Shown: positions 1 through 49,269 of the stretch, one piece after another
Layout: each line of letters opens with the position of its first letter
Numbering within the stretch: the first letter of the stretch is position 1
NCBI GenBank assembly: GCA_030018495.1
Contig: JASEFS010000002.1
Location: forward strand, 139,359-188,627
DNA from: Deltaproteobacteria bacterium
GTDB taxonomy: Bacteria > Desulfobacterota > Desulfobaccia > Desulfobaccales > 0-14-0-80-60-11
Direction: 5' to 3'
Length of the DNA: 49,269 bases
Position numbers and translations under genes: made by a program
The notes under the pieces: generated by a model
What the model saw: the letters and a program-made list of their open reading frames with translations, nothing else
What the model was told of the DNA's origin: nothing
Databases searched by the model: none

Positions 1-40
1 GCCCTTTTCCTCTTTCGCCTTTTTCCTCTCAAAAAAAGTA
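1..40. repeat. pyrimidine-rich tract with about 8-bp period
   Basis: The first 30 bases read as loosely repeated 8-base blocks (GCCCTTTT, CCTCTTTC, GCCTTTTT, CCTCTC). Similar blocks recur near 24.5 and 24.7 kb. No gene is visible from here to the first CDS. The window edge cuts the context, so what lies to the left is unknown. Confidence 0.35.
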
Positions 41-177
41 GCGCCAGCGCCTTCGCCGGCAAGGAACCGCGGGCGCGGCGGTTCTGCACTCTATTCACAG
101 CGGTCTCTAGGCCAGGATGATCGCTGCAATTCCCTTATCAAAACCGGCTAAATTTGGGATAATAACTCGTAATTTAT

Positions 178-1173
178 ATGAGCGGCACAGGCAAGACCTT
201 AGTCACCGGCGGCACCGGGTTTGTGGGCCGGGCCGTGGTCATGGAGCTCCTGGCGGGCGGGCGGGAGGTGCGGGTGCTGGTGCGCGATCCCGAACACCCG
301 GCCTTGCAGGGACTTCAGGTGGAGACGGTCCGGGGCGACCTCAGGGATGCGGCTTCCTTGCAAACCGCGGTCAAGGGCTGCTCCCACCTTTTTCATGTGG
401 CCGCCGATTACCGTCTCTGGGTGCCCGACCCCCAGGAGATGTATGCCGTCAATGTCCAGGGAACGAAAAATCTGCTTACCGCCGCGGCTGACGCCGGAGT
501 ATCCCGCGTCGTCTATACCAGCACGGTCGGCGCCTTGGGCAATCCCGGCAATGGTGTGCCTGGTACCGAAACCACTCCGGTTTGCCTGGCTGATATGGTC
601 GGCCCTTACAAGCGCTCCAAGTTCCAGGCAGAGCAGGCGGTCCTGGAATTCGCCCGCCAGGGGCTCCCCGTAGTGCTGGTGCATCCCAGTGCGCCGGTGG
701 GGCCCTGGGATTCCCGGCCCACCCCTACCGGTAAAATCATCGTAGACTTTCTTAAGGGCCGCATGCCCGCGTATCTGGAAACCGGCCTGAACCTGGTGCA
801 TGTCAGGGATGTGGCCCGGGGACACATCCTGGCCGAAGAGCGCGGCCGCGTGGGGGAAAAATACATCCTGGGCCACCAAAATATGAGCCTCTCGGAGATA
901 CTGCAAATGTTGGCCGAAGTCAGCGGGCGCCCGGCCCCGAAGCTCCGCCTGCCTTATTTTCCCATCCTGTGCCTGGCGTACGTGAACGAATTCTGGGCCA
1001 CCTGCATCAGCCGGCAGCCGCCCCGGATGCCCCTGGCCGCGGTAAAAATGGCTAAAAAATTTATGTATTTTGATAGCTCCAAAGCGGTGCGGGAGTTGGG
1101 CCTACCCCAAACCCCGGTGCGACAGGCCCTGGCGGAGGCGGTATCCTGGTTTAAGGAACGCGGCTACGCTTGA
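178..1173 (+). CDS. hpnA: HpnA-like hopanoid-associated sugar epimerase (NAD-dependent SDR)
   Basis: This is a 331-residue extended short-chain dehydrogenase. The N-terminal Rossmann fold carries a TGGTGFVG nucleotide-binding motif at residues 10-17. The active site has TST at 114-116 and the Tyr-x3-Lys pair at Y144/K148. Length and sequence match the HpnA dehydratase/epimerase family of hopanoid loci, thought to act on the sugar or polyol side chain of extended hopanoids. The next gene on the same strand is hpnH, which strengthens the assignment. The ATG at 178 gives a full-length Rossmann start, although no strong ribosome site precedes it. The exact substrate is not established for the family. 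A general NDP-sugar epimerase is the alternative. Confidence 0.85.
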   Translation: MSGTGKTLVTGGTGFVGRAVVMELLAGGREVRVLVRDPEHPALQGLQVETVRGDLRDAASLQTAVKGCSHLFHVAADYRLWVPDPQEMYAVNVQGTKNLLTAAADAGVSRVVYTSTVGALGNPGNGVPGTETTPVCLADMVGPYKRSKFQAEQAVLEFARQGLPVVLVHPSAPVGPWDSRPTPTGKIIVDFLKGRMPAYLETGLNLVHVRDVARGHILAEERGRVGEKYILGHQNMSLSEILQMLAEVSGRPAPKLRLPYFPILCLAYVNEFWATCISRQPPRMPLAAVKMAKKFMYFDSSKAVRELGLPQTPVRQALAEAVSWFKERGYA

Positions 1174-1212
1174 TTTTTGTTGTTAAAAATAAGCATTTAT
1201 TAGACAAGGGCT

Positions 1213-1241
1213 TTGATTTTTTTCCCTTTTATGCATATCCT
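1213..1241 (+). promoter_or_regulatory. possible sigma70-type promoter before hpnH
   Basis: TTGATT (1213-1218) and TATCCT (1236-1241) are separated by 17 bases in an AT-rich 124-bp gap between hpnA and hpnH. The -10 element is a weak match. The gap suggests hpnH may have its own promoter, but read-through from hpnA is equally possible. Confidence 0.3.
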
Positions 1242-1297
1242 TTAATCTGAACGAAGCAAGACCAGAACTCCAAACTTCAGCGATACAGAATCAAACC

Positions 1298-2290
1298 ATG
1301 CGTTTTCCTGCAAGTCTCAGCGTTGATCTCACTCGCTATCTCATGAAAAAGCGCCTGGCGCGGGAAGAGAAATTCCCCCTGGTGCTGATGTTGGAGCCCA
1401 CCCACCAGTGCAACTTGTCCTGTGCAGGTTGCGGGCGCATCCAGGAATACCGAAACACTTTGGACCAATGTATGTCCCTGGATGATTGCCTGGCTGCGGT
1501 GGATGAGTGCGGCGCCCCGGTGGTGACGGTTACCGGCGGCGAACCGTTGATCTACCCGCCCGTGTATGAACTCCTGGAGGAGCTCATCCACCGAAAGAAG
1601 CATATCTACTTGTGCACCAATGCCATTCTCCTGGAGAGGGCCTTGCCCCGCCTGCCGGTCAGCAAGCGGCTGACGCTGAGCATACACCTGGACGGCATGG
1701 CCTCCACCCACGACCTCATTTTAGGCCGGCCAGGTTTGTTCAATATTGCCATCAAGGCAATTAAGGCCGCCAAGGAGCGCGGGATCAGGGTCTGCACCAA
1801 TACCACCATTTATAAGCAAACGGACATAACGGAAATTGAAGCGCTTTTCGCCTACCTGACGGAGTTGGGGATTGACGGGATTCTGGTATCCCCGGCCTTC
1901 AGCTTCAACGGCGTGGCTCCCGAGCTTTTTTTGAGCCGGGAAGAAATTAAGGAAAAATTCACCCGCCTTACTCTAAACGGGTTCAATTTCAGATTTTTCA
2001 GTACGCCGCTGTATCTCAGCTTCCTTAGGGGGGAGCGCCATTATGACTGCACCCCCTGGGCCAATCCCACCCGGGGTCCCCAGGGCTGGCGCTCGCCCTG
2101 TTATCAAATTCTGGATTGTCACTATCCTAGTTTTGCCGAGTTGATGGAGCGCACCGACTGGGACCGTTACGGCACGGGCCGCGATCCCCGCTGCGCCCAA
2201 TGCATGATGCACTCGGGGTTTGAGCCGAGCGTGGTGCGCCAGATGGGCCCCAAGGAAGCGTGGCAGATGCTGCGTTGGAATCTCACCTGA
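1298..2290 (+). CDS. hpnH: HpnH-type radical SAM adenosyl-hopene transferase
   Basis: This 330-residue radical SAM enzyme has the CX3CX2C [4Fe-4S] motif at C38, C42 and C45 and a GGEP SAM-binding motif at 80-83. Further cysteines sit in the C-terminal region (RCAQC near residue 300). The N-terminal region and length match HpnH, which joins the 5'-deoxyadenosyl radical to diploptene to make adenosylhopane, the first step of C35 hopanoid synthesis. It follows hpnA on the same strand, which fits a hopanoid side-chain locus. No squalene-hopene cyclase or hpnG lies in this window, so the rest of the pathway must be elsewhere. Start is the ATG at 1298. Confidence 0.9.
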   Translation: MRFPASLSVDLTRYLMKKRLAREEKFPLVLMLEPTHQCNLSCAGCGRIQEYRNTLDQCMSLDDCLAAVDECGAPVVTVTGGEPLIYPPVYELLEELIHRKKHIYLCTNAILLERALPRLPVSKRLTLSIHLDGMASTHDLILGRPGLFNIAIKAIKAAKERGIRVCTNTTIYKQTDITEIEALFAYLTELGIDGILVSPAFSFNGVAPELFLSREEIKEKFTRLTLNGFNFRFFSTPLYLSFLRGERHYDCTPWANPTRGPQGWRSPCYQILDCHYPSFAELMERTDWDRYGTGRDPRCAQCMMHSGFEPSVVRQMGPKEAWQMLRWNLT

Positions 2291-2329
2291 TCGAGCCGCC
2301 TCCGGTCTGCGGCCTGCCAACCTGCGGCT

Positions 2330-4042
2330 TTGAACCCGACTTCGACCCCTAAAGACTTTGATAGTTATATGGGCCTGGCCGTGCTTTTGGGTGCGGCGGC
2401 CGCCGTATTTCTGCCTTGCCTGACGGCGCTGCCCCTGATTCGCGGCGAGGCCATGTTCGCCCTCATCCCCAAGGAAATGCTGGATGCGGGCAATTGGCTT
2501 ACCCCCACCTTAAACGGCGTTCCTTACCTGGACAAACCCCCGCTCCTTTATTGGCTTACAGCCGTGTCATATCAAATTTTCGGAGTGTCTGAATGGGCCG
2601 CCCGGGTGCCTAATCTCCTGTGCGCGCTGGGGGAAATCTGGTTCACCTGCCTGATAGGCGCCTATGTCCTGAATCGCCGGGCCGCCTGGCTGGGAGGGTT
2701 CATCCTTTTTACCAGCGTGGGGTTTTTCAGCCAGCACCTGATTATCTATTTGGACCACCTCATCAGCCTGAGCCTGGTTGCCTCGCTCTATTGTTTTCTC
2801 CGTTGGCGGGAGCGCTTTGCGATAAGGTGGGCGTCTTTGTTTTATCTTTGCCTGACCGCCGGTTTTTTGAGCAAGGGCTTGGTGGGGCTGGTGTTTCCTG
2901 TTCTCATTTGCAGCATCTTTGCTGTTTATCCGCGGCGGCCGGGAACGTTGGCCTTATTTTTCTCCCCCTGGGGTTGGGCCGTCTTTTTGCTGCTGGTGAC
3001 GCCCTGGCTGGCAGCCATGGAAATCAACCACCCCGGCTTCCTGAGGCATTATTTTGTCAATGAACAGATCATGCGGTTTTTGGGACAGCGCCAGCCCATG
3101 GATATCAACTCTTTCTCCCTGCCCGGTTTCTGGCTGCTTTTTGGCATCTGGCTGCTGCCCTGGACGCCGCTCCTGCCGGAAGCCCTGTACCGCTTTTGGC
3201 GGGAAGCGGCAGCCGGTCCCGCCCCCGGCCCGAGTCGCCTCATTTTGATCTGGCCCGCAGTAATTCTGGGCTTCTTTACGCTGTCTTCCAGCCGCATCGA
3301 ATACTATTCCCTGCCGGCCCTCCCGGCTTTGTCCCTGGTATTGGGGTGGCGGCTTCAAAGACTTGTCGAATCCCAAAGGGACCGCAGCCTGTCCGGCGCG
3401 CTTCTGCTGCTGGCGGTGGCGGGAGTGCTGATAACCGTATGCCTGCCTTATCTCGAGAACTTGTTTGCCGCCAACCGCCGGGAGTGCATCGGGCTTTTTG
3501 AACTTATCCAACCGGTGGCCCGCCGGTTCCTCCTGGTAATCCCTCCCCTGGCCGCGCTGGGAGCTTTGGCAGGCCGGCGCCGCCCCTCGCGGGGGTTGGC
3601 TGTTTATGGCATCTTGGCTGTGGCGATGTTGTTCTTCACTTTCAAATCCTACAGCGCCATTTCTCCTTTGGTGAGCGACAAAATCCCCGGCGAATATATC
3701 AGGAGCTTCGCCGGACCGGACGATCTGGTCATAATGGAATCCATCGAGGAATTCGAATATGGCGCGTCTCTGGCTTTTTATGCGGACCGCCGCATTCTGC
3801 TGGTCAAGCGCGGCGAGCTGCCCCAATTTCCTTATCCGGTGCCGGCCGAGCAGAATTATTTAATCCCTCCGAACCTGCTCAAAGAACTTTGGCGGGGACC
3901 GCATCGGGTTTTCATCTTGGCCGACGAAGTTTTGCAGCTCGAGGCATACCTCAGCCGGGCCCCGGTGCAGGTGGCCTTCACCGGGAAGCGCCTTCTGGTG
4001 AACCGAAATCCCCAACTGGCGGAAAACCCTTTAAGGGAATAG
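2330..4042 (+). CDS. ArnT-like (GT83/GT39) membrane glycosyltransferase
   Basis: This 570-residue polytopic membrane protein has many hydrophobic segments and a soluble C-terminal part from about residue 450. The first periplasmic loop carries the family signature: RGEAMFALIPKEML, then GNWLTP and LNGVPYLDKPPLLYWL at about residues 38-82. These match the ArnT/GT39 superfamily, which transfers sugars from polyprenyl-phosphate donors to lipids or proteins on the outer face of the inner membrane. The usual acidic DE pair is replaced by GE. It follows hpnH by 39 bp, so hopanoid or lipid A glycosylation are both conceivable acceptors. That is inference. TTG at 2330 is taken as start; ATG at 2369 is an alternative. 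Confidence 0.75.
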   Translation: MNPTSTPKDFDSYMGLAVLLGAAAAVFLPCLTALPLIRGEAMFALIPKEMLDAGNWLTPTLNGVPYLDKPPLLYWLTAVSYQIFGVSEWAARVPNLLCALGEIWFTCLIGAYVLNRRAAWLGGFILFTSVGFFSQHLIIYLDHLISLSLVASLYCFLRWRERFAIRWASLFYLCLTAGFLSKGLVGLVFPVLICSIFAVYPRRPGTLALFFSPWGWAVFLLLVTPWLAAMEINHPGFLRHYFVNEQIMRFLGQRQPMDINSFSLPGFWLLFGIWLLPWTPLLPEALYRFWREAAAGPAPGPSRLILIWPAVILGFFTLSSSRIEYYSLPALPALSLVLGWRLQRLVESQRDRSLSGALLLLAVAGVLITVCLPYLENLFAANRRECIGLFELIQPVARRFLLVIPPLAALGALAGRRRPSRGLAVYGILAVAMLFFTFKSYSAISPLVSDKIPGEYIRSFAGPDDLVIMESIEEFEYGASLAFYADRRILLVKRGELPQFPYPVPAEQNYLIPPNLLKELWRGPHRVFILADEVLQLEAYLSRAPVQVAFTGKRLLVNRNPQLAENPLRE

Positions 4043-4140
4043 GGCCATCGGCGATTTCACCGCTAATTTCTCCCCCGGTGAAATCCGCCGATATTCCTGC
4101 CTTTGCTGAAACTCAAGCGGCGCCGGCTGTTCGGCCCGGC

Positions 4141-4587
4141 CTAATCTCCCCATATCATATCGCTGCGGACCCAGCCGATTTGTTCGTTTTCAAGATAGTA
4201 GCCGATTTTTATCCAATTGCCGTTGCGGGCAAAAATTTTATAAACCTCTCCTTTTTCCACCGTGGTCACCACTTTGTGCCGCAGACCGGGACCCTGGCGT
4301 ACATTGACCTTATCTTTCAGCACCACGGCCGTGGGAACATCTGACAAAAGCGGGCGGTAAATCCAGCCCTTGTTGCCCATCCAATCCTGAAATCGGACCC
4401 AGTCGCCTTTTCTCTCCAGGATCTCCAGCGGATATCCAAGGTGCGCTTGAAAGAGCACCTCGCTTTTGAGACTGGGGCCGCTGCGAATATTGACCTTTTC
4501 TTTGCCGATGCTCTTCATGGTTGTTCCCCAGCAGGGAACGGCAGCTAAAAATAGGATAAACAGCGATGAAAGTATGCTTCTGTGCAT
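4141..4587 (-). CDS. secreted protein with two SH3b domains
   Basis: This 148-residue protein begins with a signal peptide (hydrophobic LFILFLAAVPCWG, residues 9-21), followed by two bacterial SH3 repeats at about 25-80 and 88-146. The repeats show the typical VNIRSGPSLKSEVL and VNVRQGPGLRHKV starts and the WI/WV turns of the fold. Such proteins usually bind cell-wall peptides or act as accessory domains to wall hydrolases, here as a free periplasmic module with no catalytic part. It is transcribed away from the rhomboid gene, with a 432-bp divergent space. A ribosome site (AGGAGGGCGG) lies just before the ATG at 4587. The partner is unknown. Confidence 0.8.
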   Translation of the reverse strand: MHRSILSSLFILFLAAVPCWGTTMKSIGKEKVNIRSGPSLKSEVLFQAHLGYPLEILERKGDWVRFQDWMGNKGWIYRPLLSDVPTAVVLKDKVNVRQGPGLRHKVVTTVEKGEVYKIFARNGNWIKIGYYLENEQIGWVRSDMIWGD

Positions 4588-5019
4588 GACCGCCCTCCTT
4601 TGGAAATTATTTTTTCCAGACCATCGGGCCTGTCACAGCCTCTAAGATGTGCTGAAAAGTTTGATTACCTGAAAATTGCGTGCGTGAAAAATCAACTAAT
4701 AGGCAGGAACAGCCACAAGCGGCTAGAGTTTGCTTCACCCAGGTCTTGCTAATCTCACCTCCTCCTCACAGTGGTGTAACTCGCTACCGACGTCCATCCT
4801 ATAAAGGATAGGAAAACCTTGTCAACCATTTTCGGGCGAGGTGGTCCGGAACGGGTTCCGGATCCAGGTTCGGGGCCAATTTGGCAGGAACTCCGCAAAA
4901 AAGAATTATTTTTAACTTATGATCCTCAGCGGTTCACAAAAGGCCTGCACTGCCGCCCGGCTTGCCACTGCTTAAAGTAAGACTTATTATCAATTGCATC
5001 AGCTCGGTTCGGAAAAAAT
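4588..5019. other. 432-bp non-coding space between divergent genes
   Basis: There is no plausible gene. It holds the ribosome site of the SH3 gene, a hairpin CCTAT-N5-ATAGG near 4798, and a perfect 8-bp-arm palindrome TCCGGAAC-GG-GTTCCGGA at 4845-4862. The minus-strand leader of the SH3 gene could be structured and over 200 nt long. I compared it by eye with c-di-AMP, c-di-GMP, cobalamin and glycine riboswitch core motifs and found no convincing match. Confidence 0.5.
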
Positions 5020-5733
5020 ATGATCCCTTTAAGAGACAGCATTCCTTCTTCCCGCACCCCGTCGCTGAATTACCTCATCATAATTATTAATGTGGTGATT
5101 TTTTTCCTGGAAATAAGCCTGGGCAGGTCCCAGTTGGAACAGGTGGTCATGACCTTCGGGTTTGTCCCCCAACGCTTTTTAAACCAACTTAGAGACGGCA
5201 ATGTTGTCGCTTCCTTTGTGCCCGTTTTTACCTCCATGTTTCTCCACGGCGGCTGGCTCCATCTCATCGGCAATATGTGGACCCTGTTTATTTTCGGAGA
5301 CAACATCGAGGACACCTTCGGCCATGGACGTTTCCTGCTGTTTTATCTGAGCTGCGGCGTAGTCGCGGCCCTCGCCCAACTGGCCGTGGCCCCTCATTCC
5401 TCTATGCCCATGGTGGGCGCCAGCGGCGCCATCGCCGGTATCATGGGCGCCTATTTTACGCTGTTTCCCCATGCCCGGGTCCTGACCCTGGTGCCTATTG
5501 TCTTTTTTGTCATTATTGAGATACCTGCTTACGTGTTTTTGGGTCTGTGGTTCCTTCTGCAATTTTTTTCCGGCACCGTCGCCATCGGGGTAAGCGGCGC
5601 AGCAGAAGAAATCCGCGGCGGCGTGGCCTTCTGGGCGCATATCGGCGGCTTCGCAACGGGTTTTCTCGTGGTGCTTTTCTTCCTGCGAGGCGGCTTCCTG
5701 GCTGACCGTCAGCGGCAGAGCCGGCGCGCCTGA
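5020..5733 (+). CDS. rhomboid-family intramembrane serine protease
   Basis: This 237-residue protein with about six or seven membrane helices has the full rhomboid signature. The HGGWLHLIGNM stretch (76-86) gives the oxyanion-hole His/Asn region, the nucleophile S135 lies in GASG (133-136), and the catalytic H207 lies in AHIGG. It should cleave membrane proteins within or near the bilayer. Substrates cannot be inferred. The next gene (radical SAM) follows after 23 bp on the same strand, so they may be co-transcribed. ATG at 5020 sits at the natural start of the cytoplasmic N-terminus (MIPLRDS, typical of the family). Confidence 0.9.
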   Translation: MIPLRDSIPSSRTPSLNYLIIIINVVIFFLEISLGRSQLEQVVMTFGFVPQRFLNQLRDGNVVASFVPVFTSMFLHGGWLHLIGNMWTLFIFGDNIEDTFGHGRFLLFYLSCGVVAALAQLAVAPHSSMPMVGASGAIAGIMGAYFTLFPHARVLTLVPIVFFVIIEIPAYVFLGLWFLLQFFSGTVAIGVSGAAEEIRGGVAFWAHIGGFATGFLVVLFFLRGGFLADRQRQSRRA

Positions 5734-5756
5734 ACCCTTTTTAGCCTTCGCCAAAA

Positions 5757-7064
5757 ATGAAAGTCCTTTTGATTCAGCCTTCCCGCCTGCAGTCTAATGG
5801 TCGGGTTCTAAAACGCCGCCGCCGGTGGCTCTTGGGGATGACGCTTCCTTACGTGGCCGCGCTCACTCCCAGTGACATTCAGGTAAAGATCAAGGACGAC
5901 CTCCTGGAAGAGGTCACCTTTCGGGAAGACTGCGATCTGGTGGGTTTGTCCTTTATGTCCCATCAGACTCCCCGGGCCTACCAAATTGCCCGGGGGTACC
6001 GGCAGCGGGGCATTCCTGTGGTGATGGGGGGATTTCATGCCACTCTGGCTCCCGATGAGTGCCAGGAGCAGGCCGACGCCCTGGTGCTGGGCGAAGCTGA
6101 AGGAGCCTGGCCCCGCCTGCTGGCGGATTTCCAGGCCGGACGCCTGCAGCCTCTGTATCGCAATGAGCAGACCCCGGACCTGAAAAATCTGCCGGTGCCG
6201 CGCTACGATCTCCTGAATCTGAAGAGATACAAGCTTTTGAACATCCCCTCGCAGACCACCCGGGGTTGTCCCTACGCCTGCAACTATTGCGAGGTGACTC
6301 AGGTGTATGGCGGCAAATACCGGCACCGGCCCGTGGCGGAAGTCATTCATGAAATCAAGCAGATCCAGCGTATTACCGGCAGCCCTTTCATTTACTTCGT
6401 GGACGACAATTTTGTTGCCAACCGCCGCCACGCTATGGCCGTCATGGAGCAGCTCATTCCCCTCAAACTGGGTTACGGCTGCCTGGCCACGGTGAATGTG
6501 GGCAACGATGCCGAACTTCTTGACCTGATGAAATTAAGCGGCTGCCTCCACATCAACATCGGTATGGAAAGCATCAGCCCCGAGAGCCTCGCGGCCATTA
6601 ACAAGAAACAAAACAAGATCAAGGATTATGAGAGGCAATTCAAGGCCTTGCGGGACCGGGGCATCGGCTACTCGGTGAATGTCATGTTCGGCCTGGACGG
6701 CGACAAACCGGATATTTTCGGGGCCACTGTGGACTTTCTTATCAAAATCAAGGCACCGGTGGCTTTTATGTTCATCCTGGCGCCGCGGCCAGGCACCAAG
6801 ATCCGGGCCAAACTTCTCGAAGAAGACCGCATTTTCGATCATCAATGGCCCAATTACTGCGGCTTCAAGGTGGTGTTCCATCCCAGGCACATGACCCCCC
6901 GCCAACTCGAGGATGAATTCTGGCGAGCCCAGCGGCGGTTCTATTCGCCCCTTTCTCTGCTCAAACGTCTTACCCCTCGCTTATACTCCTGGGAAATGTT
7001 ACCATTTAATGTAATCTTCGCCTGGTCGGTGCGAAGACGCCTCCATCCTTTGGAGCCATTTTAA
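5757..7064 (+). CDS. B12-binding-domain radical SAM enzyme
   Basis: This 435-residue protein has an N-terminal cobalamin-binding-like Rossmann domain (about 1-130, with GLSFMSHQTP and VVMGGFHATLAPDE), then a radical SAM core with CX3CX2C at C171, C175 and C178, and a C-terminal extension from about 360. This layout is that of class B radical SAM proteins, which often methylate unactivated carbons or rearrange lipids and cofactors. Being near hpnA-hpnH makes a hopanoid or lipid substrate attractive (HpnJ and HpnP belong to the wider class), but the resemblance is not specific and I do not assign it. It lies in an apparent operon with the rhomboid and TPR genes. Confidence 0.8.
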   Translation: MKVLLIQPSRLQSNGRVLKRRRRWLLGMTLPYVAALTPSDIQVKIKDDLLEEVTFREDCDLVGLSFMSHQTPRAYQIARGYRQRGIPVVMGGFHATLAPDECQEQADALVLGEAEGAWPRLLADFQAGRLQPLYRNEQTPDLKNLPVPRYDLLNLKRYKLLNIPSQTTRGCPYACNYCEVTQVYGGKYRHRPVAEVIHEIKQIQRITGSPFIYFVDDNFVANRRHAMAVMEQLIPLKLGYGCLATVNVGNDAELLDLMKLSGCLHINIGMESISPESLAAINKKQNKIKDYERQFKALRDRGIGYSVNVMFGLDGDKPDIFGATVDFLIKIKAPVAFMFILAPRPGTKIRAKLLEEDRIFDHQWPNYCGFKVVFHPRHMTPRQLEDEFWRAQRRFYSPLSLLKRLTPRLYSWEMLPFNVIFAWSVRRRLHPLEPF

Positions 7065-7082
7065 CAATCCGGCGGTTTCAAC

Positions 7083-7841
7083 TTGCCCAGATATGGACGA
7101 TTCCCGGCCTTTGCCGCGATTATTGCCGTTTTCCTGGTAATCTCAGGGCTCAAGACCCCGGCAGCATACCCTAGTCCCTACGACACGGTGGAGGAACCTC
7201 CCGCTTCTGCTCCCCGCGGTGACGTCTTTCTCCGGGGCAAAGACTATGAGAACGCCATCAAAGCTTATCAAAAGGCCCTGAAGGAACATGGCGACGCTGC
7301 CGACCTGCACTATAACCTGGGCTTGGCCTACGCCGGGCTGGGCCGCTACCGGGAAGCCCTGGTCTCCTTTCAGGAAGCCGTCCGCCTTAGCCCCACCTGG
7401 GGGCAGGCCCTGGTCAGCCTCGGCGCCGCGCATCTAAAAGTGAAAAATTATCGCGAAGCCGGCGAAGTTTTGAAAAAAGCCCTGGATTACCATCCGGAAG
7501 ACGCGGAAGCCCTTTACCTCCTGGGATTGGCTTATGGGCGGCAGAACCGGCACCAGGAGGCCGGGGAAGCCTTCGCGCAGGCCTTGCGGCTTAAGCCGGA
7601 CCATCAGCAGGCCCAAAAGAATTTGGGCATGGCCAACCTCAAGCTGGAACGCTGGGATGAGGCCGGCGAAGCCTTTCAAAAAGCGGTGCTCTTAAAGCCG
7701 GACGACCCCGAGGCCCGCCTCGGTCTGTGCGCTTATTACTTCAAGAAAGGCGACCGCCAGGCCGCGGCCCGGGAATACAAGAAACTGGAAGAACTGGACA
7801 AAGACTTGGCAAAACAGCTTGCCGACCTTATTAACAAATAA
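7083..7841 (+). CDS. exported TPR-repeat protein
   Basis: This 252-residue protein has a signal-like N-terminus (hydrophobic 9-25) and about five or six tetratricopeptide repeats from residue 48 onward, seen as the repeated AxxxLGxAYxxxGRYxEA pattern at about 34-residue spacing. TPR arrays are protein-protein scaffolds, so a periplasmic assembly or tethering role is likely, without a specific partner. It starts 18 bp after the radical SAM gene, using TTG at 7083, which is needed to include the signal peptide. It could equally be a membrane-anchored protein if the N-terminal helix is not cleaved. Confidence 0.75.
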   Translation: MPRYGRFPAFAAIIAVFLVISGLKTPAAYPSPYDTVEEPPASAPRGDVFLRGKDYENAIKAYQKALKEHGDAADLHYNLGLAYAGLGRYREALVSFQEAVRLSPTWGQALVSLGAAHLKVKNYREAGEVLKKALDYHPEDAEALYLLGLAYGRQNRHQEAGEAFAQALRLKPDHQQAQKNLGMANLKLERWDEAGEAFQKAVLLKPDDPEARLGLCAYYFKKGDRQAAAREYKKLEELDKDLAKQLADLINK

Positions 7842-7850
7842 AATCCTTTG

Positions 7851-7898
7851 CTCCTTGGCGCCTTGGCGTGAGTTTTTTTGGCGCCTTGGCGTGAGATT
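7851..7898. repeat. tandem CCTTGGCG-type 8-bp repeat
   Basis: The gap after the TPR gene holds CTCCTTGGCGCCTTGGCGTGAG followed by a second partial copy ending GCGCCTTGGCGTGAG, separated by a T-run. It is an 8-bp word (CCTTGGCG) with interruptions. Its second copy is readable in frame with the following gene, which would give a false TTG start at 7878. The true ATG is at 7905. Confidence 0.6.
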
Positions 7899-7904
7899 TT
7901 CTTA

Positions 7905-8972
7905 ATGCTGCAGAACTTAATCCGTCAGGTACGCTTCAACTGTCAACTCTCCTCCGGAGCCCAGGCCGGCCTCTTTTCTCTTTGCGGCCTCCTGCTCCGT
8001 CTGCGCCAGCTTTACAAGTGGGAGCATGACCTCCTGCCCTGGCAGGAGCCGGAGTCTCCGGAGGTGCTGGACTGGATCGCGGCCCAGGAAAGCGCCTGGG
8101 ATGAGATGGAGGACGCCTCCTGGGATCAACTGCTCTGGAACGGCGGCTCCCTGGACCCGTTCGCGGTGGATGACATCAACCTCCTGGTTCAGCCCGAAGG
8201 CCTGATCTACGGCGCGGGCTTCGGCCGGGGATTGGCTCCTACATTCTTCCTGGGCGAATTGACCGAGGTGCGCACGGACGGCGATCTCACCATTTTTGTA
8301 GTGGGGGATGAATTGGCCCGGGACTTGGACGGTGCGCCGGCCATGGCCCAGGGGAATCTTATCTACGCCCGCACCCAGGCCCTGGTTTATTATCTCTGGG
8401 ACCGCTTCTCCGATCCGGGACAGCAGAATAACCGTTACCTCAAACTGGCCCTCGCTTCCCGCAAACTTTGCCTCGAAAAGCTGTTGAAGGACCCCAAGGC
8501 CTTTGAGGAAGAGTTTTGCCTGCTGGTCACAGGCGAACTGGAAGCCGCCATCCGCCATGAGATCGGCGAAGCCAGAGAGGAAAGCCTGAGGCCTGTTTTT
8601 AAAGAGCTGGTGGAACTTTTTCCACATACCCGCATCGAACTCTGGATCCGGGGTTTAAAGGACGCGCTGGCCGACGTGAACGAATGGGGCCGTCTGGCCT
8701 ATCTCATTCAGGAGGAAAATCTCCCGTCTTTGGCCCTGTTTTTCGCCCTGGCCCCGGGCCTGTATCCCCTGCTGATCCCGGAGATCGAACCCGCTTTCAG
8801 GCGGGTGGCCCAGTACCGCGACTGGCGCGCTCTGAACGAAGCCCGCCTGGCCGTCCTGGCCCGTTTGCGCAGCCAGGCCGCGCAATTACAAGAATTGCTG
8901 GCCCAAAAGCTTGCAACGACAGACCTCCAAGCCCGCCTCCACGAGCGCTTTCTGGCCCCGCTCGGTCTTTAA
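7905..8972 (+). CDS. conserved-looking protein of unknown function
   Basis: This 355-residue, acidic, leucine-rich soluble protein has no motif I recognise. It shows a Trp/Glu-rich N-terminal third (about 45-100), a central beta-type segment (GLIYGAGFGRGLAPTFFLGE), then mostly helical sequence to a C-terminal Ala/Gln/Leu helix likely to be coiled. There is no signal peptide, membrane segment or cysteine cluster. I start it at ATG 7905 because the longer TTG frame is made from the preceding repeat. It follows the TPR gene by 63 bp and converges on fdhD. Codon use resembles its neighbours, so it is a genuine gene. No function is proposed. Confidence 0.65.
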   Translation: MLQNLIRQVRFNCQLSSGAQAGLFSLCGLLLRLRQLYKWEHDLLPWQEPESPEVLDWIAAQESAWDEMEDASWDQLLWNGGSLDPFAVDDINLLVQPEGLIYGAGFGRGLAPTFFLGELTEVRTDGDLTIFVVGDELARDLDGAPAMAQGNLIYARTQALVYYLWDRFSDPGQQNNRYLKLALASRKLCLEKLLKDPKAFEEEFCLLVTGELEAAIRHEIGEAREESLRPVFKELVELFPHTRIELWIRGLKDALADVNEWGRLAYLIQEENLPSLALFFALAPGLYPLLIPEIEPAFRRVAQYRDWRALNEARLAVLARLRSQAAQLQELLAQKLATTDLQARLHERFLAPLGL

Positions 8973-9055
8973 TTTTTCCAAATCCTGATATTTCCTTGCC
9001 AGGATCAGCTGCAGGCAATGGCCCTTGCGAACTGCTATCAGGGAAGCGGCGTCTT

Positions 9056-9874
9056 TTATGGAATAAAATCGGTCAGGCGCTCCGGATGGGTGTAGACGTT
9101 CATCCGGTCGCGCCGGGCGAAGCCCACGAGGGTGAGATTCAGTGCCTGGGCCAGGTCCAGGGCCATGGAGGTGGGGGCTGAGACCGCAACCAAAATGGGG
9201 ATGCCGGCGCGGATGGATTTCAAGGCCATCTCGAAACTGATGCGGCCGGAAAGGAGGGTCACCAGGTTCGCCATATCCCGCTTTTCCATCAGGGCCCGGC
9301 CGACGACTTTATCCATGGCGTTGTGGCGGCCGATATCCTCCGCGGAGACGAATACCGCGCCGTCGGGACTGGCCAAGGCCACGGCATGAGTGCCTCCCGT
9401 TTTCTGAAAAACGGGTTGGGCCTCAGGCAAAAGGTTCATCAAGGACAATATCTGGCCGGTGGTGACGGTCAGGCTGCTGGCCACCGGCGGCAGTTTTTGG
9501 CAGATTTCGGAAACCGCCTCCTTGGCGCACAGGCCGCAACTGGAGTACGCGACTTCCAGATGGCGGCGGCCCCGGCGCTCCAGGGCAGCCGGCGTCAGTA
9601 TCACGTCTACGACATTTGGCGGCAGCAGGGGGTCAGTGGCGGTGCCGCAGAAGTGAACGGCAACCACTTCGGCCAGGCTGCGGATAATGCCTTCCGTATG
9701 CAGGAATCCTAAAGCCAATTCTTTTTCCCAACCCGGCAGGCGCATGAGCACTTGGAAAGGCTCACCCTGAAGGCGAATCTCCAAGGGCTCCTCCACCACC
9801 ACCTCGTCCGGCATCTCTTCCAGGCGGCCCCGGCGCCAGCGCCAGATGGATTTTTCAAGAACCATGGTGGCCAT
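9056..9874 (-). CDS. fdhD: formate dehydrogenase accessory sulfurtransferase FdhD
   Basis: This 272-residue protein has the FdhD hallmarks: the conserved Cys pair in SSCGLC (C113, C116) on a flexible loop, and the C-terminal SAEDIGRHNAMDKVVG block that binds the molybdenum cofactor nucleotide. FdhD passes sulfur from the cysteine desulfurase to the bis-MGD cofactor, which is essential for formate dehydrogenase activity. No formate dehydrogenase genes are in the window. It begins 2 bp after nadK ends, so the two are surely co-transcribed. M1 or M4 could be the initiator. Confidence 0.93.
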   Translation of the reverse strand: MATMVLEKSIWRWRRGRLEEMPDEVVVEEPLEIRLQGEPFQVLMRLPGWEKELALGFLHTEGIIRSLAEVVAVHFCGTATDPLLPPNVVDVILTPAALERRGRRHLEVAYSSCGLCAKEAVSEICQKLPPVASSLTVTTGQILSLMNLLPEAQPVFQKTGGTHAVALASPDGAVFVSAEDIGRHNAMDKVVGRALMEKRDMANLVTLLSGRISFEMALKSIRAGIPILVAVSAPTSMALDLAQALNLTLVGFARRDRMNVYTHPERLTDFIP

Positions 9875-9876
9875 GG

Positions 9877-10776
9877 CTAATCCTTCTGGGTTTCGTTCTG
9901 TCTCATGCTGCCGATTTCCCCCCAGCCGAGTTTGGCCCGCAGGATTTCAAAATAGCTGCGCTGCGGGGATTTAACCAGCTTCACCCGGTAGGGGGCGGCG
10001 CGGATTTCCACCCGGTCACCGGCCTGCAAGGCCTGACCTACCTGGCCGTCCAGGGTGAGATAAACGTCGAACACTTTTTCATCAAAAGTTATGGCCACGG
10101 TGCAGGTGTCCGGCAGAATAATGGGCCGGTTGCTCAAGGTATGAGGACAGATGGGAATCACGATGATATGGCTGAGGGTGGGGTAGACAATGGGGCCGCC
10201 CGCGGACAGGGTGTACGCTGTGGACCCCGTGGGGGTGGAGACGATGAGGCCGTCGGCCCGGTAGGTGGTGAGGTATTCCTCGTCGATCCAGGTGGTCAGT
10301 TCGGTGATGCGGGCCAAGGCGCCTTTATTGATGACTACGTCATTGAGGACATGCTCCCGCCAACAGAGACTCCCCTCCCGAAAGAGGGAGGCGGTAAGGG
10401 GCAGGCGATCCTCCACTTCAAAGCGTCCGGCCAGCACCTGTTCCATGGCGGGGTAGAGCTCGTCCAAGGTAACCTCGGTGAGAAAGCCCAAACCGCCGAC
10501 GTTGACCCCGAGGATGGGCACGTTCAGTTGGCCGTAATGGCGGGCCACGCTGAGAAGGGTGCCGTCGCCCCCCATGACCACGATGAGTTCCACTCCCTGC
10601 GGCAGCACCGGCACATTAGGCTCGGGTTCGTTTTCAAACTCCACGGCGTCGACGTTGTGCTTTTTCAGCCACCGGGCCAGAGAGCGCCCGGCCTCCCAGG
10701 CGCGGCTTTGCTGCTTTTTGGTGATAATCGCCAGACTATGCACTGACTGGGCCTCCTGCCGATTGACAATTATCAT
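9877..10776 (-). CDS. nadK: NAD kinase
   Basis: This 299-residue enzyme has the GGDGT catalytic motif at 69-73 and the second conserved block DGLIVSTPTGSTAYTLSAGGP in its middle. These bind NAD and the phosphate donor. It makes NADP from NAD in the cytoplasm. The first 12 residues before the usual beta-strand (LAIITKKQ) make the N-terminus slightly longer than typical. It is the first gene of a nadK-fdhD pair and diverges from the aminotransferase gene across 89 bp, where both promoters must lie. Confidence 0.93.
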   Translation of the reverse strand: MIIVNRQEAQSVHSLAIITKKQQSRAWEAGRSLARWLKKHNVDAVEFENEPEPNVPVLPQGVELIVVMGGDGTLLSVARHYGQLNVPILGVNVGGLGFLTEVTLDELYPAMEQVLAGRFEVEDRLPLTASLFREGSLCWREHVLNDVVINKGALARITELTTWIDEEYLTTYRADGLIVSTPTGSTAYTLSAGGPIVYPTLSHIIVIPICPHTLSNRPIILPDTCTVAITFDEKVFDVYLTLDGQVGQALQAGDRVEIRAAPYRVKLVKSPQRSYFEILRAKLGWGEIGSMRQNETQKD

Positions 10777-10865
10777 ATTCTCCGATATTTATCAAAGTTT
10801 GTGAAGACGGGGGAAGAACCTGGGTCCACACCCTTGCCCCCAAATTTTCCTTAAGGAGCCAAAAA

Positions 10866-12062
10866 GTGCAGCTTGCCCGACGTATTCGCCAGATTCCCCC
10901 GTCGGCCACCCTGGCCTTGAACGCCAAAGCCAATGCCCTAAAAGCTCAGGGAGTGGACGTGGTCAACTTCGGGGTTGGAGAGCCCGATTTCGACACCCCG
11001 GACAATATCAGACAGGCGGCCATTAAGGCCATTGAAGCAGGATTCACCCGCTACACCCCGGTGGGCGGCATCCCGGAGCTGAAAGAGGCCATAATCAACA
11101 GATTCCAGCAGGATTTGGGCCTTACCTACAAACCCGCGGAAATCATGGTTTCCTGCGGCGGCAAGCACGCCCTGTACAACCTCTTTCAGGTGTTATTCGA
11201 CCAAGGCGACGAAGTAGTGGTGCCGGCGCCTTTCTGGGTGTCATATCCGCCCATGCTGATGCTGGCCGAAGCGACGCCGGTCATCATTCACACCCGGGAG
11301 GAAAACGGCTTCAAATTAACGGCTGAGGAGCTCAAGGAGCGGCTCACTCCGAAAACTAAGGGCATCATTTTAAACAGTCCTTCCAATCCCACGGGTATGG
11401 TGTACAGCCGGCAGGAGCTGGAAGCCCTGGCCCAGGTGGTGTTGGCCTACAACCTGATCGTCATCTCCGATGACATTTATGACAAGATCATCTTTGACGG
11501 GGGTTCGTTCGCCAACCTGGCCATGCTGGCGCCGGAACTGAAAGAGAACACCTTTGTCCTGAACGGGGTGTCCAAGACCTATGCCATGACCGGCTGGCGC
11601 ATCGGCTTTGCGGCGGGACCGGCGCAGGCTATTGCCGCGGCCGTGAATTTGCAGAGCCAGAGCACTTCCAATCCCACCTCCATATCGCAAAAGGCCAGCG
11701 TGGAGGCCCTGACCGGCCCTCAAGACTTTGTGAATGAAATGGTCAAAGAGTTTGCCTGGCGCCGGGATTACATCTATCAGCGGCTGCTGGAGATTCCGGG
11801 AGTGAGTTGCCCCAAGCCGGGCGGCGCGTTTTACATTTTTCCGAATTTCTCCGCGTATTTTGATCGCCTGAAGCCGGCCGCCGGACAAAGCCACTCCCAG
11901 GCCCTGGCGGAATATTTCCTGGAAGAGGCCAAAGTGGCCGCAGTGCCAGGCGCGGAATTCGGGGAAGATAACTGTATCCGGCTGTCCTTTGCCACCTCCC
12001 GGGAACGCATTGCCACGGGATTGGACCGGATTCGGGAGGCGTTGGAAAAATTGGGGAAATAA
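10866..12062 (+). CDS. aspB: class I PLP aminotransferase, aspartate aminotransferase type
   Basis: This 398-residue fold-type I aminotransferase has the NFGVGEPDFDTP substrate-binding start, the NSPSNPTG loop at about 170-177, and the Schiff-base lysine K237 in NGVSKTYAMTGWRIG. These features place it in the AspB (subgroup I-gamma/Ib) aspartate aminotransferases found in thermophiles and many anaerobes, some of which also accept prephenate or aromatic substrates. It probably interconverts aspartate/2-oxoglutarate and oxaloacetate/glutamate. GTG at 10866 is used; a purine-rich AAGGAGCC sits upstream. Confidence 0.88.
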   Translation: MQLARRIRQIPPSATLALNAKANALKAQGVDVVNFGVGEPDFDTPDNIRQAAIKAIEAGFTRYTPVGGIPELKEAIINRFQQDLGLTYKPAEIMVSCGGKHALYNLFQVLFDQGDEVVVPAPFWVSYPPMLMLAEATPVIIHTREENGFKLTAEELKERLTPKTKGIILNSPSNPTGMVYSRQELEALAQVVLAYNLIVISDDIYDKIIFDGGSFANLAMLAPELKENTFVLNGVSKTYAMTGWRIGFAAGPAQAIAAAVNLQSQSTSNPTSISQKASVEALTGPQDFVNEMVKEFAWRRDYIYQRLLEIPGVSCPKPGGAFYIFPNFSAYFDRLKPAAGQSHSQALAEYFLEEAKVAAVPGAEFGEDNCIRLSFATSRERIATGLDRIREALEKLGK

Positions 12063-12084
12063 GTCAGGCGGGAAAAGTTGGGTA

Positions 12085-12118
12085 AGCGCGGCCGGCCGCG
12101 CAATGAGGCGGCCGCGCT
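12085..12118. terminator. GC-rich hairpin between convergent genes
   Basis: AGCGCGGCC (12085-12093) pairs with GGCCGCGCT (12110-12118). A shorter perfect palindrome, GCGCGGCCGGCCGCGC, is nested at 12086-12101. It lies between the stops of the aminotransferase and the PxxKW gene, so it could end transcription from either side. No clear T-run follows. Confidence 0.4.
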
Positions 12119-12133
12119 GCCCGTTCACTATAA

Positions 12134-12424
12134 TTATCGGCGCGCCGACCGCTTGGAAGCCTTCAAAGGATTGATCTTATTGGCTTCGGCTTGGCCCTTG
12201 CCGTTTCCGCTTTTGACATGAGTGGCCAGGTTGCAGGTACCCCGGCGCCACTTGATAGCAGGATCGGGAAAGGAATTGCAGTAGCGGCCTTCACCGTTGG
12301 TCAGGATCCGATCGCACCCTTCACAGGATTCCACCACGGGCCGGCATTTGCCGCCGTTGAACGAACAGCCCTTTTTGGTCATGAAGGTGCAGTCTAAACC
12401 CGGTTTAATGCTTACACAGTGCAT
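12134..12424 (-). CDS. PxxKW-family cysteine-rich protein
   Basis: This 96-residue soluble protein has at least eight cysteines (C3, C12, C20, C27, C34, C37, C49, C64), including a CEGC pair, and the PAIKW motif near residue 55 that names the family. The spacing suggests a small metal- or Fe-S-binding fold. The family is, to my knowledge, mainly found in Desulfobacterota and has no established function. The C-terminus is basic. A near-consensus promoter lies upstream, and the gene stands alone, facing the aminotransferase. Confidence 0.75.
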   Translation of the reverse strand: MHCVSIKPGLDCTFMTKKGCSFNGGKCRPVVESCEGCDRILTNGEGRYCNSFPDPAIKWRRGTCNLATHVKSGNGKGQAEANKINPLKASKRSARR

Positions 12425-12461
12425 GGCAATCAGCCCCCTCTCTTTTTGAATTTAACTTTAT

Positions 12462-12491
12462 ATTATATAAAAGATATTTTTTAAAAGTCAA
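12462..12491 (-). promoter_or_regulatory. near-consensus sigma70-type promoter of the PxxKW gene
   Basis: Reading the minus strand, TTGACT (12486-12491) and a perfect TATAAT (12462-12467) are separated by 18 bases in a strikingly AT-rich stretch, about 38 bp before the ATG at 12424. A GAGAGGGGG ribosome site follows. This is the best core promoter match seen in the window. Confidence 0.65.
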
Positions 12492-12627
12492 GAGACCTTT
12501 TCCGGAATAAAGTTCAAAATTTTCTCCTCCTTTATGTTGACAAAAAACCCCAAGCTTTTATGCAATCAAGGAAAACAGAATTATTTTTAGTTCAGGCTTG
12601 CACCTTATATTTATCTAAACATTCTGA

Positions 12628-12680
12628 GGTGGGGCGGGCCTGCGCGCCCGCCGCCTATGGCGGCCAGGGACGGCCCCACC
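12628..12680. repeat. compound GC-rich inverted repeat
   Basis: GGTGGGGC (12628-12635) pairs with GCCCCACC (12673-12680). Inside are two smaller hairpins, GGCGGGC...GCCCGCC and CCGCC-TAT-GGCGG. The whole could fold as a branched cruciform. It lies about 30 bp before the LigD-type phosphoesterase gene and is similar in style to the other GC-rich palindromes here. Confidence 0.5.
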
Positions 12681-12709
12681 GGCAGCTGTTATAAAAGGAA
12701 GCGCCCGCC

Positions 12710-13315
12710 ATGAGCTCCAAGGAAAAGCTTAAGGACTACCAGGAAAAGCGCGACTTCCGCCGCACCCCGGAACCCGCGGCAGGGGCGGGTAAGGCCGCGG
12801 ACCGGCCGATCTTCGTCGTTCAAAAGCACGCGGCCCGCCATTTGCATTATGATTTCCGCCTGGAGGTGGAGGGCGTGCTCAAGTCCTGGGCCGTGCCCAA
12901 GGGCCCGTCCACCGACCCCAAAGAAAAGCGCCTGGCAGTACCCACCGAAGACCACCCTCTGGAATACGCCGACTTTGAAGGGGTCATCCCGGAGGGGGAA
13001 TACGGCGCCGGCACGGTGCTGGTCTGGGACACCGGCCCCTACCGCAACCTCACGGAAAAGAAAGGCAAGCCCGTGCCCATGGAGGAAGCCGTCACCCACG
13101 GCCACGTCAAGGTGTGGCTGGAAGGCAAAAAGCTCAAAGGCGGCTACGCCCTGACCCGCTTCAGGACCGGCAAGGACGAGGCCTGGCTCCTGGTGAAAGC
13201 GGACGACGAGGAGGCCGACGCCCGGCGCAACCCCGTGAACACCGAGCCGGAGTCGGTCTTGAGCGGCCGCACCATTGAGGATATTGAGGCGGCGGCAAAA
13301 AAAGGCGGCTATTAA
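12710..13315 (+). CDS. stand-alone LigD-type DNA 3'-phosphoesterase
   Basis: This 201-residue protein consists only of the phosphoesterase domain normally fused to bacterial DNA ligase D. The metal- and substrate-binding block HAARHLHYDFRLE lies at about 43-55, followed by WAVPKGPS, EDHPLEYADFEG and IPEGEYGAG. The domain trims 3'-phosphate and ribonucleotide ends during non-homologous end joining. The N-terminal 35 residues are basic and probably disordered. No ligase, polymerase or Ku gene is nearby, so the partners are elsewhere or absent. ATG at 12710 follows AAAAGGAAG. Confidence 0.88.
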   Translation: MSSKEKLKDYQEKRDFRRTPEPAAGAGKAADRPIFVVQKHAARHLHYDFRLEVEGVLKSWAVPKGPSTDPKEKRLAVPTEDHPLEYADFEGVIPEGEYGAGTVLVWDTGPYRNLTEKKGKPVPMEEAVTHGHVKVWLEGKKLKGGYALTRFRTGKDEAWLLVKADDEEADARRNPVNTEPESVLSGRTIEDIEAAAKKGGY

Positions 13316-13322
13316 TAATCTG

Positions 13323-14519
13323 TCAACGAGGCTGGAATCCTTTAATAAGGAAATAAAACAAAACTGTAATCCCGATAAGGATTAAGGCGGTTATAAAATA
13401 ACTGCTGGCAAAGCCCAGGTGCTTGATCACCCCTCCCATGATGGCGGAACTCGACATCATCCCCAGGTAGATGCAAGTGTTGTAGCCTCCCATGGCCAGG
13501 CCCCGGGACATGGGCGGCACCACTTCGGCGATAAGCGCGCCGATGGCGGTGAAGGCCAGGCCCATGGAAATTCCCAGGAACACCCCGCAGGCCAGAAACT
13601 GGCCAAAGGTGCGGGAGAAGCCGAACGCGGCCATGGACGCGCCCACCAGAAGGAGCCCCAGGACTCCCTGGCGCCAACGCTTGGCCACCGCGTCGCTCAG
13701 GCGGCCCAAGGGAATGCGGGACAGGGCGTTCACTGCGCCCTGCACCGCGAAAACGACCCCGATTTGGGCCAGAGATAGGCCGTTAAAGTCCAGGTAAAGC
13801 GGAGCAAAGGTGATAAACATCCCCAGCCCGAAGCAGCCGCCCAGGGTGGCCAGCCAGCACCCCAGGAGGGGCCGGTTGCTTTTGAGTTCTTTCAAGGCCT
13901 CATGCCAGTCAGGCAAATGCGCCCCCCGCCGGGCCACCGCCTGGCCGGGCAGATAGGCCCCGGCCAGCGCCACCACAAGCAGGAGAAAAACTGCGGAAAT
14001 CAAGAATAAGGGCCGGTACCCCAGCCTTTGGGCGAGCCAGCCGCCCAAGGCCGGACCCAGGCTCATGCCGCCGTAAATGGCAGTGGTGAACCAGCCGTAG
14101 GAGCGGCCCAGGTGCGTGGGCGGCGAAATGTCCGCCACCGCGGCCATGAGGGTGGGCCCGATGGCCGCCAGGGCCAAGCCGAAAAAGGCGTAAATGCCGA
14201 GAATTTGCAGCGGCGCCGAACTGACGGCCAACAGCACGGCGCTCCCGGCGGAAACGACCAGCCCCACCATCACCAAGGGCTTGCGGCCCAGGCGGTCGGA
14301 GTAGAATCCCAGGGGGAAGGAAAAAATGCCGGCCATAAGCAGAAAAGCCGAGTTGATGAAGCCCACCAGCACGGTGCCGGCCCCCAGGTCCCGGGCGAAC
14401 AGGGGCACCACGGGAATGCGCATGTAAGAAGAGATGTAGCTGGCGAAGGCGATGAAGCAGCAGATCAGCAGGAGTACGCCGAAGGCAGGGGCGCGTTCTG
14501 GGCGGCGGGACAATGGCAT
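13323..14519 (-). CDS. MFS transporter
   Basis: This 398-residue membrane protein has about twelve hydrophobic helices in two six-helix halves. The MFS loop 2-3 signature appears as GFYSDRLGRKPL at about 72-83, and a related RIPLGRLSDAVAKRWR motif lies in the second half. It is probably a drug or metabolite:proton antiporter of the multidrug type. The substrate cannot be read from sequence. It ends 7 bp from the LigD-type gene (convergent) and diverges from the kinase pair across about 97 bp. Confidence 0.85.
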   Translation of the reverse strand: MPLSRRPERAPAFGVLLLICCFIAFASYISSYMRIPVVPLFARDLGAGTVLVGFINSAFLLMAGIFSFPLGFYSDRLGRKPLVMVGLVVSAGSAVLLAVSSAPLQILGIYAFFGLALAAIGPTLMAAVADISPPTHLGRSYGWFTTAIYGGMSLGPALGGWLAQRLGYRPLFLISAVFLLLVVALAGAYLPGQAVARRGAHLPDWHEALKELKSNRPLLGCWLATLGGCFGLGMFITFAPLYLDFNGLSLAQIGVVFAVQGAVNALSRIPLGRLSDAVAKRWRQGVLGLLLVGASMAAFGFSRTFGQFLACGVFLGISMGLAFTAIGALIAEVVPPMSRGLAMGGYNTCIYLGMMSSSAIMGGVIKHLGFASSYFITALILIGITVLFYFLIKGFQPR

Positions 14520-14616
14520 AACCTTACTATTATAGCGCTGAGGGCCGGTCTTGCCTATAAGTTCGTGGCCCGGCGCGCTTTCTCTCCGCTCGGATAATGC
14601 TTATAATCAAAGCATA

Positions 14617-15630
14617 ATGGACTTGGTCGAGGCGCTCCTGGACCCGGCGGCCTACCCGGAACCCACCGCCGCGGTTTCCCTGATCCAGACGCATATCTCC
14701 TGGGTGTTCCTCACGGACAGATTTGCCTATAAGGTGAAAAAGCCCGTAAACCTGGGATTTTTGGATTTTACCACCCTGCGTCGCCGCCATTATTACCTGA
14801 ATCAGGAACTCACCCTGAACCGGCGGCTGTGCCCGGAAATCTACCTGGCCGTGCTGCCCATATGCCGCAAAGGTGCCGGGGTGAAAGTGGGGGCCCGGGG
14901 CCGGCCGCTGGATTATATCCTGCGCATGGTGCGCATGCCCCAGGAGCGCATGATGGATGAAGTGGCGGAGCGGGAAGGGCTGAGCAAAGATATTATGGAC
15001 CGCATTATCGAAAAGCTGGTCCCCTTTTACCGGCACGCGGCCACCGGGCCGAAAATAGACAAATTCGGCAGCCGCAAAGTAATCGCGTTTAACCACGAGG
15101 AAAATTTCAGCCGCATAGAAAAGTGCGTGGGCAGACTTTTGACCAAGGAGTTGTTCGAGGAGATACGAACTTTTGCCTGGGATTTTCTGGTTCGCCATGA
15201 AAAACTCTTTGAGCGGCGGATTGAGGAAGGGCGCATCCGGGACTGCCACGGTGACCTGCATATGAAAAACATCTGTCTGGCGGACCGCGTTTGGATCTTC
15301 GACTGCATTGAATTTAATCCCCGATTCCGTTATGGTGATGTGGCGGCGGACGTTGACTTTTTGGCCATGGACCTGGATTTTCATGCTTTCTGGGACTTGA
15401 GCCGCTATTTTGTGGAGCGTTTCGCCGCGGCCTCGGATGACCCGGACCTTATGATGATGCTGGATTTCTACAAATGCTACCGGGCCTGCGTACGGGGGAA
15501 GATCAATGCGGTGACCGCCAGCGAGCCCGAACAGCCCCCGCAAAACCGGGAGGCGGCCGGAGATGCGGCCCGGGCTTACTTCGAACTGGCCGGCAGGTAT
15601 GCCCGGGAAGGGGCCAAATGGCTGGCCTGA
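14617..15630 (+). CDS. aminoglycoside-phosphotransferase-like kinase (COG2187 type)
   Basis: This 337-residue protein has a protein-kinase-like/APH fold. The early VYLTDRFAYKVKKP-type lysine strand (here WVFLTDRFAYKVKKPV, about 25-40) and the catalytic loop HGDLHMKN with the downstream IFDCIEFN metal-binding Asp/Glu match the COG2187 family of unknown substrate. Many genomes encode this fused to an AAA-type kinase. Here the kinase is a separate overlapping gene. ATG at 14617 is preferred over the TTG at 14551, because the extra residues come from the intergenic space with no family resemblance. Confidence 0.78.
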   Translation: MDLVEALLDPAAYPEPTAAVSLIQTHISWVFLTDRFAYKVKKPVNLGFLDFTTLRRRHYYLNQELTLNRRLCPEIYLAVLPICRKGAGVKVGARGRPLDYILRMVRMPQERMMDEVAEREGLSKDIMDRIIEKLVPFYRHAATGPKIDKFGSRKVIAFNHEENFSRIEKCVGRLLTKELFEEIRTFAWDFLVRHEKLFERRIEEGRIRDCHGDLHMKNICLADRVWIFDCIEFNPRFRYGDVAADVDFLAMDLDFHAFWDLSRYFVERFAAASDDPDLMMMLDFYKCYRACVRGKINAVTASEPEQPPQNREAAGDAARAYFELAGRYAREGAKWLA

Positions 15631-16175
15631 TGGTAGTGGTTTTCGGGCTCATGGGCACCGGCAAGACCACCCTGGCCCGGGCTCTGGGAGAAAAACTGGG
15701 CTGGCCGGTGGTGCACAGCGACCCGGTGCGCAAGGGACTGGCAGGCCTGGAGCCTACCATACCGGTGCTGGAGGAGTTCGGTCAAGGCATATACAGCGAA
15801 ACTTTTTCCCGCAAGACCTATGCCGAGATGCTGAGGCAGGCCCGGCGACACCTGGATAAGGCCCCGGGCGTGATTCTGGACGGCTCCTACAAGCGGGCTG
15901 CGGAGCGGGAGCGGGTGAGGCAGGCCGCCCGGGAATGGGGCGCCGAAGCTCTCTTTATTTACTGTGAATGCCCCAAGGAGATCGTCAGAGAGCGTCTGAT
16001 CAGGCGGCGGGCCACCGCGTCCATTTCCAACGGCAGGCTGGAGCTGCTGGAGTTCCAGAAAGAAGATTTTGATCCCCTGACCCAAGATGATCAGCCCAGA
16101 CTCACCGTGGACACCGGCCGGGAAATAGAAGCGATATTGGCAAATATACAGCAGTTTATAGAAAAACATCAGTAA
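15618..16175 (+). CDS. P-loop kinase-like ATPase (COG0645 type)
   Basis: This 185-residue protein has a Walker A motif GLMGTGKTT at about residues 10-18 and HSDPVRKGLAG, resembling the zeta-toxin/gluconate-kinase branch of P-loop kinases. It overlaps the previous gene: ATG at 15618 lies 12 bp before that stop, and a second ATG at 15630 overlaps the stop as TGATG. Either way the pair is translationally coupled. In many bacteria the same two domains form one polypeptide. Here they are split, so the proteins probably work as a complex. The substrate is unknown. Confidence 0.8.
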   Translation: MAGLMVVVFGLMGTGKTTLARALGEKLGWPVVHSDPVRKGLAGLEPTIPVLEEFGQGIYSETFSRKTYAEMLRQARRHLDKAPGVILDGSYKRAAERERVRQAAREWGAEALFIYCECPKEIVRERLIRRRATASISNGRLELLEFQKEDFDPLTQDDQPRLTVDTGREIEAILANIQQFIEKHQ

Positions 16176-16314
16176 ACGGCGGAAAATCCGTAGGACCTGC
16201 GACAGGTGCTTTGGATCGCGGCGAATATATACAGTTTGCAAAAAATTGGGGTAGAATTACCAGTTAAACCCGCTTCACCTATTTGGCCTGCCAGATAGGC
16301 TTTCCGGGAGAATC

Positions 16315-16845
16315 TTGGTGGAACCCTTGGAAATTCCGGCCCAAATCAAACAGCGGGCCAGGGATAATTTCGAAACCGGCCTGAACTGCGCCGAGTCTGT
16401 TTTGGAGGCTTTCTTACATTATATCCCCACCGGTTTGCCCGGCGAGTGCATGTGCCTCATGACCGGATTCGGCGGGGGAGGGGGCCTGTTCGGCGACACC
16501 TGCGGCTCTCTGGTCGGGGCCATGGCGGCTTTGGGCGCGGTGTACGGCCGCCGGCAAGTCCCTGTCGATGCCGAGGCGGCGGTGGCTGAACTCTATGGAA
16601 ATCCCGGCCTTTATCGCCTGTTCAACCGTCTCATGAACGAGTTCAGGCGGCGCTTCGGCAACACCCAGTGCCGGGCGCTCACCCTGAAGTGGCAGGGCAA
16701 GGACTGGCTCTCAAACGGCCACCTCCGCTTCTGCCGCAACTTGGTCACCGCGGCCGCGGGCCTGGCCGCAGAAATGGCTTATCCCCAGGACCTGGAACGC
16801 TGGGGCCGGGAACCTTTCGGAGAAAACGTGGAGGATCTTATCTGA
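16315..16845 (+). CDS. C-GCAxxG-C-C family redox-type protein
   Basis: This 176-residue protein has the spaced cysteines of this family: LNCAESV near residue 25, ECMC near 43, the Gly-rich GFGGGGGLFGDTCGSLVGA block at about 51-69, TQCRAL near 121 and RFCRN near 140. The family is common in anaerobes and is believed to bind a metal centre or act in electron transfer, but its role is not established. Initiation is at TTG 16315 or GTG 16318. The stop is one base before the trpS start, so the two genes are co-transcribed. Confidence 0.75.
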   Translation: MVEPLEIPAQIKQRARDNFETGLNCAESVLEAFLHYIPTGLPGECMCLMTGFGGGGGLFGDTCGSLVGAMAALGAVYGRRQVPVDAEAAVAELYGNPGLYRLFNRLMNEFRRRFGNTQCRALTLKWQGKDWLSNGHLRFCRNLVTAAAGLAAEMAYPQDLERWGREPFGENVEDLI

Positions 16846-16846
16846 C

Positions 16847-17863
16847 ATGGCTGAAGAAACCAAGCGCCGCATCTTAAGCGGCATGCGGCCCACGGGCAAA
16901 CTGCATTTGGGCAACTACTACGGGGCCCTCTACAACTGGCTCAAATTGCAAGAAGAATACGAATGCTACTATTTCGTGGCGGACTGGCACGCCCTGACCA
17001 CGGAATATGACGCCCCCCAGCCCCTTGGGGGCTATATTGCGGAAATGGTGATAGATTGGCTGGCCGTGGGCCTGGACCCGCAGCGGAGCACCATCTTCGT
17101 GCAGTCGGCCATCCCCGAGCATGCCGAACTCTACCTGATTTTCGGCATGTTTACGCCGGTCCCCTGGCTGGAGCGCGTCCCCACCTACAAGGACCAGATG
17201 CAGGAATTATCCCACAAGGAGCTGGCCACCTACGGATTTTTGGGCTACCCCGTGCTCCAGGCCGCGGACATCCTGGTGTACAAGGCCCACGGAGTGCCGG
17301 TGGGGGTGGACCAGGTGCCTCACGTGGAAATGACCCGGGAGATCGCCCGGCGCTTCAATCACCTTTACAAGCCCATTTTCCCTGAGCCGGAGGCCTTGCT
17401 GGCGGAGGTGCCCAAACTCACCGGCACCGACGGCCGCAAAATGAGTAAGAGTTACGATAACTGCATCTACCTGAGCGATCCGCCTGAGGTTATGGCCAGG
17501 AAGGTAAGCCGGATGGTGACCGACGTGGGCCGGCCTTACCGGAAGGACCCGGGGGAGCCGGACCGGTGTCTGGCTTTTCCCTTTCACCGCCTCAACCTGC
17601 CGGTGGAAAAAATTGAGGAAATTATGACGGCTTGCCGCAGCGCGGAACTTGGCTGCGTGGAGTGCAAGAAACTCTTGGCCGAAGCTCTGGTGGCGAACTT
17701 GACCCCTATTTATGAGAAGAGGCGGTTTTACGAGGCCCGCCCGGACATGGTCCGGGAAGTGCTTCTGCAAGGGAACAAACAGGCCCGGGAGCAAGCCCGG
17801 CGCACCATGCATGAAGTGAGGGAGGCCATCGCGTTTCATCTGGATTTTCAACTCTGGGTCTGA
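16847..17863 (+). CDS. trpS: tryptophanyl-tRNA synthetase
   Basis: This 338-residue class Ic aminoacyl-tRNA synthetase has the HIGH-equivalent motif in PTGKLHLGNYYGA (15-27) and KMSKS at 198-202. It charges tRNA-Trp in the cytoplasm. Length and the VDQVPHVEMTREIARRFN block are typical of the bacterial enzyme. It starts one base after the upstream stop, with a GGAGG about 12 bases before the ATG inside the previous gene. A perfect palindrome lies 55 bp after its stop. Confidence 0.96.
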   Translation: MAEETKRRILSGMRPTGKLHLGNYYGALYNWLKLQEEYECYYFVADWHALTTEYDAPQPLGGYIAEMVIDWLAVGLDPQRSTIFVQSAIPEHAELYLIFGMFTPVPWLERVPTYKDQMQELSHKELATYGFLGYPVLQAADILVYKAHGVPVGVDQVPHVEMTREIARRFNHLYKPIFPEPEALLAEVPKLTGTDGRKMSKSYDNCIYLSDPPEVMARKVSRMVTDVGRPYRKDPGEPDRCLAFPFHRLNLPVEKIEEIMTACRSAELGCVECKKLLAEALVANLTPIYEKRRFYEARPDMVREVLLQGNKQAREQARRTMHEVREAIAFHLDFQLWV

Positions 17864-17917
17864 CGCAGGTCGACAGGCGCGTCCCCCGGATGCATACTCC
17901 AAGGGAAGGCCGAGCCG

Positions 17918-17937
17918 GGGCGGGTTTAAACCCGCCC
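17918..17937. repeat. perfect 20-bp palindrome after trpS
   Basis: GGGCGGGTTT (17918-17927) is followed directly by AAACCCGCCC (17928-17937), a perfect self-complement without a loop. It lies between trpS and the pseudouridine synthase gene. It may be a transcription terminator without T-run, a protein-binding site, or one copy of the dispersed GC-rich palindromes seen elsewhere in the window. Confidence 0.6.
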
Positions 17938-18105
17938 TTACCATTGCCTCACCAGCCGCAACCTGGTTACCCCGGGCAGGGCGTCAATCTTCGCCAGAAA
18001 AGGGGAGGGGATTCACGCCCTGACGACTGGAGCAATGAACGAGAATGGGGGCGGGAACAGGTGCCGCGGCTTGCGTCTCGCACTTTCCAGCCATATGGAA
18101 TAATT

Positions 18106-18828
18106 ATGCCCCTGGAGCGGTTGCAGAAATTCCTCTCCCGGTGCGGGGTGGCTTCCCGGCGCCAGGCAGAGCTATGGATTCAGGAGGGCAAGGTCAGGGT
18201 CAACGGCCAGGTGGTGACCGAGTTGGGCGTCAAAATCGACCCGGAGCGCGACCGGGTGCAGGTGGCGGGCCGCCGGGTGCGGCCCGCGGCGCCGGTTGTC
18301 CTTATGGTGCACAAGCCCTCCGGCTACGTGTCCACCACGAAGGACCCGCAGGGCCGTCGGGTGGTGACCGACCTGGCCCCCAAGCATTACGGCCGCCTGT
18401 ACCCTGTGGGCCGCTTGGACTATGACGCCACCGGCCTGATGCTGCTCACCAATGACGGGGCGCTGGCCCAACGACTCATGCACCCGCGCTACCAGGTGCC
18501 CCGCACCTACCGGGTCACGGTGGCGGGGCAGATGGCCGACGGAGCGCTGCGTCGCTTGGCCGAAGGAATAAAGATCAATGGCAGGGAGGTGCCGGCCGCG
18601 GTGACGCTCATCAAAAGCCAGGCCGATAAGACGGTCCTGGAACTCACCGTATGGGAGGGGCGCTATCACTTGGTAAAGCGCCTCATGGATAAAACTGGAC
18701 ATCAGGTCCTGAAGCTCAAGCGCATCGCGTTCGGCCCTCTGAAGCTGGGGGGGTTGCCCCGGGGCGCCTGCCGGCCCCTGAGCAAACAGGAACTGTCCGC
18801 TTTAAGAAATATAGATGATAGTATCTGA
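18106..18828 (+). CDS. RluB/RsuA-family rRNA pseudouridine synthase
   Basis: This 240-residue protein has an N-terminal S4 RNA-binding domain (LQKFLSRCGVASRRQAE, 6-22) followed by the RsuA-type catalytic domain with GRLDYDATGLMLLTNDG, where D105 is the catalytic aspartate. It isomerises a uridine in ribosomal RNA, most likely 23S helix 89 (RluB type) from its length. ATG at 18106 is chosen because it starts directly at the S4 domain. The longer open frame upstream runs through the palindrome and shows no homology. The M50 protease gene follows after 3 bp. Confidence 0.88.
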   Translation: MPLERLQKFLSRCGVASRRQAELWIQEGKVRVNGQVVTELGVKIDPERDRVQVAGRRVRPAAPVVLMVHKPSGYVSTTKDPQGRRVVTDLAPKHYGRLYPVGRLDYDATGLMLLTNDGALAQRLMHPRYQVPRTYRVTVAGQMADGALRRLAEGIKINGREVPAAVTLIKSQADKTVLELTVWEGRYHLVKRLMDKTGHQVLKLKRIAFGPLKLGGLPRGACRPLSKQELSALRNIDDSI

Positions 18829-18831
18829 ACG

Positions 18832-19794
18832 GTGACGGACTTGTCTCAGAACGGCGATCCCCAGGAAATTTCCGAATTTTATCCCCGGCAAGAGGAGTAT
18901 GTCGGCGGAGAGCGTCCCGGCCCGCCGCCAGGGCCAGAGGCCGGCCCCTCCCGTCGGCCGCGCCTCGTGGTGCACGCGGGCTTGTTCCTGGCCACGGTCG
19001 TCACCACCATCCTGGCCGGAGCCATTCAACAGGGGGTCAACCCTTTTGAGACTCCCGGCCTGATATATAAGGGCATACCTTTTTCTTTCACCTTACTCTT
19101 TATCCTGGGGGCTCATGAAATGGGCCATTACCTGATCTCCCGGTGGCACCGGCTGGATTGTTCCCTGCCGTATTTCCTTCCGGCGCCGCCGTTTCCCTTC
19201 ATTGTCGGCACTTTCGGGGCCTTTATCCGCATCCGTTCCCCCATTCAGGACAAGCGGGCGCTTCTCGACGTCGGGTGTTCCGGCCCCCTGGTGGGGGTGG
19301 CGGTGTCAGTGCCGGTTCTTATCATCGGGCTCAAGCTGTCGACCATCAAGGTGATGCCGCCGGGCAGCGGCGGCCTGATTCTGGGAGAGCCCCTGCTGTT
19401 TCAGTTGATAAACTGGCTGGTGATCGGGTCTCTTCCTGTAGACCACCACGTCCTGCTGCACCCGGTGGCCTTTGCCGGTTGGATCGGGCTTTTGGTGACC
19501 ACCCTGAACCTTTTGCCGGTGGGGCAGTTGGACGGCGGCCATGTGGCTTACGCCCTATTTCCGGACCATCACCGAAAAATCTCCCTGGCCTGCCTGGGGG
19601 TGTTGGTGGTCTTCGGCGTCGTCACTTGGGCAGGATGGCTTTTCTGGGCCTTGCTGTTAGTCTTTTTGGGGTTCCGCCACCCGCCGCCTGCGCATTACTG
19701 GATCAGCCTGGATCGGCGACGCAAAATTTTGGGGATGATCACCATTATTGTGTTCTTATTGACTTTTACTCCTACCCCGTTTGTGATCGAATAG
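18832..19794 (+). CDS. site-2-protease-type M50 metalloprotease
   Basis: This 320-residue membrane protein has a proline-rich cytoplasmic N-terminus (about 1-45) and then several membrane helices. The zinc site is HEMGH at 95-99 with the third ligand in VGQLDGGHVAY near residue 230, the layout of the bacterial/plant EGY-like S2P group that lacks a PDZ domain. It would cut membrane-bound substrates inside the bilayer. Initiation is at GTG 18832, 3 bp after the pseudouridine synthase stop. Regulated substrates are unknown. Confidence 0.87.
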   Translation: MTDLSQNGDPQEISEFYPRQEEYVGGERPGPPPGPEAGPSRRPRLVVHAGLFLATVVTTILAGAIQQGVNPFETPGLIYKGIPFSFTLLFILGAHEMGHYLISRWHRLDCSLPYFLPAPPFPFIVGTFGAFIRIRSPIQDKRALLDVGCSGPLVGVAVSVPVLIIGLKLSTIKVMPPGSGGLILGEPLLFQLINWLVIGSLPVDHHVLLHPVAFAGWIGLLVTTLNLLPVGQLDGGHVAYALFPDHHRKISLACLGVLVVFGVVTWAGWLFWALLLVFLGFRHPPPAHYWISLDRRRKILGMITIIVFLLTFTPTPFVIE

Positions 19795-19843
19795 GCGCAA
19801 AAGATTTACCGGATTGAGTTGCTTGAAAAAAGGGGAAGCGAAT

Positions 19844-20257
19844 ATGGTTTGCAGAAAAGCGGCTTTTTTCCTGGTGTTGTTTTGCCTGGCGGCGACCCTG
19901 GCCTCGGCCGATATCATCGGCACGGCGGACCAGCAGGTGCAGGCCGTGGCCGACCCCATTTTGGACGATCTCCTGGCCGGCTTCAATGAAGGGGATTATC
20001 AGAAGTATTCCAAAGATTTTGACCAGACGCTGAAGGAGTCGCTGCCGGAAGCAAGATTTAAACAGGTCAGAGGCGAAATTTTACAAAAGCTCGGCAAATA
20101 TCAATCCAGAAAATATCTGGGATTTCTCAATCAGAATAAGTTCACCGTGGTTCTCTGGAAGGGCAAATTCAGCAACAGCACCAGCGACGTCTTAATAAAG
20201 CTGGTGACCTCCAAGCGGCCGGACAAGGTGGTGGTGGTAGGACTCTGGTTTCAATAA
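19844..20257 (+). CDS. small exported DUF3887-like protein
   Basis: This 137-residue protein has a cleavable signal peptide (hydrophobic AAFFLVLFCLAATLASA) and one mature domain with the pattern ILDDLLAGFNEGDYQKYSKDFD ... ESLPEARFKQVRGEI ... KLGKYQSRKYLG, typical of DUF3887 domains. These are periplasmic or extracellular folds with no known catalysis. ATG at 19844 has a good AGGGGAAG ribosome site; the open frame extends 30 bases further upstream without one. It lies 49 bp after the M50 protease gene and may be read with it. Confidence 0.7.
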   Translation: MVCRKAAFFLVLFCLAATLASADIIGTADQQVQAVADPILDDLLAGFNEGDYQKYSKDFDQTLKESLPEARFKQVRGEILQKLGKYQSRKYLGFLNQNKFTVVLWKGKFSNSTSDVLIKLVTSKRPDKVVVVGLWFQ

Positions 20258-20260
20258 AGT

Positions 20261-20290
20261 GGTTTTTGGTTTTCGGTTTTTGGTTTTCGG
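20261..20290. repeat. heptamer tract GGTTTTT/GGTTTTC, left arm
   Basis: Four 7-bp units (GGTTTTT, GGTTTTC, GGTTTTT, GGTTTTC) follow the DUF3887-like gene by 3 bp. The arm at 20371-20396 carries the roughly complementary word AGAAAAC, so the two could pair across about 80 bp. Confidence 0.75.
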
Positions 20291-20370
20291 CAAAAAAAAG
20301 AAAAGTCCTATTCTCGTTATTGGATAAGGCAAAGATTTTATTAACTTTAATATAGTTTGTCTTCATCAAC

Positions 20371-20396
20371 AGAAAACAGAAAGAAAACAGAAAACT
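20371..20396. repeat. heptamer tract AGAAAAC, right arm
   Basis: AGAAAAC, AGAA, AGAAAAC, AGAAAAC: three full units and one broken unit directly before the Nudix gene, in inverted relation to the arm at 20261-20290. The tract is open in frame with the Nudix gene, so it creates a false longer N-terminus for that protein. Confidence 0.7.
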
Positions 20397-20410
20397 CTAA
20401 AGAGGGCAAT

Positions 20411-20932
20411 TTGTCCTGGCCGGGTCCTGAGAATTATAAATTCTGTCCCGTGTGCGGCGGAGAGCTGGTAGAGCGGCTCCTCAAGGCAGGGGAGCCCAAG
20501 CGGCTGGTATGCATCCGCTGCGGTTTTGTCTTCTATATCGACCCCAAGCTGGCGGTTCTGTCCCTGGTGCCCTACCAGGGAGGCCTGGTCATGGTGCGTC
20601 GCTCCATCGAGCCGGGCTATGGGCTGTGGGTCGTGCCCGGGGGATTTGTGGACGCGGGCGAAAGAGTGGAAGACGCGGTGGTGCGCGAGACCCAGGAAGA
20701 AGCCGGACTTGTAGTCCGGGTGGTGCGCCTTCTTAAGGTCCATTCCTACCGGCACTCCCGCACTGTGGTGCTGTCCTATATCACCGAGTATCTTGGCGGG
20801 GAACTGGTTGCGGGTGACGAGGAACTGGAGGCCCGGGTCTTTGGCCCGGCGGAAATCCCCTGGGAAGAAATCGCTTTCAGCTCCACTCGGGACGCGTTGA
20901 AGGAATATTTGGAATTACAGGGAAAAGTTTGA
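20411..20932 (+). CDS. Nudix hydrolase with N-terminal zinc ribbon
   Basis: This 173-residue protein has a four-cysteine zinc ribbon (CPVC ... CIRC, about 10-35) followed by a Nudix domain. The box GFVDAGERVEDAVVRETQEEAGL matches GX5EX7REUXEEXGU in full. Such zinc-ribbon Nudix proteins resemble NudC-type NADH pyrophosphatases or ADP-ribose hydrolases, but the substrate is not decided by the box. TTG at 20411 is preferred, because an AGAGGGC ribosome site sits just before it and the longer frame from 20357 is made of heptamer repeat. pyrE follows after 12 bp. Confidence 0.82.
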   Translation: MSWPGPENYKFCPVCGGELVERLLKAGEPKRLVCIRCGFVFYIDPKLAVLSLVPYQGGLVMVRRSIEPGYGLWVVPGGFVDAGERVEDAVVRETQEEAGLVVRVVRLLKVHSYRHSRTVVLSYITEYLGGELVAGDEELEARVFGPAEIPWEEIAFSSTRDALKEYLELQGKV

Positions 20933-20944
20933 CGGTGAGAGAAG

Positions 20945-21499
20945 ATGGCGATTACTGCTAAAAGACAGCGATTGCTTCAACTCCTGAAAGAAAAATCCTT
21001 CCGCTATTCCCCCGGCGCCCCCTTCAAGCTGGCCTCGGGGCGGGAAAGCCCCTATTATGTAGATTGTCGGCCGGTGACCCACAGCGCCGAGGGCCTGGCC
21101 CTCATCGGCGACCTTTATTTTGACCTTATCAAAGACCTGGACGTGCAAGGCATCGGCGGCCTCACCATGGGCGCGGACCCCATCGCCCATGCCGCGGCCC
21201 TGGTGAGTTTTCAGCAGGGCAAGCCGGTGAACGCCTTTTCGGTGCGCAAGTTCGCCAAGGAGTACGGCGCCGGGGGTCTGGTGGTGGGCGGCGTCAAGCC
21301 CGGCGACCGGGTGGTCATCGTGGAGGACGTGGTCACCACCGGCGGCTCCACTATTAAGGCGGTCAACGCGGCCCGGGAGTTCGGTCTGGAAGTGGTCCGG
21401 GTGCTTATTCTGGTGGACCGGGAGGAAGGTGGCAGAGAGGCGATAGCAAAGCTGGTGCCCCTGGTTCAAGCCGTGTTTACCCTGACGGAATTGAAATGA
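20945..21499 (+). CDS. pyrE: orotate phosphoribosyltransferase
   Basis: This 184-residue type I phosphoribosyltransferase has the PRPP-binding motif VIVEDVVTTGGSTIKAV at about 119-135 and the family start FRYSPGAPFKLASGRESPYYVDCR. It makes orotidine monophosphate from orotate and PRPP in pyrimidine synthesis. Length is typical. It lies close behind the Nudix gene and probably shares its transcript. Confidence 0.93.
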   Translation: MAITAKRQRLLQLLKEKSFRYSPGAPFKLASGRESPYYVDCRPVTHSAEGLALIGDLYFDLIKDLDVQGIGGLTMGADPIAHAAALVSFQQGKPVNAFSVRKFAKEYGAGGLVVGGVKPGDRVVIVEDVVTTGGSTIKAVNAAREFGLEVVRVLILVDREEGGREAIAKLVPLVQAVFTLTELK

Positions 21500-21559
21500 G
21501 CTTTTCAGACAGGATGGTCATGCGCTCCGATCATTGAGGACACTCGGAGGAGGACGACC

Positions 21560-22039
21560 GTGAAAATTAGCTGGAGAATGGCCCTGGCAATCACCCTCCT
21601 GCTAGGTCCGATGGGCGGAACCAGCCCGGCTTTGGAGACCGGAGGCGGGCTGAAACAGACGGTGTATGTGCCCGTTTATTCGCACATCTATTACAGCAGC
21701 AAACCTCTTACCATCAACCTTGCCGCCACCCTGAGCATCCGCAATACCGACTTGTCGCATTCCATCACTGTGACCTCCGTCAAATATTATGATGAAAAAG
21801 GCAAGCTTCTCAAAGAGCACCAAAAGGAGCCCCTAAGTCTGCCTCCCCTGGCGTCCAAAGATTTTTTCATCAGGGAATCGGATGTAGCCGGAGGCATCGG
21901 GGCCTCATTCCTGGTGGAGTGGAAATCGGACCAGCAGGTTTCCGAGCCCCTTATTGAAGCGGTCATGATAGGCGCCGCGGGCACCCCTTTGGGAATTTCC
22001 TTTGTGACCCGGGGCCGGGTAATCAAAGGCTCGCCCTAA
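21560..22039 (+). CDS. exported DUF3124 protein
   Basis: This 159-residue protein has a signal peptide (AITLLLGPMGGTSPALE) and a beta-rich mature domain. The conserved pieces VYVPVYSHIYYSS, LSIRNTD, GASFLVEWKS and AVMIGAAGTPLGISFVTRG match DUF3124, a periplasmic family without known activity. It starts with GTG 21560 after a GGAGGAGG ribosome site and converges on the lipoprotein gene, 51 bp between stops. No other functional clue is visible. Confidence 0.72.
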   Translation: MKISWRMALAITLLLGPMGGTSPALETGGGLKQTVYVPVYSHIYYSSKPLTINLAATLSIRNTDLSHSITVTSVKYYDEKGKLLKEHQKEPLSLPPLASKDFFIRESDVAGGIGASFLVEWKSDQQVSEPLIEAVMIGAAGTPLGISFVTRGRVIKGSP

Positions 22040-22090
22040 TCAGCAGGGCCGCGACGCCAGTGAGTCGCCGGGCAGACGGCAGTCCGAAGC

Positions 22091-22687
22091 TTAAAAATCC
22101 ACGCTTTCCGCCACGATTCGCAGCCGGCTGGGATCATAGCCGGTGCCGGGGGATCTGGTCAGAAGGCCGGTCACTGTTATCGGCTCCTCTAAACTTTGCG
22201 AGCCCAGGCGCTCTATCTGCTTTTTATCCTGGAGATCGCCGAAGAAGACCTCCAACATGCCTTCGGGGGCCTGAAGATACAGAGTTTTCTTGTGCATCAT
22301 TACCGGGCCCGGCGTCCCCTTGACGGTTACCCTGGTGCCGGTAAGGCGGTCTTTGTCCTGGAGCAGTTGGCTGAGGGAAATTGCCTTGGGTGAAGGGGCT
22401 GCCGACGGTCCGGCCGTCGAGGGTTCGGCCGGAGGAGGCATGGGCGCTGCGGGTTCCCCCGGCTCCTGCATCTCCTTCAAAGTATCCTGGATCTGCTTTT
22501 GCCCCGCCTTCAATTGATCGATTTGCTGCTTTAGCGCCGCGACTTCTGTTTTCAGGGACTGAACGTCCTTCTGCAACTCCTGGTCGGTGGGGGCCGGAGC
22601 GCAGGCAAAACAAAGAAGCAGGCACATCACCAAAAAAATTCCAAAACAAAACAAAGGGCTTGGCCCGTTTAGTTTTACTCTTAGCAC
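22091..22687 (-). CDS. putative lipoprotein with coiled coil and OB-like C-terminus
   Basis: This 198-residue protein starts with a lipoprotein signal (LLLCFAC, Cys at about 29). Then comes a heptad-type coiled coil (LQKDVQSLKTEVAALKQQIDQLKAGQ, about 38-70), a Pro/Ala/Ser linker (75-103), and a C-terminal beta-rich domain (TGTRVTVKGTPG ... EEPITVTGLLTRS) resembling a small OB fold. It is probably outer-membrane anchored. GTG at 22687 is preceded by AAGGAGG at good spacing. Function is unknown. Confidence 0.7.
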   Translation of the reverse strand: MLRVKLNGPSPLFCFGIFLVMCLLLCFACAPAPTDQELQKDVQSLKTEVAALKQQIDQLKAGQKQIQDTLKEMQEPGEPAAPMPPPAEPSTAGPSAAPSPKAISLSQLLQDKDRLTGTRVTVKGTPGPVMMHKKTLYLQAPEGMLEVFFGDLQDKKQIERLGSQSLEEPITVTGLLTRSPGTGYDPSRLRIVAESVDF

Positions 22688-22845
22688 CGAGGTCCTCCTT
22701 GGACGGAATTTACAGGCTGCTCATTTAGCTAATACAATCCGGCGCGGCAACTGTCAATCGGCAATTTACCTTCACGCCGCAACCGGTTACAATAAGGCGT
22801 CAGCAGGTCAGGGTAACGTTGAGATCAAGCCGAATTTGTTTTTTA

Positions 22846-22875
22846 CAGAAAACAGAAAACGGAAAACTGAAAACT
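22846..22875. repeat. heptamer tract CAGAAAA/CTGAAAA
   Basis: Four 7-bp units (CAGAAAA, CAGAAAA, CGGAAAA, CTGAAAA) plus CT end 6 bp before the ribosome site of the UDP-glucuronate decarboxylase gene. The word matches that of the long tract at 37241-37347. No inverted partner was seen nearby. Confidence 0.7.
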
Positions 22876-22894
22876 AATAAAGGAGCAGCCTTAC

Positions 22895-23863
22895 ATGGCC
22901 GTTATTTTAGTCACCGGCGGCGCGGGCTTTATCGGCTCCCATCTGGTGGAATACCTCCTGGGACAGGGTCACCAGGTCTTAAGCCTGGACAATTATTTCA
23001 CCGGTTCCAAGGAAAATCTTCAACACCTCCGGCATGACCCCCGGCTGGAACTGATCCGCCATGATATCGTCAACCCCATCATGCTTGAGGTGGAGCAGAT
23101 CTACCACCTGGCGTGTCCCGCGTCGCCGGTGCACTATCAATACAACCCGGTGAAGACCATCAAGACCAATGTTATGGGGACGCTCAACATGCTGGGGCTG
23201 GCCAAGCGGGTGCGTGCCAGGATTTTGCTGGCCTCCACCTCCGAGATTTACGGCGACCCCAAGGTGCATCCCCAGACCGAGGATTATTGGGGCAACGTCA
23301 ACTGTTTGGGTCCAAGGAGTTGTTATGACGAAGGCAAACGGGTGGCCGAGACGCTCATGATGGATTACCACCGGCAAAACCGGGTGGACATCAGGATCGC
23401 CCGCATCTTCAACACTTACGGGCCTAAAATGGCCATCAACGACGGCCGGGTGATCAGCAACTTCATTGTCCAGGCCCTGACCGGCCAGGAAATCACCATT
23501 TACGGCGAAGGCCGGCAGACCCGGTCGTTTTGTTATGTCTCGGATTTGGTCAGGGGCCTGGCGGCCCTCATGAATTGCGAGGACTTTCATGAGCCGGTCA
23601 ACCTGGGAAATCCCGAAGAGTACACCATTGTTGAACTTGCCCAAAAAATCATTGCCATGACCGGCAGTTCCTCACGTCTGAGTTTTCACCCCTTGCCTGC
23701 GGATGATCCGGTGAAGCGGCGGCCGGACATCACCCGGGCCCGGCAGCTGCTGAACTGGCAGCCCACGGTGCCGCTCGAGGACGGTTTGCGGCATACCATC
23801 CCCTATTTTACCGAGAAGCTCAAACAACAAAGCCATGTATTGGCGGCAAATCCGGCGCTCTAA
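22895..23863 (+). CDS. UDP-glucuronate decarboxylase (UXS-type SDR)
   Basis: This 322-residue extended SDR has TGGAGFIG at 7-14, the [14 protein letters not shown] active-site region and the Tyr-x3-Lys pair Y144/K148. The sequence around [16 protein letters not shown] and the IFNTYGPKM block are those of UDP-xylose synthase, which converts UDP-glucuronate to UDP-xylose for polysaccharide synthesis. A dTDP-glucose dehydratase is less likely given the CYDEGK context. The next gene starts inside its last 29 bases, so the two are coupled. Confidence 0.88.
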
Positions 23864-24485
23864 AGTCAGCTTGCTGATTTTGCTGGCCGCGCTTCTCTGC
23901 TGCTGCGGGGCGCGGCCGCAGGTCCCGCCGCAGGAGGCCCTGGTTGTTGAGGTGGGGGACGGCGACACGGTGATCATTGCGGGCGGCCGGAAAGTCAGGC
24001 TCCTGGGCATTGACGCGCCGGAACTGGAAAAAGAGGGCCGGCCCGCGGACTTTCTGGCCCACAAGGCCAAGGCGGAGCTGGCCCGGCTGATTAACGGCCA
24101 ACGGCTGCGCCTGGAGTACGATGAATTACGCTATGACCAGTACGGCCGGCTGCTGGCCTATCTCTTTTTGCCGGACGGCTCGCTGGTCAACGCCGAAATG
24201 GTGCGCCAGGGCCTGGCCAAGGTCTATATCTTTCCCCCCAATACCCGCTACCAGGACAGACTGCTGGCCGCGCAGCGGGAAGCCCTGGAAGCCCGCCGGG
24301 GCCTGTGGCAGCAAGCCTTGGCAAAGGACGAGCCCTATTATATCGGCAATAAAAGCAGCCTGCGTTTCCATCGGCCCGACTGCCCCGGCGGCCGGCAGAC
24401 CGCACCGGGCAATCGGGTGCAGCTCGAATCGCCCAAAGAAGCCTACCTCAAGGGATACAGCCCCTGCCGTATGTGCAAACCATGA
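23835..24485 (+). CDS. exported thermonuclease-family (SNase-like) lipoprotein
   Basis: This 216-residue protein has a hydrophobic export signal with a lipobox-like LLCCCG. The staphylococcal nuclease-like domain contains [24 protein letters not shown] (Asp ligands and catalytic Arg) and [23 protein letters not shown] short C-terminal module FHRPDC ... YSPCRMCKP looks like a small metal-binding unit often added to such nucleases. It probably degrades extracellular DNA or RNA. The ATG at 23835 lies within the upstream gene, giving a 29-bp overlap. Confidence 0.85.
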
Positions 24486-24490
24486 AAACA

Positions 24491-24524
24491 AGGGCGAAAA
24501 GACGAGAAGGCAAAGGGCAAAAAA
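24491..24524. repeat. purine tract with about 8-bp period
   Basis: GGGCGAAA, AGACGAGA, AGGCAAAG, GGCAAAAA: four loose 8-bp units just after the nuclease gene. A complementary tract lies at 24697-24726, in inverted relation across about 170 bp. Confidence 0.4.
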
Positions 24525-24599
24525 TAATTCCTAAAACTTCTCTTAGAGGAACCTTTGTCCTATCCAAGCCCAGACGAGTGAATTTTTGAAGTGAAGCCC

Positions 24600-24625
24600 G
24601 GTGGCACAGGCGTCTCGCCTGGGCA
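24600..24625. repeat. palindromic element CACAGGCGTCTCGCCTG
   Basis: GGTGGCACAGGCGTCTCGCCTGGGC contains the arms CAGGCG and CGCCTG around TCT. The same element, in the opposite orientation, occurs at 37097-37117 and 47688-47714, with very similar flanks (GGTGGCACAGGCG). It lies in the gap between the nuclease and alkyltransferase genes. Confidence 0.65.
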
Positions 24626-24689
24626 TATCGTTTGGTCCAAGAATTGGTTGACCAAATAACTTTTGTTTTGGGCAAATAACATCGAGAAA

Positions 24690-25265
24690 TTATTTGTTTT
24701 CCCCTTTTCGCCCTTTCCCCTTTTCCACATTTACCCCTTCATGCTTCAGCAGCCAGCGCTTGCGTTCCAGGCCGGAGCTGTAGCCGCCCAGGGAGCCGTC
24801 AGCCGCGACCACGCGGTGGCAGGGAATGAGGATGGGGACGGGGTTGGCGCCGCAGGCTTGGCCCGCGGCCCGGGCGGCCTGGGGGGAGCCGGCGCGCCTG
24901 GCCAACTCCTGGTAGCTGATGGTCTCCCTTCGGGGAATCTTGCGGAGTTCCTGCCAGACCCGGAGCTGAAAGGGGGTGCCCTTGAGGTCCAGGGGCAGAT
25001 TGTTCGCAACCCCGTTATCGCCGGTAAAATAATCCTCCAGGGCCTGGGCCACCCGCTGGTGCCATTCCTGCAACAACCCCTTGGGAAGCGATTCGGTTTC
25101 CGGAGTGCCCCCGACCATAACCCCTTCTTTGAAGTCTTTCTCTTCAGCAAAGGCCAGCCTCGTAAGGCCCTTATCCGAGAAAAACATGAAAGCCAGACCC
25201 ACCGGCGTCTCTACTACTGCCTGGGCGGGCAAGGCGGGCTTTGGCTTTTTGGTCGACGGTGACAT
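24690..25265 (-). CDS. ogt: methylated-DNA-protein cysteine methyltransferase
   Basis: This 191-residue protein has the MGMT/Ogt active site PCHRV, with the alkyl-accepting cysteine, followed by GSLGGYSSGLERKRWLLKHEG. The helix-turn-helix part GTPFQLRVWQELRKIPRRETISYQELARRAG precedes it. It repairs O6-alkylguanine by irreversible transfer. ATG at 25265 has a perfect AGGAGG 5 bases upstream; the longer frame to 25289 runs into the heptamer array. The last dozen residues (VEKGKGRKGENK) are encoded by the 8-bp repeat tract, an unusual repeat-derived tail. Confidence 0.88.
   Translation of the reverse strand: MSPSTKKPKPALPAQAVVETPVGLAFMFFSDKGLTRLAFAEEKDFKEGVMVGGTPETESLPKGLLQEWHQRVAQALEDYFTGDNGVANNLPLDLKGTPFQLRVWQELRKIPRRETISYQELARRAGSPQAARAAGQACGANPVPILIPCHRVVAADGSLGGYSSGLERKRWLLKHEGVNVEKGKGRKGENK
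24697..24726. repeat. pyrimidine tract with about 8-bp period, inside the ogt 3' end
   Basis: CCCCTTTTCGCCCTTTCCCC is read on the minus strand as GGGGAAAG, GGCGAAAA and similar blocks. It forms the 3' coding end of the alkyltransferase gene and is inverted relative to the purine tract at 24491-24524. Confidence 0.4.
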
Positions 25266-25281
25266 GAAACCTCCTGCTAAA

Positions 25282-25344
25282 AAGTTCAAGGTTCAAAGTT
25301 TAAGGTTCAAGGTTCAAGGTTCAAGGTTCAAAGTTCAAAGTTGA
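25282..25344. repeat. heptamer array AGGTTCA (nine units)
   Basis: Nine consecutive 7-bp units: AAGTTCA, AGGTTCA, AAGTTTA, four AGGTTCA, AAGTTCA, AAGTTGA. It lies directly upstream of the alkyltransferase gene, between its ribosome site and its probable promoter. The same word recurs at 45931-45965. Confidence 0.85.
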
Positions 25345-25416
25345 GACCGCTATCAAAGGGGGCCTGCCCTACAACAAAAGCTCGCGAGCATGCTGAAACC
25401 TGTTGCTTTTCTTTGA

Positions 25417-25455
25417 ATGGGCTTCCAGCCCATGTTTTGGTGGGGCTGGAGCCCC
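25417..25455. repeat. paired GC-rich palindromes
   Basis: Two perfect hairpins lie back to back: ATGGGCT-TCC-AGCCCAT (25417-25433) and GGGGCT-GG-AGCCCC (25442-25455). Both share the GGCT(TCC/GG)AGCC core seen at 29601-29618 and 44143-44165. They lie between the alkyltransferase and prmA genes. Confidence 0.6.
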
Positions 25456-25521
25456 GCCTATCAGATTATGTCTGAGTAACAGAAGCAAGACTGGTCCCGT
25501 GCGGCAGTGGATAGCTTTTCC

Positions 25522-26337
25522 CTAAAGGTTGACGGCCAGAACCGCGAACCACAGGTTTTCATCCAGGGCGGCCACGATTTTCAAGGGGGTGGCGGCCAAG
25601 GCGGCGCGGAATTGTTCCATCTGGGTGCCCAGGATGCCGGAGAAAATATACCATTTTTTCGTAAGAAATTCCGGGATGGACAGGAGGTCCAAGAGCACGT
25701 CCAGATGGATGTTGGCCAGGACCAGGTCTGCGGCCGGATGGGTGAACTGCCGGGCATCGCCCTGAATAAGAAGAATTTCCTCCTCTTTGCAGTTGTGCCT
25801 GATATTGCGGTGTGCGGTGCGCGCCGCCAGGTCGTTGTATTCCACCGCCACCACCCGGCGGGCGCCCAGAGCCATGGCAGCCAGGGACAGCACCCCGGTG
25901 CCGGTGCCCAAATCCAGGACCAGGCCAGGGGTATCCTGGTCATAGACGCGCCGCATTAGTTGCAGGCACAGGCGGGTGGTGGGATGATAGCCGGAGCCGA
26001 AGGCCAAACCAGGTTCTATGGAGAGAAGAATGTCACCGGGTTCGGGCTCCGGCGTCTCCCACACCGGACAGAGGTAGAACCCCGCGACGCGGGTGGGCTT
26101 GAGGTGGCGGCCCGCCTCCCAGTCGGCATAATTGAGCACGGTTTCCGAATTGTAGCGGCCCGACTCGGGGTGGGCGGCCAGCCAGGCCCGGACTTCGGCC
26201 TCTTTCGGAACCGAGTAAAAGAGATATATATAGTCGCCCTCGCGCCAGCAGCCTAAAAAATCCCCGCCGGTCAGCGCCTGGGGGGGATTCAGGCGGCCGG
26301 CGATTTCATAGATGTAGAGTTTTTCCGGGGGCGGCAT
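25522..26337 (-). CDS. prmA: ribosomal protein L11 methyltransferase-like
   Basis: This SAM-dependent methyltransferase of about 271 residues has a VLDLGTGTGVLSLAAMALGA SAM-binding loop, followed by VVAVEYNDLA and DLVLANIHLDV, the PrmA-type catalytic motif. The N-terminal region (LYIYEIAGRLNPP) fits a PrmA-like substrate-recognition domain. PrmA methylates lysines and the N-terminus of ribosomal protein L11. I start at ATG 26337, where family-like sequence begins; the frame is open to 26427, giving 301 residues, but the extra part looks unrelated. It diverges from leuD across about 170 bp. Confidence 0.8.
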   Translation of the reverse strand: MPPPEKLYIYEIAGRLNPPQALTGGDFLGCWREGDYIYLFYSVPKEAEVRAWLAAHPESGRYNSETVLNYADWEAGRHLKPTRVAGFYLCPVWETPEPEPGDILLSIEPGLAFGSGYHPTTRLCLQLMRRVYDQDTPGLVLDLGTGTGVLSLAAMALGARRVVAVEYNDLAARTAHRNIRHNCKEEEILLIQGDARQFTHPAADLVLANIHLDVLLDLLSIPEFLTKKWYIFSGILGTQMEQFRAALAATPLKIVAALDENLWFAVLAVNL

Positions 26338-26509
26338 AAATTCAATATCAGTCGTTGATTCGGTTATGAATACGCGTGAAAATCTGCTGTTATGCAAGGG
26401 GGGTCGCGAACCGCTCCTTTCCTTCAAACAGCCTATGCAACTATAGCTTGAATTTTGTGAATAATTTCTGATAACATTTTTTGATTACGCCCGACCAGAG
26501 GAAGCTGCT

Positions 26510-27013
26510 ATGGAGCTCAAGGGGAGAGTACATAAATTCGGCGACGATATCAACACCGATGAAATCATCCCGGCCCGCTATCTGAACACCTCGGACCCCA
26601 TGGAGCTGGCCAAACACGCCATGGAAGATGCAGACCCCGAATTCCGACAGAGAATGCAGCCCGGCGATTTCATCGTGGCCGGCAAAAACTTCGGCTGCGG
26701 CTCCTCCCGGGAGCACGCTCCCATTGCCATCAAGGCCGCGGGTGTTGCCGCGGTGATCGCCGATTCCTTCGCCCGCATCTTTTACCGCAACGCCTTCAAT
26801 ATGGGCCTGCCCATCCTGGAGTCCCCGGAGGCCGCGGCCGACCTTAAGGACGGCGATGAGATCAGCGTCAACCTGGACACCGGCGCCATCACCGTAATGG
26901 CCACGGGCCGGACCTTCCATAGCCAGCCCATACCCCCTTTCATGCAAGAGCTCTTGGCGGACGGCGGGCTCATGGCACATCTCAAGAAGAAACTGGAGAC
27001 ACACCGAACATGA
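26510..27013 (+). CDS. leuD: 3-isopropylmalate dehydratase small subunit
   Basis: This 167-residue aconitase-like swivel subunit has FGDDINTDEIIPARYL near the N-terminus and FGCGSSREHAPIAIKAAGVAAVIADSFARIFYRNA in the middle, the archaeal/anaerobe-type LeuD signature. With LeuC it isomerises 2- to 3-isopropylmalate in leucine synthesis. LeuC is not in the window. The short version can also serve homoaconitase or methylcitrate-type enzymes, but the next gene (leuB) favours leucine. It overlaps leuB by 4 bp (ATGA). A GAGGAAG ribosome site precedes the ATG. Confidence 0.92.
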   Translation: MELKGRVHKFGDDINTDEIIPARYLNTSDPMELAKHAMEDADPEFRQRMQPGDFIVAGKNFGCGSSREHAPIAIKAAGVAAVIADSFARIFYRNAFNMGLPILESPEAAADLKDGDEISVNLDTGAITVMATGRTFHSQPIPPFMQELLADGGLMAHLKKKLETHRT

Positions 27014-28074
27014 CTTATCGCATTGCAGTTATCCCCGGTGACGGCACCGGGCCGGAGGTGGTGGCGGAAGGCATCAAAGTCTTGAACGCCGTGGCCGGGC
27101 CGGCCAATCTCGCCTTTGATTTTGTTTATTATGACCTGGGCGGCGAACGCTACCTCAAGACCGGCGAAATCCTGCCGGATTCCGTGATCAGCGAACTCAA
27201 GCAGTTCAAGGCCGTGTACCTGGGAGCCATCGGCCACCCCGACGTCAAGCCCGGCATCCTGGAAAAGGGCCTGCTGCTCAGGTTGCGGTTCGAACTGGAC
27301 CAATACATCAACCTGCGGCCGGTGATTCTTTACCCCGGTGTTGAAACGCCTTTGAAAGACAAAGGCCCCGACGACATCGATTTTGTGGTGGTAAGGGAAA
27401 ATACCGAAGGCCTTTATGCCGGAGCCGGGGGCTTTTTGAAATACGGCACCCCCGATGAAGTGGCCGTGCAGTCGTCCATCAACACCCGCAAAGGAGTGGA
27501 CCGCTGCTTGAAGTACGCCTTTGAAACGGCCATGAAGCGCGATCGCGGCAAGAAGCTCACCCTGGTGGCCAAGACCAACGTGCTGACCTATGCCTCCGAC
27601 CTGTGGTTCAGGGCTTTCGAAGCCATGGCGCCGCAGTATCCGGACGTCACCACCGACTACGCCCATGTGGATGCTACCTGCATGTGGTTTGTGAAAAACC
27701 CGGAGTGGTTCGACGTGGTGGTCACTGACAACATGTTCGGCGACATCATCACGGACCTGGGGGCCATCATCCAGGGCGGCATGGGCGTGGCCGCGGGGGG
27801 CAATATCAACCCCGAAGGCGTATCCATGTTCGAGCCCATCGGCGGCTCGGCCCCGAAATACACCGGCCAGAAGAAGGTGAATCCCATTGCGGCCATAGCC
27901 GCGGCCCAGATGATGCTGGAGCATTTGGGCGAAGCCAAGGCCGCCGCGGCCATAGAAGCAGGCATCAAGAAAACTGCCACCCAACTGCAAAGCATGGCCG
28001 CGGGCCGGATGGGGTACGACACCACGCAGGTGGGGGATATGGTGGCGAAGTATGCCGCGGAGGCGCTGCGATAG
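27010..28074 (+). CDS. leuB: 3-isopropylmalate dehydrogenase (LeuB-type)
   Basis: This 354-residue beta-decarboxylating dehydrogenase has the IPGDGTGPEV start, the substrate-binding LRFELDQYINLRP segment, FVVVRENTEGLYAGAG, and the metal-binding VVTDNMFGDIITDLGA region. It oxidises 3-isopropylmalate to 2-oxoisocaproate. The ENTEGLYAGAGG segment is also typical of tartrate or other short-chain members, but coupling to leuD supports LeuB. The stop codon abuts the left heptamer array at 28074. Confidence 0.9.
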   Translation: MTYRIAVIPGDGTGPEVVAEGIKVLNAVAGPANLAFDFVYYDLGGERYLKTGEILPDSVISELKQFKAVYLGAIGHPDVKPGILEKGLLLRLRFELDQYINLRPVILYPGVETPLKDKGPDDIDFVVVRENTEGLYAGAGGFLKYGTPDEVAVQSSINTRKGVDRCLKYAFETAMKRDRGKKLTLVAKTNVLTYASDLWFRAFEAMAPQYPDVTTDYAHVDATCMWFVKNPEWFDVVVTDNMFGDIITDLGAIIQGGMGVAAGGNINPEGVSMFEPIGGSAPKYTGQKKVNPIAAIAAAQMMLEHLGEAKAAAAIEAGIKKTATQLQSMAAGRMGYDTTQVGDMVAKYAAEALR

Positions 28075-28095
28075 CAGTCAGCAGTCAGCAGTCAG
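28074..28095. repeat. heptamer array GCAGTCA, left arm
   Basis: Three exact units of GCAGTCA (28074-28094) begin at the last base of the leuB stop codon. The inverted partner (CTGACTG units) is at 28507-28528, on the other side of the four-helix-bundle gene. Confidence 0.85.
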
Positions 28096-28111
28096 AATTA
28101 CAGGACTAAAG

Positions 28112-28492
28112 TTGGTTAGAACATTTCAGGATTTGTTGGTATGGAATAAGGCCATGGATTTGGTAACGGAAATCTATCGCCTGACAAAAACCTTTCCGAA
28201 GGATGAGCTTTTTGGCCTTACCGGACAGCTCCGCCGCGCGGCAATTTCTGTCCCGGCCAATATCGCCGAAGGCCAGGGGAGGTTGTCGGAAAAGGAATTT
28301 CGTCAATTCTTGGGGAATGCCAGAGGCTCGTTATCTGAAATGGAGACACATATCTTAATTGCGCATAACCTTCGCTACCTGGATGAAGAATCAACCAGAC
28401 ATCTTCTTGATGCGTCTGCTGAAGTGGGCAGGATTTTAAATGGACTTCTATCCAAAGTCGTCTCAGCCAAAAAAGAGAAATCACGTGAGTAG
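28112..28492 (+). CDS. four-helix-bundle protein (23S rRNA-intervening-sequence / Avd-like family)
   Basis: This protein of about 126 residues has the full family pattern: RTFQDLLVWNKAMDLVTEIYRLTKTFPKDE, then LTGQLRRAAISVPANIAEGQGR, then FLGNARGSLSEMETHILIAHNL. It folds as an antiparallel four-helix bundle. Relatives are encoded in 23S rRNA intervening sequences, and a related group (bAvd) assists diversity-generating retroelements. The function of the free-standing members is unknown. TTG at 28112 gives the typical M-V-R-T-F start; a longer frame runs back into the repeat and leuB. It is bracketed by inverted heptamer arrays. Confidence 0.82.
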   Translation: MVRTFQDLLVWNKAMDLVTEIYRLTKTFPKDELFGLTGQLRRAAISVPANIAEGQGRLSEKEFRQFLGNARGSLSEMETHILIAHNLRYLDEESTRHLLDASAEVGRILNGLLSKVVSAKKEKSRE

Positions 28493-28506
28493 CCAGGCAT
28501 TCGATA

Positions 28507-28528
28507 CTGACTGCTGACTGCTGATTGC
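28507..28528. repeat. heptamer array CTGACTG, right arm
   Basis: CTGACTG, CTGACTG, CTGATTG and a final C: the reverse complement of the GCAGTCA array at 28074-28095. The two arms enclose the whole four-helix-bundle gene (about 411 bp between arms). Confidence 0.85.
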
Positions 28529-28568
28529 TTTGTTTCACATAAACCAGCCATAATCGAGGTAATTAAGA

Positions 28569-29591
28569 ATGGGTCGGTCTTACAAGGTAGCAGTAGCCGG
28601 AGCCACCGGCGCGGTGGGCCAGCAGATGGTGGCCTGTTTGGAGGAGCGCAATTTTCCGGTGGCGGAGCTAAAGCCGTTGGCGTCTGAGCGGTCTATAGGC
28701 AAGCACGTCACCTTCAAAGGCAGGGAAATACCGGTGGAGGTGCTGGACAAGGATTCCTTTGCCGGCATCGATATCGCACTGTTTTCCGCGGGGGGCTCCA
28801 TCAGCAAGGAATACGCCCCCATCGCAGCCCGGGCCGGCGCGGTGGTGGTGGACAATTCCAGCGCCTGGCGCATGGACCCGGACGTGCCTCTGGTGGTGCC
28901 GGAAGTGAACCCCCAGGATATAGCGCTTTACAAAAAGACCGGCATCATCGCCAACCCCAACTGCTCCACCATTCAGATGGTGGTGGTCTTAAAGCCCCTT
29001 CACGACGCGGCCACTATCAAACGGGTGGTGGTGTCCACCTACCAGGCGGTGTCCGGCACCGGTCAGAAGGCGGTAGGCGAGTTGGCGGCCCAGGTGCGGG
29101 CCCTGTTCAACAACCAGGAGGTTCCCCGAAAGGTCTATCCGCACCGCATCGCGTTCAACGTCCTACCCCACATCGACGTCTTTCTGGAAAACGGTTACAC
29201 CAAGGAAGAGATGAAGATGGTGAATGAAACCAAGAAGATCATGGGGGACGACAGCATAGAGGTGACGGCCACCACGGTTAGGGTGCCGGTGTTTTACGGG
29301 CACTCCGAGGCCTTGAATATTGAAACTGAGCGCAAGCTGACGCCGGTGCAGGCTCGGGCCGTCCTGGCGGAGGCGCCGGGGGTCAAAATCGTGGACGACC
29401 CCGCCAAAAACCAGTATCCTATGCCACTGGATGCGGCCGGCCAGGACCTGACGCTGGTAGGGCGCATCCGGGAGGATTTCAGCATCGAAAACGGTCTCAA
29501 CCTGTGGATTGTGGCGGACAACGTGCGCAAGGGCGCGGCCACCAACGCGGTGCAGATTGCCGAGATATTAGTTAATGATTATCTAAAGTGA
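28569..29591 (+). CDS. asd: aspartate-semialdehyde dehydrogenase
   Basis: This 340-residue enzyme has the nucleotide-binding GATGAVGQQM motif near residue 11, the catalytic cysteine in NPNCSTIQMVV at about 135, and the AFNVLPHIDVFLENGYTKEE block. It reduces aspartyl phosphate to aspartate semialdehyde for lysine, threonine and methionine. Length and motifs match the common bacterial type. A GAGG ribosome site precedes the ATG at 28569. It follows the repeat-bracketed gene and is probably transcribed with the leu genes or from its own promoter. Confidence 0.94.
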   Translation: MGRSYKVAVAGATGAVGQQMVACLEERNFPVAELKPLASERSIGKHVTFKGREIPVEVLDKDSFAGIDIALFSAGGSISKEYAPIAARAGAVVVDNSSAWRMDPDVPLVVPEVNPQDIALYKKTGIIANPNCSTIQMVVVLKPLHDAATIKRVVVSTYQAVSGTGQKAVGELAAQVRALFNNQEVPRKVYPHRIAFNVLPHIDVFLENGYTKEEMKMVNETKKIMGDDSIEVTATTVRVPVFYGHSEALNIETERKLTPVQARAVLAEAPGVKIVDDPAKNQYPMPLDAAGQDLTLVGRIREDFSIENGLNLWIVADNVRKGAATNAVQIAEILVNDYLK

Positions 29592-29600
29592 TCCTGGAGC

Positions 29601-29618
29601 CGCAGGCTTCAGCCTGCG
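29601..29618. repeat. palindrome CGCAGGCT-TC-AGCCTGCG
   Basis: A perfect 8-bp-arm hairpin with a 2-base loop sits in the 59-bp gap between asd and the true rsmD start. It shares the AGGCTTC/AGCCTG core with the element at 44143-44165. It is open in frame with rsmD and creates a false upstream start at 29588. Confidence 0.65.
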
Positions 29619-29650
29619 CCGGTTACGGCTTGCGGCGCCACTTTAAAATA

Positions 29651-30229
29651 ATGCGCATCATCGCCGGTTCCCTGAAGGGGCGCCGCTTGGCCACGGTAAA
29701 GGGCCGCATGCGGCCCACCAGCGACAAGGTCCGGGAGGCCATTTTCAATATCCTGGGGCCGGCGGTGCTTGAGGCCCGGGTGCTGGACCTGTTCGCCGGC
29801 ACCGGCGCTTTAGGCCTGGAGGCCTTGAGCCGGGGGGCCCGGGCCGCGGTTTTCGTGGAAGACCATCCGACATCTCTCGCGGTTTTGCGGCAAAATGTGG
29901 AAACCCTGGGGCTGGCGGCACAGGTGGAAATACTGCCCTTGCCGGTGAAAGCAGGCCTGAAAAAGCTGGCGGCCCGGCAGGCTGTATTTGAACTCGCCTT
30001 CCTGGATCCTCCCTATGGGAGCGGACTGGCTGCAGCCACCCTGGAAGACTTGGCAAGGGCCGGCATTTTGTCACCCTCCGCCTGGGTGGTGGCCGAACAC
30101 AGCCGCCGGGAGGCGCTGCCGGAGGCGGTTGAAACGCTGAAGCTCAGGGAAATGAGACGCTACGGGGACACTCGGGTGGCTTTATACGTACTGCAAAAAA
30201 ATCTTGAAATTCAGGAGTCGGCTGACTGA
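29651..30229 (+). CDS. rsmD: 16S rRNA (guanine966-N2)-methyltransferase
   Basis: This 192-residue Rossmann methyltransferase has the RsmD start MRIIAGSLKGRRL, then RPTSDKVREAIFNIL, the SAM loop LDLFAGTGALGLEALSRGA, and the catalytic motif FLDPPYGSG. It methylates G966 of 16S rRNA in the small subunit. ATG at 29651 begins exactly at the family N-terminus, so the open frame back to 29588 is discarded. The stop overlaps the coaD start as TGATG, a conserved rsmD-coaD pairing in bacteria. Confidence 0.93.
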   Translation: MRIIAGSLKGRRLATVKGRMRPTSDKVREAIFNILGPAVLEARVLDLFAGTGALGLEALSRGARAAVFVEDHPTSLAVLRQNVETLGLAAQVEILPLPVKAGLKKLAARQAVFELAFLDPPYGSGLAAATLEDLARAGILSPSAWVVAEHSRREALPEAVETLKLREMRRYGDTRVALYVLQKNLEIQESAD

Positions 30230-30717
30230 TGCCTAACCGTGCCATATACCCGGGGACCTTCGATCCCATCACCAACGGCCATCTGGACCTGATCCAGCGA
30301 GGCCTGCGCATTTTTGATCACATCATCGTGGCGGTGGCCGAAAACCCGGGGAAAAAGCCCCTGTTCACCGTGGCGGAGCGCCTGGAAATGATCCGGGAGG
30401 CCCTTAAGGACACCCCTAATGTGACCGCCGACAGCTTCGGCGGCCTGCTGGTGGACTACGTCAAGAGTCAAAACGCCCGGGTGGTGATGCGAGGCTTGCG
30501 GGCAGTCACGGATTTCGAGTACGAGTTTCAGATGGCCATGATGAACCGGCGCATGGAACCGGAAATTGAAACAGTGTTCCTGATGACCGGCCTGCGCTGG
30601 GTATTTCTGAGCTCCAGAATCATCAAGGAAGCTGCGGTGCACGGCGGCAGCATCGAAGGCATGGTGCCGGAGTTGGTGCATCATAAGCTGAAGGAAAAGT
30701 TCGGCTTTCTGACTTGA
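30229..30717 (+). CDS. coaD: pantetheine-phosphate adenylyltransferase
   Basis: This 162-residue nucleotidyltransferase has the YPGTFDPITNGHLDLIQRG motif with the TNGH catalytic signature, VAENPGKKPLFTVAERL, and the SSRIIKEAA loop near residue 127. It adenylates 4'-phosphopantetheine in coenzyme A synthesis. Length is typical. It is coupled to rsmD by a one-base stop/start overlap. Confidence 0.95.
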   Translation: MPNRAIYPGTFDPITNGHLDLIQRGLRIFDHIIVAVAENPGKKPLFTVAERLEMIREALKDTPNVTADSFGGLLVDYVKSQNARVVMRGLRAVTDFEYEFQMAMMNRRMEPEIETVFLMTGLRWVFLSSRIIKEAAVHGGSIEGMVPELVHHKLKEKFGFLT

Positions 30718-30730
30718 ATTAGTTTTTTTA

Positions 30731-30753
30731 CCGAAAAGCCAAAAACCAAAAAC
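30731..30753. repeat. short heptamer tract CCGAAAA/GCCAAAA/ACCAAAA
   Basis: Three 7-bp units of the same A-rich family as the 37.2-kb tract fill the 43-bp gap between coaD and the DUF3842 gene. A T-run precedes it (30722-30729). Confidence 0.6.
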
Positions 30754-30760
30754 GCTACTT

Positions 30761-31180
30761 ATGCGCATCTGCGTTATCGACGGACAGGGGGGCGGCATCG
30801 GGGCCGCCATCATCAAGCGGCTTAAAGAGGTCTATGCCGAGGAGCACGAAGTCATCGCCCTGGGCACCAATGCGGTGGCCACCGCCCAGATGATGAAGGC
30901 CCGGGCCAACCGGGGAGCCAGCGGAGAAAACGCCATCGTGCGCACCGTTGCCTCGGTGGACATCATTATCGGGACCCTCTCCATTGTGCTGGCCAACGCC
31001 ATGATGGGGGAGCTGACCCCCCGCATGGCCGAAGCCATTGCTTCGGCACCGGCGCCCAAACTGCTTCTTCCCCTCACCCAGGAGCGGGTGGAGATAATCG
31101 GTTTGCTTCCTGAACCACTGCCACATCTGGTGGAAAAAATCGTCACAGGCAAGTTAAAGGAGTTAATAAAAAATGTGTGA
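30761..31180 (+). CDS. DUF3842 family protein
   Basis: This 139-residue protein begins with a Rossmann-like glycine motif (VIDGQGGGIGAAIIKRL), then ALGTNAVATAQMMKARANRGASGENAIVR and GTLSIVLANAMMGELTP, the conserved blocks of DUF3842. It looks nucleotide- or cofactor-binding and cytoplasmic. It overlaps the next gene, a CooT-type nickel protein, by 8 bp, which I take as the best functional clue: a role in nickel or carbon monoxide dehydrogenase handling is possible but unproven. Confidence 0.8.
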   Translation: MRICVIDGQGGGIGAAIIKRLKEVYAEEHEVIALGTNAVATAQMMKARANRGASGENAIVRTVASVDIIIGTLSIVLANAMMGELTPRMAEAIASAPAPKLLLPLTQERVEIIGLLPEPLPHLVEKIVTGKLKELIKNV

Positions 31181-31370
31181 AGCTGCTGCCTATATCTTAA
31201 AACCCGACGGCCAGGAGGAACTGTTTCTCTCGGAGGTGGATGTCATTGAGCCGGACGGCGACCATCTGCGGCTGGTGTCCATCTTCGGGGAGCAGAAGAC
31301 CATCAAGGCCAGCATCCACAGCCTGAATCTTATTAACCATAAGGTTCTCCTGGTGGAGAAAACGCCTTAA
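31173..31370 (+). CDS. CooT-type small nickel-binding protein
   Basis: This 65-residue protein opens with MCEAAAYIL and follows with LFLSEVDVIEPDGDHLRLVSIFGEQKTIKASIHSLNLINHKVLL, the full pattern of the CooT family. The conserved Cys2 near the N-terminus is the nickel-site residue in CooT of carbon monoxide dehydrogenase maturation. Family members also exist without a cooCTJ operon, as here. It starts inside the DUF3842 gene. Its stop overlaps the stop region of the convergent MBL gene by 4 bp. Confidence 0.8.
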   Translation: MCEAAAYILKPDGQEELFLSEVDVIEPDGDHLRLVSIFGEQKTIKASIHSLNLINHKVLLVEKTP

Positions 31371-31993
31371 ACCTTCGGCAGAATTTCCACCCTCACCTTG
31401 CCTTTCAGCAAGGCCCGGAAGGTTTCGGCGTCCTCAAGGGTGCCCAGCGTGCCCCCGAAGTGCATGGGAACGGCGACTTGGGGCTTGAGGGCCAGGGCCG
31501 CCCGGGCCGCTTCCTCAACATTCATCACCGTGAAGCCGCATACCGGCAGGATGGCGACATCCACTTGAAAGTCCGCCATTTCCGGAATAAAGTCGGTGTC
31601 CCCGGCGTAGTAGATGCGAAGGCCCTCCACCGTGACGATAAAGCCCAGGTATCCGGCCCTTTTGGGGTGAAAATGCGTCTCCAGGTTGTAGGCCGGCACC
31701 GCCTGAATCAATGTTCCCCCCACCGTGGCTTCCTCCCCCGGCTCCAGGGCCAGGACCGGGGCTTCTATTTTCGCCGCGGCCTTTTTGTCGCTCACGACCA
31801 CGGTCCAGGCCCGCCTCACCTTCTCAATGTCGGCCACGGAACAATGCTGGGGGTGCTCGTGGGTTACGAGAATAATGTCCGCGGGCTGCGTCCGGTGCAG
31901 GCCGAAAGGGTCGAAGTAGATCACCGGCGGCCCTTCGTAGATGAAGCTGGCATACCCGAGCCATCCCAGGCGGGACAAAACCTGCTCAATCAT
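31367..31993 (-). CDS. MBL-fold metal-dependent hydrolase (UlaG-like)
   Basis: This 208-residue metallo-beta-lactamase-fold protein has the zinc motif as THEHPQHCS (HxHxxH variant with the last His displaced), then YYAGDTDFIPEM and VAVPMHFGGTLG near the C-terminus. It resembles the UlaG/YtnP group of small hydrolases, often called L-ascorbate-6-phosphate lactonase-like, whose natural substrates are mostly unknown. It converges on the cooT-type gene with a 4-bp overlap. Confidence 0.8.
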   Translation of the reverse strand: MIEQVLSRLGWLGYASFIYEGPPVIYFDPFGLHRTQPADIILVTHEHPQHCSVADIEKVRRAWTVVVSDKKAAAKIEAPVLALEPGEEATVGGTLIQAVPAYNLETHFHPKRAGYLGFIVTVEGLRIYYAGDTDFIPEMADFQVDVAILPVCGFTVMNVEEAARAALALKPQVAVPMHFGGTLGTLEDAETFRALLKGKVRVEILPKV

Positions 31994-32158
31994 CTTTGCC
32001 TCCCGTTTTCTCTATAAGATAAAACACCTGCTTCCTGAAAAAAGACCGGATGGCCTTCACCCATCATTTTTCTCCCTAATGCCGGAGGAAAGCCCGCCAA
32101 AGGGCATTCCTCACCGACTAGTCTCGTCAAGATTAGATAAGGCGAGGAGCAACACCTG

Positions 32159-32184
32159 GGGGGGCGGCGCGGGCGCCGCCCCCC
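32159..32184. repeat. perfect 12-bp-arm palindrome GGGGGGCGGCGC
   Basis: GGGGGGCGGCGC (32159-32170), GG, then GCGCCGCCCCCC (32173-32184) form a very stable hairpin in the gap between the MBL gene and the second binding-protein gene. It is followed by CTAC, as in the related palindrome at 44232-44259. It could also stop minus-strand transcription, although it lies about 80 bp past the stop codon. Confidence 0.6.
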
Positions 32185-32264
32185 TACAGGCCGCAATCCG
32201 GAGAGAAGTATGATTCTACTATGGGACAGGGGCAGGTGAGGCCTTCTTTGGCCGCTAATCTCCC

Positions 32265-33398
32265 CTACTGCACTTTCACGTACTTGCCGTTCTTGATTTC
32301 AAAGAGGTACACCCCTTCGGTGCCGGCCCGCTGCACATCGTGTTCTTTGTTGAAGGACAGCTTGCCGGTGACGCCGTCGTAGTCTTTCATCTCATCCAGA
32401 AACTTCTTGATGCCTTCGCTGGTAGGGCCGTTTTTCTTGATGCCTTCCAGAATCATGCCGGTGGCGTCATAGGTCAAGGCCGCGAACATGATGTTCACCG
32501 GCTCTTTGGCCTGCTCGGCCTGGGCGTAATAGTTCTTCTTGAAGGCCTGGTTCTTCGGGGTGTTGTAATCCTCGTCATATTCGCCGGCAATGAGATGGCC
32601 TTCCGCGGCTGCGCCGGCCAGCTTGGCGTATTCCGGGTCCATGTCGCCGTAGACGCCCACGATGCGCTGTTTCAGACCCAACTGCCGGGCCTGGGCGGCA
32701 GCCGGGGCGGTTTCCGGGGTGTAGCCCGGGATGAAGAGAATATCGGGGTTGGCGGCCTTGAGGTTGGTGAGCTGGGCCTTGAAATCACGGGAGCCCCTGA
32801 GGAATGATTCCTCGGCCACTTTTTTGATGCCCAGCTTTTCAAATTCCGCCCCAAAGACCTCGGCGCAGCCTTTGCCGTAAGGTTCATTGGAGAACAGGAT
32901 GGCCACCGTTTTGGGCTTCCAGTTTTTGGCGACATAGGCCGTCAGAGCCTTGGCCTGTGCGTCGATGCGGGAACAGCCCCGGTAGAGGTAGGGGCTGGCG
33001 CCGCTGACCTTAGGAGTGGTGGCCGTGGGGGTGACGAACACCACCTTGGCTTCGTCGGCGCTCTTAAAAGATGCCATGGTCGCGCCCGAAGTCATGGGAC
33101 CGGACAAGGCGATGACCTTGTCCACGTTGATAAGCTTCTGCACCGCGTTCACCGCGGCGGTGGGAGAGTCTTTTTCATCCTCAAAAATAACTTCCACCTT
33201 CTGACCGTTGACGCCGCCGGCCTGGTTGAACTCATCCACCGCCATCTGCACGCCCCGCTTGGCCGGGATGCCGTGCTCCGCGCCGATGGAAAGCCTGAGC
33301 ACCGAGCCGATCTTGACGGGGTCGGCGCCCCAGGCAGGGAAAGTGACCAATAAACCCAGAACACACGCCAATGCCACTATAGCTTTAATTCTCGTCAT
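32265..33398 (-). CDS. ABC transporter substrate-binding protein (LivK-like), second copy
   Basis: This 377-residue periplasmic binding protein of the Leu/Ile/Val type has a signal peptide (IVALACVLGLLVTFPAWG) and a mature N-terminus DPVKIGSVLRLSIGAEHGIPAKRG. The two-lobe core includes SGPMTSGATMASFKSADEAK and SNEPYGKGCAEVF. It binds an amino acid or a carboxylate and delivers it to LivHM. ATG at 33398 has a GGAGG ribosome site (33407-33411); the longer frame lacks this. It is the last gene of the liv/paaK cluster, 96 bp after the second paaK-like gene. It differs clearly from LivK at 40 kb. Confidence 0.86.
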   Translation of the reverse strand: MTRIKAIVALACVLGLLVTFPAWGADPVKIGSVLRLSIGAEHGIPAKRGVQMAVDEFNQAGGVNGQKVEVIFEDEKDSPTAAVNAVQKLINVDKVIALSGPMTSGATMASFKSADEAKVVFVTPTATTPKVSGASPYLYRGCSRIDAQAKALTAYVAKNWKPKTVAILFSNEPYGKGCAEVFGAEFEKLGIKKVAEESFLRGSRDFKAQLTNLKAANPDILFIPGYTPETAPAAAQARQLGLKQRIVGVYGDMDPEYAKLAGAAAEGHLIAGEYDEDYNTPKNQAFKKNYYAQAEQAKEPVNIMFAALTYDATGMILEGIKKNGPTSEGIKKFLDEMKDYDGVTGKLSFNKEHDVQRAGTEGVYLFEIKNGKYVKVQ

Positions 33399-33494
33399 AA
33401 ACCCAACCTCCATTGAGTTTTTTTCTACCATTGAAAAGTTCTGCTCAAATAGGGGCTTATATTAGCACAAGATCGCGTCTTTGCGAAATATTTC

Positions 33495-34757
33495 TCAGTT
33501 TCCCAGCTGACCGCTGCCGATTTCTTTCAAGGTGATGCGCGCGTGGATGCCCAGGTGGTCCTGGAAATAGCGCCGCACCCGGTAGCACAGGCCCTCCAGG
33601 GCCTTGATTTCATCGGAGAACAGGGCCTCGTCCACGGTAATATCCAGGGCCAAAGATTCCAGGCCCGCTTCGGTCTGCACTTCATAGCGCCAATGGGGCA
33701 GGTGGCCCCCCAACAAGTCCTTGAGCAGGCGGCCGATCTGGTCGGGGTGGACCTTGATGCCGCCTACGGAAAAGATGGCGTCCACCCGGCCGCGGATGGG
33801 ACCCAAACGCACCAGGGTCCGGCCGCAGGCGCAGGGCTCCGGATTCAGGGAGGTCAAGTCCCCGCTTCGGAAGCGCACCAGGGGGAAAGCCACGGTGGAC
33901 AGGGTGGTGATCACCAACTCGCCTTCGGCCCCGAGGGGCAGCGCTTCGCCGGTCTCGGGGTCGATGATCTCAGGATAGAAGTGGTCCGCGCAGAAATGAA
34001 AGCCCGCGTTGGCCTCGCAGGAAAAGGCCAATCCCGGCCCCATGACTTCGGTGATGCCGTACGCGGTGGCGATCCTGAGGTGCAGGCCCGCTTCGATCTC
34101 CCGCCGCAGTTCTCCGGGGAGCGGTGCGGCCACCAGAAAAGCCCGTCTCAGGCTCAACTCCGCGGGTGCCAAATTCAGCCGGTCCATAACCGTGAGCAGG
34201 TGCCGGGCGATGGAGGGCGTGGTCACCAGGACCGAGGTTTTGTAGTCCCGCATCACCATGAGCTCTTTGGCGAAATTGAGGGAGGCTGCGGGAATCACCG
34301 AGGCGCCTAAATATTCCGCGCCGGCCATGAGGTCCCGGCGCCAGTTGGCCAAGCCCGGGGGTAGGATGAACTGCACGATGTCGTCCCGGCTGACCCCGGC
34401 TGCGGTGTACAGGCGGGCCAAAAGCTCCTGCCAGAGCTTGAGGTCCTGGGAGGTATAGCCCACCACCAGGGGCTTTTCCGTGGTGCCGGGGGAGGACACG
34501 ATGCGCACGATGTCCCTCAAGGGCACCGCAAAGAGGCCGTAGGGATAATTTTCCGAGAGGTCCTCCCGGGTCGTGAACGGCAGGCGCTGCAGGTCGCCCA
34601 GGTCCCGGATGGCCTCAGGGGCCAGGCCGTGCGAGTCGAACTGGCGGCGGTAGAATTTCACCTGGCGAAAGGCCCGGGTGAGGGTGCTCTGGAGGCGCTC
34701 CAGCTGCAAAAGTTCCAGTTCCTCTGTGGCCATTGCTTCAAATTGGGGCTGGCGCAC
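33495..34757 (-). CDS. phenylacetate-CoA ligase homologue with altered P-loop
   Basis: This 420-residue protein of the PaaK branch of adenylate-forming enzymes keeps NYPYGLFAVPL, the CGRTLVRLGPIRGRVD block and the C-terminal hinge. The AMP-binding loop that reads SSGTTGKP in the first copy is SPGTTEKP here (residues 89-96), with Ser to Pro and Gly to Glu. The following [10 protein letters not shown] region is replaced by PPGLANWRRD, and the usual IIRGVNVFP hinge is FSVGGIKVHP. It may be a ligase for another acid or an inactive binding protein. It lies 7 bp downstream of livF. Confidence 0.78.
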   Translation of the reverse strand: MRQPQFEAMATEELELLQLERLQSTLTRAFRQVKFYRRQFDSHGLAPEAIRDLGDLQRLPFTTREDLSENYPYGLFAVPLRDIVRIVSSPGTTEKPLVVGYTSQDLKLWQELLARLYTAAGVSRDDIVQFILPPGLANWRRDLMAGAEYLGASVIPAASLNFAKELMVMRDYKTSVLVTTPSIARHLLTVMDRLNLAPAELSLRRAFLVAAPLPGELRREIEAGLHLRIATAYGITEVMGPGLAFSCEANAGFHFCADHFYPEIIDPETGEALPLGAEGELVITTLSTVAFPLVRFRSGDLTSLNPEPCACGRTLVRLGPIRGRVDAIFSVGGIKVHPDQIGRLLKDLLGGHLPHWRYEVQTEAGLESLALDITVDEALFSDEIKALEGLCYRVRRYFQDHLGIHARITLKEIGSGQLGN

Positions 34758-34764
34758 GTTCGCT

Positions 34765-35502
34765 TCACCTCCCTTCGGTGAATTCCTTGTAGTCCCGGCC
34801 CAGATAGGCCCGGGTCACCTGGCGGTCGGCCAGAAGGTCCTGGGCGCTGCCGGAAAGAATGATGCGCCCGGTTTCCAGGACATAGGCCCGGTCGGCGATT
34901 TTCAAGGCGGCCCGGGCGTTTTGCTCCACCAGCAAAATGGTCATGCCCTCCTCCCTGAGGCGGGTCAGGGTGGCCAGAATGGTTTCCACCACTAAAGGCG
35001 CCAGCCCCAGGGAGGGCTCATCCAGAAGCAGGAGCTTGGGGCGGGCCATCAGGGCCCGGGCTATGGCCAGCATCTGCTGCTCGCCGCCCGAAAGGGTGCC
35101 GGCCTGCTGCTGCAGGCGTTCCCTGAGTTTGGGGAACAGGAGATAAATCCGCTCCAGGTCCTCCATGATTTCCTGTCTGGGGTGGCGGCGAAAGCGGCGG
35201 TAAGCGCCCAGCTCCAGGTTTTCGGCCACGGTCATGGGGCCGAAAAGCTGCCGCCCTTCCGGGACCTGGGCAATCCCCAGGGACACCAGGTTTTCCGAGG
35301 CCACCCCGATGAGAGAGCGCCCCTGGAAGCTGAGCTCCCCTTCCCGGCGCACCAGGCCGCAGACCGCGTTCAACAGCGTGGTCTTGCCCGCGCCGTTGGC
35401 CCCGATGAGCGCCACGATTTCACCGGCGCGGATGTGGCAGGTCACGCCGCTGAGCGCGGTGACGGAGCCGTAGTAGGCGTAAAGGTTGCGGATTTTTAAC
35501 AT
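34765..35502 (-). CDS. livF: branched-chain amino-acid ABC transporter ATPase LivF
   Basis: This 245-residue ABC ATPase has Walker A GANGAGKTT at about 34-42, the signature LSGGEQQMLAIARALMARP, and Walker B LLLLDEPSLGLAP. The short C-terminus (ILSGSAQDLLADRQVTRAYLG) is that of LivF. It energises the LivHM permease from the cytoplasm. In the usual operon it follows livG directly; here a 1.85-kb stretch with a broken AT-rich gene lies between. The second paaK-like gene follows after 7 bp. Confidence 0.93.
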   Translation of the reverse strand: MLKIRNLYAYYGSVTALSGVTCHIRAGEIVALIGANGAGKTTLLNAVCGLVRREGELSFQGRSLIGVASENLVSLGIAQVPEGRQLFGPMTVAENLELGAYRRFRRHPRQEIMEDLERIYLLFPKLRERLQQQAGTLSGGEQQMLAIARALMARPKLLLLDEPSLGLAPLVVETILATLTRLREEGMTILLVEQNARAALKIADRAYVLETGRIILSGSAQDLLADRQVTRAYLGRDYKEFTEGR

Positions 35503-35517
35503 GTTAAACTTGAAAAG

Positions 35518-37048
35518 TTACTTGCCCTGCAAGGGATTACCAAAAACCACACTATCCTCAAAATTTTGCAAAACCGGCAAACCGGCCTTGGATTCAAGTT
35601 CCTCGAGTGAAGGTAAATACCATCGCCAGGTTACTTTTCGCAAGTAAACGATAATTGCCTGATCGGTTAAAACTGACTGAACCATTTGGTTGAATTGTTT
35701 TTCATAATTGCCGTTGGGCAAATGCGTTATGGGGTCAATTTTCTCAGGGATTCTAACAGCTTTTTGCCCTGTAAAAAACCATATTAAATCTTCGCCGTTT
35801 GAATAAACAACCTTATTGTCAAAATAACTTAAGAAGGGCCATGTTGGTGATTTTTTCCAATTTATTGAGTTAAAGCCTATACCGTTATGATGAACGTCAA
35901 TTGCATTACTGATTGTGACAGTGCTGTTAATAAAGATGGACAAGCATAAAAAAGCGATAAAAAAATGCCATGTGCGCTTATTATTTGCCGTGTCTGCGAT
36001 AATCCAAAAAGTCAACATAAAAATACAGAACAAGGATATCAAGGCCGGCGACAACATGCGCCCATCAAGAGGAATCTTTGCATCAAAAAAAGATATAGAG
36101 ACGATAATTAAGAAAATATAATTTAATAAAAATAAAATATTTATAAAATAAAATACAATTAAAAAAGATTTATTTATATTTAATGGAGGTTTTTTTGTAA
36201 ATAAATAGAACAAAGAAGCTAATAATAAAATAAGGATAATACAAAATAAGAATCCCTTCATAATTGGATGAAGGTCTATAGGTAAAATTAAATAAATAAC
36301 CGTAGTAATTCCCTAGCTTAAGATTGCCAATCCCGATCGGATGCACCGATATGGACCTGTTTGTTGCCGATTCGGCTACTAACATGTTGCGGATTAGAAA
36401 GATAGCCAAAGGCAGAGACGCAATAGTAACAGCAGAGTAAATTTTTTTAATCTTATTTCTTAAAGAGCCGTCTCCGAAAATTAGAACAACGACAGCTATG
36501 GTAGGCAATAAGGTGACGCCGATATAGCGGGTTGTGAGAGCCATACTTGCTACAAAGGATGCCACAAGCAGCAAGTAAAACTTACCGCTTATAATATGAA
36601 AGGAAAGTAAAATTATGGTAGATAGAGTAAAGGCAATGAAGGCCGGCTCTGACCACGCCATTGTATGCACGGAGAAAAATGTTGCTGATGATAAAAAGAA
36701 AAAAAGGGTGGAGCAAACAGCGGACAAATCATTATTCGTGCATATCTGAATAGCCAGACATAAAAGAATAATATTGGCGCCGGTAAAAAATGCGCTAAGC
36801 AAGCGAGTAGCTTGAAGCAGGTCTCCTTTTTGAAAGAAGCCCGCAACCGCTATCAGTAGAGGATAAATTGGCGGGAAGTGGGTCAATGGCTTATTACTTT
36901 CGTAAAAACCCTCCCCTGAAAGGAGGCTTTGTGCAGTTTTGAGGTAAACTATGCTGTCCTGGCTTATGCCCGGCCCCCAAGCGATTATCCAGTACATCAG
37001 TAAAGAAGCACAAATGCCGGAGATTATAATTATTGTTCTGATAGGCAT
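35518..37048 (-). pseudogene. frameshifted AT-rich GT39-like membrane glycosyltransferase
   Basis: Two overlapping minus-strand frames, 36170-37048 and 35518-36261, read together as one polytopic protein of about 500 residues. The first half has GPGISQDSIVYLKTAQSLLSG and HFPPIYPLLIAV, the start typical of bacterial GT39-like glycosyltransferases. The second half continues membrane helices and a soluble tail. The frames cross between 36170 and 36312, so a one-base shift breaks the gene, or there is a sequencing error. Base composition is strikingly AT-rich compared with all neighbours. It sits between livG and livF, so it looks like a foreign insertion into the operon. Confidence 0.75.
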
Positions 37049-37240
37049 GGCTTCGAGAGCAGTCTAATCCTTGCGGCTACCTTCCAAGCAGCACTGGCGG
37101 GACGCCTGTGCCACCTGGCCTGGTTGGTTTCAAAAAAGAAAAGGTTTTTCCCACGACTATTTTGCATCAAAAACTAAAACAAAAAAGGGAAAACCGGAAA
37201 CCGGGAATTATTAAAAAACATAGCAAAATAGAACAGGGAA
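37049..37240. other. non-coding left part of a 304-bp space between livG and the glycosyltransferase remnant
   Basis: No gene is visible. It holds the palindromic element at 37097-37117, an A-rich stretch, and at its end the beginning of the heptamer tract at 37241. Open frames on both strands here are translations of the repeats and are not genes. Confidence 0.6.
37097..37117. repeat. palindromic element GGCGGGACGCCTGTGCCACCT
   Basis: This is a copy, in reverse orientation, of the element at 24600-24625 (AGACGCCTGTGCCACC against GGTGGCACAGGCGTCT), with slightly decayed arms. It lies just upstream of the broken glycosyltransferase. Confidence 0.55.
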
Positions 37241-37347
37241 CCCAAAAGCCGAAAACCCGAAACCAAAACCCGAAACCAAAAACCAAAAACCAAAAACCAA
37301 AAACTGAAAACTGAAAACTGAAAACTGAAAACTGAAAACTGAAAACC
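37241..37347. repeat. long heptamer array AAAACCA/AAAACTG
   Basis: About fifteen 7-bp units run almost without break. The first part uses words such as CCGAAAA and ACCAAAA, then AAAACTG is repeated six or seven times to the end (GAAAACCGCC). It stops 5 bp before the livG stop. It is the longest array in the window and is the A-rich member of the heptamer group also seen at 20371, 22846 and 30731. Confidence 0.9.
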
Positions 37348-37352
37348 GCCTT

Positions 37353-38129
37353 TCACCCCTGCCAATCCGTCCCTAAATACGCGGCGATGACCTCCGGGTG
37401 CTTCTGGATGGCCCGGGGCGGGCCTTCGGCGATGAGGCGGCCGTAATTGAGCACCGCGATGTCGTCGGCCACCTCCATGGTCAGGCTCATGTCGTGCTCC
37501 ACCAAAAGAATAGTAATGCCCCGGTCCCGAAGGGTCAGAATCATTTCACCCAGGCGCTCGGTTTCCACTCTGTCCAGGCCCGAAGCAGGTTCGTCCAGGA
37601 GCAGGAGGCTGGGCTCCGAAGCCAGACTCCGGGCGATTTCCAGGAGACGTTTGAGGCCCAGGGGCAGCACCGCGGCGGGTTGAGCCGCGCGGTCGGCCAG
37701 ACCCACGAATTCCAGGGCCTCCAACGCTTTGTCCCTGATGGCTGCCTCCTCCCGGCGGGCCCAGGGCAGGCGCAGGCCCCCGGAAAATAAGCCCGCCCGG
37801 CTCAGCCGGTGGCGTCCCACCATGACGTTTTCCAGGACCGTCATGTGATCGAAAAGCTGAACCAACTGGAAAGTCCGGGCAATACCCAAAGAGGCCACCG
37901 CGTAAGCCGGAAGGCTCTGGATTTCCTGCTCCCGGTAAAGAATGCGGCCGCGCTGGGGGGCCAAAAAGCCGGTGATGAGATTGAAGAGCGTCGTCTTGCC
38001 GGCGCCGTTGGGGCCGATGACGGCCTTGACCAATCCGGCCGGGACCCCGAAGCTGATGTCGTTCACGGCCATCAGGCCGCCGAAGGCGAGGCTTACGTCC
38101 TCCAGTTGCAGCAGCCTTGTTTCAGACAG
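37353..38129 (-). CDS. livG: branched-chain amino-acid ABC transporter ATPase LivG, probable CTG start
   Basis: This 258-residue ABC ATPase has FGGLMAVNDISF, Walker A GPNGAGKTT, the Leu-rich signature region, and Walker B LLLLDEPASGLDRVE. The first ATG (38072) would delete the first beta-strand and the FGG aromatic loop that contacts ATP. The frame is open back to 38186 with no ATG, GTG or TTG. A strong AAGGAGGGG site (38136-38144) stands 6 bases before CTG at 38129, which gives a normal N-terminus SETRLLQLEDVSLAFGG and an 8-bp overlap with livM. I take CTG as the start. Confidence 0.85.
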   Translation of the reverse strand: MSETRLLQLEDVSLAFGGLMAVNDISFGVPAGLVKAVIGPNGAGKTTLFNLITGFLAPQRGRILYREQEIQSLPAYAVASLGIARTFQLVQLFDHMTVLENVMVGRHRLSRAGLFSGGLRLPWARREEAAIRDKALEALEFVGLADRAAQPAAVLPLGLKRLLEIARSLASEPSLLLLDEPASGLDRVETERLGEMILTLRDRGITILLVEHDMSLTMEVADDIAVLNYGRLIAEGPPRAIQKHPEVIAAYLGTDWQG

Positions 38130-39090
38130 GGAAAGCCCCTCCTTGGCGCTTATAGCGGCGGAATTCCTTGAGGTCCAGAAGGCCCCTTACCAGGCCCCGG
38201 GGCAGGAAGATCATAACTACCATCAAAATGCCGCCGAAGATGACCACTTCAAAGTCATGGAAAAACACCAGAACCTCAGGCAAGATGGTGAGAACCCCGG
38301 CGCCCAGCAGAGACCCCCAGACGCTGGCCATGCCCCCCACCACCACCATGGTGACCAGTTTTATGGAAAACATAATATCGAAGGAAGAGGGGGCGATGAA
38401 GTTCATGGTATGGGCGAAAAGGCTGCCGGCCAGCGAAGCATAGAGGGCGCTCCAGACGAAGATCAACAGTTTGAGGCGCTGAGTGTTTACTCCCAGGGAT
38501 TCGGCCGCGGCCTCGCTGTCGTGAAGGGCGCGGAGCGCCCGGCCGATGCGGGAATCCACGATAGAGGCGCTTAAAATCAGGATGAGGATGACCACCATCC
38601 ATATTAGCAGGTAAAGTTTCCAAGGGGTGTCAAAGGATAAGCCGGCCAGATGGAGAGCGGGAATGCCGGCCAGACCGGAGGGGCCGCCGGTCCAGGCCTG
38701 AGCTTCGGTGAACACGATATAAACGATGACGCCGAAGCCCAAGGTGGCCATGGCGAGATAGTAGCCCCGAAGCTTCAGGGCCGGGATGCCGATGAGAAAC
38801 GCCGCGACTCCGGAAATAATCATGCCGGCCAGCATGGCCAGCCAGGGATTGAGGCCGTAGGTGACCGTGAGAATGCCGGAAGTGTAAGCTCCCAGACCGA
38901 AGAACGCGGCATGCCCCAGGGAAATCTGGCCGGCGTAGCCCATGAGGAGATTCAGACCCACCACCAGCAGGGTGTGAATACCGATGAAATTGAGCAGGGT
39001 CAGGTAATACTCGTTCTCCATCAGGAGGGCAATCAGAAATACCGCGGCGGTGAACAGGAGCCAGCGGTTCAACAGGCGCGGCAGCCTCAT
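38122..39090 (-). CDS. livM: branched-chain amino-acid ABC transporter permease LivM
   Basis: This 322-residue permease has about nine or ten membrane helices and the family motif GYAGQISLGHAAFFGLGAYTSG near residue 50, plus GMASVWGSLLGAGVLTILPE in the last third, the LivM coupling region. It pairs with LivH in the inner membrane. It overlaps livH by 4 bp at its start (ATGA) and livG at its end. Substrate range follows the binding proteins, not this subunit. Confidence 0.93.
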   Translation of the reverse strand: MRLPRLLNRWLLFTAAVFLIALLMENEYYLTLLNFIGIHTLLVVGLNLLMGYAGQISLGHAAFFGLGAYTSGILTVTYGLNPWLAMLAGMIISGVAAFLIGIPALKLRGYYLAMATLGFGVIVYIVFTEAQAWTGGPSGLAGIPALHLAGLSFDTPWKLYLLIWMVVILILILSASIVDSRIGRALRALHDSEAAAESLGVNTQRLKLLIFVWSALYASLAGSLFAHTMNFIAPSSFDIMFSIKLVTMVVVGGMASVWGSLLGAGVLTILPEVLVFFHDFEVVIFGGILMVVMIFLPRGLVRGLLDLKEFRRYKRQGGAFPV

Positions 39091-39956
39091 TGCTTGCCCC
39101 CCAGGAGTCCTTGGGGCCGGATGAAGAGGGCTACCAGGAGGATCAAAAAGGCCACCGCGTCCCGGTAGCCGGAGGAGATAAGGCCGCTGGCCAGAGATTC
39201 GGCAACCCCCAACAAGAGTCCCCCCAAGACTCCGCCCAGGATGCTGCCCAGACCTCCGAGGATGGCGGCCGAGAAGCCCTTTAAACCCAGCATGGTGCCC
39301 ATATCATATACGCCAAGGGTCAACGGCGCGATGAGGATGCCGCCCGCGGCCCCCAGCGCGGCGCTGAGGCCGAAGGAAAGCTGCACCATGCGGCCGGTGG
39401 AGATGCCCACCAGCCGGGCGGCCCGAGGATTATAAGCGCAAGCCCGCATGGCCTTGCCCACCAGCGTCAGGCGGAGAAAGGCTTCCAGGAACAGCACCAA
39501 AAGAGCCCCCACGCCTAAAACCCAGAGATTTTGCGGGAGAATGGTGGCGGGGCCGAGACCGATGGGCACGTTGCTGGTAAAGGGCGGCAGGCTGTAAGGG
39601 TCCTTGCCCCACAGGAGCATGGCAATCCCTTTGATGAACACCGCGCCGCCCACGGTGATAATAATCAGGCTGATGGGGCTGGGGTCCCGCACAGGGCGCA
39701 GCGCCAAACGCTCAAAAACCAGCCCTATAACGGTGACCATGGCCACCCCGCCGGCAAAGGCCAGGGGCAGGGAAGGGTTCACGTGGTAAATGCTGATGGC
39801 GCACAGGGCCCCCAACATGACCATTTCGCCCTGGGCGAAGTTGATAATGGTGGTGGCGTTGTAGATGATGCCGAAACCCAGGGCGATAAGCGCGTAAATG
39901 GCGCCGTTGGTAAGGCCGGAGATCAGGTATTGGAGAAGGGGTGCAAGAATTTCCAA
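39087..39956 (-). CDS. livH: branched-chain amino-acid ABC transporter permease LivH
   Basis: This 289-residue permease has about eight helices with GLTNGAIYALIALGFGIIYNATTIINFAQGEMVMLGA at the start and LGGLGSILGGVLGGLLLGVAESL near the end, both typical of LivH. It forms the channel with LivM. It is separated from livK by 124 bp, which hold a pair of inverted heptamer arrays, although both genes must belong to one transcription unit. Confidence 0.93.
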   Translation of the reverse strand: MEILAPLLQYLISGLTNGAIYALIALGFGIIYNATTIINFAQGEMVMLGALCAISIYHVNPSLPLAFAGGVAMVTVIGLVFERLALRPVRDPSPISLIIITVGGAVFIKGIAMLLWGKDPYSLPPFTSNVPIGLGPATILPQNLWVLGVGALLVLFLEAFLRLTLVGKAMRACAYNPRAARLVGISTGRMVQLSFGLSAALGAAGGILIAPLTLGVYDMGTMLGLKGFSAAILGGLGSILGGVLGGLLLGVAESLASGLISSGYRDAVAFLILLVALFIRPQGLLGGKQ

Positions 39957-39958
39957 GG

Positions 39959-40000
39959 CAGTGGTCAGTGATCAGTGGTCAGTGGCCAGTGGCCAGTAAT
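39959..40000. repeat. heptamer array CAGTGGT, arm next to livH
   Basis: Six 7-bp units: CAGTGGT, CAGTGAT, CAGTGGT, CAGTGGC, CAGTGGC, CAGTAAT. The arm at 40048-40079 is its inverted counterpart, giving a potential imperfect stem with a loop of about 47 bases. Confidence 0.85.
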
Positions 40001-40047
40001 ATATGTTTCCACCGGCAGCCAGGAATGGCATTTTCCTGACCGCGGCT

Positions 40048-40079
40048 ACTGGCCACTGGTAGCTGGTAACTGGCAACTT
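40048..40079. repeat. heptamer array ACTGGCC, arm next to livK
   Basis: Units ACTGGCC, ACTGGTA, GCTGGTA, ACTGGCA, ACTT end one base before the livK stop codon. Read in reverse complement the words are (T/G)(A/G)CCAGT, matching the CAGTGGC words of the other arm. Confidence 0.82.
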
Positions 40080-40080
40080 G

Positions 40081-41241
40081 TTATTCAATAAGCTTAAAAT
40101 CGCCTTTCTCGATCTTAACCATGACAAAGGCTTCAGGGGTCAGGCCGTTGTGGTCCTCAGGGCTCATGTTAAAGACGCCGCTGACTCCCACAAAATTCTT
40201 GGTCTGCTCCAGGGCGGCCCTGATCTTGGCCCGGTCGGCCCCGGCCTTCTCCAAGGCCTGGGCCAGCATCATCATGGCATCATAGGCATAGCCGCCGAAG
40301 CTTGAGGCCGGTTTGTTATACTGGGCCTGGTACTTCTTGTCATATTCCTGGCAAACGGCCTTTTGCGGGTCAGTGTCGGGAAGGAGGGGGTAAACCACCA
40401 GCTTGCCGGCCGGCATCATGATGCCGTCCGCCGCGTCTCCCGCCAGTTCGATGAATTTCCTGGAGGCCGCGCCATGGCTCTGAATGAGGGGAATAGTCAC
40501 GCCCAGCTGCTTCATGTTTTTGGCAACCAGGGCCGGGGCGGGACCCGTGCCCCAGCAAATGACCGTCTGGGCGTCGGTGCCCCGGATTTTGGTGAGCTGC
40601 GGGGTCATGTCAGTATCCTTTTCCCCAAACACTTCTTGAGCCACCACCTGAATGCCGTATTCCTCGGCCTGCTTGGTCAGCTGCTCTTTTCCGGATACGC
40701 CGAAGCCGGTGGACACGGTGAGGATGGCCACCTTGGTCAGGTTATGCTGCTTCAGATATTGATAAATCCGGCTCACCGCCATGGCGTCGGTCTGCGCGGT
40801 TTTAAAGGTCCAGACGCGCTCTTTGGCCGGGGAAGTGATGCCGATGCCCGCGGCGCAGGAAATGAGGGGGGTTTTGGCCTGCTGGGTGATGGGCAAAACC
40901 GCCATGGAGGTATGGGTGAGGCTGGGGCCGATGATGGTAAGGGCCTGGTCTTTCTTGAGAAGTTTTTCGGCGTGCAGCCGGGCCTTGGTCACGTCGCCCT
41001 CGTCATCGTAGATCACGACCTTCACGGGATTGCCTTTGATGCCACCCTTGGCGTTCAGTTCCGCGGCCAGCATCTCCATGGTGTTGCGTTCGGGCTCCCC
41101 CAAATAGGAGGCAGGTCCGGTGATGGAAAAGATGCCGCCGATGACATAAGGTTTTTTCTCGGCCTTGGCTCCGGCCGCACCGAAGCAGATCAAACCGGCC
41201 ATTATGACTGCCACTAATACGAGAGACGCTCTGGACTTCAT
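40081..41241 (-). CDS. livK: ABC transporter substrate-binding protein LivK
   Basis: This 386-residue protein has a signal peptide (VAVIMAGLICFGAAGAKA) and a Leu/Ile/Val-binding fold: PYVIGGIFSITGPASYLGEPERN, IGPSLTHTSMAVLPITQQAKTPLISCAAG, and a Tyr-rich C-terminal lobe. It captures the substrate in the periplasm for LivHMGF. The context with two PaaK-like ligases and an ACT protein suggests an aryl or branched-chain acid or amino acid. It is flanked on both sides by inverted heptamer pairs, unlike the other liv genes. Confidence 0.88.
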   Translation of the reverse strand: MKSRASLVLVAVIMAGLICFGAAGAKAEKKPYVIGGIFSITGPASYLGEPERNTMEMLAAELNAKGGIKGNPVKVVIYDDEGDVTKARLHAEKLLKKDQALTIIGPSLTHTSMAVLPITQQAKTPLISCAAGIGITSPAKERVWTFKTAQTDAMAVSRIYQYLKQHNLTKVAILTVSTGFGVSGKEQLTKQAEEYGIQVVAQEVFGEKDTDMTPQLTKIRGTDAQTVICWGTGPAPALVAKNMKQLGVTIPLIQSHGAASRKFIELAGDAADGIMMPAGKLVVYPLLPDTDPQKAVCQEYDKKYQAQYNKPASSFGGYAYDAMMMLAQALEKAGADRAKIRAALEQTKNFVGVSGVFNMSPEDHNGLTPEAFVMVKIEKGDFKLIE

Positions 41242-41259
41242 GGTCTTCCTCCTTGGTGG

Positions 41260-41294
41260 AAGCTTTAAAGCTATAAGCTATAAGCTTTAAGCTT
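41260..41294. repeat. heptamer array TAAGCTT/TAAGCTA, left arm
   Basis: About five 7-bp units (AAGCTTT, AAAGCTA, TAAGCTA, TAAGCTT, TAAGCTT) lie upstream of livK, between its ribosome site and the ACT gene. The partner arm is at 41344-41383. The same word family occurs at 47864-47905. Confidence 0.8.
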
Positions 41295-41343
41295 CAAAAA
41301 TTTCTAATCGCGCAAATGAATTTTCTAATCAGAATTATTTAGG

Positions 41344-41383
41344 CCTAAAGCCTAAAGCCTAAAGCCTAAAGCTTTAAAGCTTA
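41344..41383. repeat. heptamer array CCTAAAG, right arm
   Basis: Four exact units of CCTAAAG (41344-41371), then CTTTAAAGCTTATA, which covers the ACT gene stop at 41374. The terminal CTTTAAAGCTTATA is complementary to parts of the arm at 41260-41294. Confidence 0.8.
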
Positions 41384-41805
41384 TAAACCTCTTCACCCCT
41401 GTAAATGTGAATGCCCTCTTTTTGCAGAATACTGATGGCGTCGTCCAAATTGTCGAAGCGGAAGATGATGACTGCGTTTTTGCCGCTGTGCTGCACAAAG
41501 GCGTACATGTACTCCACGTTGATGCCGGCTTGGGCCAGGGTCGCCAGCACCGAGGCCAGCCCGCCGGGGCGGTCCGGAACTTCGATGGCCACCACTTCGG
41601 TTTTGCCTACGGTGAAGCCCTTGCTTTTTAGGACCTCCCGGGCCGTGTCGTACTTATCCACAATGAGGCGGAGGATGCCGAAGTCGGTGGTGTCGGCCAA
41701 GGACAAGGCCCGGATATTGACTCCCGCCTCTCCCAAAACCCGGGTGACTTCGGCCAGACGACCCGCCTTATTTTCCAAAAATACCGAAATTTGCTCGACC
41801 TTCAT
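41374..41805 (-). CDS. double ACT-domain protein
   Basis: This 143-residue protein is composed of two ACT domains, [32 protein letters not shown] (3-34) and [31 protein letters not shown] (about 71-101). ACT pairs bind amino acids and transmit allosteric signals. A protein of this kind commonly lies next to paaK in anaerobes, so it may sense an aromatic or branched-chain amino acid in this pathway. It is 12 bp after paaK on the same transcript. It has no catalytic domain. Confidence 0.85.
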
Positions 41806-41817
41806 GCGCCTTCTCCC

Positions 41818-43131
41818 TTATTGTCCACGCCGGTCGATGACCCGCTGGGCCTTGCCTTCGCTTCTGGGGATGGTCCTGGGCTCCACCAGCTTCACCTTAA
41901 CGGAAACCGTGAGGTAGTCCTTGATCCGCCGCTCGATGCGCTGGGCCAGGGTCTGGAGTCCCTTGACCTCATCGGAAAACACGGCTTCGTCCACTTCCAC
42001 CCGCACTTCCAAGGTGTCCAGATGCCCTTCCCGCTCCACAATGAGCTGGTAGTGCGGCGCCACCCCGGGAACGTCCATGAGCACGGACTCGATTTGCGAA
42101 GGAAAGACGTTGACGCCGCGAATGATCAGCATGTCGTCACTGCGGCCCTGGATGCGGCTCATTCGGGCCAGCGTCCGGCCGCACTTGCAGGGATTATAGG
42201 TGAGGGAGGTGACATCCCGGGTGCGGTAGCGCAACAGCGGGAAAGCCTCTTTGGTGAGGGTGGTGATGACCAGTTCACCGGTCTCACCCGCAGGCAGCCG
42301 CTCCAAGGTGGCGGGGTCAATGATCTCCGGCAGGAAATGGTCTTCCCAAAGATGCAGACCGCTCTTAGCTTCCAGACATTCGACCCCGACGCCCGGGCCG
42401 ATGATCTCCGAGAGGCCGTAAATATCCAGGGCATCCAGATACAGGCGGCTTTCGATCTCCGTGCGCATGGCTTCGCTCCAGGGTTCAGCCCCGAAGAAGC
42501 CCACGCGCAGCTTGGTCTCCTTGAAATCAACGCCCATTTCCTGGCCCACCTCCGCCAGATAGAGGGCGAAGGAAGGGGTGCAGCAGATGACGTTGGGGCC
42601 GAAATCCTGGATGAGCATGATCTGCCTCCGGGTCTGTCCGCCGGATACCGGAATGACCGCAGCTCCCAGGCGCTCCGCGCCGTAATGGAACCCCAGGCCG
42701 CCGGTGAACAGGCCGTAGCCGTAAGCGATGTGCACGATGTCGCCCCGGTGCACCCCGCCCGCAGTCAGGGTGCGGGCAATAAGTTCGGCCCAGGTGTCCA
42801 GGTCGCGCTGGGTGTAGCCCACCGGGGTGGGCTTGCCGGTGGTGCCGGAACTGGCATGCAGGCGCACAATCTGCTCCATGGGCGCGGCGAACATGCCGAA
42901 CGGGTAATTGTCCCTAATATCCTGCTTGGTAGTAAAAGGCAGCAGCTCCAGATCGGCCAGGGTGCGGATATGTTCCGGCTTCACCCCGACTTCGTCCAGG
43001 CGGCGGCGGTAAAAGGGCACCAAATGATAGACCCGCTCCACGACGGCCTGGAGACGCCGCAACTGCAAGCCTTCCAGGGCCTCCCGGGGCAGGGTTTCGT
43101 GTTCGCTGTCGAAAATCATGGGACTGGTCAA
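41818..43131 (-). CDS. paaK: phenylacetate-CoA ligase
   Basis: This 437-residue member of the adenylate-forming PaaK family has an intact AMP-binding loop SSGTTGKP (residues 94-101), [17 protein letters not shown], the [14 protein letters not shown] region, and [20 protein letters not shown]. It activates phenylacetate or related aryl acids to their CoA thioesters with ATP. In anaerobes it works beside indolepyruvate ferredoxin oxidoreductase, which is not in this window. It is the first gene of the cluster: paaK, ACT, livK, livH, livM, livG. Confidence 0.9.
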
Positions 43132-43191
43132 AGCCTCCTGTGCTTAATTCGTGAAAATTACCACAGAAACGCGGCGGGGGTCAATAGGAAA

Positions 43192-43222
43192 CAGTGGTCA
43201 GTGGTTAGTGGTCAGTGGTCAG
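43192..43222. repeat. heptamer array CAGTGGT, left arm
   Basis: CAGTGGT, CAGTGGT, TAGTGGT, CAGTGGT and CAG lie upstream of paaK. This is the same word as at 39959-40000. The inverted partner is 43295-43329. Confidence 0.82.
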
Positions 43223-43294
43223 GTTGATTAGATTAAAAAATAACGGAAAGCCTTAGGCTTAGGGAAGGAATTCTAAAGGAGAGGAGATCTTAAA

Positions 43295-43329
43295 ACTGGC
43301 CACTGACTACTGATCACTGGCCACTGAAC
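43295..43329. repeat. heptamer array ACTGGCC, right arm
   Basis: ACTGGCC, ACTGACT, ACTGATC, ACTGGCC, ACTGAAC: five units, inverted to 43192-43222 across about 72 bp. The array overlaps the 3' end of the winged-helix gene and supplies its stop codon at 43314-43316. Confidence 0.8.
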
Positions 43330-44087
43330 TTAGGTGCCAGGCGGTAGCGCACTGCGGCTGAGCGGGCCTGATTGTGGTGGAGCAAACCGGCCTGAAGCAA
43401 TTTTTGGATATACTCCCACGCGGTTTTGCGGTCGATGCGGAAGAATCTCTCAAAATCCTTGAGGCGGAACCAGCCGCCGCGGGTTCGTTCAAGGAATTCC
43501 AGCAGGCGCTGCCGGTCCAGTTTCCGGTGCCGCCGCGTCGGGAGCAATCCGTCCAGATTTTCCAGGCTCTCCCGGACCAAATCGCTCCGCACGTACTGAT
43601 CGGCTGACGCGTCAAAGCCGTTTTCCGAATTCAGCCCGGGCTCAAACAGCGAGTTCCGGGAGGCTATCAGGGGATAGAAATGGTCGAACCAGCGGTCCAG
43701 GTCCTGGGCCAGGTCGCGGAAGGACTGCAGCGGAATATGCCCGGCCAGGCGGCAAACCAAAGCGGTTTTGAAGCGGGCCTTAACCTGGCCGCGGCGAGCC
43801 CCGGGGTCATCCGGGAGACCGGGCAGGCTGAAGATGGTTTCCAGCATCATGCCGGCCACCAAAGCCCGATTGAGGGCTTTCTGTCCGGAGTCGCTCCGGC
43901 TGCCGCCCTTGCCCAACCAAGTCGGGGTAAAGCCGGTCATAGGGGCAGCTTGCCTTGTTGCGGCCTTATTTGCAGGGTCATCAGAGGCTCCCATCTTTGG
44001 CGGCATCATCTCAAAAGCGCCGCCCCGAGGCCAGCACAGATGCCATGATTGTCTCTCAAAACCTTGTTTTGGTGGGCCAAAGGTCAT
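43314..44087 (-). CDS. unknown protein with C-terminal winged-helix-like domain
   Basis: This protein of about 257 residues has an N-terminal part (to about residue 70) that looks disordered. A helical middle (ALNRALVAGMMLETIFSLPGLPDD ... LAGHIPLQSFRDLAQDLDRWFDHFYPLIASR) follows, then a C-terminal segment, RGGWFRLKDFERFFRIDRKTAWEYIQKLLQAGLL, that reads as a winged helix. ATG at 44087 follows a purine-rich GAGGGAGAGGGGGG; the frame is open to 44147. The last residues (KFSGQ) come from the heptamer array. A regulator is possible given its place upstream of paaK, but nothing proves it. Confidence 0.55.
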   Translation of the reverse strand: MTFGPPKQGFERQSWHLCWPRGGAFEMMPPKMGASDDPANKAATRQAAPMTGFTPTWLGKGGSRSDSGQKALNRALVAGMMLETIFSLPGLPDDPGARRGQVKARFKTALVCRLAGHIPLQSFRDLAQDLDRWFDHFYPLIASRNSLFEPGLNSENGFDASADQYVRSDLVRESLENLDGLLPTRRHRKLDRQRLLEFLERTRGGWFRLKDFERFFRIDRKTAWEYIQKLLQAGLLHHNQARSAAVRYRLAPKFSGQ

Positions 44088-44142
44088 ACACCACCCCCCT
44101 CTCCCTCCAACCCCACCCCCCAACCCCCTGCAATAGATCGGG

Positions 44143-44165
44143 AGCACAGGCTTCCAGCCTGTGCT
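44143..44165. repeat. perfect palindrome AGCACAGGCT-TCC-AGCCTGTGCT
   Basis: A 10-bp-arm hairpin with a 3-base loop is followed directly by TCACAGGCAAGATGCCCGTGCTCCC (44166-44190), which is a second, imperfect inverted unit. The same core occurs at 25417, 29601, 37097 and 47688. Confidence 0.75.
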
Positions 44166-44231
44166 TCACAGGCAAGATGCCCGTGCTCCCGTGTGGCAGA
44201 GTGAAGGGAGGGGAGCTCCAGGGGAGGGCGT

Positions 44232-44259
44232 GTAGGGGCGGTTTGCGAACCGCCCCTAC
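44232..44259. repeat. perfect palindrome GTAGGGGCGGTT-TGCG-AACCGCCCCTAC
   Basis: Twelve-base arms surround a 4-base TGCG loop. Palindromes of this shape are, from general knowledge, found scattered in many unrelated bacterial genomes. The element at 32159-32184 is a divergent copy by shape and by its CTAC flank. Confidence 0.8.
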
Positions 44260-44544
44260 GTTCCCCGGCCCTTGCCTCGAGTTATTGTTATCTGATGCTG
44301 CCGGTAAAAAGTCCTGCCCAACAATGTGCAAAAAAACGGCCATTCGATCCAGTCAGATATCTATCTGAAATATGTGCATAATTTAATGGCATGTTAGTTT
44401 CCGGCCGGGTCCCTGTCACGTGACCTGTCACGGGCGGATGGGAAGGGCGGGCCGGGTTGGAAAGATGGCCTGTGGCGGTTTATAGACAAAAAAGGGAGAC
44501 AGGCCCTTTTTCCTATCCCCCGTTTTTTGCTTTGTTGTTGCAAG

Positions 44545-45159
44545 TTATTGCAACGCGGCAATGATGGCCCGGCAAAAAGCCGGCAGGTCGTCGGGGTTCC
44601 GGGAAGTAATCAGGTTGCCGTCCACCACCACCTCCTGGTCCACAACCTTGGCCCCGGCGTGGGTCAGGTCGTCCCGGATGGAGAAAAAGGAGGTCACCGT
44701 TTTCCCCTTGAGGATGCCGGCGGAGGCCAGCACCCAGGGTCCGTGGCAGATGGAGGCCACCACCTTCCCCTGGTCGAACGCGTCTTTAACGAGCTTGACC
44801 ATCTCCGGGTAGCGCCGCATGTGGTCCGGGGCATAGCCGCCGGGGACAATGACGGCGTCAAAATCCGCGGCCTTAACCTGCTTTGCGGTTTTGTCGGGCT
44901 TGACGGGATAGCCGTGCTTGCTGGTGTAGGTCTCGGCGCTGCCGGAGCCCACCACGGTGACCTCGGCCCCGGCCTCCTTCAGGCGCAGCAGCGGATACCA
45001 CAGTTCCAAATCTTCATAAAGGGTTTCGGCCAGAATGGCCACTTTTTTTCCCTTAAGCGGCAAATCCTCAGATCCCTTCCCGGCAGTCTGGGCCAGGGCC
45101 AGAGACGCTACCAGGGGACCAAATGCGGCTAAAGTGAATATCAAGCTGAAATCTTTCAA
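44545..45159 (-). CDS. exported DJ-1/PfpI-family protein
   Basis: This 204-residue protein has an N-terminal signal-like helix (LIFTLAAFGPLVASLALAQ) ahead of a full DJ-1/PfpI domain. The nucleophile elbow is ASICHGPWVLASA, and GGYAPDHMRRYPEMVKLV and GNLITSRNPDDLP are typical of the PfpI/YhbO branch. It may act in protein or aldehyde repair. The signal peptide is unusual, because this family is normally cytoplasmic. TTG at 45159 has an AAGGAGGTG site. The next upstream gene is a close paralogue without a signal. Confidence 0.8.
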   Translation of the reverse strand: MKDFSLIFTLAAFGPLVASLALAQTAGKGSEDLPLKGKKVAILAETLYEDLELWYPLLRLKEAGAEVTVVGSGSAETYTSKHGYPVKPDKTAKQVKAADFDAVIVPGGYAPDHMRRYPEMVKLVKDAFDQGKVVASICHGPWVLASAGILKGKTVTSFFSIRDDLTHAGAKVVDQEVVVDGNLITSRNPDDLPAFCRAIIAALQ

Positions 45160-45341
45160 GGCGCACCTCCTTGGGGAAAATACTCCGGCGGGGGCAGAAA
45201 AGCAGTTGAGATTAGCGGGCCTCGCGGAGTTGCTTAAACCCTTCGGCAGGCCGGCGCACCCGCCTTGCTTAAGAGGTAGGTTGCGTCCGACCTCTTGTCA
45301 AGCAGTTCTCCGCATACTTCCATTAAGAAGGGAGGAAAGCC

Positions 45342-45384
45342 CGAGGGGAGGGCGGGGAGGCTGCGGTCCCCCGGCCTCCCCTCG
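45342..45384 (-). terminator. GC-rich hairpin after the second DJ-1 gene
   Basis: CGAGGGGAGG (45342-45351) pairs with CCTCCCCTCG (45375-45384), with further internal pairing, just after the stop of the second DJ-1 gene. The T-run expected on the minus strand is weak, so its role as terminator is uncertain. Confidence 0.5.
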
Positions 45385-45386
45385 AA

Positions 45387-45911
45387 TTAATCTGTTTCCA
45401 GGGCCGCGATAATGGCCCGGCAAAAAGCAGGGAGGTCCTCAGGCTTTCTGGAGGTGATGAGGTTGCCGTCCACGGCCACCTCTACGTCGACGAAGGTGGC
45501 CCCGGCGTGCACCAGGTCGTCTTTGATGGCGAAAAACGAGGTCACTGTTTTGCCTTTTAGGATATCCGCGGAGGCCAGCATCCAGCCGCCGTGGCAGATG
45601 GAGGCCACCACCTTGCCCTTATCGAACGCGTCTCTCACCAATTTGACCATGGCCGGGTAGCGGCGCATGATATCCGGGGCATAGCCGCCGGGGATGACCA
45701 CCGCGTCAAAATCCTCCGCGTTCACTTGTGCGGCTTCCACGTCTACGTCCACCGGATAGCCGTGCTTGCTGGTATAGGTGGGGGAGCTGCCCGAACCCAC
45801 GATGAGCACCTCGGCCCCCTCCTCGAGGAGGCGCAGATAAGGATACCAGACCTCCAGGTCCTGGTAGAGATTTTCGGCCAGCACGGCCACGCGTTTGCCT
45901 GTCAATCTCAT
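45387..45911 (-). CDS. cytoplasmic DJ-1/PfpI-family protein
   Basis: This 174-residue PfpI-type protein has the nucleophile elbow ASICHGGWMLASA, with VVIPGGYAPDIMRRYPAMVKLVRDAFDKGKV before it and GNLITSRKPEDLPAFCRAIIAAL at the end. It is nearly identical along most of its length to the neighbouring exported protein, so they arose by tandem duplication. It lacks the signal peptide, so it should stay in the cytoplasm. ATG at 45911 has AAGGAGG. A heptamer array lies immediately upstream. Confidence 0.85.
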   Translation of the reverse strand: MRLTGKRVAVLAENLYQDLEVWYPYLRLLEEGAEVLIVGSGSSPTYTSKHGYPVDVDVEAAQVNAEDFDAVVIPGGYAPDIMRRYPAMVKLVRDAFDKGKVVASICHGGWMLASADILKGKTVTSFFAIKDDLVHAGATFVDVEVAVDGNLITSRKPEDLPAFCRAIIAALETD

Positions 45912-45930
45912 GGGCGTCCTCCTTCGATTT

Positions 45931-45965
45931 AAAGTTCAAGGTTCAAGGTTCAAAGTTCAAGGTTG
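45931..45965. repeat. heptamer array AAGGTTC (five units)
   Basis: AAAGTTC, AAGGTTC, AAGGTTC, AAAGTTC, AAGGTTG, the same word as the array at 25282-25344. It lies directly upstream of the second DJ-1 gene, 9 bp from its ribosome site, as the earlier one lies upstream of the alkyltransferase. Confidence 0.85.
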
Positions 45966-46028
45966 GGTCCGCTGCTGCGGCCATTGGCGTCTGTTTACAA
46001 GGTTTCCTGCGCCATGCCAGGTCTGATT

Positions 46029-46910
46029 TCAGGGCAGCATTACTTTAGGGTCCGGGACTTCCACTTTTTCCCGGCGGGCCCCCTTGCCGCTGGGGAACCG
46101 CCAGTAAGGTTTTTGTCGGGCGAACGGCATGATAACGAGGTTAACCAGTTGATTTTCCGAGGGCCGGAGATAGCCCGGCACGCCGATGACGATATCATTC
46201 TGAGCTATATTCAGGCGCAGGGATTTATGCAGATAATCCCACCACCTGAAGACCACGGAATAATTGGAGTTGGTCTCCGGACCCACGGCGGAATGGTGCA
46301 CCCCGTGCATCCGCGGAGTGACAAAGATTTTGTTCAAAATGCGCTCTGCGCCGATGGGCAGGCGCAGGTTGCTGTGATGGAACATGGTGCCCACATTGAA
46401 GGCGAATTCGTAAATCAGATAAGTGAGGGGGGTGATGCCCATCAGCCCCACCTGGAGGATGCGGAAGCCCGTGGAATAAAATGTCTCGCCGAAGTGAAAG
46501 CGGAACGAAGTGGTCACGTCCAGGTCGGGGTCCACGTGGTGGACGTTATGGAAGCGCCACAGGAGGGGATAGACGTGGTTGGCCCGGTGCCACCAATAGA
46601 AGGTGAGGTCCATCAACAGGAATCCCAGGACGAATTGGAGCCAGAAGGGGAGGGGAAGCCAGGCCAGGAGGCCGAAGGAGTGGGACTGGTTGTAGGCTGC
46701 CAGCCCCAGAGCCACCGGGCGGACCACCGCGGTGCCCACCGCGAAGGAGAGGCCGGTCACCCCTATATTGATGGCCCAGCGGTATTTGCGATCCCGCTTG
46801 GCCCGCCGCAGGGGGAATAACAACTCCCCGGCCAGCAGCAAGAGAAACAGAGCCACCAGGCCACCGGAAACCAGATATGCCGGTAAAACAAATTCAGCCG
46901 CCGGGTCCAC
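46029..46910 (-). CDS. sterol desaturase/fatty acid hydroxylase superfamily protein
   Basis: This 293-residue membrane protein has four or five hydrophobic helices and the three His clusters of the di-iron superfamily: HRANH (about 127), HNVHH (about 140) and HGVHH (about 225). These proteins hydroxylate or desaturate lipids, commonly sterol or carotenoid rings, using oxygen. Members in anaerobes exist and the substrate is unclear. Given hopanoid genes elsewhere in the window, a hopanoid or fatty-acid substrate is a guess. GTG at 46910 directly follows the recO stop, so the genes are coupled. Confidence 0.82.
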   Translation of the reverse strand: MDPAAEFVLPAYLVSGGLVALFLLLLAGELLFPLRRAKRDRKYRWAINIGVTGLSFAVGTAVVRPVALGLAAYNQSHSFGLLAWLPLPFWLQFVLGFLLMDLTFYWWHRANHVYPLLWRFHNVHHVDPDLDVTTSFRFHFGETFYSTGFRILQVGLMGITPLTYLIYEFAFNVGTMFHHSNLRLPIGAERILNKIFVTPRMHGVHHSAVGPETNSNYSVVFRWWDYLHKSLRLNIAQNDIVIGVPGYLRPSENQLVNLVIMPFARQKPYWRFPSGKGARREKVEVPDPKVMLP

Positions 46911-47666
46911 CTATTTATCTCCAGACACTTTTTTCAAAAAACTCCAAGATTTCAGGTCGCGGCCCAAATGGTAGCGCAAAAAGGCTCTGATGAGGGCCAG
47001 AATCTGGTCCCGCTGCCAAGCCGGGAGGATGAGGCGGGCCAGTCTGTCAGGCGGCATCTCCTGGGCTTGGCGCAGGATCTTCCAGGCGCCGGGATTGAGC
47101 GCCAGCAGGGGGCCGGGCGCGCCCCCCCGGCAGGCGCCGCAGAGCACACCGCCCCGGGGGATGCTGAAGTGGAGAGGCGGCGCCGGTTCCTTGCCGCAGG
47201 CCAGGCAGGCGCCCAAATGGAAGCCGTAGCCGCCGGACTTGAGGAGATGCAAAGCCGCGGAGATCAGCAGGGAATCGACGGGCAGGCCGTTCTCCAGCCG
47301 GGCCAGGGCGTTTTCCAGGGCCGCGAAAATGGGAGCCGCGGCCTCGGGCGGGCTGGCCAGCTCCCCCGCCAGTTCCGCCAACAGCGCCGCGGCCCCCAGA
47401 CGGGGCAGATCCCGGCGCAAAGAGGAATAAGCCCGGATAAGCTCGCCTTTCTGCAAAAATTCCAGGTCGCCGCCGGTCCGGGCTGACAGGTAAAACTCCA
47501 CCCGGTTCAGGGGCTCCAGCACGTTGGGGAAGCGTTTGCGGCTTTTCTTGGCGTGCTTGGCCAGTCCGGTGACGCGGCCCCGGTCCGGGGTCAGGAAGGT
47601 CACCAGGCGGTCGGCTTCGCCTATGTCTTTAATCGTCAGAATAATGGCCGGGGTTTGGATTGACAT
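46911..47666 (-). CDS. recO: DNA repair protein RecO
   Basis: This 251-residue protein has an N-terminal OB fold (TPAIILTIKDIGEADRLVTFLTPDRGRVTGLAKHAKKSRKRF), a helical region, and a zinc knuckle (CLACGKEPAPPLHFSIPRGGVLCGAC). It loads RecA on gapped DNA with RecR. ATG at 47666 starts exactly at the family N-terminus. The frame continues to 47711, but those 15 residues (MAQASRLCRLSAGIQ) are read from the palindromic element. The desaturase-like gene follows with no gap. Confidence 0.92.
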   Translation of the reverse strand: MSIQTPAIILTIKDIGEADRLVTFLTPDRGRVTGLAKHAKKSRKRFPNVLEPLNRVEFYLSARTGGDLEFLQKGELIRAYSSLRRDLPRLGAAALLAELAGELASPPEAAAPIFAALENALARLENGLPVDSLLISAALHLLKSGGYGFHLGACLACGKEPAPPLHFSIPRGGVLCGACRGGAPGPLLALNPGAWKILRQAQEMPPDRLARLILPAWQRDQILALIRAFLRYHLGRDLKSWSFLKKVSGDK

Positions 47667-47687
47667 TTGTATGCCTGCAGAAAGTCT

Positions 47688-47714
47688 GCACAGGCGAGAC
47701 GCCTGTGCCACCTG
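47688..47714. repeat. palindromic element GCACAGGCG-AGA-CGCCTGTGC
   Basis: Nine-base perfect arms (47688-47696 and 47700-47708), then CACCTGA. This is the best-conserved copy of the element at 24600 and 37097, lying just upstream of recO. It is open in frame with recO and produces a false N-terminus. Confidence 0.75.
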
Positions 47715-47863
47715 ACTTTATCTAAAAATTTAAACTTTTTGCTTAATTGAAGCAAAACCGTGCCAGTCTTAATTCAATTTAAAGGCCCACCCCTCAGTAT
47801 CAATAAGCTTTCCGGCGTCTTGAAGATTAAATGGTCACGCCAGTTTTTGGCAAAAAAGAGCCA

Positions 47864-47905
47864 AAGCTGTAAGCTTATAGCTTAAAGCATAAAGCTTAAA
47901 GTCTG
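47864..47905. repeat. heptamer array AAGCTTA
   Basis: AAGCTGT, AAGCTTA, TAGCTTA, AAGCATA, AAGCTTA, AAGTCTG: six 7-bp units just beyond the stop of the MetE-like gene (47911). Same word family as 41260-41294. Confidence 0.8.
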
Positions 47906-47910
47906 ACCCC

Positions 47911-48939
47911 CTATTCCAGCAGGTATTTCTCCCGCAGGCGATGGGACATTTCCTTGAGCCAGGCGTAGGCCAGGGTTACGGTCTTGGAGCGGTCGGGGTT
48001 CACCAGGCAGCAGCGAGCCGGCGCCAGCAGGCTCTGGGCCAGGAGTTGGTCCCGGTCGATGCCCTCACCGGCCAGGATGTCCCACAGCCCTTCCAGATAT
48101 TCGGCCAGCTGCTCGACGTTTGATTCGCCCACCGCTTCATACCAGGTGGGGATGATGCCCCAACTGATTACCCCGCCCCGGTCGAGAAATTTTTTAAACG
48201 ACTTGCCGTAGGCCTTGAGAATCTCGCCGTTGGTGAAGGTATCCATGGAGACGATGTCCATGTCCCGGTTCAAGAGGAATTCCCAGTCCGGGTTGCCGCA
48301 CAGGTGGATGCCCCGGGGCCGGTCGATCTGGGAAAGAAAATTATCCAGGTCTTCTTTCCCTTTGATGTCGGTGTAGCCGGACACGGAGCTGAAGATGAAT
48401 TGCAGGCCGGGCTCATCAATGAACATGAAAGCCTTAGGGTGTTTTTCCTTAAGCCGGAGCAACTGAGCCTGGACCCGGCGGGCCAGGAAGTCCATCAACA
48501 GGGGCCGGACTTCGTCGCTGAAGATGATGGGCCGGTCGTTTTCATCCAGGATTTTCAGGCCGAAGCTGATCGGCCCTTCCATCTGCCCCCGGATGGCGAT
48601 ATAGCCGCTCAAGTCGAGGCCTAAAAATTTATGGTACACCACGGAATATTGGGGCGAAATATCGAAATAATCCAAATCCGGCCAGCGCTCGAGAAGCTCC
48701 GGCAACTCCTCGTAAAATTTGGCGGTGTCGAAGCGCAGGCTGTTTTTTTCCGGAAACAGGACGATGCCCGGAAAGTGCTCCGCAGCCTGGACGTACATGT
48801 CTTCATAGAAGCTCACATGGGGGAGCTGCGGCCAAAAAGGGATATCCAGAGACAAAGCCAGCTTCAGGGCCGGCTCCACCTCATCGTGGGGCAAAATGCC
48901 CATGGCGGTGGTGTGCAGGTTGCCGGGGATCAAAACCAT
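47911..48939 (-). CDS. MetE/UROD-like TIM-barrel protein
   Basis: This 342-residue protein has the pattern of cobalamin-independent methionine synthase C-terminal and uroporphyrinogen decarboxylase-like barrels: GNLHTTAMGILPH at the start, ISPQYSVVYHKFL and MEGPISFGLKI in the middle, and HLCGNPDWEF with a later ARCCLVN pair as probable zinc ligands. Proteins like this often act as methyltransferases in anaerobes. The specific acceptor is unknown. ATG at 48939 gives the natural N-terminus. It stands alone. Confidence 0.75.
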   Translation of the reverse strand: MVLIPGNLHTTAMGILPHDEVEPALKLALSLDIPFWPQLPHVSFYEDMYVQAAEHFPGIVLFPEKNSLRFDTAKFYEELPELLERWPDLDYFDISPQYSVVYHKFLGLDLSGYIAIRGQMEGPISFGLKILDENDRPIIFSDEVRPLLMDFLARRVQAQLLRLKEKHPKAFMFIDEPGLQFIFSSVSGYTDIKGKEDLDNFLSQIDRPRGIHLCGNPDWEFLLNRDMDIVSMDTFTNGEILKAYGKSFKKFLDRGGVISWGIIPTWYEAVGESNVEQLAEYLEGLWDILAGEGIDRDQLLAQSLLAPARCCLVNPDRSKTVTLAYAWLKEMSHRLREKYLLE

Positions 48940-49024
48940 AGCTAAAGACTTTTAACGTATTAGGGTACCTCATTATTGTAAACGAAAACCGGGCTGTGTT
49001 GATGATATTCGGAATTTATCCATG

Positions 49025-49050
49025 AAAAAAGGGCAGGGAATCCTGCCCTT
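49025..49050 (-). terminator. intrinsic terminator of the gene at the right edge
   Basis: On the minus strand, AAGGGCAGG-ATTC-CCTGCCCTT is followed directly by a T-run (six A on the plus strand at 49025-49030). It lies about 40 bp after the stop at 49089, so it ends the partial gene at the window edge. Confidence 0.85.
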
Positions 49051-49088
49051 AGTTGCCTGGAGTTAAGTGCCGTGCTTTTTAGCGCGGT

Positions 49089-49269
49089 TTAGTACATGGA
49101 GCGGAACCAGCCGGTCTGCTTGTTCACCTGGATTTTGTCTACCTGGGAGCCGTCCTTGGTGACAATATCTACTTCATAATAGTCCTCTTTGGGAGTGACT
49201 TTGCCCACCTTCAAGTTGAGACCTCTGCGAAACAAAGGTCTATAAATAGATGCTGTGCTGCATGGTATT
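49089..49269 (-). CDS. partial gene, PepSY-like protein C-terminus
   Basis: The minus strand is open from the window edge to a TAA at 49089-49091. The last 45 or so residues (LKVGKVTPKEDYYEVDIVTKDG, then VDKIQVNKQTGWFRSMY) resemble the C-terminal strand-helix part of PepSY-type periplasmic proteins. The first 15 residues in the window look less convincing, so a frame break near 49220 is possible. It is too short to name further. An intrinsic terminator follows. Confidence 0.5.
   Translation of the reverse strand, partial: IPCSTASIYRPLFRRGLNLKVGKVTPKEDYYEVDIVTKDGSQVDKIQVNKQTGWFRSMY

Follow-up and report, generated by a model that had tools for sequence, protein, structure and literature searches.

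The livG-livF junction as a probable recurrent gene-acquisition slot in the liv operon of a Desulfobaccales family

We consider it probable that, in this Desulfobaccales family, the liv operon harbours a recurrent, lineage-specific slot for gene acquisition at the livG-livF junction, and that the contents of this slot are exchanged by recombination through the flanking genes. The reading as a recurrent slot follows from the finding that most relatives have their own, different genes in this gap. Foreign passenger genes would enter between the conserved livG and livF genes, would be tolerated when they are co-directional with the operon and its mRNA can still be read through, and would turn over at the slot. 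In the genome described here, the current passenger is predicted to be an AT-rich PMT/GT39-like membrane glycosyltransferase gene whose reading frame is already lost. The analysis centers on a 49,269-nucleotide stretch of contig JASEFS010000002.1 (GCA_030018495.1), hereafter the window, and on the corresponding loci of related genomes.

An AT-rich gene in two frames between livG and livF

The liv operon lies on the minus strand of the window in the order substrate-binding protein gene, livH, livM, livG, a gap, livF, a paaK-like gene, and a second substrate-binding gene (Table 1). An earlier note on this DNA had placed livG and livF about 1.85 kb apart, with a palindrome and the longest heptamer array at the upstream side of the gap, and this description is borne out: the ORF coordinates give a gap of 1,850 bp, and the array, 110 bp long with a period of 7 and 15.7 copies, is the longest heptamer array of the window (next 8.4 copies). 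In operon order, the insert consists of this array, an imperfect inverted repeat, the palindrome, and, split over two frames, an AT-rich gene whose end lies 15 bp from livF. No known RNA family was found in the livG-livF gap, and no tRNA that could serve as an integration target is present in the window.

Table 1. Features of the liv operon and its surroundings in the window
Feature	Position	Strand	Basis and remarks
Substrate-binding protein gene	40081-41241	-	First gene of the liv operon
livM and livH, permeases	38122..39956	-	ORF calls, Pfam; junction tight in nearly all relatives
livG, ABC ATPase	37353..38072	-	ORF call, Pfam; upstream flank of the slot
Heptamer array, TTTTCAG / TTTTTGG units	37239..37348	-	Tandem repeat; begins directly 3' of the livG stop codon
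Imperfect inverted repeat, 18-nt arms, 57-nt loop	37148..37240		
REP-type palindromic element, partly decayed	37076..37119 (core 37096-37114)	-	54 genomic copies; same element flanks a RAYT gene
N-terminal half of split glycosyltransferase-like gene, 292 aa	36170..37048	-	ORF, homology; last ~41 residues out of frame
Frame-break region at tetranucleotide (TTAT) repeat	about 36290..36310	-	Homology of both halves and direct reading of the sequence
C-terminal half of split glycosyltransferase-like gene, 247 aa	35518..36261	-	ORF; matches residues 298-566 of intact relatives
livF, ABC ATPase	34765..35502	-	ORF, Pfam ABC_tran; orthologues 77-82% in relatives; downstream flank of the slot
Phenylacetate-CoA-ligase-like (paaK-like) gene	33495..34757	-	After livF in the conserved operon
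IVP element	28073-28529	+	Further IVP elements in the livF-paaK gap of G008, G010, and G017 and in the livM-livG gap of G002

The two gene halves are encoded by ORFs in different frames that overlap by 92 nt. Since the N-terminal half (E 7e-37) and the C-terminal half (E 6e-21 to 5e-25) align to successive segments of the same single proteins of 543-570 aa (L027, L002), they represent one gene with a frame break, which this homology puts at about 36290-36303. At a GC content of 0.375, the gene falls below every other 1.5-kb stretch of its 188-kb contig (mean 0.579, sd 0.037), and its third-position GC is 0.35-0.45 compared to 0.76-0.84 in the liv genes. No homologue was detected at E 1e-10 in any other genome of the same family; the own genome contains one paralogue with 34% identity, and the best match outside it reaches only 33% identity and comes from another Desulfobacterota family. 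Neither a close homologue nor a donor of the glycosyltransferase was found in the plasmids, phages, viral contigs, and genome contigs searched. The checks of base composition and closest homologue proposed in the earlier note have thus been carried out. Its description as a very AT-rich, split gene holds, although the name GT39-like is slightly strong for the broken protein: the N-terminal half scores 19.7 bits against the PMT_2 profile (PF13231), below the cut-off of 26.1, whereas the intact relatives pass it with 28-32 bits and also weakly match the LA_3751/LA_3752 glycosyltransferase family (NF047440). The likeness to these membrane glycosyltransferases is therefore a weak profile match over the N-terminal half, and the window copy differs from them in its scores under the curated cut-offs, in an identity of ~33% to the best relative, and in the absence of the intact reading frame expected of such an enzyme.

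The glycosyltransferase has probably lost its function. It is possible, although rather unlikely, that the enzyme is instead intact and active and that the frame break stems from an error in sequencing or assembly or from switchable slippage at the TTAT repeat. This reading draws on the single draft assembly, on the position of the break at a short tandem repeat, and on its being the only one in about 1.5 kb; but two and a half copies of a tetranucleotide make a weak slip site, and the composition of the gene together with its lack of relatives at this site fits an ongoing passenger.

The insert also bears on how livF is expressed, for which the earlier note had offered either an own promoter or read-through. 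Two promoter-like sites precede livF, compared to 3.7 +/- 2.0 in shuffled sequences, and neither an own promoter nor a terminator for livF stands out above the shuffles. As there is no such promoter signal and the insert is co-directional, read-through is the simpler of the two readings, and livF expression most likely depends on it. The frame break could add polarity.

The junction across relatives

The gap between livG and livF measures 444-2,108 bp in 10 of the 16 same-family genomes in which it is bridged, nearly all of them fragmented draft metagenome assemblies. Short gaps occur in G006 (3 bp), G011 (37 bp), G013 (50 bp), and G024 (91 bp), the first three of which represent empty sites. 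livF is not reached within 3.3 kb of livG in G021 and within 1.05 kb in G019, and the locus is missing from the assembly of the sister species G001. In 45 operons of outgroup Desulfobacterota, the gap has a median of 54 bp and a maximum of 205 bp, and none is expanded (Fisher p=9e-8 vs. the family). This comparison of the junction among relatives, also suggested in the earlier note, thus identifies adjoining livG and livF genes both within the family and outside it, and no relative carries the same gene at this place with native composition. In the Desulfobacca-type genomes G026 and G022 (L050, L051), the gene behind livG encodes a peptidoglycan-associated lipoprotein (OmpA-like), other unrelated genes come after it, and livF was not found adjacent to livG.

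Within the family, the livG-livF gap is expanded in 10/17 genomes vs. 17/171 for 18 other conserved co-directional gene pairs (p=7e-6), a local comparison with pairs drawn from the liv neighbourhood rather than from the whole genome. Other gaps of the operon and the contig also expand, such as that between paaK and braC (4/13), and part of the effect therefore reflects a general looseness of intergenic regions.

The cargo is mostly non-homologous between genera and comprises at least 8 non-homologous sets. XRE antitoxin-like and YafQ-like toxin genes and an 8xMP-like membrane protein are encoded in the gaps of G002, G007, and G018, an RES-domain protein in G008, a DUF2867 protein and an alpha/beta hydrolase in G016, a lipoprotein-like protein in G005, a secreted protein of 138 aa in G003, and an 8xMP-like protein in G021; in the sister family, G027 carries an Mrr type IV nuclease. 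The gap of G012 contains repeats only. G013 and G009 belong to the same genus, the former with a 50-bp heptamer array as the only content of the gap and the latter with 844 bp that include a broken, AT-rich cargo gene. Every recognised cargo gene is co-directional with the operon, which is likewise the case in most other expanded gaps examined and is consistent with selection to keep the operon mRNA uninterrupted. In the small sets of cargo proteins that were scanned, neither integrase nor transposase domains turned up.

Accessory genes are thus concentrated between two conserved neighbours, with 10/17 vs. 17/171 in the local comparison and 0/45 in the outgroups, and they turn over rapidly between genomes. 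In these respects the slot resembles the hotspots of horizontal gene transfer without mobile elements described by Oliveira et al. 2017 (PMC5635113), in which non-homologous accessory genes also lie between two conserved genes, mostly without a recognisable mobile element and with exchange plausibly by recombination in the flanking genes. In contrast to those hotspots, which are seen within a species, the present one is found across the genera of one family; it sits within a co-directional transport operon, with which all its recognised cargo is aligned in orientation.

Repeats at the junction

The palindrome belongs to a multicopy family, with no copies of the reversed pattern used as a control. 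Two copies (C36:12355 and 12475) immediately precede a Y1_Tnp gene (C36:12635-12823), behind which related palindromes are located. Such a short multicopy intergenic palindrome beside a Y1_Tnp gene identifies it as an REP element of an RAYT system; the copy in the livG-livF gap differs from REP elements mobilised by RAYT (Y1_Tnp) in being partly decayed.

The heptamer arrays occur throughout the genome, with a marked preference for this period (tandem arrays on contig 30: 21 of period 7 vs. 0-1 for periods 5, 6, 8, 9, and 10). Array pairs of the same unit at a distance of 100-700 bp are inverted in nine cases and direct in none. Two inverted arrays (CAGTGGT / CACTGAC) at 43192-43222 and 43301-43327 of the window are separated by 78 bp with no gene between them. 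In the livM-livG gaps of G012, G018, G007, and G021 (L039, L041, L044, L046), there are long hairpins (ACCACAAAGACACAAAG...CTTTGTGTCTTTGTGGT type) built from units of ~8 nt instead of heptamers. Cyanobacterial STRR are likewise short head-to-tail heptamer repeats in intergenic regions near gene ends. The TAACTGA repeats of Beggiatoaceae (PMC4679880) share these properties. In contrast to both, a single genome here contains many different units, and pairs of one unit at 100-700 bp occur only in inverted orientation.

Given these repeats, the array and the palindrome may be the real agents, in that heptamer-armed IVS-like units and REP/RAYT elements inserted first and created a permissive, recombinogenic spacer that later collected genes. 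We regard this as unlikely, but several observations speak for it. Arrays lie directly behind livG in most genera of family f1 and in most genera with cargo, and genera without arrays there (g4, g6) have no cargo. An array is all that the empty site of G013 contains, so it probably preceded the cargo there, and inverted heptamer arrays enclose the cargo of G009. Against it, G009 is the only filled gap tested with inverted arms at both ends, G003 and G016 hold cargo but no array, and most of the arrays across the genome have no cargo at all. No inverted partner of the livG-side array was found in the gap of the window.

Genes enclosed by inverted heptamer arrays

In several operon gaps, inverted heptamer arrays enclose genes for 23S-IVP / four-helix-bundle proteins of 118-126 aa (PF05635, TIGR02436). 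The element of this type in the window (Table 1) has arrays AGCAGTC / GACTGCT and folds with a closing stem of ~23 pairs (z = -4.2), the IVP gene lying in the loop between terminal inverted repeats as in an intervening sequence (IVS). Among 68 IVP loci, mostly from Desulfobaccales, 54 have flanks that are more complementary than 99% of random 350-bp segments; the median inverted complementarity is 24.2 vs. 10.0 for random segments, and that of direct repeats is 10.2. Self-matching of the arms reaches 0.65 at lag 7 compared to 0.22-0.36 at other lags, and while the heptamer unit varies between loci, the two ends within a locus match, like a covarying stem. Inverted-array flanks are also found in 15/23 further Desulfobacterota IVP loci and in 11/13 plasmid IVP loci of cyanobacteria, Azospirillum, and Gemmatirosa. 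On cyanobacterial plasmids (L281, L284, L285), IVP genes are lodged between cas genes (cas6 / cas4, cas10 / cmr3).

The 23S IVS of Coxiella has a terminal stem and heptameric repeats before the S23 gene (PMC4990558), similar to the IVP elements described here, which lie outside rRNA. No description of an intergenic IVS-like form with heptamer arms was found in the literature searched. Apparently orthologous IVP elements occupy the livM-livG gap of two genomes, with an intact gene in G002 (L045) and an internally deleted gene with its arms retained in G017 (L042), a pair that may illustrate a possible route from an IVP element to solitary arrays. Since the cargo of G009 lies inside inverted arrays and arrays also surround the deleted IVP copy of G017, solitary arrays may be relics. 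It is conceivable, albeit doubtful, that the heptamer arrays of these genomes are stem arms, or relics of such arms, from a widespread class of intergenic IVS-like elements around a 23S-IVP gene, and that an array of this kind behind livG opened a formerly tight operon junction into a permissive slot in which foreign genes have since accumulated, most recently the broken glycosyltransferase. The livG-livF insert of the window itself was considered as an IVS element and rejected, as it has neither an IVP gene nor an inverted array partner in the gap.

Mode of acquisition

In two genomes, the cargo is followed by a displaced copy of the livG 3' end. In G016 (L043), a second livG 3' end is identical at 44/52 nt (score 36 vs. 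a null maximum of 15), and in G021 (L046), a 40-nt livG tail accompanied by a heptamer array scores 28 vs. a null maximum of 13.5. Such second ends suggest that incoming DNA sometimes brings its own livG end, as expected for recombination through livG, and they point to recombination at this gene. The passengers would likely be exchanged through the flanking livG and livF-paaK sequences, which are conserved, with relatives that possess this slot as the source of the DNA.

Site-specific integration, in which an integrase recognises the conserved livG tail and leaves a duplicated 3' end before the integrase genes are lost, would also explain these tails and the fact that the insertions begin directly behind or within livG. 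We consider it improbable, as the cargo scanned yielded no integrase domain, no tail copy is present in the window's gap or in the filled sites other than G016 and G021, and homologous recombination accounts for the tails equally well. Very improbable, finally, is a reading in which a foreign glycosyltransferase gene inserted once by chance at an unremarkable site and then decayed: the gene is indeed foreign in composition, absent from relatives, and broken, but this reading is largely refuted by the differing cargo that most relatives carry at this junction and by the far more frequent expansion of livG-livF than of other conserved junctions. The transfer, insertion, and subsequent decay proposed in the earlier note are thus supported by the lowest GC of the contig, the lack of a same-family homologue, the adjacency of livG and livF in four relatives, their short distance (at most 205 bp) in the 45 outgroup operons, and the broken frame, but not as a single accident.

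Implications for the family

Inverted heptamer arrays around IVP genes in two phyla and beyond offer a testable origin for the puzzling heptamer repeats of bacteria. The livG-livF junction would, in turn, represent a gene-acquisition hotspot inside a conserved transport operon that operates without mobile-element genes. As an empty and a filled site exist in the same genus (G013 and G009), the rules of tolerated insertion, namely orientation, spacing, and read-through, are directly testable in this family.
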